Source of the DNA: Candidatus Hinthialibacter antarcticus | GTDB lineage: Bacteria > Hinthialibacterota > Hinthialibacteria > Hinthialibacterales > Hinthialibacteraceae | Length of the DNA: 42,657 bases | NCBI GenBank assembly: GCA_030765645.1 | Contig: JAVCCE010000033.1 | Coordinates: forward strand, 1-42,657 | Reading direction: 5' to 3' | Part shown: piece by piece, positions 1-42,657 of the stretch | How positions within the stretch are numbered: the stretch's first letter is position 1 | Layout: every line of letters starts with the position of its first letter | The notes under the pieces: model-generated | Database searches by the model: none | Told to the model about the DNA's origin: nothing | Seen by the model: the letters and a program-made list of their open reading frames with translations, nothing else | Translations under genes and position numbers: made by a program

Positions 1-106
1 ACTCGTTTGTGGAATTATGGAGCATAGACCAAACGGATTTCAAATCGATTACAAGCAATGGAGCACCTAGTTCCTAAATTTTGAGACACTTACAACACTT
101 CTTCTT

Positions 107-427
107 TCAAACGTTGGGACAGTAGTGATCTTGAAGTAATTCTGAAATTTGTATTACAAGTGGAGTCAATAAATCTGTCTTTCCGTATTGCCATGGATTA
201 ATCCAAAGTGTTTGAGTTAAAATTTGAGAATGCTCTGATGAATTTATTTCTTTCTCAATTCTCTTTAATGTATCAGTTTTTCCATGCCCCCAAGGGCCTT
301 GAATAGATATAACTGATCCAGAGGGCAGGTTTGAAATCATATTGATGATGCTTTTTGCAAATTCATCATGACCTAAGGCATCATTTGGTAAACTAATTTC
401 ATTTGTCATTTTGTAATCTCGGTTCAT
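107..427 (-). pseudogene. Truncated KAP-family P-loop NTPase (N-terminal fragment)
   Basis: This 106-residue product has a clear Walker A motif (GPWGHGKT, residues 44-51) followed by a WINPWQYGKTDLL stretch (75-87). That stretch matches the conserved W-xx-WQY segment of KAP NTPases, which are usually several hundred residues long and often membrane-anchored. The frame stops right after this segment. Reading on in the other two frames towards position 1 gives only short stop-interrupted peptides, so a simple frameshift does not restore the protein within the window. The ATG lies 2 nt after the stop of the upstream membrane-protein gene; an internal ATG at codon 7 is an alternative start. Base composition is clearly more AT-rich than nearly all other genes here, which suggests horizontal acquisition. 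Walker B and sensor motifs are missing, so it is probably inactive. Confidence 0.7.
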
Positions 428-429
428 AC

Positions 430-1281
430 TTACATTTTCACCGCTTTGCCCGGGTAGTGGCTAACCATCAGCGGTTGGTCACCGAGGGCGGGGAAGTTTT
501 GCCCCGGCGCACTGGCTTCTTCGACCGCGCGCTCGACCTCTTCGTCGGTGAAGCCATAATCCAATGCGCGGCCTATATTGGCTGAAGGCAACATGCCGAT
601 ACGCGCTTTGTTGTCTTCATTACGGAACAAATAACAATGCAAGCGCTCTTTGCCGCCGATGTAGATTCCGACTTCGCGGTCAACGCTAACGTCCATCACA
701 TAGTCAATCATGTAACCCGGCGCTTCATCGCAGGGGACGCGCTTATGGATCAACAGATGAGCGCGGCTGCCGTCCGCCGCGTTCAGTCCAGTTACGAATA
801 ATGAAGATTCAGGGAAATATCTGAGAAATTGTTTCGCCCGTTCTGATTCCAAGCCAATTTGATAAACCGACTCTGGATCGATTCTGCTTTCAGTAATGCG
901 AACCCGCAACCGGAATTGGTCGATGATTGGGATGAACAACCCCGCGATCAGGGCGACCACAACAGTTGAGAGAAACGGCGTCGCCAAAAAGAAATAAGGA
1001 ACCACAAATAAGATAATGGTCATGGCGGCGGCGGAGACCCAACGGTCTTTCGTTTCCGCCGCCAGGGTTTTCTTCTCCCAATTGAGGAGCAGGTCAATCG
1101 GCCACCAGAAAAATACAAATCCCAGCGCGGTAAAATAAAATTTATAGATCAAACTGGGGTATTTTGAATATTCAGCGGGAATAATCACCGGGTCGGTGTT
1201 ATTTAACAAAAAAATCAGCAAAGTAAAAGCGGTTGAACACGCTAAAAAGATCAGCGTTCCATTGGGTGAAAGTCGAACCAT
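430..1281 (-). CDS. Membrane protein of unknown function
   Basis: The product is 283 residues. The first 140 or so residues hold about four hydrophobic segments, around residues 9-27, 46-66, 84-102 and 103-121. A soluble C-terminal half follows, rich in charged residues and without a motif I recognise. The topology suggests an inner-membrane protein with a cytoplasmic C-terminal domain. The start is supported by a GAGG Shine-Dalgarno about 6 nt upstream (1285-1290). It is followed after 2 nt by the truncated KAP-type NTPase, so the two may once have been an operon. Its composition is closer to the rest of the window than the KAP fragment. I cannot assign a function. Confidence 0.7.
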   Translation of the reverse strand: MVRLSPNGTLIFLACSTAFTLLIFLLNNTDPVIIPAEYSKYPSLIYKFYFTALGFVFFWWPIDLLLNWEKKTLAAETKDRWVSAAAMTIILFVVPYFFLATPFLSTVVVALIAGLFIPIIDQFRLRVRITESRIDPESVYQIGLESERAKQFLRYFPESSLFVTGLNAADGSRAHLLIHKRVPCDEAPGYMIDYVMDVSVDREVGIYIGGKERLHCYLFRNEDNKARIGMLPSANIGRALDYGFTDEEVERAVEEASAPGQNFPALGDQPLMVSHYPGKAVKM

Positions 1282-1373
1282 CTTGACCTCATCGCGCTTT
1301 GTGGAATTATTGAATGCGTAATACTGACTCTTGGCTATGATATTAACACAACAACAGGTGGGACCGTCAATTC

Positions 1374-2660
1374 ATGAATGACAATAATTGGAACAATCGG
1401 TTTTCTCAATGCGGTCAAAGAACGGCGGCGCCGGAGATCAGCTGGCTGATGGCGCAAGCGCTGGAAACGCCGGGATTGATTTCACTTGCGGCGGGATTTG
1501 TCGATCAGGAGTCGCTGCCGCACAATGTCGTTTCGAGCGAAGTCGGTGAGATTTTAAATGAACCGGTCCGTGGACGCGCCATGTTGCAATACGGCACCAC
1601 TCAAGGGGACGACGGCTTGCGGCGCATGTTGCAGGAGCGGCTGCTTGAAGAAGGCGTTGTGCATCCAAACGCGCCAATTGACGCGTCGCACTTTATATTG
1701 GGTTCCGGCTCGCAGCAAATTCTCTATCTGTTGGCGGAAGCGCTGCTGGATGAAGGCGATATTGTTTTGATGGAAGCGCCGACCTATTTTGTCGTGCTGG
1801 GCGCGATGCAGACGCGCGGCGCTCAGACCATCGGCATTGATATCGACGAAGGCGGCTTGGTTCCTGAAAAATTAGAGCAAACATTGCAGCGTCTCGAAAG
1901 CGAAGGCGCCTTGGACCGCGTGAAGATGTTGTATTGCATGACCTATGCGGGCAATCCTCACGGCGTGACCTTGCGGGAAGAGCGCCGTCCGCAAATATTA
2001 AATATTCTTCGGAAATACCGTGAGCGCGGGTATCCAATCCTCTTGTTAGAAGACGCCGCCTATCGTCGGCTGAATTTTTCGACGCCGCCTCCACCGGTCA
2101 AGTCGCTGGACGAAGACAACGATCTGGTGCTCTATACCGAATCATTCTCCAAGTCGCTTTCGCCGGGGCTGCGGCTCGGTTTTGGCGTCGGCCCGAAGGA
2201 GATCATCGACAAATTGATCCACCTTAAAGGCAACCACGATTTTGGCAGCAGCAATGTGAGCCAGACCATCTTAAAACGCATTCTTGCGGTCGGCGCGTTT
2301 GACCGCCATGTTGCGTTACTTCGTTCGGTGTATCAAAAGAAATGCGACATTGCGCTTGATGTATTGATGGACGCAATGCCGCAGGGGGCTCATCTGCCTC
2401 ATCCCGACGGCGGGTTTTATATCTGGGCGACTTTGCCGGAAGAGTATGATACGGGAGCGAAAGCGCCAATTTTCCAGGCGGCGATCCAGTCGAAAGTTTT
2501 ATATGTTCCGGGAGCGTTATGTTTTTCGCCTGACCGTCCTGAATCCGCCCGGTCGTCAACGATGAGAATCTCGTATGGGCAAATCGGGGAAGACGAATTA
2601 CGCGAAGGTTGCGAACGCCTGGCGGGCGTATTGGCGCAATTTGCCAGCGCCGCCCGGTAA
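1374..2660 (+). CDS. PLP-dependent aminotransferase, class I/II (2-aminoadipate / MocR-type fold)
   Basis: This 428-residue protein has the fold-type I aminotransferase layout. A glycine-rich cofactor region (GSGSQQILYLLAEALLDEGD) is followed by EAPTY, by YAGNPHG in the substrate and PLP-ring region, by the aspartate-containing LEDAAY, and by the Schiff-base lysine motif SFSKSLSPGLRLGF. The length and the GSGSQQ / SFSKSLSPGLR motifs are typical of the LysN / aromatic aminotransferase group related to MocR catalytic domains. There is no N-terminal GntR domain, so it is an enzyme and not a MocR regulator. An AGGTGG sequence lies about 11 nt before the ATG. The next gene begins 16 nt after its stop, behind a strong ribosome-binding site, so both are probably co-transcribed. 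The substrate cannot be told from sequence; 2-aminoadipate or an aromatic/branched amino acid are the main candidates. Confidence 0.88.
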   Translation: MNDNNWNNRFSQCGQRTAAPEISWLMAQALETPGLISLAAGFVDQESLPHNVVSSEVGEILNEPVRGRAMLQYGTTQGDDGLRRMLQERLLEEGVVHPNAPIDASHFILGSGSQQILYLLAEALLDEGDIVLMEAPTYFVVLGAMQTRGAQTIGIDIDEGGLVPEKLEQTLQRLESEGALDRVKMLYCMTYAGNPHGVTLREERRPQILNILRKYRERGYPILLLEDAAYRRLNFSTPPPPVKSLDEDNDLVLYTESFSKSLSPGLRLGFGVGPKEIIDKLIHLKGNHDFGSSNVSQTILKRILAVGAFDRHVALLRSVYQKKCDIALDVLMDAMPQGAHLPHPDGGFYIWATLPEEYDTGAKAPIFQAAIQSKVLYVPGALCFSPDRPESARSSTMRISYGQIGEDELREGCERLAGVLAQFASAAR

Positions 2661-2662
2661 AT

Positions 2663-2668
2663 GAGGAG
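2663..2668 (+). promoter_or_regulatory. Ribosome-binding site that fixes a TTG start
   Basis: GAGGAG lies 8 nt before the TTG at 2677 and 2 nt after the stop of the aminotransferase gene. It supports TTG as the true initiation codon of the 140-residue protein. Confidence 0.7.
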
Positions 2669-2676
2669 AACAGACA

Positions 2677-3099
2677 TTGCCCTTTGATGTGACAGATACG
2701 GTATTGATCGTTGTCGGGTCGGAGTTGGTTCCTGAAGAAAAAGACCGGCCGCTTGCCTATCAACTCAAGCAAGCGATGGACAAATTTGGCGATAACCGCT
2801 TTCAAAAAGCCGTTGTCGTCTCTGACCACTGGTTTCTGGACAACCCGATTTTTCAGGCCTGCCCCAGCATTATCCTGGGGGGAGCAGGCGTAAATAAAGC
2901 GGCGGCGGAGTCGTTTAACCGCATCCCGTTGGTATGGACGGGCGGGGAACGCGCGTTTGTTCATTTCTCGCTCAGTGACGGCGAAGCCAAAGCCGCCATC
3001 TGGGGGCTGGATGAACGAGGCACAACCGAAGCGCTCAACGCCTTTATCTCCGACGGATACATGGAGCAGTTCGTCGCCCGCATCTGGAAACGCGTATAA
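2677..3099 (+). CDS. Conserved-looking small protein of unknown function, TTG start
   Basis: The product is 140 residues and appears soluble. It alternates hydrophobic strands and helices (TVLIVVGSEL, AVVVSDHW, SIILGGAGVN, IPLVWTGGE), suggesting an alpha/beta sandwich with a glycine-rich loop at about residues 67-72. No family motif is recognised. The TTG start is decided by a strong Shine-Dalgarno (GAGGAG) 8 nt upstream; no in-frame ATG fits the ribosome-binding site. It directly follows the aminotransferase gene, with the Shine-Dalgarno beginning 2 nt after that stop, so translation is likely coupled. The context suggests a role next to the aminotransferase, but this is only inference. Confidence 0.75.
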   Translation: MPFDVTDTVLIVVGSELVPEEKDRPLAYQLKQAMDKFGDNRFQKAVVVSDHWFLDNPIFQACPSIILGGAGVNKAAAESFNRIPLVWTGGERAFVHFSLSDGEAKAAIWGLDERGTTEALNAFISDGYMEQFVARIWKRV

Positions 3100-3317
3100 T
3101 TCAATCGGAAGACGGTGTTTTATGAGAGAATTGTGAGAAAGGGCCTGCGGTATTCTCCCTGCCTTACGATTTAGGGCGCCGACGTGTAATATAGTAGTTC
3201 AGGGAATCGTCTCAAAAAGCATTAAACCCCTACGTACATACATATAAAGTTGCGCCAACCGATCTCAAAAAAGGCGCTCTATCAAACCAGCGTGTGAAAT
3301 CACACAGGAGGAACAAA

Positions 3318-4313
3318 ATGTCTGTAAAAATTGGAATTAACGGATTCGGACGCATAGGCCGCTTGGTCGCGCGCGCCGCACTTGCCAAAGGCGGCATCGA
3401 AATTGTCGGTATCAACGATTTGACCGACTCCAAAACATTGGCCCATTTGTTCAAGTACGACTCGATTCACGGCCTGTATCAAGGCGACGTCAAAGATGAA
3501 GGCGGCGCGATTTCTGTTGACGGCGTCAAGATTCCTGTTTCCGCCGAAAGAGACCCGGGCAACTTGCCTTGGGCGAAATTGGGCGCGGAAATCGTTATCG
3601 AATCAACTGGTATCTTCACCGCTCGCGAAAAAGCCGCTTTGCACATGAAAGCCGGCGCCAAGAAAGTCATCATCAGCGCTCCGTCAAAAGACGCTGACGT
3701 GACCGTTGTTTTCGGCGTGAATGACGATGACTATGTCGCAGCGAAGCACGACGTTCTTTCAAACGCTTCCTGCACAACCAACTGCCTGGCCCCCGTCGCC
3801 AAAGTCATCCATGACAACTGGGGAATCAAACGCGGTTTGATGACCACCATCCACTCATACACCAACGATCAGCGCATTCTCGACTTCCCTCACGAAGATT
3901 TGCGCCGCGCCCGCGCCGCCGCGATGAGCATGATCCCGACCAAGACCGGCGCCGCTGCTGCAATCGGCCTGGTTATGCCTGACTTGAAGGGCAAGATGGA
4001 CGGCTTCGCGATTCGCGTCCCGACCCCGAACGTATCCGTGGTCGACTTGAGCGCCGAATTGGGCAAGTCTACGACTGTTGAAGAAATTAACGCTGCGATC
4101 AAAGCCGCTGCGGATGGCCCCATGAAGGGCGTCTTGCAGTACGTCGAAGACCCATTGGTTTCCGTCGACTTCGTCGGCAATCCTCATTCCTCCTGCTTCG
4201 ACCCGGGCTACACTCGCGTCATGGAAGGCAACTTCATCAAAATTCTTTCCTGGTATGACAACGAATGGGGCTTCTCAAACCGCGTCATCGACTTGATTAA
4301 CAAAATCGCCTAA
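3318..4313 (+). CDS. gap: Glyceraldehyde-3-phosphate dehydrogenase, type I
   Basis: This is the glycolytic, NAD-dependent enzyme that converts glyceraldehyde 3-phosphate and phosphate to 1,3-bisphosphoglycerate. The 331-residue length is normal. The N-terminus shows the Rossmann motif [10 protein letters not shown], then INDL for NAD binding. The catalytic cysteine is Cys152 in [12 protein letters not shown], and the C-terminal [12 protein letters not shown] motif is intact. The start at 3318 is chosen because AGGAGG lies 6 nt upstream; an upstream in-frame ATG at 3294 would add eight residues and lies before the ribosome-binding site. It is followed by a strong hairpin terminator and then by pgk and secG, a common bacterial gene order. 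The 218 bp upstream has no other gene; TATAGT at 3190-3195 is a possible but weak -10 element. Confidence 0.98.
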
Positions 4314-4337
4314 GCGGTTTTTCCATAACAACCATTT

Positions 4338-4369
4338 ACGGGGCCGTCTCTTTGGGGCGGCCCCGTTTT
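4338..4369 (+). terminator. Intrinsic terminator after gap
   Basis: A perfect 9-bp GC-rich stem (ACGGGGCCG at 4338-4346 pairing with CGGCCCCGT at 4358-4366) with an 11-nt loop runs into a short T-tract (4366-4369). It lies between gap and pgk, so pgk may have its own promoter or depend on read-through. Confidence 0.85.
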
Positions 4370-4424
4370 CCCGGTTGGGCCTCGGGGGAGCGCCCGCCAA
4401 GTCAATCACAACAAGGATCGAACC

Positions 4425-5612
4425 ATGAAGAAAAAAACTATTGATGATATCAATCCCCAAGGCAAGCGGGTCTTAGTGCGGGTCGATTTCAACGTCCCGC
4501 TCGACGACAAATGCAACGTGACAGATGACACCCGCATTCGCGCCGCGTTGCCCACCATTCAGGCGCTGATTGACAAAGGCGCGCGCGTAATTTTGATGTC
4601 TCACCTGGGGCGCCCCAAAGGCCAGGTGAAAGAAGAATTCCGTTTGAAACCCGCTGGCGACAAACTCGCTGAATTGCTTGGTAAGCCGGTCAAATCGCTG
4701 ACCGAATGCGTCGGCGCTGCTGTTAAGGCCGAAGTGGACGCCATGAGCGACGGCGACGTTGTGTTGCTGGAGAACCTGCGTTTTCATGCCGAAGAAGAAG
4801 GCAATGACGAAGGCTTCTGCAAGCAACTAGCCGAACTGGGCGACCTGTACGTCAACGATGCGTTTGGTACGGCCCACCGCGCTCACGCTTCGACCGAAGG
4901 CGTAACCCGCTTTTTTGACACCAATGTAGCGGGCTATTTGATGAAAAAAGAGATTGATTATCTCGTCTCAACGCTCGATAGCCCGGCGCGTCCGTTTATC
5001 GCGATTTTGGGCGGGCTGAAAATCTCCGGCAAGATTGACGTGATCCAGAACCTGCTAGACAAAGTCGATGCAATCATGATCGGCGGCGCGATGGCGTATA
5101 CGTTGCTGAAAGTAAAAGGCGTAGAAGTCGGCGACTCCATTGTCGAAACCGAAAAACTGGATGTTGCCAAAAACGTCATCAAGGCGGTCGAAGAAAAAGG
5201 CGTGAAGTTTCTGTTGCCGTGCGATCACAAAGCGGCGGCGGAAGTCAGCGACGGCGTCGAACCGCAAACCATCAACGAAGAAAACATCCCCGCTGGCTTG
5301 AAGGGCATCGACATTGGCCCGGCCACGGTTGAAGCCTTTAAGAAAGAAATTGCCGCAGCGAAGACGATTGTTTGGAACGGCCCGATGGGCGTGTTTGAGA
5401 TTCCCGCATTCGCTGAAGGCACCATGCAGATTGCGAACGCGGTGGCTGATTCGGATTCCGTTTCCATTGTTGGCGGCGGCGATTCGGTCTCAGCGGTTCA
5501 CAAAGCGGGCGTTAGCGATAAAATTACGCATATTAGCACGGGCGGCGGCGCCTCGCTTGAACTCTTGGAAGGCAAAGAACTTCCAGGCTTGGCCGCGCTT
5601 TCCGATGTATAA
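4425..5612 (+). CDS. pgk: Phosphoglycerate kinase
   Basis: This is the glycolytic kinase that transfers phosphate between 1,3-bisphosphoglycerate and ADP. It has 395 residues, the usual bacterial length. Family motifs are clear: RVLVRVDFNVPLD near the N-terminus, LMSHLGRPKG, LLENLRFH, NDAFGTAHRAHAS, the hinge-region AILGGLKISGKI, and the C-terminal nucleotide-binding WNGPMGVFE and GGGDSVSAV with STGGGASLELLEG. The start has AAGGAT 6 nt upstream. It sits between gap and secG. secG begins 15 nt after its stop, so pgk and secG are very likely on one transcript. Confidence 0.98.
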   Translation: MKKKTIDDINPQGKRVLVRVDFNVPLDDKCNVTDDTRIRAALPTIQALIDKGARVILMSHLGRPKGQVKEEFRLKPAGDKLAELLGKPVKSLTECVGAAVKAEVDAMSDGDVVLLENLRFHAEEEGNDEGFCKQLAELGDLYVNDAFGTAHRAHASTEGVTRFFDTNVAGYLMKKEIDYLVSTLDSPARPFIAILGGLKISGKIDVIQNLLDKVDAIMIGGAMAYTLLKVKGVEVGDSIVETEKLDVAKNVIKAVEEKGVKFLLPCDHKAAAEVSDGVEPQTINEENIPAGLKGIDIGPATVEAFKKEIAAAKTIVWNGPMGVFEIPAFAEGTMQIANAVADSDSVSIVGGGDSVSAVHKAGVSDKITHISTGGGASLELLEGKELPGLAALSDV

Positions 5613-5627
5613 CGAGGAGCCAAACGC

Positions 5628-5999
5628 ATGTTTTATCTCTTAAGTCTTTTGCAGTTATTTGTCTGCGTCGCATTGATCTTTTTTGTTTTGATCCAATCCA
5701 ATAAAGGCATGGGTCTGGCTGGCGCATTCGGGTCCGTCGGCGGCAGCGACAGCGTGTTCGCGTCGGGCGGGATGAATATCCTGGTCAAGATTACGATTGG
5801 CTTGGCGGTGGTATTTGCGCTGAATAGTCTCGCACTGACTATCATCACGCCTCCAGGCGGTCAGAGAAGCCTGCTAGATGACGACGCCAATATCGTCGGC
5901 CCCGCGCTTAGTGAGTTAGTTGAACAGTCGCAAAGCGGCGGCGAGACGACATTGCCTGCGCAAGGCGGCGACGTTGAACAAGCCGCTCCACAAGAATAA
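5628..5999 (+). CDS. secG: Preprotein translocase subunit SecG
   Basis: This is a small subunit of the SecYEG protein-export channel in the inner membrane. The 123-residue protein has two hydrophobic segments, at about residues 3-22 and 50-72, separated by the glycine-rich loop QSNKGMGLAGAFG ending in a GGSDSVF motif. That order (LIQSNKGxGL, then G..SVF) is typical of SecG. The C-terminal tail is longer and more acidic than in short SecG proteins, and rich in Gln and Glu. A GAGGAG ribosome-binding site precedes the ATG. The gap-pgk-secG order is widespread in bacteria and supports the call. Confidence 0.93.
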   Translation: MFYLLSLLQLFVCVALIFFVLIQSNKGMGLAGAFGSVGGSDSVFASGGMNILVKITIGLAVVFALNSLALTIITPPGGQRSLLDDDANIVGPALSELVEQSQSGGETTLPAQGGDVEQAAPQE

Positions 6000-6024
6000 G
6001 AGCATACCAAATTTTGTTTTACCC

Positions 6025-6053
6025 AACGGCCTGGAATTTTCCAGGCCGTTTTT
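6025..6053 (+). terminator. Intrinsic terminator after secG
   Basis: A perfect 10-bp stem (AACGGCCTGG at 6025-6034 with CCAGGCCGTT at 6041-6050), a 6-nt AATTTT loop and a T-run form a textbook terminator 25 nt after the secG stop. It closes the glycolysis-secretion unit. Confidence 0.92.
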
Positions 6054-6137
6054 GTTTGGTCAAATACAATTCTTAAAGGCTTGGCGTTGTGTCGGAATGC
6101 GCTAGCATCAGGTATCAGAAAGCATATCTCATTCGTG

Positions 6138-6155
6138 GTATTGCGAGCGAAGCGA
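6138..6155. repeat. REP-like fragment, left part
   Basis: The stretch ATTGCGAGCGAAGCGAG resembles the half-palindrome found in many REP-type intergenic repeats. A matching piece in the opposite sense (CGCTTTGCTCGCAATGACG) occurs at 28218-28236. At 6291-6302 the sequence CTCGCGATGACA resembles the other end of such an element. This suggests that the 83-bp palindrome at 6156-6238 lies inside an older REP-like unit. Confidence 0.45.
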
Positions 6156-6238
6156 GGGGAGGGCGAGTCTCCCGACGAGCCGCGTATAATTGAAACGCTT
6201 TCTGTCAATCGCGGCTCACCAGGAGGTTCGCCCTCCCC
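6156..6238. repeat. Family B palindromic repeat, copy 1 (83 bp)
   Basis: Two long imperfect arms face each other. Arm 6156-6184 begins GGGGAGGGCG and ends GAGCCGCG. Arm 6210-6238 begins CGCGGCTC and ends CGCCCTCCCC. A second copy of exactly the same length is at 35873-35955, and a right half-copy is at 27889-27917. The small internal differences between arms fall at unpaired bulges (AGT / CGA against ACCA / GTT). No ORF spans it. Confidence 0.8.
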
Positions 6239-6332
6239 ACATTATTAGATCGCCGCGTCGTCCTAAAGAGCCTGCCTGCGGCAGCCAGGCGCCTCGCGAT
6301 GACATACAAGTCGAGTATATTTATTGTATTCT

Positions 6333-7502
6333 ATGAACCAGAAATCAAAAAAAATCAAAATTGTCCGCATCATCGCCCGGCTCAATGTCGGCGGGCCTGC
6401 GATTCATGTCATCTTATTGACGCATGGTCTTGATTCCGAAAAATTTGAAACCGTCCTGGTCAGCGGGGTTGAGGCGCCCGAAGAAGGCGACATGCACCAC
6501 CTCGCCGAAGAGAAGGGCGTGAAGCCGTTTATCATCCCCAACCTGGGGCGCGAGTTAAACCCGTGGCGCGACATCAATACGCTGTGGCGCCTCTACAAAC
6601 TCATCCGCCGGGAAAAGCCTGACATCGTTCACACTCACACTGCTAAAGCGGGATCGGTGGGGCGCGTCGCCGCATTGCTGGCGGGCGTCCCGGTGATTAT
6701 TCACACGTTTCATGGGCATGTGCTGCATGGCTATTTTGGGAAATTGAAGACGGCGTTCTTTCGCGGCGTCGAGCGATTTCTGGCGGCGCGCAGCAGCAAA
6801 GTGATCGCCGTCAGCGAGAAGGTGCGGCAGGACTTATTGCAATACCGCGTCGGCGACGAAGACAAAGTTATCAAGATTCCACTTGGGCTGGAACTCGAAC
6901 CGTTTCGTCATCCCGCGCCGGATGCGCGGCAGCGGCTGCGTAGCGAATGGGGGCTTTCCGACAGCGATTTTGCGATCGGCATGGTGGCGCGCATGGTTCC
7001 CATTAAACGCCATGAAGATTTGTTCCGGGCGATTCCTGCTGTAATCGAGAAACACCCGAATACATACTTCATTATTATCGGCGACGGAGAATTACGTCCT
7101 GAGTTGGAAGCGCTGGCGGACAAATTAGGAATCACTCATCGTTTGGTATTTACTGGTTTCCGCGACGACCGGGCGGATGTGTATTCCGCCGTTGATCTGG
7201 TTGCGTTGACTTCGGGCAATGAGGGGTTGCCAGTGGCGGTCATTGAGGCGCTGTCGGCTGGAAAGTCTGTCATGGCGACGCGAGTGGGCGGCGTACCGGA
7301 GTTGATTGAAGACGGCGTGACGGGATTTATTGCCGAGCCGTATAATCCCGCCTCGATTGCAGACGGCTTTCTTCGTGCATTAAAAGACCCTGCCGCGACC
7401 GCCGAGATGGGACGCCGCGCTCAGGACGATGCGATCCGTAAGTATTCGATTTCACGCTTGATTGGTGATCTTGAACTGCTTTATCATTCACTGTTGAAAT
7501 AA
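6333..7502 (+). CDS. Glycosyltransferase family 4 (GT-B fold)
   Basis: This enzyme is predicted to transfer a sugar from a nucleotide donor in the cytoplasm, for example in capsule, LPS or glycoconjugate synthesis. It has 389 residues. The N-terminal acceptor domain shows the loop ARLNVGGPAIHV (residues 15-26), HTHTAKAGSVGR (100-111) and HTFHGHVLHG. The C-terminal donor domain has GMVARMVPIKRHEDL with Arg220 and Lys225 as likely phosphate ligands, and the GT4 EX7E motif (Glu297 and Glu305 in NEGLPVAVIEALSAG). The ATG at 6333 is chosen over the TTG at 6324. No clear Shine-Dalgarno is visible for either, so the start is uncertain. It is a single gene between the secG terminator and a repeat cluster, so the context does not reveal its substrate. 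Confidence 0.9.
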   Translation: MNQKSKKIKIVRIIARLNVGGPAIHVILLTHGLDSEKFETVLVSGVEAPEEGDMHHLAEEKGVKPFIIPNLGRELNPWRDINTLWRLYKLIRREKPDIVHTHTAKAGSVGRVAALLAGVPVIIHTFHGHVLHGYFGKLKTAFFRGVERFLAARSSKVIAVSEKVRQDLLQYRVGDEDKVIKIPLGLELEPFRHPAPDARQRLRSEWGLSDSDFAIGMVARMVPIKRHEDLFRAIPAVIEKHPNTYFIIIGDGELRPELEALADKLGITHRLVFTGFRDDRADVYSAVDLVALTSGNEGLPVAVIEALSAGKSVMATRVGGVPELIEDGVTGFIAEPYNPASIADGFLRALKDPAATAEMGRRAQDDAIRKYSISRLIGDLELLYHSLLK

Positions 7503-7504
7503 GA

Positions 7505-7593
7505 GGCAAGACTTGGGTGAGTCTCTCTTCGCTTCAGTGCAGGCTTTCAGGCCCTGTTCACAGGCGCTCAGATAGGCTCCCCCAAGCCTTGCC
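7505..7593. repeat. Family A nested-hairpin repeat, copy 1
   Basis: The outer stem is GGCAAG-A-CTTGGG (7505-7517) with CCCAAG-C-CTTGCC (7581-7593). It encloses CTCTCTTCGCTTC and an inner stem-loop around GGCTTTCAGGCC, then CACAGGCGCT. It starts two bases after the stop of the GT4 gene. Related copies are at 14081-14163, 27691-27776, 34647-34736 and, in part, 35815-35855. Confidence 0.8.
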
Positions 7594-7655
7594 GTTCTTT
7601 GATCGATGGTAGAAAATTAAATTTGTGGTGTAAGAATCCACTCTGCAAAACTTAG

Positions 7656-7730
7656 TAGGGGCGCAGTGCGCTGCGCCCGAATCCCCCCTGGCGCCTGCTG
7701 CGCCTCCCCCCCCCTTAAAAAAAGGGGGCT
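7656..7730. repeat. Family C repeat, copy 1
   Basis: The element starts TAGGGGCGCA with a GCGCA/TGCGC hairpin (GGGCGCAGTGCGCTGCGCCC). It continues GAATCCCCCC.TGGCGCCT and ends with the inverted CCCCCTTAAAAAAAGGGGG. The same order is seen at 33616-33690 and, reversed and partial, at 42401-42450. Confidence 0.75.
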
Positions 7731-7778
7731 ATTTCACCGAGTTTAGAAGTAGAGAGAAAAACGCAGGAGATACATGCC

Positions 7779-8963
7779 TCACCCTTTCACCACGGCGAGC
7801 GGGGCCAGGCGGAAGGCGGGTTCGACGAGATGTTGTTGTTTCTTCATCACGTCTTCGATGTCTTTATAGGCGGCGGGCGCTTCGTCGATGATGCGCTTCA
7901 TGCTGGGCGCAGCGATATGTACATTTTTTACTTGCTCTGCGAATGACTCTTCAGAGATTTCCTCCCGCGCTTGCGTTCTACTTTTGCAACGCCCCGCGCC
8001 GTGTGAGCATGAACGGAACGAATCAGCGAATCCCTTGCCGCGTCCAATGTAGCTGCATGTTCCCATTGAGCCTGGAATCGTAACCAGTTCGCCCTCCAAT
8101 GCGCGTACAGCGCCTTTTCGATGGACAAGAACTTTCTCGCCGAAATGCGTTTCCCAAGCGGCGTAGTTGTGATGAGTGCATACTTCAAGCGTGCATTCGA
8201 TGGGGCGCGAGAAGATTGCTTCCATGATTTCAAACGAGGCGTCGAGCATGTGCAGGCGGTTTTGCATGGCGAAGTCCATCGCCCATTGCATCTGGTCGAG
8301 ATACTCTTGCGCTTCGGGCAACCCCAGCGGCAGCATGGCATAATCTTTTGGCAGGCTTGAGTCTTGCGATTTGCAATAGTCTTTTGCGAGTTTGTGATAG
8401 TGATTGGCGATGGTGTACCCGATGTTGCGCGAGCCGGAATGCAGCATTACCCACAACCAGCCGTCTTCGTCTTTTTGAATTTCGATGAAGTGGTTGCCGC
8501 CGCCTAATGTTCCCAATTGAAATGGAATCTCATCTATGCGCTCAGCAACGACGGGCATGTATTCTTTTAAGTCGCGCTTGGCTTTTCCTTTCACGCGTAT
8601 GCGTTCGATCACTTCGCCTTCTTGCGGTTGCTCATGCCATTTTTTTCCAGTAGGGATATCGTAAAAAATTTCATCAGCGGCTTGTTGGATGTCGTTGCGA
8701 ACATCCCAAAATTTGATGTTAGTACGGGCGGCGACCATGCCGCAGCCGATATCGACGCCAACCGCGTTGGGCATGACCGCGCCCTTGAGCGCCATTACGC
8801 CGCCGACCGGCATGGCGTAGCCCTGGTGTGCGTCAGGCATCAAGGCAATGTGGTGAAACGCGCCGGGGAGTTTGGCGCACCACTCCGCCTGGTCGCGGGC
8901 GCCGCTCTCGACTTCATCCAAAAAATATTGAATGGGGATGCCATCCGTCGGATCAAGTTTCAT
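7779..8963 (-). CDS. rtcB: RtcB-family RNA ligase (tRNA-splicing ligase)
   Basis: RtcB joins RNA 2',3'-cyclic phosphate (or 3'-phosphate) ends to 5'-OH ends using GTP and Mn2+, for RNA repair. The 394-residue protein has the diagnostic motifs: MPDAHQG, VGVDIGCGM with the Mn-binding cysteine at residue 74, GTLGGGNHFIE, LHSGSRNIG, and SCSHGAGR with the guanylylated histidine at residue 321. Its length fits the shorter bacterial RtcB type. It is the last gene of a run surE, DedA-family gene, rtcB, with 12- and 17-nt gaps. No RtcA or RtcR regulator is seen nearby. Confidence 0.95.
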   Translation of the reverse strand: MKLDPTDGIPIQYFLDEVESGARDQAEWCAKLPGAFHHIALMPDAHQGYAMPVGGVMALKGAVMPNAVGVDIGCGMVAARTNIKFWDVRNDIQQAADEIFYDIPTGKKWHEQPQEGEVIERIRVKGKAKRDLKEYMPVVAERIDEIPFQLGTLGGGNHFIEIQKDEDGWLWVMLHSGSRNIGYTIANHYHKLAKDYCKSQDSSLPKDYAMLPLGLPEAQEYLDQMQWAMDFAMQNRLHMLDASFEIMEAIFSRPIECTLEVCTHHNYAAWETHFGEKVLVHRKGAVRALEGELVTIPGSMGTCSYIGRGKGFADSFRSCSHGAGRCKSRTQAREEISEESFAEQVKNVHIAAPSMKRIIDEAPAAYKDIEDVMKKQQHLVEPAFRLAPLAVVKG

Positions 8964-8980
8964 ACGGATAGATTACTGCG

Positions 8981-9619
8981 TTATTCTACTGGCGGAACGG
9001 CATTTTTTTTCGGTCCAATAAAACGAAGCGAAATAAAACCGAAGATTCCCAAAACCAGCATCGCCGCGAGAAATAAATCAAAGCGGTGCAACAGCGGTTT
9101 GGCTTGTTCGCCGAAGAAGTAGAGAATCGAACCGACTAAATAGAAACGCCCCGCCCGACCAACCAGCGAAGCGAGCATAAAGCGCCAGAAGGGAATGCGG
9201 CACAGTCCGCCCGCGATGGTGAATACTTTGTAGGGAATCGGCGTGAAGGCGGCGGCGAGTACGACCCACACGTCATATTTGTTGTATAGCCCTTCAACTT
9301 TGTCGAATTTTTCCTGGTTGAAAATCCAATTCGTCCAAGGAGAATTCACCAGCCATGTGACAAATGGGCGTCCGCCGAAGCGTCCGATGGCGTAGCCCAG
9401 CGCGCCGCCCAACACGGAAGTCACGGTTAGGATGGTCGCCAGTAGGTAAGCGGAATCAGGCTGAATTACGCCCATGAGAATAAACGGGATGTCGGGCGGG
9501 ATCGGGAAAAATGAAGATTCAGCAAATGACAACACCCCAAGGGAAACCAAGGCGTTGTCGGTAAATTGGTTGTTTTGAATTACGAGAGAAATCGTCCAGT
9601 CTTTGAGTTCGCTAAACAC
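8981..9619 (-). CDS. DedA/SNARE-associated family membrane protein (YqaA-like)
   Basis: This 212-residue integral membrane protein has the YqaA-type DedA signature. It shows FAESSFFPIPPDIPFILMG near the N-terminus, GGALGYAIGRFGG, the conserved FTPIPYKVFTIAGGLCRIPFWRF segment, and GRAGRFYLVG. Hydrophobic helices at about 45-70, 125-150 and 180-203 and a re-entrant FTPIPYK loop are typical. DedA proteins act in membrane homeostasis and undecaprenyl or phospholipid flipping, but the YqaA branch has no firm function. It is cotranscribed with surE (12 nt upstream) and rtcB (17 nt downstream). Confidence 0.85.
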   Translation of the reverse strand: MFSELKDWTISLVIQNNQFTDNALVSLGVLSFAESSFFPIPPDIPFILMGVIQPDSAYLLATILTVTSVLGGALGYAIGRFGGRPFVTWLVNSPWTNWIFNQEKFDKVEGLYNKYDVWVVLAAAFTPIPYKVFTIAGGLCRIPFWRFMLASLVGRAGRFYLVGSILYFFGEQAKPLLHRFDLFLAAMLVLGIFGFISLRFIGPKKNAVPPVE

Positions 9620-9631
9620 GCAAGGTCTCCA

Positions 9632-10417
9632 TTATTTGCTATCAGATTGATTAACGTCCAGGTTCCATTTATCAATTTCCGCAATGGCGTGAAATTGGGT
9701 GAAGTCGTGTCCAAGCGGCGTGACGGAAACTTTGCCGTCTTCGATGGCGTGAAAGTCTGTACCTTCCGCTTCGACCCAGGTGGGCGTTTCGCCGCCGATC
9801 CAATAATACTCTTTGCCTTGCGGGTCATGCCGCTGAATGATGACGTCGCGGTATACGCGCTCGCCGAGCCGGGTTGCTGTGATGCCTTTCAGTTCTTCAT
9901 AAGGCAGGTTGGGGACGTTCACATTCAAAAACGTCCCGTCGGGCATGTGTTTGTTTAACATGTCTTTTGCGATCACGCACGCAATTTTACCCGCTGTGTT
10001 GAAATGCTGTGTCTCGCCGGGAACGACGAGGTTTAACGAAATCGCAAAGGAGGGGACGTTGTTTAAATGGCCTTCGTGGGCGCCCGCGACGGTTCCTGAA
10101 TAGACGGTGTCGATGCCTAAGTTGGGGCCGCGATTGATGCCTGACGCCACCAGGTCGGGCTTGAAGTCGAGAAAGCCTCGGGCCCCAAACATGACGCAAT
10201 CGGCGGGCGTTCCGTCAATCATATACACGCGTTCGCTTAACTGGTGCGCCCGGATGGGGTGGTTCATGGTGAACGAGTGTGACACTGCGCTGCGTTCGCG
10301 GTCGGGCGCGATGATCCATACTTCGCCCAGCGTTCCAAGCGCATCCGCCAGCGCGGTCAGGCCGGGAGAGTGAATTCCATCGTCATTTGTAACAAGAATA
10401 CGTAGTTTATTGGTCAT
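9632..10417 (-). CDS. surE: 5'/3'-nucleotidase SurE
   Basis: SurE is a metal-dependent survival-protein phosphatase that dephosphorylates nucleoside 5'- and 3'-monophosphates. The 261-residue product begins with the expected RILVTNDDGIHSPG, containing the metal ligands Asp12 and Asp13. It also shows APDRERSAVSHSFTMNHPI, a DCVMFG segment and SGINRGPNLGIDTVYSGTVAGAHEG, all core SurE motifs. The ATG at 10417 is chosen because the conserved strand begins right after it; an upstream in-frame ATG at 10495 would add 26 residues not seen in the family. It heads the surE-DedA-rtcB operon and is divergent from the YceI-like lipoprotein gene, across 183 bp. Confidence 0.95.
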   Translation of the reverse strand: MTNKLRILVTNDDGIHSPGLTALADALGTLGEVWIIAPDRERSAVSHSFTMNHPIRAHQLSERVYMIDGTPADCVMFGARGFLDFKPDLVASGINRGPNLGIDTVYSGTVAGAHEGHLNNVPSFAISLNLVVPGETQHFNTAGKIACVIAKDMLNKHMPDGTFLNVNVPNLPYEELKGITATRLGERVYRDVIIQRHDPQGKEYYWIGGETPTWVEAEGTDFHAIEDGKVSVTPLGHDFTQFHAIAEIDKWNLDVNQSDSK

Positions 10418-10539
10418 TGGTTGTTTTTCTTTGTGGAATAGATATCGAGGCGGATTATTCTTTCGCAATGCCTGTTTGTCAACGCGACGGAACATCGAAT
10501 CGTCTTCGGAAGAACTGTTTAAAAAATATTAATTTGTTT

Positions 10540-10569
10540 TTAGGAAAATACCCAGGAAGTTGATATAAT
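10540..10569 (+). promoter_or_regulatory. Possible sigma-70 promoter of the YceI-like gene
   Basis: A perfect TATAAT (10564-10569) lies about 31 nt before the ATG. TTAGGA (10540-10545), 18 nt upstream of it, is a weak -35. The -10 is convincing; the -35 is not. Confidence 0.45.
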
Positions 10570-10600
10570 CAGTAAACTTTATTGGATCAGGAGATAAGAG

Positions 10601-11218
10601 ATGAGAAAAGTATCTTTCGCCATACTTGCTGTTTGTGCAATGATTGCCGTAGGGTGTTCGAATCCCGCTGACAATGTGACCGAAGCGAAGGTTTCCAGCC
10701 CAACAGGTGAGGCCGCCGTGTCCGCAGAAGGCAAAGCCTACACGGTTACGCCCGCATCGACTATCGGTTTTGTTGGATCAAAAGTCACAGGCAGCCATGA
10801 CGGCGGTTTTGAAAAATTTAGCGGCGAGTTTGTGTTGGTCGATGGATCGCCCGAAGGATCACACGGCGCCATTGAGATCGATATGGATTCAACCTGGTCA
10901 GACAATGACCGCTTGACCGGACACTTGAAAAGCCCGGACTTTTTCGGTGTTGAGAAAAACCCGACAACGACCTTCAAGGCGAACAAGATTGAGAAAGCGG
11001 CTGAGGGCTACACCGTCACGGGCGAGTTGACTCTGCACGGCGTGACCAAGGCAATTTCGTTCCCGGCGCAAATCGCGGCTGAAGACGACTTGATCAAATT
11101 GAACGCTGAGTTTTTCGTCAAGCGCTTTGATTTTGAGATCAAGTATCCGGGTAAAGCCGATGACCTCATCCGCGATGAAGTTGTGATTAAGTTAGACATT
11201 ATCGCGAAGGCAGCGTAA
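10601..11218 (+). CDS. YceI-like family lipoprotein
   Basis: This 205-residue protein starts with a lipoprotein signal (hydrophobic stretch, then AVGC, with Cys19 as the lipidation site). The mature part has the YceI pattern: TPASTIGFVGSKVTGSHDGGFEKFSGEF, then DMDSTWSDNDRLTGHLKSPDFFGVEKNPTTTF, and later TGELTLHGVTKAISFP. YceI proteins form a lipocalin-like beta-barrel that binds isoprenoid lipids such as polyprenyl chains. The membrane-anchored form is common outside Proteobacteria. A CAGGAG ribosome-binding site supports the start. It stands alone, divergent from surE and convergent with the enolase-superfamily gene. Its ligand is unknown. Confidence 0.9.
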   Translation: MRKVSFAILAVCAMIAVGCSNPADNVTEAKVSSPTGEAAVSAEGKAYTVTPASTIGFVGSKVTGSHDGGFEKFSGEFVLVDGSPEGSHGAIEIDMDSTWSDNDRLTGHLKSPDFFGVEKNPTTTFKANKIEKAAEGYTVTGELTLHGVTKAISFPAQIAAEDDLIKLNAEFFVKRFDFEIKYPGKADDLIRDEVVIKLDIIAKAA

Positions 11219-11270
11219 TCAACCCACGCCTTATTTGAAATGTCGGCATAAATAGTAATCGTGAATAAAA

Positions 11271-12503
11271 TCACACAATTCGTTCGGCCTTTTTTAGGCG
11301 GTCTTCCAGAGGCGCGAGTCCTAATCCCGCGCCTTTGGGGACGCTGACCTCGCCGTCTTTCATTGTCAACGGCGGATCATAATACACCGACTTTTCAAAG
11401 CCTTCCTTGAATTCCTGATACGGCCCGATGTTTGGCGTACAGGAGGCGAACTGTACGACTTCGACGAAACCAACGCCGCTGCCGCCCATGTGTAAGGTGA
11501 TGGGCATTCCCGCAACGGCTGCCATATTCGCTACCCGGCGTGAACGGATATACCCGCCGTAGTAATGCAAATCCGGTTGTACGACCTGCACCGCGCCGTG
11601 ATGCACCATCCAGCGAAAGCGTCGATGGCTCGATTCACACTCGCCGCCCGCAATATCGATCTCAAGCGCATCCGCTACGCGCTTGGTGTCGTCGAGATGG
11701 TCGAATGGACAAGGCTCTTCAAAGAAAATCGCGTTCGCGTCTTGCAGGCGCTTGCCAATGTCGATTGCTTTGGGCGGATCATACGACCCGTTCGAGTCGC
11801 TATGGATGTCAATCGAATCGCCCAGCGTTTTTCGCACAAGAGGGATGAGCGCTTCACTGCGCCCGGGGATGGAATCGGCGTTGTTGCTCATGCGCCCGCC
11901 GATTTTGAATTTGACCGCTTTCACGCCGTGCTCTTCAACCTTACGTTTGAGAATATCCACTTCTTCTTGCGGCGAAGTCTGGCGATTGCCGCTCGCATAA
12001 TATACCGGGATGCTCTCCCGCAATACGCCGCCTAACATGTCGCCCAACCTCTGATTGGTGATGCGCCCCAGTAGGTCTAAGAGCGCCATCTCCACCCAGG
12101 CGACGCAGCACCACAAGGCAAGCCCCTGCAATTTATAATTGCTTTTGAATCCATACAATTCATCAAGCAACGTTTCGAGGTTGCGTGCATCTTTGCCGAT
12201 GAAATGCGGAAGGACATTGTCGCGCAGCAATGGGTACAGTTGAAACGCCCGGTTATTGGTGATGGTATATCCCACGGCGCCGTCACGGCTGGCGGCCTTG
12301 AGAATATGGTCGTTGCCCAAGCGGTGCAATTCAAAACTCTCAATCAGAATCGGAACGGATATCTCCTTCAAATTCAGAACGGGGCGTTGCGCGGCCTGAT
12401 CTATGGCTTCCATTGATGGAGTCGCACGAATGGATTGAGCGGAGGCGGGCAAGGCGGCGATGGCTGCGGTGGATTGTAAAAAACGTCGGCGGTTGGTTGA
12501 CAT
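11271..12503 (-). CDS. Mandelate racemase / muconate-lactonizing-type enolase-superfamily protein with Tat signal
   Basis: The 410-residue product starts with a Tat-type leader (NRRRFLQS, then a hydrophobic stretch ending near ASA-QS at residue 24), so it is probably exported folded. The barrel has the enolase-superfamily pattern: K198-x-K200 in VKFKIG, and metal ligands Asp236 (HSDSN), Glu262 (FFEEP) and Glu288 (GGECE). A later histidine lies in LHMGG (His338). These fit a racemase, dehydratase or epimerase acting on a sugar acid or similar carboxylate; the substrate is not predictable. The start at 12503 is chosen because the Tat motif begins there, with GGGGAA a little upstream. An upstream ATG at 12542 would bury the leader. 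It is divergent from the amidase gene. Confidence 0.87.
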   Translation of the reverse strand: MSTNRRRFLQSTAAIAALPASAQSIRATPSMEAIDQAAQRPVLNLKEISVPILIESFELHRLGNDHILKAASRDGAVGYTITNNRAFQLYPLLRDNVLPHFIGKDARNLETLLDELYGFKSNYKLQGLALWCCVAWVEMALLDLLGRITNQRLGDMLGGVLRESIPVYYASGNRQTSPQEEVDILKRKVEEHGVKAVKFKIGGRMSNNADSIPGRSEALIPLVRKTLGDSIDIHSDSNGSYDPPKAIDIGKRLQDANAIFFEEPCPFDHLDDTKRVADALEIDIAGGECESSHRRFRWMVHHGAVQVVQPDLHYYGGYIRSRRVANMAAVAGMPITLHMGGSGVGFVEVVQFASCTPNIGPYQEFKEGFEKSVYYDPPLTMKDGEVSVPKGAGLGLAPLEDRLKKAERIV

Positions 12504-12624
12504 ATCATTTCCCCAATTTGAGTATGGGACAATTATATGCAAAGAACGCGGCTTGAGTCATCCACTCTGAGCGATAAAGTTTAAACGGAAATCATTGCTG
12601 CATCGTATGCTTTGGGAGACAACA

Positions 12625-14022
12625 ATGAACGATCTGGTCCGAATGAGCGCTCGCGAAATTGCTCAAGCCATTCGCAATAAAGAGATTTCTTCACGAGACA
12701 TTACTGAAGCCTGCATTCAGAAAATCGAAGCGGTGAATCCAAAATTAAACGCCGTTGTTCAGCCCTGTTATGAACGAGCGCTTGAACAAGCGGTCGCCGC
12801 TGACCAGACTGTTGCGCACGGCGACGCATTGGGAGCGCTGCACGGCGTTCCATTCACCATGAAAGACAGCATCGAAACCGAGGGGCTGACATGCGTTTGT
12901 GGAACCGAAGGCAGAAAAAACTTTGTCCCCAAACAAGATGCGGTCTTGGTCAAACGCTTGCGCGATGCGGGAGCGATCTTATTAGGCAAAACCAACGTGC
13001 CGGAAATTTGCATGGCGTTTGAAAGCGACAACGTCGTTTTTGGTAAGACGAATAATCCCTATAACATCAACAAAAGTTCGGGCGGCAGCAGCGGCGGTGA
13101 AGCGGCCATCATTGCAGCGTGCGGGTCGCCGTTTGGTTTGGGCAGCGACGCTGGCGGCAGCATTCGCTTTCCCAGCCACGCTTGTGGAATCGCAGGACTC
13201 AAACCGACGACGGCGCGCTTGCCGCGCACGGGACATTATATTCCACCCGGCGGCGCCCTGGGGCCGCTCTGGCAAATTGGGCCAATGGCGCGAACCGCAA
13301 AAGATTTGGCGTATCTCTTTCCACTGTTGTTGGGCGACGATCCCGGCGATCCGGCAATTGTCCCTATGCCATATCTTGATGGGCGGTCAGTCGAAATTCG
13401 CAAACTCAAGATTGCGTATTATACAGACAATGGCGTCGTGACGCCGACACAGGAGACGCAGCAAACCGTAAAGTCAGCGGCTGAATGTTTTGCCCAACTC
13501 GGCGCTGAAGTCATCGAAGCGCGGCCTGCTTGCTTTGGGCGCGAGGCGGACATCTGGCTTGATCTGTGCGGCGTGGATGGAGGCGAATTGTTGAAGCAGG
13601 TATTGCAGCAAAGCGGTACGAAAAATTTCGCGCCCATCATGCAGCGATTGCTTGATATCTGCCAGACGCGAAAGCGCGACGCCAATGGCTTTCATCATCT
13701 ATTGTTTGAGTGGCAGCAATTTAAGCAATCGGTTTATGAATTTATGCAGGGTTATGACCTCATTGTTTGTCCTACTTGCGCAACGTCGGCGCTCGATCAC
13801 GGCGTGAGTTATAACGATGACGTGTTTCCGGGATTCAGTTATACGATTGCGTACAATTTGTCCGGGCTGCCGGGGGCGGTGGTTCGCGGCGGCGAGTCGA
13901 AAGACGGTCTGCCCATTGGTGTTCAACTAATCGCCAAACCGTGGCGCGAAGATGTTGCGCTGGCAGCGGCGATTGCATTGGAAGAAGCAACGGGCGGCTG
14001 GAAAGCGCCAACGGGCGTGTAG
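12625..14022 (+). CDS. Amidase-signature family amidohydrolase
   Basis: The 465-residue cytoplasmic enzyme is predicted to hydrolyse amide bonds by the Ser-cisSer-Lys mechanism. The triad is visible: Lys80 in GVPFTMKDS, the cis-Ser at 155/156 in SSGGSSGGEA, and the nucleophile Ser179 in GSDAGGSIRFP. It has the family length and ends in LPIGVQLIAKPWRED, as in GatA-like amidases. The gatB and gatC partners are absent, so it is more likely a free amidase (fatty-acid amide hydrolase / 6-aminohexanoate-type) than glutamyl-tRNA amidotransferase. The ATG at 12625 has GGGAG 6 nt upstream; an upstream ATG at 12604 lies before this site. Confidence 0.9.
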   Translation: MNDLVRMSAREIAQAIRNKEISSRDITEACIQKIEAVNPKLNAVVQPCYERALEQAVAADQTVAHGDALGALHGVPFTMKDSIETEGLTCVCGTEGRKNFVPKQDAVLVKRLRDAGAILLGKTNVPEICMAFESDNVVFGKTNNPYNINKSSGGSSGGEAAIIAACGSPFGLGSDAGGSIRFPSHACGIAGLKPTTARLPRTGHYIPPGGALGPLWQIGPMARTAKDLAYLFPLLLGDDPGDPAIVPMPYLDGRSVEIRKLKIAYYTDNGVVTPTQETQQTVKSAAECFAQLGAEVIEARPACFGREADIWLDLCGVDGGELLKQVLQQSGTKNFAPIMQRLLDICQTRKRDANGFHHLLFEWQQFKQSVYEFMQGYDLIVCPTCATSALDHGVSYNDDVFPGFSYTIAYNLSGLPGAVVRGGESKDGLPIGVQLIAKPWREDVALAAAIALEEATGGWKAPTGV

Positions 14023-14080
14023 CCGAAAATGCTTAAAATGGTTCTTCCGTAAATTGGATGTTTTTTTTTATTTCGCTGTA

Positions 14081-14163
14081 TGGGGCATGGGTGCAACTCT
14101 GCTGGCTTCAGTGCGGGCTTTCAGGCCCTTATGCACAGGCGCTCCCAGAGTTTCATCCATATC
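14081..14163. repeat. Family A nested-hairpin repeat, copy 2
   Basis: The core GTGCGGGCTTTCAGGCCC is identical to copy 3. It is flanked by GGGTGCAACTCT on the left and AGAGTTTCATCC on the right, forming a weaker outer stem. The element is about 60 nt after the amidase stop. Confidence 0.75.
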
Positions 14164-14261
14164 ACATATTTGGTTTGTTAATTTTTGATATACCGGAATA
14201 CGTATTCATAACCAAAATCATGGCCATCCATCAATTTAAGTTCTCACTTAGCGGTTGAACC

Positions 14262-15230
14262 TTAAAAATTAAATAAATGGACGAATTTGGAGAAGAGATC
14301 GCTGTCAAAATGACCAACCATCTTTTCTCTCATAATTTGTAATGCTTCAAAGGTGGTCAGCGGTTTTTTATAACTACGCTCCATTGTCAGCGCGTCAAAC
14401 ACATCCGCAATGGCGCATATTTTTCCGTATTCGTGAATTTGCGCACCGGTCAGACCATAAGGATAGCCTGATCCATCTTCCCGTTCATGATGTTGGCTGA
14501 CGATGACGGAGCACTCTTCGCTCAGTTCTCCCGCTTCTTTCAATATGCGCAATCCGCGTAATGGATGTTCGCGCATGACTTCCATTTCTTCGTCGGTCAA
14601 GCGACCGGGCTTACTGAGTATTCGATAGGGAATCTCGGTCTTGCCAATGTCATGCAGAAAGAAGGCGGAGCCGAGTTCATTCAAGTCATGTTTTGAATCT
14701 TCACCGTAAAATTGCTTTGCAAGCGACAGAGATAAGACGCCGACATTGACCGAATGCGCGTAGGTATTGTGGTCATACGCCGTGATTTTCAATAATTGCA
14801 ATGCGGTTTCCTGTTCGGAGAGGATCATGTCAGACATCTTATTCAGTGCTTCTTTTGTCACTTTGATACATTCTGCTTTAGGAGACTCAAATAATGATTC
14901 AATTAAGGTAATCGCATTCTCATATACTTTTGACGCTTTTTCTTTTGGAGAAAGGTTGGGGTCAGCAATCGCCATGAGCAACCGGTCTGACGCCTCAAAG
15001 GGGTTTGGTTTTACGTTAGGATGAGCGATTGGTTTGATTGAGGTTACGTCATCATACTTAATGTCGCGCACGATGAAGTTCTTGCGGGTCGAATTTTTGA
15101 CGCAGCTCAATTCATGTTCATTTGATATCGTATATTCTAAAAAATCCTTCTGGTTTGAAAGCGTATCGGGCGGTAATTCAATACACATCCCAATGCGAAG
15201 GTCTTCTGACGCTACTTTTTGATGCATCAT
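14262..15230 (-). CDS. HD-GYP domain cyclic-di-GMP phosphodiesterase
   Basis: The 322-residue protein has an N-terminal region (1-75) like the domain that often precedes HD-GYP domains. The HD-GYP domain (about 145-320) has HD at 193-194 (FFLHDIGK), EHPLRG at 221-226, and the signature HHEREDGSGYPYGL (247-260) with the GYP core. DVFDALT follows. It should hydrolyse cyclic-di-GMP to GMP or pGpG. No receiver or membrane segment is present, so the enzyme is probably cytoplasmic and responds to cellular signals directly. AAGGA about 11 nt upstream supports the start. No diguanylate cyclase lies in the window. Confidence 0.93.
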   Translation of the reverse strand: MMHQKVASEDLRIGMCIELPPDTLSNQKDFLEYTISNEHELSCVKNSTRKNFIVRDIKYDDVTSIKPIAHPNVKPNPFEASDRLLMAIADPNLSPKEKASKVYENAITLIESLFESPKAECIKVTKEALNKMSDMILSEQETALQLLKITAYDHNTYAHSVNVGVLSLSLAKQFYGEDSKHDLNELGSAFFLHDIGKTEIPYRILSKPGRLTDEEMEVMREHPLRGLRILKEAGELSEECSVIVSQHHEREDGSGYPYGLTGAQIHEYGKICAIADVFDALTMERSYKKPLTTFEALQIMREKMVGHFDSDLFSKFVHLFNF

Positions 15231-15557
15231 AATCGTTACTGTCCTTCAACCATTTTAAAATCATGTCTCATAATTAAAGCAACTAGCGTACCGATTTTAT
15301 CATCCAGATGCAATCATAAGCGCTGTTGTGTAATGCCTTGAAATATAATACGTTATAATATTTTATTGAGGAAGTGAATTTTTTAAATTTATCAAAAATT
15401 GTAACCGTACCTGTTTCATTTTTTCCAATAGTCACACAGTATGTTACTGGAATGAAAATATAAAAACGTAAATTGTTTTTTCGGCGTTGACAAATAGAGG
15501 GGGTATCCAGCAAGATAAAGTAGCGGGCCAGGACAATGCGTTATTGGAGAATATGAG
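15231..15557. promoter_or_regulatory. Divergent intergenic region between HD-GYP and sulfatase genes
   Basis: These 327 bp are AT-rich and hold no ORF with a ribosome-binding site. TTGACA at 15487-15492 matches a -35 for the sulfatase gene, but no -10 sits at the right spacing (GATAAA is 21 nt away). GGAGA before the ATG at 15558 is the ribosome-binding site. No repeat family was seen here. Confidence 0.4.
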
Positions 15558-16973
15558 ATGAAGAATCAATGCCTGAATCGTCGTTCCTTTGTAAAAACGA
15601 TGGGTGGTGGCGCAGCTGCGCTTCTGGCGAAACCCGCTCTTGGACAAGACTCGAAGCGTAAGCCGAATATCATTGTAATTTTTTGTGATGATTTGGGATA
15701 TGGCGATTTGGGCGTATTTGGTCATCCCAGCATCCACACGCCCAATCTTGACGCGATGGCGCATGAAGGCCAAAAATGGACCAATTTTTACGCCGCCGCC
15801 AGCGTATGTACGCCTAGCCGGGCGGGAATTTTAACCGGGCGCCTACCGATTCGAAGCGGCATGTGCAGCGACAAGAGCCGCGTTTTGTTTCCCGATTCCT
15901 CAGGCGGGCTTCCAGCCGATGAGATCACCATCGCCGCAGCTCTCAAACCACAGGGGTACGCGACGGGTTGCATCGGCAAGTGGCATCTCGGGCACCTGCC
16001 GCAATATTTACCGACAAGCCACGGCTTTGATTCTTACTTCGGCATCCCATACAGCAACGACATGGACCGAAGGGGCGGCGATCAAACCAAAGACGCTGAC
16101 AACAGAGCGACGCCGGAAAACTGGAACGTTCCTTTGATGCGCAATGAAGAAATTATTGAACGCCCCGCAAATCAATACACCATAACCAAACGCTATACCG
16201 AAGAGGCGCTTCAGTTTATAAAGGCGAACCAGGAACAACCGTTCTTTCTCTATCTTGCTCACAATCTGCCGCATATTCCTCTCTTCACTTCAGATGGATT
16301 TAAGGGAACTAGTGCGCGCGGCCTTTATGGCGATGTGATTGAAGAGATCGACAACGGCGTCGGGCGCATTTTGCAATCATTGAGGGATAAAGGCATCGCT
16401 GAAAATACGATGGTTGTCTTCACCTCCGATAACGGGCCTTGGCTTCCATTCAAGCAGGACGGCGGCTCGGCTGGATTGTTGAAAGACGGAAAAGGCACCA
16501 CCTGGGAAGGCGGGATGCGTGAGCCGACCATCTTTTGGCAGCCAGGGCGCATTCAGCCGGGCGTTGTACATGGCATCGGTTCGACGCTAGATATCTTGCC
16601 GACGGCGTGCAAACTGGCGGGCGCAACAATCCCTGATGATCGGTATTTGGATGGGCTAGACCTATCGCCTGTCTTATTTGGCAACGATGAAAGCCCTCGT
16701 AAGACCATGTTTTATTATCGAGGACAACAGTTATACGCCGTCCGAAAGGGCGCCTTCAAAGCGCATTTCATTACAGAGACGGAATACACCAAAGACAAAA
16801 ACCGTCAGCAGCATGACCCGCCGTTGTTGTTTAACCTGATGCACGATCCTTCTGAGAAATATAATGTTGCAGACAAACATCCTGAGGTGTTAGCAGAAAT
16901 CGCTAAAATTGTTGAACAACACAAAGCAACACTCACGCCAGTGAAAGACCAACTGGCGGAGCGTATAAAATAA
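15558..16973 (+). CDS. Sulfatase (formylglycine type I) with Tat signal
   Basis: This 471-residue exported enzyme is predicted to remove sulfate esters from a glycan or similar substrate. It has a Tat-type leader (NRRSFVKTMGGG, residues 7-18), then the metal-binding FCDDLGYGD (Asp44 and Asp45). The sulfatase signature is CTPSRAGILTG, with Cys84 converted to formylglycine by a maturase. GKWHLG and TSDNGPW are the other conserved blocks. A type-I (Cys) maturase gene is not in this window. GGAGA lies 7 nt upstream of the ATG. It converges on the minus-strand degradation block, being the only plus-strand member, with 11 bp to the next stop. Confidence 0.94.
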   Translation: MKNQCLNRRSFVKTMGGGAAALLAKPALGQDSKRKPNIIVIFCDDLGYGDLGVFGHPSIHTPNLDAMAHEGQKWTNFYAAASVCTPSRAGILTGRLPIRSGMCSDKSRVLFPDSSGGLPADEITIAAALKPQGYATGCIGKWHLGHLPQYLPTSHGFDSYFGIPYSNDMDRRGGDQTKDADNRATPENWNVPLMRNEEIIERPANQYTITKRYTEEALQFIKANQEQPFFLYLAHNLPHIPLFTSDGFKGTSARGLYGDVIEEIDNGVGRILQSLRDKGIAENTMVVFTSDNGPWLPFKQDGGSAGLLKDGKGTTWEGGMREPTIFWQPGRIQPGVVHGIGSTLDILPTACKLAGATIPDDRYLDGLDLSPVLFGNDESPRKTMFYYRGQQLYAVRKGAFKAHFITETEYTKDKNRQQHDPPLLFNLMHDPSEKYNVADKHPEVLAEIAKIVEQHKATLTPVKDQLAERIK

Positions 16974-16984
16974 ATTACGGCAAT

Positions 16985-17674
16985 CTAATCGGTTTTTGAT
17001 GATGCGTCCGGGCCCATGCCTTTTGGCGTATATTCGCGGTCTATGGTTAATACGAATTTGTCAAATTCAAATCCGTCTTCCCGCATGGAAAATGCGATGG
17101 AGTGGAGGCCGGGTTCGTTGATGTCCAGGTAGATTTTATAGGGTTCTCCACAATGGTTTTCTTGCGTGCGTTGTTTACTTTCCCATCGCCAATCGTTTTT
17201 GCCTACGCACCATTGCATACGGCGTCCTGTTTCCGGCCAGAGACCGTCAAGCCCGACATGGATGCCGTTGTCTTCTGGTCCCGTCGAAAATGCGCGCACC
17301 CATACATAGTATCTACCTGGGGTTTTGAATCGAACTTTGTACGTCAAAATCGCGAGTTGGCCCGGCGTGTTTGAAAAGTTTTCACCAGAAATTAACGGAT
17401 CATCATGGGTTCTTCGCGTGTCGGGTAATAATTCAAGATAGGCGCCGCCGCTGGCGCTTTCGGCGTGATTCCCGTCGCCGTCCGGCTCGATTCCCATTGG
17501 GTTTTGAGGCGTTACGGTATACCAGAAGCGAACGCTGTTCAGGTCATGCGAAACATAATGCTCGGCTTCAATGGAAGCCAAGCCATCGGACTCTTCGAAG
17601 ATCATTTCTCTGTCAAGCCCATAAGAATTCACACACAATATACAAAGACAGAGAACCAATAAACGCAAATGCAT
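16985..17674 (-). CDS. Secreted carbohydrate-binding-like protein
   Basis: The 229-residue product starts with a signal peptide (hydrophobic residues 3-18). The mature part looks like a beta-sandwich: ASIEAEHYVSHD near the start, then GKAxL-type strands (SGGAYLELLPDT), YKVRFKTPGRYYVWVRAF, and GLHSIAFSMREDGFEFDKFVLT at the end. This EAEH ... PGRYYVWVR ... DGFEFDKF pattern is seen in the C-terminal domains of GH115-type and related carbohydrate-binding proteins. It is the distal gene of the block and starts 13 nt after the stop of the hydrolase gene. It probably binds a glycan and helps the secreted enzymes; catalytic residues are not evident. Confidence 0.7.
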   Translation of the reverse strand: MHLRLLVLCLCILCVNSYGLDREMIFEESDGLASIEAEHYVSHDLNSVRFWYTVTPQNPMGIEPDGDGNHAESASGGAYLELLPDTRRTHDDPLISGENFSNTPGQLAILTYKVRFKTPGRYYVWVRAFSTGPEDNGIHVGLDGLWPETGRRMQWCVGKNDWRWESKQRTQENHCGEPYKIYLDINEPGLHSIAFSMREDGFEFDKFVLTIDREYTPKGMGPDASSKTD

Positions 17675-17686
17675 AATGTTCCTTTC

Positions 17687-19708
17687 TTAGTTCGTCATTC
17701 GCGCCGGATGTTGCATGACGTCATAGGGTTCCAGCATTTCAATTTTGTCTGGAGCAATGGCGTTTACCAAGTCCGGTAGGTCGTATATCCGCAAGACGCC
17801 GTGGATGGCGTTCTCTAACTGATTGTTGGTCATATTGGCGTCAACGACGTTGCTCCACGATTGCAAGGCGTGAATCAAGGTCGTCTTGGCGAACAAGCCA
17901 GGTTCTAAAAAAGCGGCGTGAAGCGCAGGCGTTGAGGCTTCTCGAACCGCAATGAGATGGACCGGCTGGCGGATAGCGGGATCAATGCGGCTGATGTATT
18001 GCGCCGCAACGAGAATATCTTCCGTTCGCATCCCGACGTAGGATTGTTGCAGCATATAGGCGCTCAGCACGTTTCGCCACGATGAATTGAAATGATTGTG
18101 ATACGACTTCAGGTTATCTTCATGTTTTGTTTCACCGACGCCGCGAATATCAACCGCGAGAACAATACGGCCTTCGCTGAGCTCTTTCTGAATGAGTTCT
18201 TCCATTCGCCCGGCGCTTTTGCCTTGGCCGTGCACGATCAGCGCGGGGCCTGAATTGACTTCTTTCGGCTCGTACTGTACGGCGGGCAGAAAAATGCCCG
18301 GCTCCGGCTTGATGATGAGCCGAGTGATGGTTACGCCGTCGTGTTCTGTTTGGTCGATCGTTTCAATTTCGGGTTTCGGCAACTGTTTGAGACCGCGAAC
18401 GCCCGCGATTTGTCGAACGCTTTGTCGTGTGGAAGATGCTTTGGCGTGTCCCCATAAAACCTGGCGTTGATCCGATAATTTTTTGTTGAACTCGCGATTG
18501 AGATCGTAGACGGAACGCGCGCCGGGGATGGTCATCACTTGTCCGTTGGGGGCGCATAGGGCTTCTTCATCCGTTAATGGCTGCAAGTCGGCAGGTTCGA
18601 TGATGGTCTCATCTTTTCCAAGCAGCCAGCGCTTCATCCATTGCACGGAGGCCTGGCGCAACGGCTGCGTGAAGCCGTGTTCTTCATTGGCCTCGGCGAG
18701 TTCAATGTGATGGGGAACCCCCATGATCGTATAAAGCCGCTTGGCTTCGCGAAAGGCTTTCCAAGTCCCTTCAATGGGGAAAAAATCGCGGGTGGCGCAA
18801 CACATCAGCGTAGGCTTGGGCGCCCGCATGTGGATGTAGTCTGCATGGTCCATGCCGATGGCGATTTGGCCGTAGATGTCTTGTTCGGAATCTTGAGGCG
18901 GCACCATCGATAATGTCGATAGATAGCAACTGGGCGCTGCGACGGTGATGCGGTCGTCTAACGCCATGAGATAACTGGTCAGCGTTCCGCCGCCTGAGTT
19001 GCCGGTGCAGCCGATGCGTTCCGGGTTGACTTCGGGGCGGCTGCATAAGTAATCCAGTGCGCGCATCCCGTCCCAGATGCGGTAGGTCGCGGTGTTGCGT
19101 CCTAGCAACATGCTGCTGATGCCTGTCATGGTGTGACCGAGAGTGCCGCCGATGATGGGCTGGTTATTTTCGTCGATGAGTTGATAGCGCTCGCCTTGGT
19201 CGATGGGATCGTAAATCAACGCGGCCATCCCATTCAACGCAAGCAGCATACAGGCGCGTTGGTAGCCGTCGTACGCTTTTCCATTGGCGCTGTGTCCGCA
19301 AGGAACCAACACGCCGGGGTAAGGCGGCTTGGCGTCGGGAAGAAACAGCATCGCGCTGACGTAATGCTGCGGCTGGCTTTCAAATAAGATTTTTTCAATG
19401 GTGAATCCGTCTTTTTTGATGGTCTCAACCGTTTTCGCGTTAAGCGGCGTACGTTCGGGGAACCCACCCAGCATTTCTACAAAATAATCGCGCATCCGCG
19501 CTTGGCGCTCAAGAATCTGTTGCGGCGTTTGCAGGGCTTCGATTGCTTGGGCGCGATTGGAAAACGCGATCTCGTTGAGTTTGCCAAAATAGGTTTCCAT
19601 CATGCGGCTGGGGGTGACGCCTTCAATGGTTCCCGGCAAGACGGACGGGACTTCAGCGCTTGCCGTAAGCCCGACAAAAAGCATAAGCATCGCCAGTGTT
19701 CGCAGCAT
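17687..19708 (-). CDS. Secreted two-domain alpha/beta-hydrolase (acetyl-xylan-esterase-like)
   Basis: This 673-residue protein has a signal peptide (residues 1-18). The first hydrolase domain, roughly 90-380, shows an oxyanion-type PGVLVPCGHS, LIYDPIDQGE, and a nucleophile elbow CTGNSGGGT with Ser238; an aspartate and a histidine follow (ATRDFFP and NEEHGF). The second part (about 480-660) begins like another hydrolase (ALIVHGQGKS, AVDIRGVGET), but at the elbow position it reads VREAST and not GxSxG, so it is probably inactive. Similar long esterases of the acetyl-xylan-esterase / dienelactone-hydrolase group accompany sulfatases in polysaccharide-degrading bacteria. Deacetylation of a glycan is the best guess. 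It starts 21 nt after the end of the sulfatase gene upstream. Confidence 0.75.
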   Translation of the reverse strand: MLRTLAMLMLFVGLTASAEVPSVLPGTIEGVTPSRMMETYFGKLNEIAFSNRAQAIEALQTPQQILERQARMRDYFVEMLGGFPERTPLNAKTVETIKKDGFTIEKILFESQPQHYVSAMLFLPDAKPPYPGVLVPCGHSANGKAYDGYQRACMLLALNGMAALIYDPIDQGERYQLIDENNQPIIGGTLGHTMTGISSMLLGRNTATYRIWDGMRALDYLCSRPEVNPERIGCTGNSGGGTLTSYLMALDDRITVAAPSCYLSTLSMVPPQDSEQDIYGQIAIGMDHADYIHMRAPKPTLMCCATRDFFPIEGTWKAFREAKRLYTIMGVPHHIELAEANEEHGFTQPLRQASVQWMKRWLLGKDETIIEPADLQPLTDEEALCAPNGQVMTIPGARSVYDLNREFNKKLSDQRQVLWGHAKASSTRQSVRQIAGVRGLKQLPKPEIETIDQTEHDGVTITRLIIKPEPGIFLPAVQYEPKEVNSGPALIVHGQGKSAGRMEELIQKELSEGRIVLAVDIRGVGETKHEDNLKSYHNHFNSSWRNVLSAYMLQQSYVGMRTEDILVAAQYISRIDPAIRQPVHLIAVREASTPALHAAFLEPGLFAKTTLIHALQSWSNVVDANMTNNQLENAIHGVLRIYDLPDLVNAIAPDKIEMLEPYDVMQHPARMTN

Positions 19709-19729
19709 GGTTATTCTCCTTCAACAGCG

Positions 19730-21115
19730 TTATTTATTTTGATGCTCCGCTTTGATGCGCTTGCCGGTTTCAGGGTGAAACTCGTTTGGCAGAGAATCAT
19801 CCGGCGGGATGTCGTTGGTTTCCTGAATCCACTGGTCAAGGCGTTTTCTCATGCGCACTAATACTTTTTGGTATGCAGGATCGTACGCCAAGTTATAGAA
19901 CTCGTTTGGGTCGGCTGTGATGTCATAAAGTTCTTCTTCGGCGCGGCGCGAACGGAACAGCAGCATTTGCTCTTGCGTGAGTTGGTTTGCGTCGCGCAGT
20001 TTGCGAATCTCTTCAAACATTGGCGTATTGAGGCTGTCTGCTGAGGTCTCAAGCGCGCGCTCAGGAAACGCATTGTGGATGTATTTATAGCGCTTGTCGC
20101 GTACCGCGCGGATATGTTCGTCAAAGTCGTGCCAGTTGGCTTCGGCGAAAATGTAGTCGCGTTCATGTTCCGATGGATTCATCACCTGGTCAGTGAGACT
20201 AACGCCCTGCATGTCGCTTGGGACTTCGACGCCAGCGGCTTGCAGCGTTGCGGGGGCGATATCGACGGTGCTGACAAGCCCATCATATTTTTGTTGGGGC
20301 TGAATCATCCGGGGCCAAAAAGCAATCAACGGCGTTGAGATGCCACTGTCGTACATGGTGGTCTTGGCGCGGGGGAAGGGCATTCCATTATCGCCCCAAA
20401 AAATGATGAGCGTGTTTTCAAGCAAATTATTTTCGCGCAGATGGTCCATTAATTTGCCGATCTCCTGGTCCATGCGGGTGATCTCATCATAAAAGCCCGC
20501 TAGGTTTTCGCGCACGATGGGGATGTCGGGCAGGTATCGCGGCACTACGATTTCCTCATGGGTGTAGGGCTTGTCGATACAGCCCCGGTCAAAGGGACGA
20601 TGAGCGTCGACGAAACCCATCTGCAAAAAGAACGGCTGTTGTTTGGGGCGCTCATCCATAAAAGACGACCAGTCGGTCACTTTGCCTTTGACGGAGTGGA
20701 ACTTTTTGGCGGCGGCGTCGCCCAAATGGAGTTTGCCAACCGAGCCGGTGTGATACCCCGCAGGCGCGAGCAACTCCGGGACGATGGCTTGATTTGCGGG
20801 AAGCGGATCATGCAAATTGTCCGCCCCGGTTGAGTGCGGATACTTACCCGTGAATACGCTGCAACGGCTGGGGCTGCATGACGAAATTGTCACGAACGCA
20901 TTGGTGAATTGCAGGCCGCCTTTCGCGAGAGCGTCGATTGTCGGCGTTCGGATGGTCGGGTGGCCGTAACAAGCGATGTCGCGGCCTCCGACGTCATCAG
21001 CGATGATCCAGATGATGTTGGGTTTTTCATCGCTGTCGCTGGTTTGCGCTACGGCGTTGCGCATGGCGGCAAGCGCCATACTGGACTGTAAAAAACTGCG
21101 TCGCGTAAGAGGCAT
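19730..21115 (-). CDS. Sulfatase (formylglycine type I) with Tat signal, second copy
   Basis: The 461-residue enzyme is the second predicted exported sulfate-ester hydrolase of the block. The leader has the Tat motif TRRSFLQS (residues 4-11). IADDVGG holds the metal aspartates 40-41. The signature is CSPSRCSVFTG with Cys80 as formylglycine site. GKLHLG, GDNGMP and the C-terminal YKYIHN are present. It is closer to the heparan/iduronate-type sulfatases (short C-terminus, SSCSPSR) than to the plus-strand one. The start is placed at 21115, where the Tat leader begins, with AGGATAGG upstream; the upstream ATG at 21133 has no better support. It is co-directional with the esterase (21 nt) and lies 77 nt from the GH-like gene. 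Confidence 0.92.
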   Translation of the reverse strand: MPLTRRSFLQSSMALAAMRNAVAQTSDSDEKPNIIWIIADDVGGRDIACYGHPTIRTPTIDALAKGGLQFTNAFVTISSCSPSRCSVFTGKYPHSTGADNLHDPLPANQAIVPELLAPAGYHTGSVGKLHLGDAAAKKFHSVKGKVTDWSSFMDERPKQQPFFLQMGFVDAHRPFDRGCIDKPYTHEEIVVPRYLPDIPIVRENLAGFYDEITRMDQEIGKLMDHLRENNLLENTLIIFWGDNGMPFPRAKTTMYDSGISTPLIAFWPRMIQPQQKYDGLVSTVDIAPATLQAAGVEVPSDMQGVSLTDQVMNPSEHERDYIFAEANWHDFDEHIRAVRDKRYKYIHNAFPERALETSADSLNTPMFEEIRKLRDANQLTQEQMLLFRSRRAEEELYDITADPNEFYNLAYDPAYQKVLVRMRKRLDQWIQETNDIPPDDSLPNEFHPETGKRIKAEHQNK

Positions 21116-21192
21116 GAATCCTATCCTTCCCAATGGTAATACTACGATGATTTCAAAGCCTCTGTGGTATTGTCAAGCAGCATCGCGATGAA

Positions 21193-22593
21193 TTATTTCT
21201 TCTCGATAAACAAAGCCGCAGGGCCGTCAACTGGATTTTCGATTTTCATCTTTGAATTCGATGTTAAGCGCTTGTCCTTCAATTCAATTTTACTGGTCTC
21301 CACATTGAGCCACTCGACTGTGTACTCGCCTGCTGGCATTTCAACTTCTACGTTCTTTGTGTCTTGAGGGACAAACACAAGATATCTTGTTTCCGAATCC
21401 GCTAAACAGTATCCCGTATTTGATAACTCATTCATCGGCTTGCTGGCGTTGAGGTCCATGCGGGCGGTGAATTTACGAATGTCTCCAAGAGCGCGGCGTA
21501 AGGCGGCATATTTTTCGTCGAATGGCTGTTGGCCTAAAACGACAGCGTCATACGTGTCCATAAAAATTGGGTTCAACCCACGGCAGGCGCTTTTCCACGC
21601 CCATGAGGCGTAGCCGCCGATTCCCCATAAGTGGTCGGTGTCGGATATTACAACTTTCTTTCCCGTGTTGGCGGGCGGGTTGTCGCGATAGCCACCGTCA
21701 TTGTTCGGCGATATCCAATCGGCGGGGCTGTCAAACAGCGTTTTATTTTTGCCGCCTTTGTATTGAAAGGTCATGCCGACGGGATGTTGGACGGGCTTGG
21801 TTGATTCGTATTGTTTGATAAAACGGATCAGGTGGTATTGCCATTCGGTGGATGGCGGGTGGTTTTCGTTTGATATTTCGTACAACACATTATCTAGATC
21901 GTTGACTTGGTCGATGACCTCACGGATATACGCCTTCTGGATTTCGAGAACTTTATCATTGCCGAGTTCGTGAATCTCGAGTCCCTTGCCGTCGCCATTG
22001 GTATCGCCGTTGGTTCCATTGATATTGTTATTGAGAGCAAATGGATGGAAATCCAGTGCTTGATTGACGTGTTGTAAGCCCCAACCCTCAAAGAACATGA
22101 TCGAAACGTAGATGCCTTTTTGGCCCGCAGCGGCGACGCGTTCGCGCAGACGGTTGAAATATTCGGGATTAAATTTTGATAAATCGAATTTGGGCTTCCC
22201 GTCCGTTGCTTCGCCGGGGCCGGTGCGCAGCCAAGGCAGCGGCGCGACAAAGTGGCGTGTGTGTTCATTGCGATTATTGGCGCCATTGCCCGATGTATCC
22301 CACTGGGTCAGGTCCCATGCCCACATGCGCATGAAATTGTGATTGAGTTCTTCCATCCAAGTGATGTATTGCGGATAGTCAAACGCTGGCGGCGGGTCGC
22401 TCGGCCCCATATCAACCAGGTTATACCAGGTATGCGAGCCGGTGAGTAGGATCGCCTTGCCGTCTTGATCGCAAAAATAATTTTGGTTTTCTTTGCATAC
22501 GCGTAATGGGCCGTTGGATGGCGCCGCGTCGCTGGTCAACGCAATGAACAAGAATAACGTGAATGCACAAAAACTAACGATTGGTTGTCTCAT
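21193..22593 (-). CDS. Secreted GH-A-like glycoside hydrolase with C-terminal beta domain
   Basis: The 466-residue protein has a signal peptide (1-24). The TIM-barrel part begins GKAILLTGSHTWYNL and has a strand WMEELNHNFMRMWAW, a typical start of GH5/GH-A-like barrels. The acid/base pair is probably Asn242-Glu243 in YEISNEN. At the position where the nucleophile Glu is expected the sequence reads VVISDTDHLWG, so the second catalytic residue is unclear. The last about 90 residues form a beta domain like the 'putative collagen-binding' domains that follow such barrels (SETRYLVFVPQ, then GEYTVEWLN). The ATG at 22593 is chosen because GGGAGAG lies upstream; a TTG at 22608 also is in frame. Substrate unknown. 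Confidence 0.72.
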   Translation of the reverse strand: MRQPIVSFCAFTLFLFIALTSDAAPSNGPLRVCKENQNYFCDQDGKAILLTGSHTWYNLVDMGPSDPPPAFDYPQYITWMEELNHNFMRMWAWDLTQWDTSGNGANNRNEHTRHFVAPLPWLRTGPGEATDGKPKFDLSKFNPEYFNRLRERVAAAGQKGIYVSIMFFEGWGLQHVNQALDFHPFALNNNINGTNGDTNGDGKGLEIHELGNDKVLEIQKAYIREVIDQVNDLDNVLYEISNENHPPSTEWQYHLIRFIKQYESTKPVQHPVGMTFQYKGGKNKTLFDSPADWISPNNDGGYRDNPPANTGKKVVISDTDHLWGIGGYASWAWKSACRGLNPIFMDTYDAVVLGQQPFDEKYAALRRALGDIRKFTARMDLNASKPMNELSNTGYCLADSETRYLVFVPQDTKNVEVEMPAGEYTVEWLNVETSKIELKDKRLTSNSKMKIENPVDGPAALFIEKK

Positions 22594-22625
22594 GGTTCTC
22601 TCTCCCAAACTCTTGAAAATTCCTC

Positions 22626-22695
22626 GGGGGTGGCTTGCGCTTGTCTCCGTCGCGGCTTATTGCCGCTGACTACGAAAGTCGCTCCACCCAATCCC
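22626..22695. other. Intergenic hairpin between GH-like and BNR-repeat genes
   Basis: GGGTGG (22628-22633) pairs with CCACCC (22684-22689) around an inner stem with GCGGC-TTATT-GCCGC (22652-22666). The shape resembles family A, but the sequence is different, so it is not counted as a copy. It could act on the transcript linking the two genes. Confidence 0.4.
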
Positions 22696-22744
22696 CTGCG
22701 GCATTTTGTGCTTAAAATACGGTTCGTCCAAAATGAAAATCCGT

Positions 22745-23893
22745 TTATTGCATTCGGCTGCGATACATCAGAATGAAATCGCTTTCATCGAATAATGTCA
22801 TATAAAGCCGCGCGTCTGAACCGTCGTAGGCGGATTTGGCGTCGCCCGCCCAATAGTATTGCACAGCGAGGCGTCCGCTGGGAAGCAAGACGCCGCTGGG
22901 GTAGCCGAAGTCGCCTTGCAATGGCCGCGAGAAGACGCTGACCCATTTTACGTCCCAACTGCGTCCCGCATCGCGAGTGAGGATTCCACGAATGGTTTTG
23001 AAATCCTGGCTGCGGTCGCCGTAGAGCAAAAGCAACCAGCCGTTCGAAAGGCGCACAAAATCGCCGGGGTGATTGAACGGGTCGGTCAGGCGTTTGGGCG
23101 TACTCCAAGTGCGCCCGTCATCTTCGCTCGATAGAATATCAATGCGCTGAGTGGAGACGGTGCGGGCGGCGGCGAGGATGCGTCCATCGCCGAATGAATA
23201 CAATGCGGTTTCGTTGTGGTCGTCGGCGAGCAAGACCGGTTCGCCCCAGGTTTCTCCGTCATCCAGTGAGCGAACCAGGTAGGCGTAATCCCGCGCATCA
23301 TTCCGCACCGCTGTCGCGCCGGGAACCGAGGCGGCGTAGCGTCCGTAGACGCTCATCAACAGGTCGCCGTTCTCTGCTTGCACGATGCGCCCATAGGGCG
23401 AGCACGGTTCCAAGCCAGCAACTCCCAGCGGACGCGGCAGGCTCCAAGTGCGTCCCAGGTCGTCAGAATAAAGCGTCATACATTGGGCGTTGTCGAGTTC
23501 GGGGCGGTATTTCTGGTCAAAATCATAACTGCCTTGACGGTGATAGGCGACGATGATGCGCCCCGTCGGCGTCAGCCCAACGGCGGGATTTCTATCATCA
23601 GCGGGGCCGTCAATTACGATGTCGGGCGTTTGCCAACTCAACCCCGAATCAATCGACCAGCGCATCGACAAGGCGCCGCCGACGCCCAGATGACCGCCGC
23701 CGCTGCGGTAGGCGCTGAACATGATTTCTTCAAGATTGGTGAGTACCGGGAAATAGCCGGATTGTTCTGAAACGACGATGTGTTTAACGGAGGGGAATTC
23801 AAAAATATTCAAAAACGGCGTATACGGTTGAGCGCAGAGAGACCGGGACGCAAGGGCCAACAGCAGCATGAATAACGTCCCGGTTCGGGTCAT
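22745..23893 (-). CDS. Secreted BNR/Asp-box repeat protein (sialidase-like fold)
   Basis: The 382-residue product has a signal peptide (residues 1-21) and five Asp-box motifs of type S/T-x-D-x-G-x-x-W: SIDSGLSW, SDDLGRTW, SLDDGETW, SEDDGRTW and TRDAGRSW. These mark a six-bladed beta-propeller as in sialidases. The classical FRIP motif of bacterial sialidases is not seen, so sialic-acid cleavage is not assured; other exo-glycosidase or binding roles are possible. The ATG at 23893 lies 4 nt after the stop of the sigma-54 activator. GAGGAT, which lies in the end of that gene, is 7 nt upstream, so translation is coupled. An upstream ATG at 23944 would lengthen the leader by 17 residues and is less likely. 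Confidence 0.8.
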   Translation of the reverse strand: MTRTGTLFMLLLALASRSLCAQPYTPFLNIFEFPSVKHIVVSEQSGYFPVLTNLEEIMFSAYRSGGGHLGVGGALSMRWSIDSGLSWQTPDIVIDGPADDRNPAVGLTPTGRIIVAYHRQGSYDFDQKYRPELDNAQCMTLYSDDLGRTWSLPRPLGVAGLEPCSPYGRIVQAENGDLLMSVYGRYAASVPGATAVRNDARDYAYLVRSLDDGETWGEPVLLADDHNETALYSFGDGRILAAARTVSTQRIDILSSEDDGRTWSTPKRLTDPFNHPGDFVRLSNGWLLLLYGDRSQDFKTIRGILTRDAGRSWDVKWVSVFSRPLQGDFGYPSGVLLPSGRLAVQYYWAGDAKSAYDGSDARLYMTLFDESDFILMYRSRMQ

Positions 23894-23897
23894 GGCG

Positions 23898-25280
23898 TTA
23901 ATCCTCATCGTTGGCGTCGTCGTCTTTTTCGGCGCCGTATTCATGTAATTTTCGAATCAATGTACGTCGGCCTATGCCTAAGGCTTCGGCGGTTTTGGTG
24001 CGGTTGCCGTCATGGCGTTTGAGCGCATCGAGGATCACTTGTTTCTCAACGTCGGAGAGAGTGGCGTCGGCGTCGATGGATTGAAGCGCCGGGGCGTCGT
24101 CATCGTCATCGCCTCGAATTTCACGCGGCACGTTCTTGACTTCGATGACCTCGCCGCGCGTGAGCAACACCATGCTTTCGATGACGCCTTGCAGTTCGCG
24201 CACGTTGCCCGGCCATGCGTAGCGCTTGAGCCGCTCCATCGCCGCTTTGTCAATTTTGATGGCGCCTCTCTCATTTTCTTGCGCATAGCGTTGTACGAAA
24301 GTGTTGACCAGGAGGGGGATGTCATCCTGGCGTTCCCGCAATGACGGGGTGTCGATCGTAATCACTTTCAGGCGGTAGAATAAATCTTCACGAAATTCGC
24401 TTTTCTCAACCAATTCTTGCAGGCTGCGGTTGGTGGCGGCGATGATGCGAATATCGACGGAAATGGTTTCGCTGCCGCCGACGCGCTCAAATTGTTTTTC
24501 TTGCAAGACCCGTAACAGTTTTACTTGAATCGCCGGGCTGATTTCACTGATTTCATCGAGAAACAACGTCCCGCCGTCTGCGACCTCAAAGCGTCCTTTG
24601 CGTTGTTTGACGGCGCCGGTGAAGGCGCCGCGTTCATGACCGAACAGTTCGCTTTCTAACAAATTTTCCGAAAGCGCTGCGCAATGGATCGGGACAAACA
24701 GCCGGTCTTTACGTGGGCTGAGATCGTGTATCGCGCGCGCGACCAATTCTTTACCGGAGCCGGTCTCGCCGGTAATCAGCACCGTCGCTTTGCTGGGTGC
24801 GACCTGCTCAATGGTTTCCATCAAGTCCTGGATCGGTTTGCTTTGTCCGATGATGCCGCCGGCGCCGGGTTGGGATTTGCTGCTCTCGCGGTGATATTCG
24901 TTTTCTTGTTCAATGCGGCGCTTTTTTAAGACTTGCTCCAGCATGACGTCGAGCTCGTCGAGGTTCACTGGTTTGGTGAGATAGTTGTAGGCGCCGAGCC
25001 GCATGGCGCGAACCGCCATTTCGATGCTGCCGTACGCGGTTAGCATAATCACGTCGGTGTTGGGGCTGGCCGCTTTGGTTTTTTCTAATAACTCCATGCC
25101 GCCCATGTTGGGCATACGGATGTCGGAAATAAGAACGTCGTAGTCGCGTTTTTCAATCAGCTCGAGCGCTTCGACGCCGTCGGCGGCGAGGTCGACGCGG
25201 CGGCCTTCTTCCAGGATGGCTTTCTGCAAGCCCTCACGGGAATTGATTTCATCATCAGCAATTAAAATCGAATGAGGCAT
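23898..25280 (-). CDS. NtrC-family sigma-54-dependent response regulator
   Basis: The 460-residue protein has three domains. The receiver (1-120) has Asp9/Asp10, phospho-acceptor Asp53 and Lys103. The AAA+ domain (about 145-380) has Walker A GETGSGKE (171-178), GAFTGA (218-223, contact with sigma-54) and Walker B GTLFLDE (237-243). The Fis-type HTH is at the C-terminus (GNRTKTAEALGIGRRTLIRKL). It should activate sigma-54 promoters after phosphorylation. No histidine kinase lies in the window. The next gene starts 4 nt after its stop, tying it to the BNR-repeat protein and perhaps to the degradation block. Confidence 0.95.
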   Translation of the reverse strand: MPHSILIADDEINSREGLQKAILEEGRRVDLAADGVEALELIEKRDYDVLISDIRMPNMGGMELLEKTKAASPNTDVIMLTAYGSIEMAVRAMRLGAYNYLTKPVNLDELDVMLEQVLKKRRIEQENEYHRESSKSQPGAGGIIGQSKPIQDLMETIEQVAPSKATVLITGETGSGKELVARAIHDLSPRKDRLFVPIHCAALSENLLESELFGHERGAFTGAVKQRKGRFEVADGGTLFLDEISEISPAIQVKLLRVLQEKQFERVGGSETISVDIRIIAATNRSLQELVEKSEFREDLFYRLKVITIDTPSLRERQDDIPLLVNTFVQRYAQENERGAIKIDKAAMERLKRYAWPGNVRELQGVIESMVLLTRGEVIEVKNVPREIRGDDDDDAPALQSIDADATLSDVEKQVILDALKRHDGNRTKTAEALGIGRRTLIRKLHEYGAEKDDDANDED

Positions 25281-25347
25281 AGCGCTTTCTTTTCAATGTG
25301 AATTCAGAATGGCGTGTTGGTTCAGTGTATAAGAGGCGGAGACGAAA

Positions 25348-27579
25348 TTAAAGCATATCGTTCGGGTCAACGTCTTGAACGATTCGGAACCCCGTCCGAC
25401 GCTGCGAGAGAAATTTTTGCAACGGCTGGCTATTTAATAACGGACGAAAGGCGCGATAGTCGGTGCTTTTAATCGCCAACTGCCAGCGGTAATGGTCGCG
25501 CAGGCGGTACAAGGGCGCTTCGACCGGCGGCAGCAGCGTGACTTCGCGTTGTCCACGCAAGCCCTGCGAGAGAATTTCGTATAAGTCCCACGCTTTGCCG
25601 CGGGCGACGTCTTCGCTCTGGGCTTCGATGCGCCACAACACCAGGCGGGCGAACGGCGGGAAGCCAATCAAGCGGCGGTAACGAATTTCTTTTTCATAAA
25701 ATGAATTGTAATCATGCTTGAGCGCAAATTGGATACTGTAATGGTCGGGGCTATAACTTTGGATGAACACTTCGCCCGCGTGCTGGCCTCTGCCGGAACG
25801 CCCCGCGACTTGGGTCAGCAATGTGAAGGTGCGTTCGGCGGCGCGAAAGTCTGGCAACGCCAGCGAGAAATCGGCGTTGATGATCCCAACCAAAGTCACG
25901 TTGGGGAAATCCAACCCTTTCGCAATCATTTGTGTGCCGACTAAGACGTCTGCTTCTCCGCGTCGAAATGGTGTGAGCAAGCGGTCATGGTCGCCCTTGC
26001 GCCGGGCGGCGTCGCGGTCGAGACGTATGACGCGAACGCCGGGGATGCGTTCTTCGAGTACATGCACAACTTTCTCGGTGCCGAACCCGCGCTGGCGCAT
26101 GAATTTATCGGTGCAACTGGGGCAGTTGTCCGGCACGGCCTCGCGATAGTCGCAGTGGTGGCAAACCAACTGGTTGATGGAGCGGTGATACACCAGCGGA
26201 ACACTGCAATTTTTGCAAGAGATAATATGACCGCAGTGGCTGCACGTCATCGTGGTCGAGAAGCCGCGTCTGTTTAAAAAAAGAATGGATTGCTGCTTGG
26301 CGTCGACCCGGTCCCAAAGCCCGCGCAATAATTCTTCGGAGAGAATCTCTTCTTCTTCCGGCCTGCCGCGCATGTCAACCAGGTTTACGTTCGGCATTCC
26401 ATGTACGGCGATGCGCTCTTTAAGATGGAGAATGGTATATTTGTTCGCGCGCGCATTGTAGGTCGTTTCGACGGACGGCGTGGCAGTACCCAGAATGCAC
26501 AACGCGCCCGCCAGTTTTGCGCGCACTACCGCCAGGTCGCGCGCCTGATAACGCGGGCTTGGGTCGGACTGTTTGTAAGAGCCTTCGTGTTCTTCATCAA
26601 TAATGATTGCGCCCAAATCGGGCAGGGGAGCAAAAATGGCAGAACGCGCCCCCACCACGATGCGGCGGCGGCCTTCTTTGACCATACGCCATTCGTCAAA
26701 ACGTTCGCCCTGGCCCAGTGAACTATGCAAGATGCCGACTTGATCGCCGAAGCGCGAGCGGAAGCGGTCCATGGTTTGGGGCGTCAGTGAAATTTCAGGG
26801 ATCAAAACCAGCGCGGTTTTATTTTGTTGCAACAAGGTTTCGATGAGTTGCAGATAGACTTCGGTCTTGCCGCTGCCGGTGACGCCATGCAACAGAAATG
26901 GCTTGGCGTCTTGTTGTCCGATTGCGTTGCGCATCTCATCCAACGCGTGTTGCTGCTCGCTGGTCAACGCCATCGCCGTTGTCGGGCCGGATTGATACGA
27001 GAAGATTGGAATGCGCAGCGACTCGCGCGCTTGCAGCCTTACCAGGCCTTTGCGCTCGAGCGTTTTGATGGTCGAGGGCGAAACGCCCGCTTCGCGCGCA
27101 ACGTCGTTTGGCGTCAGTAACGACTTTTGATTGATGAGAAACTCGATCACGCGGCGTTGCGGCTCGGTTGACGCCGCGTCGGGCAGGCTGTCGTCATGTT
27201 CGACTGACTCGTCAAGCAGTACGACTTTAATCATGCGCGGCTTGGCGTTGGGCGTGAACGGGTAGGCGACCGAAAAGGTTTCTCCCAAAGAGGCGAGATA
27301 GTAATCCGCCGCCCAGCGTAGGAAGACGAGCAACTCATCGCTGAATAGCGGCTCTTGGTCTATCAGACGCGTGATGGATTTGACGCCGGAAACGCCTTCG
27401 GGCGGCGTCGCCCGGTTGGCTGAAATAAACCCCAACGCATCGCGTCGGCCAAACGGCGCATAGACGCGGCAGCCGGGGCGCGCCTGAGCGCGTAGTTCGG
27501 CTGGGATTTCGTATGTAAACGCCTGCCGGGTTGGAATGGGAAACGCAACCTCGGCATACCGCAACTCGTTACTTGTCAT
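25348..27579 (-). CDS. priA: Primosomal protein N' / replication-restart helicase PriA
   Basis: PriA is the 3'-to-5' DNA helicase that reloads replication at collapsed forks. The protein has 743 residues, the normal size. The N-terminal DNA-binding domain (1-110) is followed by a winged helix (about 140-190), Walker A HGVTGSGKTE (232-239), DEEH box (328-331), and a zinc region with eight cysteines (446, 449, 455, 458, 473, 476, 486, 489), as expected for PriA. The helicase C-terminal motifs GTQMIAKGLDFPNVTLVGI and TQVAGRSGRG are intact. The gene lies 67 bp upstream of the response regulator on the same strand, probably coincidental. Confidence 0.97.
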   Translation of the reverse strand: MTSNELRYAEVAFPIPTRQAFTYEIPAELRAQARPGCRVYAPFGRRDALGFISANRATPPEGVSGVKSITRLIDQEPLFSDELLVFLRWAADYYLASLGETFSVAYPFTPNAKPRMIKVVLLDESVEHDDSLPDAASTEPQRRVIEFLINQKSLLTPNDVAREAGVSPSTIKTLERKGLVRLQARESLRIPIFSYQSGPTTAMALTSEQQHALDEMRNAIGQQDAKPFLLHGVTGSGKTEVYLQLIETLLQQNKTALVLIPEISLTPQTMDRFRSRFGDQVGILHSSLGQGERFDEWRMVKEGRRRIVVGARSAIFAPLPDLGAIIIDEEHEGSYKQSDPSPRYQARDLAVVRAKLAGALCILGTATPSVETTYNARANKYTILHLKERIAVHGMPNVNLVDMRGRPEEEEILSEELLRGLWDRVDAKQQSILFLNRRGFSTTMTCSHCGHIISCKNCSVPLVYHRSINQLVCHHCDYREAVPDNCPSCTDKFMRQRGFGTEKVVHVLEERIPGVRVIRLDRDAARRKGDHDRLLTPFRRGEADVLVGTQMIAKGLDFPNVTLVGIINADFSLALPDFRAAERTFTLLTQVAGRSGRGQHAGEVFIQSYSPDHYSIQFALKHDYNSFYEKEIRYRRLIGFPPFARLVLWRIEAQSEDVARGKAWDLYEILSQGLRGQREVTLLPPVEAPLYRLRDHYRWQLAIKSTDYRAFRPLLNSQPLQKFLSQRRTGFRIVQDVDPNDML

Positions 27580-27690
27580 AGAATCTATTTTCCAAAATTA
27601 TTCATCACGGCTTGATGGCTGAGCCGTCGGGTGGGTTCTTTACCCATCATTTATTCACACGAGCCTATCGAAACGGCCTCGCTTGTATCT

Positions 27691-27776
27691 GCAGGCTTGG
27701 GTGCATCTCTCTTCGCTTCGGTGCGGGCTTTCAGGCCCTTTTGCACAGGCGCTTACAGAGACGCCCCCAAGCCTGC
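27691..27776. repeat. Family A nested-hairpin repeat, copy 3 (best example)
   Basis: The outer stem is perfect: GCAGGCTTGGG at 27691-27701 with CCCAAGCCTGC at 27766-27776. Inside come TCTCTCTTCGCTTC, the core GTGCGGGCTTTCAGGCCC, a TTTT spacer, GCACAGGCGCT and ACAGAGA. GTGC and GCAC pair around the GGGC/GCCC inner stem. It lies 112 nt upstream of priA. Confidence 0.85.
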
Positions 27777-27822
27777 TATCGTTTGCTATTCTTATGTGCT
27801 TGCTACTAATCTAAGTCACTGG

Positions 27823-27859
27823 GTAGGGTGGGCTCGCGAGCGAAGCGAAGCAGCCCACC
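27823..27859. repeat. Family D hairpin repeat, copy 1
   Basis: GGTGGGCT (27827-27834) pairs with AGCCCACC (27852-27859) around CGCGAGCGAAGCGAAGC. A related element with the same stem is at 42518-42541. Confidence 0.65.
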
Positions 27860-27888
27860 GGAAAAAACCGAACGCATTTCATCGTTTC

Positions 27889-27917
27889 GCGGCTCGGCGG
27901 GAAACCTCACTCTCCCC
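27889..27917. repeat. Family B repeat, right half only
   Basis: GCGGCTCGGCGGGA at 27889-27902 followed by CCTCACTCTCCCC matches the right arm of the 83-bp palindrome at 35873-35955 (29 bases, one base longer and a few changes). The left arm is missing. It follows the family D hairpin by 29 nt. Confidence 0.65.
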
Positions 27918-28213
27918 TAAAAAACTGCTGTCGGGCGGATTCTTACCCCACCGCATTGCTCAAGCGTTTGCCAAAGTATGTGCGGTATGCGCAACCGTAA
28001 GGCTCAGCGATAGATGCAGTGATGAAAACTCAGTCCGCACATAATTCTGGCAACCACTATTGATAGTCACTTTATATGTGTTTTTGATAGAATCGAGTGG
28101 AAGCCGCAAACTGGCGAGAACTTCTAAAGCTCAATCAAACGGTAAACTGAAAACGCGAGGTAGAAATGTAGGGTGAGTTCTTAGCCCAGTAAATTCACTG
28201 TCATCGAAATAAG

Positions 28214-28237
28214 AAATCGCTTTGCTCGCAATGACGC
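28214..28237. repeat. REP-like fragment
   Basis: AATCGCTTTGCTCGCAATGACG is the opposite-strand match of the ATTGCGAGCGAAGCGA piece at 6138-6155. The gap 27580-28253 (674 bp) between priA and the next gene holds this, family A, D and B pieces, and no supportable ORF. Confidence 0.45.
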
Positions 28238-28253
28238 AGCCTAAGCGCTCGGC

Positions 28254-29330
28254 TTAAATCGGTCGATTGATGTCCTGGCGTAGGCGGCGCAATTGTTGCA
28301 TGGCGTCCCACTCTGGCTTTAAGGTTTGGAACACCGATTGCGCGGCTTCCAAACGGGAAATCATGCTGTCCAGGCACTTTTCAATCATCAGCCATAGGGC
28401 TTCTGCGAATGGTACTGTGCTGCCGTCGTTGGGCGCTGCGCGTTCGGCGCGTAATGAGCACCGCGCCGTTTCGTAGGCTTCGACGTACATTTCGCTTGAG
28501 TAGAGGCTGTTGATTTCCATGAGCGTTTTGATGCGTCGCCAGGGCCAGTCCATCGTTTCAGACGCATCCTCAATTTCGTGATTCGCTAAGTCGTCGATTT
28601 GAGCCGCGCGCCAAACCAAGCCGGATATCCAGGCCGGGTTCGAACTGCCCGTTGTATTTTCTTCAATCATCCAAATAACGTCCGAGCCTGCCGGCGCATC
28701 GGTAAGGGCAGCGCTAAGGTCAAGTTTGAAGCCGCCCGTCGCGCTTGCATTCAGAGAGACTTCGCGGTTCCAAGTCGAATCTGTGGTAGAGCGAAAACGG
28801 CATTGATACGATGAATCAAGGCTCAAGCCCGCTAGACGCACAGGGCTTTCTGCCGGATACGCGGCGGTGCAAAAAAGAGGATGAAACGTCGGCAGGTCCG
28901 CTGCTGGAATATTGCGGCGCTGAGACGGGTATACCATACGCGCCGCAGAAGCGCCTCGATGGGCTGGGGCCGGAACCAGGCGGCCTGTCAGCGACTCAAG
29001 CGAGGTTTGGAGATTGCGCACTTCAGTTTGGACCGCATCGCTGGCGCAGTTGCCTAATTGATTGAGTAAGGTTTGGACTTGTTCGTACCAATTCAAATTT
29101 GACGCATTGCCTGCCCACTCTTCGATCAATGACAGGGTAGAGGGCTGTTTGAGCCAGGGCGTTTGGACGGCGCTAAAAAAGAGGTCTTGCGCATTGTGGA
29201 TTGACGGAGTCTCGTCTGTATCCTCAATGAATGGCGCAGGCGTTTGCAAATCAGTAAGCGCCTGTTCAACCAGAGCCTGTAAGGTTTCGTTCTCAGGGGC
29301 GCTATGAGGGTTGGTACGGCGGGTATTCAT
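28254..29330 (-). CDS. Unknown protein in sigma-like operon (beta-rich middle, helical C-terminus)
   Basis: The product is 358 residues and has no signal peptide or membrane helix. The first 120 residues are mostly helical and polar. Residues 145-242 look like an Ig-like beta-sandwich (SPVRLAGLSLDSSYQCRFR, then SDVIWMIEE). Residues 245-358 are helical, with tetratricopeptide-like spacing (MYVEAYETARCSLRAER, FAEALWLMIEKCLDSM). No catalytic motif is seen. It starts 12 nt after the sigma-like stop, and its AAAGGTG ribosome-binding site overlaps that stop, so translation is coupled. Sigma/anti-sigma pairs are often arranged this way, so it may bind the sigma-like protein. That is inference. Confidence 0.7.
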   Translation of the reverse strand: MNTRRTNPHSAPENETLQALVEQALTDLQTPAPFIEDTDETPSIHNAQDLFFSAVQTPWLKQPSTLSLIEEWAGNASNLNWYEQVQTLLNQLGNCASDAVQTEVRNLQTSLESLTGRLVPAPAHRGASAARMVYPSQRRNIPAADLPTFHPLFCTAAYPAESPVRLAGLSLDSSYQCRFRSTTDSTWNREVSLNASATGGFKLDLSAALTDAPAGSDVIWMIEENTTGSSNPAWISGLVWRAAQIDDLANHEIEDASETMDWPWRRIKTLMEINSLYSSEMYVEAYETARCSLRAERAAPNDGSTVPFAEALWLMIEKCLDSMISRLEAAQSVFQTLKPEWDAMQQLRRLRQDINRPI

Positions 29331-29342
29331 TGTTAGTCACCT

Positions 29343-30884
29343 TTATATTTCGTCGCCGAAGATCAACGCAATCTGCTTTCGGCACTGGTTCCATAAATAA
29401 TCGACGGTGCCGCGCGGCGCTTTAAGAATCTCGCCAATTTCAGCGTTTGTCTTGCCTTCCGCTTTGAGACGGGCGAGTTCGTCGCACCGGATTTCTTTGT
29501 CCTTATAGGTAATCGTTATGGTCTTAAGCACAGCTAGAATTCGTTCCAAATCGTGCGAATCGCGCCAATCGTCGGTCTGGCGGGCGGAATGAGACACCAA
29601 TTCTTCCGACGACATATCATCCAGGTTTTTTCCGGTGTGGTAGACGCCTAACGCCTGGGTGGGATTAAATTCGCCGTCAGTTTGTTGGCCTGTTTCCGCT
29701 GTAGACGGCTCGATATGGATATGTTTGCGTATGCGGTCGATGAGGCGGCGTTTCAGAATGTAGAAGATCGCGCTTTCGAAGCCAATATCGCACATCCAGG
29801 GCGGCATGAAGCGCTCAATTTCGCTGGTTGTGACGATACAATCGCCGGATTGGTTCGAGACGCAATGATACACCTGTTCCTGATAGTCCTTCATCAAGAG
29901 TGAGGCGCCGCGTCGGGTTTGAATTTTTGTCGATTTGAATTGCTGCAGGTTACAGGCGGGCGGCAGCACGTCTCCGAACAGTTGTTGGAAGCGGCTTTTT
30001 TCATTCTTTTCAAGCACAACTGGTTTGTGCGCGTCGTCGATCGAAATAACGATGACCTGATCTTCGGTAACTTGCGCCGCAATTTTATTTTCACTGGCGG
30101 AAAAGAACGGAGCGCGCCATTCATCCGAATGACTTCTTGAACAATACGGCGCCAACGAGTGCTTTGCGATCAATTCTTGGGTTTCTATCGACCAGATCGA
30201 CAAGACCCGGTCAGAATGCAACAAGGCCAAGCGTTTTGTCTCGGCGTCAACGGAGGCGTGAGTGACCATTGATTGCTTCCAGCCGCGCATCCCTTCCGGG
30301 GGGAAGACAATCGGCTCGCTTTCGCCCGATTTCCATACGCGGGCGGAATGGTCAGACAGGCATTTCACGATTTCTTCGAGTGCGGCGCTATAGAGATCGC
30401 CCCGCACGGTTTCGGCGTCTAAGCCTGCCCGCTGGATCGAAGACGCATAGCGCTGGGCTGCGTGTCCTGAAGCGCGTTCTAACAATTGGCAATGACAATT
30501 CACGCCCTTCAATATTAAAGGCGCATGGTTGTCCGCGCGTGGGTCATAGAGGCGTTCTACGGTTTCGGGCGCATAAAAAAATGATGACGTTGCGGACGAT
30601 GCAATGGTATCGAATTTCTTTTTTTGCGTGGCGGAATCGAGCGACTGGCGCTTGAGGTGATTGATCTTGCTGAATAGGCGTCGCGCCGCGCTGAAGGACG
30701 CTATGCGCCGCCAGTCGGTTTCATCTAAATCATCAATCGGGGAGTCTGAAACGGATTGATATGCACAGGCGGCTGTTTGCTTCAGCCAGACGGATTGTTG
30801 CGACTCATCGAACTGTGATTGAAGGGCGTCTTGTAAACACTGTTGAAAAAGGTCCATGCCTGCTTTTAGGTGAATCAAATTCAT
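29343..30884 (-). CDS. Sigma-70-like protein with region 2 split by WD40-like insert
   Basis: The 513-residue protein has a C-terminal region-4 HTH (about 447-510): ELARLKAEGKTNAEIGEILK, then APRGTVDYLWNQCRKQI. Region 2 appears in two pieces. The first is GLDAETVRGDLYSAALEEI (154-172), like the start of ECF region 2. The second is FESAIFYILKRRLIDRIRKH (369-388), like its end. Between them lie about 190 residues with repeated blade-like units such as SDHSARVWKSGE, HSDRVLSIWSIETQEL and TEDQVIVISIDD. The N-terminal 150 residues are unassigned. It should bind RNA polymerase and DNA, but this is not certain. The ATG at 30884 lacks a good Shine-Dalgarno; Met10 (30857) is an alternative. It is the middle gene of a three-gene operon. 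Confidence 0.72.
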   Translation of the reverse strand: MNLIHLKAGMDLFQQCLQDALQSQFDESQQSVWLKQTAACAYQSVSDSPIDDLDETDWRRIASFSAARRLFSKINHLKRQSLDSATQKKKFDTIASSATSSFFYAPETVERLYDPRADNHAPLILKGVNCHCQLLERASGHAAQRYASSIQRAGLDAETVRGDLYSAALEEIVKCLSDHSARVWKSGESEPIVFPPEGMRGWKQSMVTHASVDAETKRLALLHSDRVLSIWSIETQELIAKHSLAPYCSRSHSDEWRAPFFSASENKIAAQVTEDQVIVISIDDAHKPVVLEKNEKSRFQQLFGDVLPPACNLQQFKSTKIQTRRGASLLMKDYQEQVYHCVSNQSGDCIVTTSEIERFMPPWMCDIGFESAIFYILKRRLIDRIRKHIHIEPSTAETGQQTDGEFNPTQALGVYHTGKNLDDMSSEELVSHSARQTDDWRDSHDLERILAVLKTITITYKDKEIRCDELARLKAEGKTNAEIGEILKAPRGTVDYLWNQCRKQIALIFGDEI

Positions 30885-30944
30885 TTCAGGATGGGACGAT
30901 CATAAAAGAGAGGAGCGTGGCTGGCAAGAAGCGCTGTTCGCTTC

Positions 30945-31910
30945 TCATCCGCCCAACCAACTTTTAAACGCCGACGAAAAATCTTCCATCATGGTTTTGA
31001 CGCCGGAATCAGCGCCGCCGGATTTTTCTTGCGGCGGCTTATATTTGAGGTCGCTGTATTGAATCAAGATTCCAAGAAATCCACAGACGCTTTTAATCAT
31101 GCCCGCTTCACCCTGAAGGTTCGTCAGGTGAGATGACAGGATTGTATTCAGGTTTTTTACATAATCGCGGGTAATGCGGGCCTCGAGTTTTGGCAGTTCC
31201 AGGCCTCGATTGTCTAACGCGTCAAACGCTTGTTTCAGCGCTTTGACAAAGGCGGCGTCGGTTTGTAATTTTTTCGCGTGGGGGCTCGAAGGCTCCGCGT
31301 TGATTAAGACGCCGAGATATTCATTAAAAATTCCAACCAGAGTTTGTTCGCATTCATAGACTTCGGCTTGCGCCTCCAGTAATTCTTGAATTGCTTGGAT
31401 GTAATGGCCAACCATGTTCAACACTTGATCGTAGGTCGGCTTAACCTCTTCTTCGCTGCGCATATAGTTGATGAGTTCTTTTTTCGCGTGATAGGTTTGT
31501 ATGGCGCGGTCGGGACATTTACCCTCAAGGCGGCGAAGAAGGTCGGAATATTTATTGCGCTGGGTGATTTGAAATTTTTCGTATCGACTGATGAATAGAA
31601 AGTAACTAATTTTTTTACAGCAGGATACAGAGTCAAGCGCATCTTGGTAGGTATCGTCATCAGAGGTTGTTATATAGGCGGGCAGCATTTCGTAGTCTTC
31701 AAACGGCTTGGTTTTCACGCCGCGCCGCCGATCTGCAAATAATCGGTTTTTTGCCGAGTTGCGGAAAACGATTTCGACATTCTCCATCACAAGAGGGCCA
31801 TGCGGACACAGTTTGACCGATTCCTCTGGCGAGGGAGCGGGAACGTCTTTCTGGAGTTCCGCAGCGATGTCTTCTTTAACTTGTTTTGCTGCGTGAATGT
31901 ACGCTTCCAT
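30945..31910 (-). CDS. Helical protein of unknown function, first gene of the sigma-like operon
   Basis: The product has 321 residues and no signal peptide or membrane segment. After a CPHGP-containing N-terminal region (residues 35-39) it is mostly alpha-helical and rich in charged residues and Gln/Glu, with a cysteine pair (SVSCCKKI) near the middle and a glycine-rich C-terminus. I do not recognise a family. The ATG at 31910 has AAGGAT 4 nt upstream. It precedes the sigma-like gene by 60 nt and starts the operon, opposite the divergent secreted-protein gene. Confidence 0.65.
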   Translation of the reverse strand: MEAYIHAAKQVKEDIAAELQKDVPAPSPEESVKLCPHGPLVMENVEIVFRNSAKNRLFADRRRGVKTKPFEDYEMLPAYITTSDDDTYQDALDSVSCCKKISYFLFISRYEKFQITQRNKYSDLLRRLEGKCPDRAIQTYHAKKELINYMRSEEEVKPTYDQVLNMVGHYIQAIQELLEAQAEVYECEQTLVGIFNEYLGVLINAEPSSPHAKKLQTDAAFVKALKQAFDALDNRGLELPKLEARITRDYVKNLNTILSSHLTNLQGEAGMIKSVCGFLGILIQYSDLKYKPPQEKSGGADSGVKTMMEDFSSAFKSWLGG

Positions 31911-32287
31911 TAGTATCCTTAAATCTAAAAACTTCTTTTATGTGTCTTTTTATTGTCCCAGAACTCATATCGGAAAACAAGCATTAATCGTTATATTAGT
32001 ATAACTTAGGTTTGAAAGCATTATTTTTCAAGCTCATTATGTCAAGTATAATCTTTTGGCCGATGGTTGCTCAGAAAAAACAATATCATCCAAAATGAAG
32101 AGATTACTTTTAAGTGAGTGATTATCGCTTTTAATCGCGCGAAAGTTGTATATGACATTTCAGGGTTGATGAACCCTTGGAATACATGCTATCATTCGAT
32201 AGATTAGTTGCTTTTTTTTGTGTTGCTCTGTAAATATTCCATCGGTTAACACCCTTGGATGTAATCTAAATTGGGAGGATGTACCTT
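31911..32287. promoter_or_regulatory. Divergent promoter region, sigma-like operon and secreted protein
   Basis: This 377-bp AT-rich gap has no ORF. TTGATG (32166-32171) and TATCAT (32190-32195), 18 nt apart, form a possible promoter for the secreted-protein gene. Hairpins AGGGTT/AACCCT (32162-32177) and CTATC/GATAG (32189-32202) lie on or near it, the latter followed by a run of eight T (32212-32219). The unlinked T-run could be a leader or attenuator signal, but this is speculative. Confidence 0.4.
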
Positions 32288-33439
32288 ATGAGAGCATCTC
32301 TATTGTTGCGAACAGGGATGCTGACTGGAATTTCCCTCTTTGTTATCACATCAATGTCAGCAGTACATGCGGACCGCGGTGGATATGCAGATCCACCAGG
32401 CGGATGGACGTTTGTAGAAGACTGGAATGGCGATATTCCACCTGCCGATGATTTGCCAGACGCCAAGTGGCAACACAATAATGGAAGCGATTCGTATTCG
32501 GGCAATGCGCATACAGAGGAATTTAATGAATTCGAAATATACATTGCACCGGACGTATTGGTTGGCGATGTCGTACGCATTGAGACGATTGCGGGCATTG
32601 GCGATACCGAAGATGGGGTAAACCCGGCTGCCGACGCATCCGTTTTACGCCTTGTAGACATCGGCGATCCGCGCGCTTTGGGTTTCAGCGACCCCAGCGA
32701 CCGAAAAATCTTTTTCACCGGCCCGCTTCACGCGCCCGGCGAGTTGGATGCGGACCCGTTTGAAAATGGAGTCACGTTTATTGCGCGTCTTCGTATTTTT
32801 CCGATCTTTCCTGATCCAGACATTGGCGTCGGTCAAGATTTAGTCGACCTCGCCCTTGACCCTGATGGCGACGGCGAACCTAACGGTGATGGTTCGTTAC
32901 GCTTTATTCCTGAAGCCTCAAACCGCGCCCATGTTGGGATTGGGTATGTTGATCCTGATGATGATTTAGTACGTGCATTGGTCGGCGTCGGCTATTATAA
33001 TGCTGGCTCATTAGAAGTTTTAGTGAACGATGCTTCAACGGTTGCTGGAGACGCAACTGGTCGCGACGGCGATGAAAATGTTCCTGTCTTGTCAGACATC
33101 GACACGACTGCGTTTCACACGGTTTGGGTGAGTGCGAAGGTTTCAGACTCTGACCCGGGCGCGATTACTGTTCGCGCATTTGCCGATGGCAGCACTACGC
33201 CTGTTATTGCAACGATCTTGAGAAATGACGGCGCTGCGGCTGCGGCTGATCGCCCCAATGCTCAAGAAATGGGCGGCGACCAATGGACTGGCTTCAAACA
33301 GCTTGCCTTTAACATTGGCAGCGCGGGCACCAATGCGGCTGGCGGTTTTCAATTTGATTATATGTGCGCGACCTTAGCGGGCGCGTTTGATCCCCAAGCG
33401 GCAGGCGGTTCAGATGTTGCTGCATGGGAACTGTACTAA
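32288..33439 (+). CDS. Secreted protein of unknown function
   Basis: The 383-residue product has a signal peptide (residues 1-27, ending near SAVHA-D). The mature part is acidic, rich in Asp and Gly, and appears all-beta, like a concanavalin/LamG-type jelly roll: WTFVEDWNGD, FEIYIAPDVLVGD, FIARLRIFP, HVGIGYVDPDDDL, TTAFHTVWVSAKV. A calcium-like DPDGDGEPNGDGS loop is present at about residue 199. No anchor or sorting signal is visible at the C-terminus (VAAWELY). The ATG at 32288 is preferred because GGGAGG lies 9 nt upstream; the ATG at 32279 starts right after it. It is monocistronic, with a strong terminator, and divergent from the sigma-like operon. Confidence 0.75.
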   Translation: MRASLLLRTGMLTGISLFVITSMSAVHADRGGYADPPGGWTFVEDWNGDIPPADDLPDAKWQHNNGSDSYSGNAHTEEFNEFEIYIAPDVLVGDVVRIETIAGIGDTEDGVNPAADASVLRLVDIGDPRALGFSDPSDRKIFFTGPLHAPGELDADPFENGVTFIARLRIFPIFPDPDIGVGQDLVDLALDPDGDGEPNGDGSLRFIPEASNRAHVGIGYVDPDDDLVRALVGVGYYNAGSLEVLVNDASTVAGDATGRDGDENVPVLSDIDTTAFHTVWVSAKVSDSDPGAITVRAFADGSTTPVIATILRNDGAAAAADRPNAQEMGGDQWTGFKQLAFNIGSAGTNAAGGFQFDYMCATLAGAFDPQAAGGSDVAAWELY

Positions 33440-33464
33440 AGAAAATTGATTAAGATAGCGATGA

Positions 33465-33497
33465 AAGGGTGGGTGAGAAATCATCCGCCCTTTTTTT
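33465..33497 (+). terminator. Intrinsic terminator after the secreted-protein gene
   Basis: A 12-bp stem (33465-33476 with 33481-33492, two G-T wobbles) closed by a GAAA tetraloop leads into seven T residues (33491-33497). It lies 26 nt after the stop. Confidence 0.88.
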
Positions 33498-33615
33498 GTT
33501 TGTTGCTTTTATAGGGTTTGCCCTCCCGGCGGTCTATCCATGTGCAACAATCTTGCAATGCTTCGCTCGCACTGATAAAGCCCTTGATGCAACGAAACAA
33601 AAATATATCAGCCAT

Positions 33616-33690
33616 GTAGGGGCGCAACATGTTGCGCCCGAATCCCCCTTGGCGCCTACGTCGCCTTCCCCCCTTAAAAAAGGGGGGCTT
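33616..33690. repeat. Family C repeat, copy 2
   Basis: It begins TGTAGGGGCGCAACATG, whose GCGCAACATGTTGCGC core is a perfect palindrome. GAATCCCCCTTGGCGCCTACG and CCCCCCTTAAAAAAGGGGGG follow. It is parallel to copy 1. Confidence 0.8.
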
Positions 33691-33704
33691 TCAACGGCAA
33701 TTTT

Positions 33705-34526
33705 CTAATCCATCAAATCGGCGCTGGTTACCGTCGGCGCCCAATATTTTTCAACGTGATGAATAACCAGCCGGGTTCCAATGTTGTGATCGACATTCGG
33801 ATACATGCGAGAGTTATACATCGTGTCGGTCATGTCGCGAACCAGAACGACGTTGCGACCCAGGCGCGTCTGCTGGCGGATTCCAAACGGGCGCCCTAAC
33901 ACGCACATGTTGGTATGTACGCCCATGAGGATGATGTTTTGAATGCCGCGCTGCGCAGTGAGGTTGAAGATTTCCTGCCCATCATCGCTGATCGCGTCTT
34001 GCGGGGCGATGGTCAATCCTGGATGCTGCATTGACCACGCGGTGTATTGTCGGCATTGCGGCTGGCAATCGCAACCGCCGTCGGAATCGTCGATGGGCAG
34101 CGGCGCTTCGTCGTCTAAATCAAGATGACACCAGCCTTGAATTTCGACGGGCGGTTGGATGTATTTTGCTTCCTGTGCGAGTTTGCGTTGCGGCAGGAGT
34201 TTATAGTGGTCGAGCGTCCCGCTGGGCGCATGGATGATGAACACGCCTTTGTCGCGTAGCGCTGAAATCAGGCGGTCCATCTTTGGTATGATGTCACCAA
34301 CGCGCTGTGTCGCGCCGTTGCACCAATGTTTGTTCCACATATCACAGATGATGACGCAGGTTTTGTCGGGCGCCCAAGTGGTTTCATGTTCGATTGTTTG
34401 CCAAACGCCTTCGGCGCCTTCCGTCTGAGAACGCGCCGTGAATGTAAGCGCGTCTTCCGCCGCCGTATGCATCGTCGTCGCCAATGCGAAAATTGCTGTG
34501 ATGAAGAGGGCAATCGTTTTTTTCAT
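33705..34526 (-). CDS. Exported isochorismatase-like cysteine hydrolase
   Basis: The 273-residue enzyme has a signal peptide (residues 1-23). The cysteine-hydrolase core shows IICDMWNKHWC with catalytic Asp62, DRLISALRDKGVFIIHAPSG, and the nucleophile Cys208 in GVHTNMCVLGRP. These match the isochorismatase/nicotinamidase fold. A segment around residues 150-158 adds three close cysteines (GGCDCQPQC), not usual in the family. Export is typical for the planctomycete-type secreted cysteine hydrolases. The substrate cannot be read; amides or isochorismate-like esters are possible. No neighbour is co-directional. Confidence 0.88.
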   Translation of the reverse strand: MKKTIALFITAIFALATTMHTAAEDALTFTARSQTEGAEGVWQTIEHETTWAPDKTCVIICDMWNKHWCNGATQRVGDIIPKMDRLISALRDKGVFIIHAPSGTLDHYKLLPQRKLAQEAKYIQPPVEIQGWCHLDLDDEAPLPIDDSDGGCDCQPQCRQYTAWSMQHPGLTIAPQDAISDDGQEIFNLTAQRGIQNIILMGVHTNMCVLGRPFGIRQQTRLGRNVVLVRDMTDTMYNSRMYPNVDHNIGTRLVIHHVEKYWAPTVTSADLMD

Positions 34527-34646
34527 GGTGCAGCCTCTCGATTTTTTTCTGTTTTGTTATGCAATGGATAGGGTAGGATGAATCGTTTTAATTGCCTAGA
34601 GTCTATTTCAAAATTGAATGCCATTGTGTAAAGCGGTCTATATTGC

Positions 34647-34736
34647 AATCAGGCGTGTGTACATCACTGTTCGCTTCGGTGCGGGCTTGTCGCCCTCGTT
34701 GCACAGGCGCTCACAGAGATGCACACACGCCTGATT
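34647..34736. repeat. Family A nested-hairpin repeat, copy 4
   Basis: The outer stem is AATCAGGCGTGTGT (34647-34660) with ACACACGCCTGATT (34723-34736), 14 bp perfect and different from copies 1 and 3. Inside, TGTTCGCTTC, GTGCGGGC-TTGTC-GCCC, GCACAGGCGCT and ACAGAGA are kept. The stem sequences differ among copies but remain complementary. Confidence 0.85.
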
Positions 34737-34801
34737 AGAATTGTAATGACGCGATCAAAAGATGTATGATGTCGAATCAATCTATTTTTTGGGAGAAGAC
34801 G

Positions 34802-35767
34802 ATGATGCGAACTTTCTATATTCAATCTACGGCTTTACTCACATTCATATTTGCCTTGGCGGCGTTTTCCGCAGACGCGCCGCCGCCGGTTCCGAAAGGG
34901 TTCAATTCTGAAACAGAAATGAAAACCGCCGCTTTGATGGGGATGTTAAAAGTGGTGGATGTGAAGAATGTCCCTATCCCCAAAAATGTGACGGAACACC
35001 TCGGTATTGAATATGGAAACGTAGACGGACGGTCTTTGAAGTTGGACCTGTATGTTCCTCAATCGACGAAGCCGACGCCGGGCATTCTATTCATTCACGG
35101 CGGCTCATGGTCGAAAGGCAAGCGCGGGGACATGAAATTTTACGCCGTCCATTTTGCGAAACTGGGCTACGCCGCCGCGACGATCTCGTATCGGTTGTCG
35201 GGCGAGGCGCCGTTTCCCGCAGCGGCGCAGGACGCAAAGTGCGCCATGCGTTGGATGCGTTCTCAAGCGAAGACCTATAACATTGATCCAAACCGTATTG
35301 CGGTAAGCGGCAATTCAGCGGGCGGACATTTATCGCTCATGCTTGGGTATTCGTCGGATGATCAATCGTTGGAAGGCGACGGCGGCCACGCGAAATTCAG
35401 CAGCAAACCGCAAGCCGTGATCGACTTTTACGGCCCGGTCGATTTGACGGGAGAAGACGCCGTAGACAATGGCTTCGTCCACAAGTTTATGGGCGGGACC
35501 ATTGATGATGTTCGAGGAAATTATACAAAAGCGTCTCCCATTTCGCATCTGACTAAAGATGATCCTCCCACATTAATATTTCATGGAACCGTCGATAGCC
35601 TCGTGAACATTCGCCATGCCGACCATTTGGATAAACAGTTGCAGGCGCTTGGTATTGAACACGAATACGAGCGCTATGAAGGCTGGGGACATACCATGGA
35701 TTTAGCGGCGGATGTGAACAAGCGCTGCGTCTATATCATGGAGAAATTTTTGGCGAAGCATTTGTAG
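34802..35767 (+). CDS. Exported alpha/beta-hydrolase esterase (BD-FAE / HSL-like)
   Basis: The 321-residue protein has a signal peptide (residues 1-24). The hydrolase fold shows LFIHGGSW (oxyanion hole, HGG 99-101), the nucleophile elbow SGNSAGGH with Ser172, the acid in FHGTVDSLV, and the histidine in GWGHTMD. This is the pattern of carboxylesterases / feruloyl-esterase-like secreted enzymes. GGGAG is 6 nt from the ATG at 34802 (Met2 at 34805 also fits). It is monocistronic between family A copies 4 and 5. Confidence 0.9.
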   Translation: MMRTFYIQSTALLTFIFALAAFSADAPPPVPKGFNSETEMKTAALMGMLKVVDVKNVPIPKNVTEHLGIEYGNVDGRSLKLDLYVPQSTKPTPGILFIHGGSWSKGKRGDMKFYAVHFAKLGYAAATISYRLSGEAPFPAAAQDAKCAMRWMRSQAKTYNIDPNRIAVSGNSAGGHLSLMLGYSSDDQSLEGDGGHAKFSSKPQAVIDFYGPVDLTGEDAVDNGFVHKFMGGTIDDVRGNYTKASPISHLTKDDPPTLIFHGTVDSLVNIRHADHLDKQLQALGIEHEYERYEGWGHTMDLAADVNKRCVYIMEKFLAKHL

Positions 35768-35814
35768 TCGGTCATACAAATATAGGCAATCGCTGATGAG
35801 GGGATATGTAATTT

Positions 35815-35855
35815 AGCAAGCGTGGGTACATCTCTGTGCGCTTTGTCGCAGGCTC
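35815..35855. repeat. Family A repeat, copy 5 (left part only)
   Basis: AGCAAGCGTGGGTACATCTC and TGTGCGCTTTGTCGCAGGCTC match the left half of family A. The right half is missing; a family B palindrome begins 17 nt later. Confidence 0.6.
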
Positions 35856-35872
35856 AATATTTGGCTTATTCA

Positions 35873-35955
35873 GGGGAGGGCGAACCTCCTGGTGAGCCGC
35901 ATTAAAGAGATTACCTTTTGATATTTCGCGGCTCGGCGGGAGCCTCGCCCTCCCC
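35873..35955. repeat. Family B palindromic repeat, copy 3 (83 bp, complete)
   Basis: Left arm 35873-35900 (GGGGAGGGCG ... GAGCCGC) and right arm 35928-35955 (GCGGCTC ... CGCCCTCCCC) form a long imperfect stem around an AT-rich 27-nt loop. It has the same length as copy 1. It lies 33 nt downstream of the ppc stop. Confidence 0.82.
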
Positions 35956-35988
35956 TCGCTTGAACATGAGGCGAGTTCTTAATTTGGA

Positions 35989-38847
35989 TCACCCGGTGCT
36001 TTGCATCGCCGCCGCGATTCCAGCCAAACTCAATAGCATGGCTTCGCGCCATGCGTCATTTTGTAATTCGCCGGACTCTTTTTCAGGATCGCATAAATCC
36101 ATCAGCATGGCTTGGATGCGGTTGAGCGGTTCGACGATGGGGTTGCGTAACTGCACGGTGCGCTCGATGACGTTTGCGCGTTTTACTTCGTCGCTATCCT
36201 GGGTGATCTGGCTAATGCAATTGCGGGCGCGGTTGAATTCATCTTCGATCAAACCGTGGATGCGGTCTCCGATTTCTTTTGGTACGACGCGCGCGGCGTA
36301 AACCGCTGCGGTGGGCATGTGAGCGCGCAGCAATTCGAGGCGCGCATTGTTGACTAGCGCAGCGAAGAAGGGCCAGCGTTGAAACATCTCCTGCAAACGC
36401 CCCAAATGTTCAGGCGATTGGCTGATGTATGCGTCCAGCGCAGTCCCAATGCCGTACCAACCGGTAATCAAGTAGCGGGTTTGCACCCATGAAAATCCCC
36501 AGGGAATTGCGCGAAGATCGTCCATCCCTACCATGGAACCGCCGGTTCGCGAGACGGGCCGCGACGCGATGGGCAAACGGCTGATGTGTTTGATGGGCGT
36601 GGCTTGCACGTAAAACGTCCAGAAGTCGTCGTCTTGAATTAATGCGCGGTACGCCTCTTGAGAAGACGCCGCCATCATCGCCATCGCTTCGCGCCATTCG
36701 GTTTTGGGCGCATTTTCTTCTTGGCTGGAACAGCCGGAATGCAGCACCGCTCCGGCGATTTGCTCTAAGTGGCGATGCGCCATCGGGGCGAAACTATAGC
36801 GAAACGAAATGACTTCGCCTTGTTCGGTGAAGCGAATGCGTCCATTGACGCTATGAGGCGGCTGAGAGCGAATGGCAAGCGAGGCGCGTCCACCGCCCCG
36901 GCCTACCGTCCCGCCGCGACCGTGAAACAACCGCATGTCTACGGAGTGGTCGTGGCAGATGTTGGCCAGGCGTTCTTGCGCGTCATGCAACAGCCAGGTC
37001 GCCGACATATAGCCGCCGTCTTTGCTGCTGTCGGAATATCCCAGCATGATTTCTTGAAAGCGGTTGCGGGCTTCGAGCTGGCGTGAATAGGCTGGATTGT
37101 CAAACAGTTGCTTCATTAAACCGTCGCAGCGTTCGAGGTCTTCAATCGTTTCAAACAACGGGACGACATCGATATCGCTTTTCAGCGTCCAGTCGTCGCC
37201 ATGATGGCTTTTGCGAACCAGGCCGGCTTCTTTGGCCAAGACTAAGACTTCAAGCAAATTGCTGAGGGTGTGCGTCATGCTGATGATATACGTTGACGCG
37301 GCCTCTTTTGAAAACATGCGGTTGGCGCGGCGCATGACGCGAAATACATCCAAGACGTTTTGTGTGCGCTCGGAGCCTTTCCAACCAATGGGCAACAACG
37401 GGCGCGGGTTTTGTAACTCTTGGGTCAGCAGGTCAAGTTTTTCTTGTTCGTTTAAATTTTTATAGACCCGGTTGCCTGGAACCAACTGCGCCGCTTCAAA
37501 CAATTCGTTGATCGCGAAGGCGTGTTCTTTGCTGTGTTGGCGAATGTCTAATGCGGCAAGATGAAAACCGAACGTCTTGGCTTGTACCACCAAGTCAGCG
37601 AGAGGGCCTTCATCCACCAGAATGTGAGCGCGGCTTTTGCGTAAACTGTTGCGTAATACCTCAAGGTCAGAGAGAAAGTCCGCCGCATTTTTATAGGCGG
37701 CCGGGTCTGGGGCGTGGGCGGCGTCGATTGCGTGAGTAGAGGACGCATGCAATGACTTTTGGGTCGCTTGAAGACGAACGCGGATGTGTTGCAGTTTGCG
37801 GGCGTAGGGTTCTTGCGCCCTACGGTTTTGCCGTTCGGCTTTCAACGGCGCTTCGGCGGCGTCTTTCGCCAATGATTTACGCAACGCCTGATCGGCGGGA
37901 ACGCGACGCGCGCTTTGGGTGAATTCCCGCAGTAGAGAATTAATTTGTTTCAAGTAAATCTGAAGCGCCGTCCGTTTGTGAAAGGTCAGCGTTTTCCAGG
38001 TGACTTCAGGAGTCACATTGGGGTTGCCGTCGCGGTCGCCTCCCACCCAGGTGCGGTATTTCAAAAATGCGGGGACCTCAAATGATGCGCCGGGGTAGGT
38101 TTCTTTTAGTGCGTTTTTTAAATCTTGATGAAGCCACGCGACAATGGGGAATATGGTGTGTTCGAGAAAATAGACGGCATTGCGCGACTCGTCTTCGACA
38201 GTGACGGGGGTCAGGCTGAGTTCTTCCGTCAGCCACAGCGCAGTCAGTGCGCGGTGCAAATCATTTTCAACGCGACTGCCGCGATTCAGCGGTTGGTCGA
38301 GGCGGGTGACTTCTTTCGGCTGGCTGGATTCAGCCAACAAGGTAACGAGAATTTCTAATTGGTCTAACACGGCGCGGCGGCGCGCTTCGGTGGGATGGGC
38401 AGTCAGTGTCGGAACAATTTCGAGGCGTCCCAACAAACGGCGCATGGCGTCTGCATCTACGCCTTTTGCTTTGACCTGCATGACCGTGTCAAGAAGCGAT
38501 TCGCGTCGAGGCGCATTGGCGTCTGCTTCGGCTTGTCGTTTTAAGTTGACGCGGACGATTTCTTTCTGTTCAGCCAAATTCAATAATTGAAATAAAACTG
38601 TAAACGCCCGTAGAAGCGCTTGTACTCGAAGGGGGTCTTTGAGAGCGGGGAAGCGCTTGAGCAAATCGGGCGCCGAAGCGTCGCTAGGGGCTTTGTATAA
38701 TTTTTGCGCCAGTTGGAGTATGTCTTCGCCCGCTTGTTCTTTCAGGATGGCGCCTAATAAGTTGTCCCATAATTGAATGTCGTCGCACAACGGCGTCGTT
38801 AGATGATAATCCTGTGGATTCAGCGATAAGAATTGCTTGAAAATCAT
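35989..38847 (-). CDS. ppc: Phosphoenolpyruvate carboxylase
   Basis: This anaplerotic enzyme carboxylates phosphoenolpyruvate to oxaloacetate. It has 952 residues, a little longer than the E. coli enzyme. Catalytic motifs are complete: [11 protein letters not shown] with His151, [23 protein letters not shown], and [13 protein letters not shown]. The C-terminus ([10 protein letters not shown]) ends in the typical xxTG. The gene stands alone on the minus strand, between a repeat cluster and a small unknown gene 108 nt upstream. No regulator is apparent. Confidence 0.97.
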
Positions 38848-38955
38848 TGCTCACCATTGGGTTCAAGTTTTTGAGCTAAGATTATCATTATACTCAAAAT
38901 AAAGAGGGGATGAGGAGCGTCCAGCGGTTTGAAAGTGTATTTAAGTTTCTGCGGG

Positions 38956-39639
38956 TTACATCGAATGAAGAATTCTGCTCCCAACGGCAATGCTCAAAGC
39001 CGCTGCTGTTCCAATCTCTGTCAGGCGATAGGTCGGGCCAGGCGTGATCTTCTTCGTATTTTTTTTCTCGAGGATATTTTTTGTTACGAGAGAATTATTA
39101 TACGATTTTAATCGGTCTTGAGATGCGATCCCTGTATGTTGGCTGAGGGTTGCGATCCAGTTATCGACTGCATTTGAAGCAGCTGGCGCGTTCTCTGCAT
39201 CATGGTAGGCCTGCAGAACCAATAACTCTCCTGCATCCAGATCAATACAAGTTTTAAGAACGTTCAGTGCCGGGTCGTTTTGAAGGGATTCAATCTCCAC
39301 CGCGAGTGACGCAAAACATTTGCGCACGGCGACGAAGGTGAGTTCATTGAAAGCGTCTTGCGCAAGGCGCTCAATAATCAAGTTAAAACATTGAACAAGA
39401 GTCGCTTGAACTGCATCATCATTTTGCCATTTTTTTTGCCCATGCAAACGCTCATAATCTGAATGGAGTTGCTTTAAAAATTCCACATTGCGCAAACGCC
39501 CAAATAGCGCCGCGACATATTGGAGAGGGTCTTTCCGTTTTTGTTTGGAAATGCCCGTCGTTTTTAATACATAAGCGCTAAGCGTCCGGCGCATGTGTTG
39601 GTCGAGGATGTCGCAGGGTTGAGACATTGGATTTGCCAT
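38956..39639 (-). CDS. Unknown protein with winged-helix-like C-terminus
   Basis: The product has 227 residues and is mostly alpha-helical, with no signal peptide. The C-terminal 55 residues (SLVTKNILEKKN, then GPTYRLTEIGTAAALSIAV) resemble a winged-helix wing and helix, so nucleic-acid binding is possible. No family motif is recognised. The ATG at 39639 has no clear Shine-Dalgarno; Met5 (39627) is an alternative. It is co-directional with ppc, 108 bp upstream, and may share its transcript. Confidence 0.6.
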   Translation of the reverse strand: MANPMSQPCDILDQHMRRTLSAYVLKTTGISKQKRKDPLQYVAALFGRLRNVEFLKQLHSDYERLHGQKKWQNDDAVQATLVQCFNLIIERLAQDAFNELTFVAVRKCFASLAVEIESLQNDPALNVLKTCIDLDAGELLVLQAYHDAENAPAASNAVDNWIATLSQHTGIASQDRLKSYNNSLVTKNILEKKNTKKITPGPTYRLTEIGTAAALSIAVGSRILHSM

Positions 39640-39860
39640 ATTTACGTATACCTAACGCAATCATACTGATGATGGGGCCTGTCCGTCAATTCCAACGAGT
39701 TCCATTTTACGCGTTTATTATGTAATAGTTGTATAAAGGGCGTATTGCAAGTTAGAAATCCAATCCATTTCTGCGGTAGTTTTATGAGAGCCGTCAATTT
39801 AATCATAGAGATATAAAAAGCTCTAGTATTTTATTTATAAGATGTTATCATTCAGTAAAT

Positions 39861-39883
39861 TATATTATATTAAATATAATATA
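39861..39883. promoter_or_regulatory. AT-rich 23-bp palindrome, possible operator of the GntR gene
   Basis: TATATTATATT (39861-39871) and AATATAATATA (39873-39883) are perfect inverted arms around one central A. The palindrome ends 19 nt before the ATG. It lies in AT-rich sequence, so chance is not excluded, but GntR/FCD regulators often bind palindromes next to their own genes. Confidence 0.4.
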
Positions 39884-39902
39884 TAGTCAGATTGGAGGCA
39901 CC

Positions 39903-40589
39903 ATGTATCCAAAATCATCTACCATTCAACCAATGAACGATCCTATTTATGCGCGAGTGCGTGAACGCTTGCGCGTGGATATTCTTAGCGGTGTATTTGA
40001 CGCGGGCTCCCGCTTGAAGATCGCGATGTTGTGCGAGCGATATGCGGTCAGCCAAATGCCCATTCGGGAAGCGTTGCAACAATTGCAGGGCGAAGGGCTG
40101 ATTTGTATTGAACCCAACAAAGGCGCGAGCGTACGTAAAATTGATGAGCAATTCGTTAGCAATTTATATGAAATTCGCGGCGCGTTGGAGGCATTGCTCG
40201 CTCGACTTGCGATTCCGAATTTGCAAGCCCCTCACCGGGAGTCGATGCGAAAAACGCAAGCCTCGTTTGAGGCGGCGATCCGTAGAGGCGACGCCGCGCA
40301 GGCTTTAGAATTAGACGCCCAGTTTCACCGGACGCTTTATCAAGCAGCCGATAATTCGGAGGCATTGGATTGGGTGGAGCGTCAGCGTGATTTGATACGT
40401 TGCCTGCGTCGAAAATATGGATTCGGCCCCGCGCGTACGCCTGCGATTATTCGTGAGCATCGCGGCTTGCTGTTGGCCTTAGACCACGAAAACGCAATTG
40501 AGGCCGAAGCGGCCGCGCGCGAACATTGCGAAAACGCAAAGTTAGACCTCATGCGTTTAATGAACCAAAAATTGGAGTGCGTAGGGTAG
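39903..40589 (+). CDS. GntR-family transcriptional regulator, FCD type
   Basis: The 228-residue regulator has an N-terminal GntR winged helix (about 15-80: RERLRVDILSGVFDAGSRLK, then VSQMPIREALQQLQGEGLI), followed by an FCD effector domain of helices (GALEALLARLAI; LDAQFHRTLYQAADN; IREHRGLLLALDHENAIEAEAAAREH). The aspartate and histidines of the FCD metal site are visible. Such regulators usually control sugar-acid or organic-acid catabolism. GGAGG sits before the ATG. The nearest metabolic partner is the isomerase gene 900 bp downstream, but the O-methyltransferase-like gene lies between on the other strand. The ligand is unknown. Confidence 0.92.
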   Translation: MYPKSSTIQPMNDPIYARVRERLRVDILSGVFDAGSRLKIAMLCERYAVSQMPIREALQQLQGEGLICIEPNKGASVRKIDEQFVSNLYEIRGALEALLARLAIPNLQAPHRESMRKTQASFEAAIRRGDAAQALELDAQFHRTLYQAADNSEALDWVERQRDLIRCLRRKYGFGPARTPAIIREHRGLLLALDHENAIEAEAAAREHCENAKLDLMRLMNQKLECVG

Positions 40590-40601
40590 CGAACAAACCG
40601 A

Positions 40602-40636
40602 CGCCCTGAGCTTTTAATAAGCAACCACTCAGGGCG
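40602..40636. terminator. Hairpin between convergent genes (possible bidirectional terminator)
   Basis: CGCCCTGAG (40602-40610) pairs with CTCAGGGCG (40628-40636), a 9-bp perfect stem with a 17-nt loop, 12 nt after the GntR stop. There is no good T-run on either strand, so termination may be weak. Confidence 0.5.
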
Positions 40637-40647
40637 CCGCTCGTGGT

Positions 40648-41319
40648 TTACCGTTTAACGATTACTGCCATACCGTCGCCTTTTTCTTCTGAACACTGAA
40701 TGATCTGTATGTCAAAGTGCGGGTCGTTTTCCATTGCGTCTAAAAAATCTTTCATTTCATCTTTAAAACGAATGACGTTATCGGCAATGATGACGGCTCC
40801 CGGCGTTAATTTGGGCGCAATCGCTTTGAAGTAATTGAAATAATCTTTCTTTAGCGCATCGAGAAACAAGAAGTCATATTTTCCTTCCAAATCAGGCAAG
40901 ACTTTGAGCGCGTCGCCTTCAACGACCGTGACGGAGTCGGTTAGGTCCATTTTTTCAATGTGTTCACGGGCTGCAACAACCATTTTCGGGTCGATGTCGA
41001 TTGTGGTCAGATGACCGCCTGTGCGTTCAAACGCTATGCCCATTAACAAGGCGCCATATCCCGTAGCGGTCCCGACTTCAACGCCGCGTTTGCATTGGGC
41101 GGCTTCAATCATAATGCTTAAAAAGCGCGCGTCGCCCGGGGTGGTGTTTAAACCAATTCGATGAAAGTCTTTCAAATATTGCTCTCGCGCCATTTGTTTT
41201 TCTCCTGGAGACCAGATGGATGGAATGGGTTGGACGTCGGCTGCGAAGGCGTAGACCGCTGCGCATAACGCAATGGTTCCGATCAGTGATAGAGCGGTGG
41301 TTCGTTTGTTGGGTTGCAT
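40648..41319 (-). CDS. Class I SAM-dependent O-methyltransferase-like protein with signal peptide
   Basis: The 223-residue product has a clear signal-like N-terminus (KR at 5-6, hydrophobic 9-25, ending AFA-AD). The mature part is a caffeoyl-CoA-OMT-like class I methyltransferase: GVEVGTATGYG as the SAM loop (about 79-89), TTIDIDP, VVEGDALKVLP, LFLDALKKDY, and VIIADNVIRF. The metal aspartates are in LDA and ADN. A leader is odd for an enzyme that needs cytosolic SAM. The ATG at 41319 is chosen because GGGAGAGAAG lies upstream; another in-frame start at 41400 would add residues without a matching ribosome-binding site and would hide the leader. Confidence 0.82.
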   Translation of the reverse strand: MQPNKRTTALSLIGTIALCAAVYAFAADVQPIPSIWSPGEKQMAREQYLKDFHRIGLNTTPGDARFLSIMIEAAQCKRGVEVGTATGYGALLMGIAFERTGGHLTTIDIDPKMVVAAREHIEKMDLTDSVTVVEGDALKVLPDLEGKYDFLFLDALKKDYFNYFKAIAPKLTPGAVIIADNVIRFKDEMKDFLDAMENDPHFDIQIIQCSEEKGDGMAVIVKR

Positions 41320-41479
41320 GGTTCTTCTCTCCCTTGTTGGGCGTGATGGAATTCTGGCGGCACTATAAACAATCGTGACGAAGAACGCAATGCGGCCCAT
41401 CGCATTTAGACTAGCGATTGATAGGGCGCTTGTGGTAGTCTGGTAAAAATTCGGGCCACCATGATGGGGAGGAAGCAGA

Positions 41480-42301
41480 ATGGGCGTAATTCATATTGGA
41501 GTCAACATGGAGTTTGTCCGTAGCGCGGATAAATCCTTTACAGACGGCGTCAAAATTGCAGCGGATTTGGGGTACAAATTCATCGAACCGATGGTGCACA
41601 ACGGGCGCGAACTGCTCAGCGAGGCGGGCTATTTCCATTCATTTAGTATGGACGACGACCCGCTTTGGATGAAAGAAATCTGCGACGAAAATGCAGTGAC
41701 TATCTCTGGCCTTTCAGCGCACTGCCCGTTGATGCGGCCTGAGATCAGCGTGCCGTATTTGCAGAAGGCGATTCGGTTTGCGTCTGACATCGGCGCGCCG
41801 GTAGTGAACACGGACGAGGGCGTCAAACCGCCGTGGATGGATGAAGAGCATGCGTTTCAAGTGATGAAATATACGTTAACGCAAGTGGCGAAAACCGCCG
41901 AGCGTTACGGGATTTATATCGGCATCGAAGACCACCAGATTTTTTCCAAGACGACTGAAGGCTTGCTGAAAATCGCGAACCTGGTGGATTCGCCTTTTAT
42001 CCAAATTAATTTTGACGCTGGCAATGCCTACATCGCAGGCAGCGACCCGTATGAAATGTTGGCGGCGACGCTGCCGCAATTGATTCACCTACACGCCAAA
42101 GACATTGGCGGATTGCAGATTGAAAAACGCGGCAAAGTGACTGGCGTCCCGGTGGGCGTTGGCTGCGGTGAAGGCGTGATTGATTGGAAGAAAATTATTG
42201 AAATGGTCAAGCCGATTGAGCGCGACATCGTTTTCTCGGTTGAATGCGGCACCATTGAACAAGCGAAATTCAGTTTGGCGCATCTGAACGCGTTGTTGTA
42301 G
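41480..42301 (+). CDS. Sugar phosphate isomerase/epimerase (TIM barrel)
   Basis: The 273-residue protein has the AP-endonuclease-2-like TIM barrel of xylose-isomerase-type sugar isomerases. Metal-binding residues are visible in YIGIEDHQ (Glu/Asp), INFDAGN, HLHAKDI and SVECGT. The start has GGGAGGAAG upstream. It lies at the right end, alone on its strand, downstream of a GntR regulator. The substrate (a keto- or aldose sugar, or an inosose-like cyclitol) cannot be told. Confidence 0.88.
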   Translation: MGVIHIGVNMEFVRSADKSFTDGVKIAADLGYKFIEPMVHNGRELLSEAGYFHSFSMDDDPLWMKEICDENAVTISGLSAHCPLMRPEISVPYLQKAIRFASDIGAPVVNTDEGVKPPWMDEEHAFQVMKYTLTQVAKTAERYGIYIGIEDHQIFSKTTEGLLKIANLVDSPFIQINFDAGNAYIAGSDPYEMLAATLPQLIHLHAKDIGGLQIEKRGKVTGVPVGVGCGEGVIDWKKIIEMVKPIERDIVFSVECGTIEQAKFSLAHLNALL

Positions 42302-42400
42302 TTTTTTGTAGCGTGGGTTGCGTAATTTGACCTAACCGTACCGTTTTTTCACTCTGCCTTGATCCCCCCAGAAGATTTAAAATTCAATACCCAGGCGATA

Positions 42401-42450
42401 AACGCCCCCCTTGAAAAAAGGGGGGTGGCGCCGCAGGGGCCGGGGGGATT
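42401..42450. repeat. Family C repeat, copy 3 (partial, inverted)
   Basis: GCCCCCCTTGAAAAAAGGGGGG (42403-42425 approximately) followed by TGGCGCCGCAGGGG matches the reverse complement of the right part of copies 1 and 2; the GGGGCGCA end is absent. Confidence 0.65.
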
Positions 42451-42517
42451 GTATCAAGGACTGCCCTCCCCAGGTTTTTACAATTACCCGCCGTTGAAGG
42501 TTTATTTGAAGTTGCAT

Positions 42518-42541
42518 GGTGGGCTGCCTTGCGAGCCCACC
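42518..42541. repeat. Family D hairpin repeat, copy 2
   Basis: GGTGGGCT pairs with AGCCCACC around GCCTTGCG. It shares the stem with 27827-27859, with a shorter loop. The gap 42302-42657 (356 bp) holds this, the family C piece and the hairpin at 42578, and no supportable gene. Confidence 0.6.
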
Positions 42542-42577
42542 CTTGTATCTTTCTTGTAAGTTGAATAGAAAAAGACG

Positions 42578-42610
42578 AAGCCTCGGGATGAGAGTACACC
42601 CACGAGGCTT
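42578..42610 (-). terminator. Possible terminator of an off-window minus-strand gene
   Basis: AAGCCTCG (42578-42585) pairs with CGAGGCTT (42603-42610). Read on the minus strand, the stem is followed by CGTCTTTTTC, i.e. a T-tract, so it would end a gene entering from the right edge. Confidence 0.5.
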
Positions 42611-42657
42611 TGTGAACGGCAGATCGTCCCACCCTGGGTCCGTCTCAACGACCGCAC

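Follow-up and report, generated by a model that had tools for sequence, protein, structure and literature searches.

The window analysed here (42,657 nucleotides; contig 33 of the 5.1 Mb genome assembly of Candidatus Hinthialibacter antarcticus) contains an intact open reading frame on the minus strand (29343-30884) that encodes a sigma-like protein of 513 aa. The frame had been described with these limits before and stands; its start, however, is probably not 30884 but 30857 (M10 of the listed ORF), because the start codons of the homologues align to M10 and a promoter-like sequence, TTGCCA-17-TATGAT, lies 41 nt before it. The whole gene thus probably occupies 29343-30857. The predicted sigma-70-type promoter consists of a -35 element TTGCCA (30922-30927, minus strand), a 17-bp spacer and a -10 element TATGAT (30899-30904, minus strand). 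A TTGNNN-16/17-TANNAT motif was present upstream of the start in all six homologous loci, and none of 300 shuffled sets was as good. The sigma-like gene is probably read by the housekeeping sigma factor.

A second gene on the same strand (28254-29330), here called the partner gene, begins 12 nt downstream and encodes 358 aa. It is adjacent to the sigma-like gene in all six genomes that carry the latter and is the sole neighbour common to all six loci; no copy outside these six was detected among 61 genomes searched. The partner of the window showed no Pfam or NCBIfam match, and no known anti-sigma domain was matched. It is predicted to be soluble, with no membrane span. A structural model revealed an FnIII-like beta core (about residues 154-241) between helical parts, and weak FnIII matches were obtained; a fold search returned FnIII-like fragments only and no significant match. 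The partner proteins, found solely next to the sigma-like gene, form an orphan family in which the motif RRRAIExADLPxFxPLFCTAIDP is conserved. Based on the gene order, we propose that the sigma-like protein binds its partner. The gene upstream (30945-31910, minus strand) does not appear to be a further component of the system, since it neighbours the sigma-like gene in the window and the nearest relative alone and lies elsewhere in the other four family genomes. Its 321 aa product is a member of a family with several copies in these genomes (at most five matches in each), has no Pfam family and displayed a weak PADLOC match to LmuB (E=0.001). For the sigma-like protein and the partner, PHROGs and PADLOC gave no phage or defence assignment.

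The domain topology of the sigma-like protein was derived from alignments, profile searches and an AlphaFold model built from 7 sequences (mean pLDDT 74.7, pTM 0.61; its residue numbers are shifted by 9 relative to the listed ORF). All parts lie on the minus strand. An N-terminal helical domain (residues 10-123; 30516-30857), recognised by its AlphaFold helices and without a Pfam or NCBIfam match, is followed by the putative first half of sigma region 2 (regions 2.1/2.2; residues 124-178; 30351-30515), an insert that is partly WD40-like (residues 179-359; 29808-30350), and the second half of region 2 (regions 2.3/2.4; residues 360-389; 29718-29807). A linker predicted to be disordered from its low pLDDT (residues 390-444; 29553-29717) leads to region 4 with its helix-turn-helix (residues 434-510; 29355-29585), after which the protein ends. 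No membrane span was predicted. In the model, helices flank the beta-rich insert on either side, and those at 122-145 and 157-176 correspond to the 2.1/2.2 part and fit regions 2.1 and 2.2 in length. The segment GLDAETVRGDLYSAALEEI, with which region 2 had been said to begin, does lie at 154-172, yet the region starts earlier, with the first of these helices. The segment FESAIFYILKRRLIDRIRKH (369-388), near the end of region 2, and the region-4 helix-turn-helix at about 470-505 were found as first reported. The N-terminal helical domain, the downstream partner and a cysteine-rich second insertion in relatives are missing from the preliminary description.

A search with the sigma70-ECF model TIGR02937 matched residues 358-505 (E=2.3e-7, 30.6 bits), which bears out the initial sigma-70-like assignment. 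The four other full-length copies match over the same part with 20.7-32.0 bits; all five native copies stay below the curated cut-off of 42.9 bits, as does the window protein when its two halves are joined (39.8 bits), and the same genome holds 28 ordinary sigma matches above it. Regions 2 and 4 are present without region 3; regions 2.3/2.4 and 4 are identified by TIGR02937 and regions 2.1/2.2, with moderate strength, by profile-profile comparison. The frame encodes a sigma-70-derived protein of ECF-type descent, which is likely to be a working sigma factor and may bind core RNA polymerase.

In sigma factors, a short loop of region 2 serves to read the -10 element. In M. tuberculosis (Mtb) SigH this specificity loop reads a flipped -10 base, on which W81 stacks (PMC6411747). 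An alignment with Mtb SigH placed the insert after the region 2.2 helix and ahead of the residues that match the last part of the specificity loop (SigH 72-79) and W81. All five full-length copies carry it at this one site, so that region 2, which is continuous and has a short specificity loop in ECF factors, is interrupted by a stretch of 181-183 residues. The base-stacking tryptophan is absent, since an alanine invariant in the family (A372) aligns with SigH W81. Of the DLxQE motif of region 2.2, only the glutamate is kept, DLLQE of an ECF factor of the same genome being aligned with SAALE. Motifs of this kind form part of the sigma surface facing the beta-prime coiled coil. The window protein may therefore have lost the canonical contacts with core and -10 element; if it is a working sigma factor, its contacts with the core enzyme and the -10 element must differ from those of an ordinary ECF factor, because of the change of W81 to alanine and the reduction of DLxQE to its glutamate.

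These substitutions bear directly on the main rival explanation, namely that the protein is a sigma-derived DNA-binding regulator and no longer a sigma factor. In that case DNA would be bound through region 4 and the 2.4 helix, the altered region 2 would no longer bind core RNA polymerase, and insert and partner would make the protein a repressor, an activator or a scaffold. A core-contact motif of region 2.2 that is not conserved, the missing tryptophan of the specificity loop, the TIGR02937 score below the cut-off and a family-specific motif, VDYxWNQC, in region 4 would all fit such a protein. However, the six genomes show strong conservation of every sigma part, among them the RLIDxIRK helix of region 2.4, and region 2.2 varies widely among ECF factors in general. 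We regard this explanation as possible and rather unlikely.

Whether residues 124-178 really supply regions 2.1/2.2 was analysed by leaving the insert out. With residues 179-359 removed and the N-terminal domain trimmed, the TIGR02937 score of the window protein was 39.8 bits (E=3.3e-10) instead of 30.6, and the match started at model position 16 in place of 45. Gains were obtained in all three copies tested, the two others improving by 7-9 bits (L004 from 23.0 to 31.9, L005 from 21.0 to 27.9 bits). As a sliding control, 55-column segments taken from across the part preceding region 2.3 were each fused to the C-terminal half, and the resulting profiles were aligned by hhalign with profiles of the genome's own sigma factors, using 50 slid segments and 60 column-shuffled versions. 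Against the genome's ECF factors, the C-terminal half alone scored 45.2 and the joined residues 124-178 scored 54.1, compared with at most 51.5 for overlapping neighbours, 50.3 for other segments and 48.6 for the 60 column shuffles. Against all sigma factors of the genome, the corresponding scores were 53.3 for the C-terminal half and 59.7 with the true segment, and at most 57.2, 55.6 and 56.9 for neighbours, other segments and shuffles. Residues 124-178 were thus the best of the 50 slid segments, and the joined profile covers the ECF template from residue 2.

Other comparisons leave room for an unsplit region 2, in which residues 124-178 would be an unrelated helical domain, fused with a WD40-like module and a sigma part running from region 2.3 to region 4. 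A plain HMM of the genome's ECF factors showed no gain on joining in three of the five copies, and a deletion scan over position and length with the same HMM gave 2-14 bits, without a clear optimum in three of five, and so does not add to the case for the split. The C-terminal half alone accounts for most of the profile-profile score, and a search of PDB sequences with the joined-copy profile retrieved no sigma chain. Such a fusion is nevertheless improbable in our view: the profile-profile gain is largest for residues 124-178 in precisely this register, the TIGR02937 gain recurs in every joined copy tested, and the AlphaFold helix lengths fit regions 2.1 and 2.2. The proposed split of region 2 is hence upheld with moderate strength, limited by the plain HMM result in three of five copies and the missing PDB sigma chain. 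The comparisons support the split, though not overwhelmingly, and the two halves may fold into one sigma-2 domain.

Searching PDB sequences with a profile of the insert revealed 114 matches at E<=0.01, and the 60 of these that were listed were all WD40 proteins or designed WD40 repeats. Pfam searches likewise returned WD40 families for every full-length copy (best E=4e-5). Foldseek matched the insert to WD40 propellers with probability 1.00, mostly over 80-120 columns and in some cases at about 2-3 A, the best match amounting to roughly one quarter to one third of a propeller. That the insert is WD40-like, in blade sequence as well as in fold, agrees with the initial suggestion of a beta-propeller-like insert of about 190 residues; the extent is corrected to 179-359, and a closed propeller, which usually has seven blades, is not formed. 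The AlphaFold model displays a four-stranded blade at residues 207-243 (30156-30266, minus strand), recognised by sequence profile as well, a second blade at 260-292 (30009-30107, minus strand), weaker by sequence and identified by AlphaFold and Foldseek, and a mixed segment up to residue 352. A full beta-propeller is unsupported because only two blades, one sure and one probable, are identifiable in the 181 residues. The three units previously regarded as blade-like, SDHSARVWKSGE, HSDRVLSIWSIETQEL and TEDQVIVISIDD, are present about 45-50 residues apart, which is roughly the spacing of WD repeats. They represent successive strand-pair motifs, the first directly after the sigma helix, and not three blades: one blade is certain and a second is given by the model. 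Since the Foldseek matches mostly span 80-120 columns, the insert appears as a partial propeller or WD40-like sheet without closure. No homologue of the insert was found elsewhere in the same genome.

Each of the six genomes in the window's family has the sigma-like gene once, in one of them broken by a contig end, and the gene was absent from the other eight of the 14 genomes of the phylum in the collection searched. The broken copy, in G002, is cut inside the insert and lies on two contigs (C48 and C90; L019 and L020), whose ends overlap by about 50 residues with 98% identity. A joined profile without the insert, run against 290 genomes, found the six family members; in the 284 genomes outside the family it revealed only weak, partial matches, mostly to the helix-turn-helix end (E>=1e-4). 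Homologues with the insert are thus known from the six family genomes, and homologues lacking it were not found in the 290. Scanning named genomes with the alignment located the gene on four contigs, a scan with the single protein gave no match, and viral contigs contained no relatives. Four of the six family members (L003, L004, L005 and L007) carry eight conserved cysteines between regions 2.4 and 4, in a zinc-ribbon-like pattern (CxxC...CxxC...CPxGC...CPxC); this cysteine-rich second insertion gave weak zinc-ribbon matches. The window protein and its closest relative are without these cysteines; in the window protein, this place is taken by the linker of about 55 residues predicted to be disordered.

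Conservation of the same layout, with its insert of 181-183 residues, in five full-length homologues is more than chance would be expected to produce and argues against a spurious gene. A decaying or spurious gene, i.e. a sigma factor broken by chance insertion, would suit the sub-threshold matches and the confinement to one bacterial family, but is hardly credible, because the intact frame, the size and site of the insert, the promoter and the partner are kept across genomes whose copies of this protein are only 28-49% identical.

Taken with the observed domain layout, insert site, conservation, gene pairing and promoter conservation, these results lead us to favour, with some reserve, a lineage-specific ECF-derived regulator with a WD40-like module inside sigma-2 and a co-encoded partner, suggesting a gene switch with a sensor inside its DNA-reading part. 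The sigma-like gene would be transcribed together with its soluble partner from the housekeeping-type promoter. The protein would keep sigma-2 (residues 124-178 and 360-389) and sigma-4 (434-510), with the extra helical domain before sigma-2, and the 181-residue module would interrupt sigma-2 after the 2.2 helix and ahead of the place where the -10 specificity loop would be expected. There it may offer a surface for protein interaction or sensing and, alone or by binding the partner, block or reshape the -10-reading face of sigma-2. Because of this, activity at target promoters would be set by the partner or ligand of the module and not by a membrane anti-sigma factor; the direction of control by module or partner is proposed. 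The preliminary description further suggested that the insert may keep the sigma parts apart until needed. A more specific version, which we put forward only tentatively, is that the protein is an active sigma factor with the WD40-like sensor attached at its specificity loop, so that a bound protein or ligand controls -10 recognition or melting; the partner would be the binder and could complete the propeller.

The window protein resembles ECF sigma factors (group 4, such as Mtb SigH and B. subtilis SigW) in having sigma-2 and sigma-4 without sigma-3, a TIGR02937 match, the RLID-R helix of region 2.4, a region-4 helix-turn-helix, and an immediately downstream gene that may act in regulation. 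It differs from them in its 181-residue insert ahead of where the -10 specificity loop would lie, the alanine in place of the loop tryptophan, the loss of DLxQE in region 2.2, the extra N-terminal helical domain and the score below the cut-off. The partner is comparable to soluble anti-sigma or partner proteins encoded beside ECF genes, being soluble, with a gene that in each of the six genomes follows immediately on the same strand, whereas it matches no anti-sigma family. The non-conserved region (NCR) of primary sigma factors is likewise a large domain inserted beside sigma-2 elements, and in an active sigma factor; it lies between regions 1.2 and 2.1 and is not WD40-like, whereas the window insert lies between regions 2.2 and 2.3.

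Sigma parts and WD40-like repeats are combined in one protein in ECF57 and other WD40 sigma factors as well. In ECF57, however, the repeats form an extension C-terminal to sigma-4 (PMC8999054), which the window protein does not have, and a survey of cyanobacterial sigma factors found accessory domains only at the termini and never between essential domains (PMC11119718). Compared with both, the window protein has its WD40-like part inside region 2 and no full propeller. The preliminary remark that no factor of this form has been described agrees with the literature searched, in which WD40 sigma factors carry their repeats terminally (PMC8999054, PMC11119718) and none has a WD40-like insert in region 2; coverage was partial, and absence from it is no proof. 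A large module sitting exactly at the -10-reading loop throughout a conserved family would mean that a regulatory domain can be accommodated there. It would also provide a natural blueprint for controlling promoter recognition allosterically and, with sigma-like protein and partner, a defined two-gene system from an uncultured lineage for studying it. The more specific version put forward above, if true, would represent a new mode of sigma control, with a sensor inside sigma-2 instead of an anti-sigma factor or a terminal extension.
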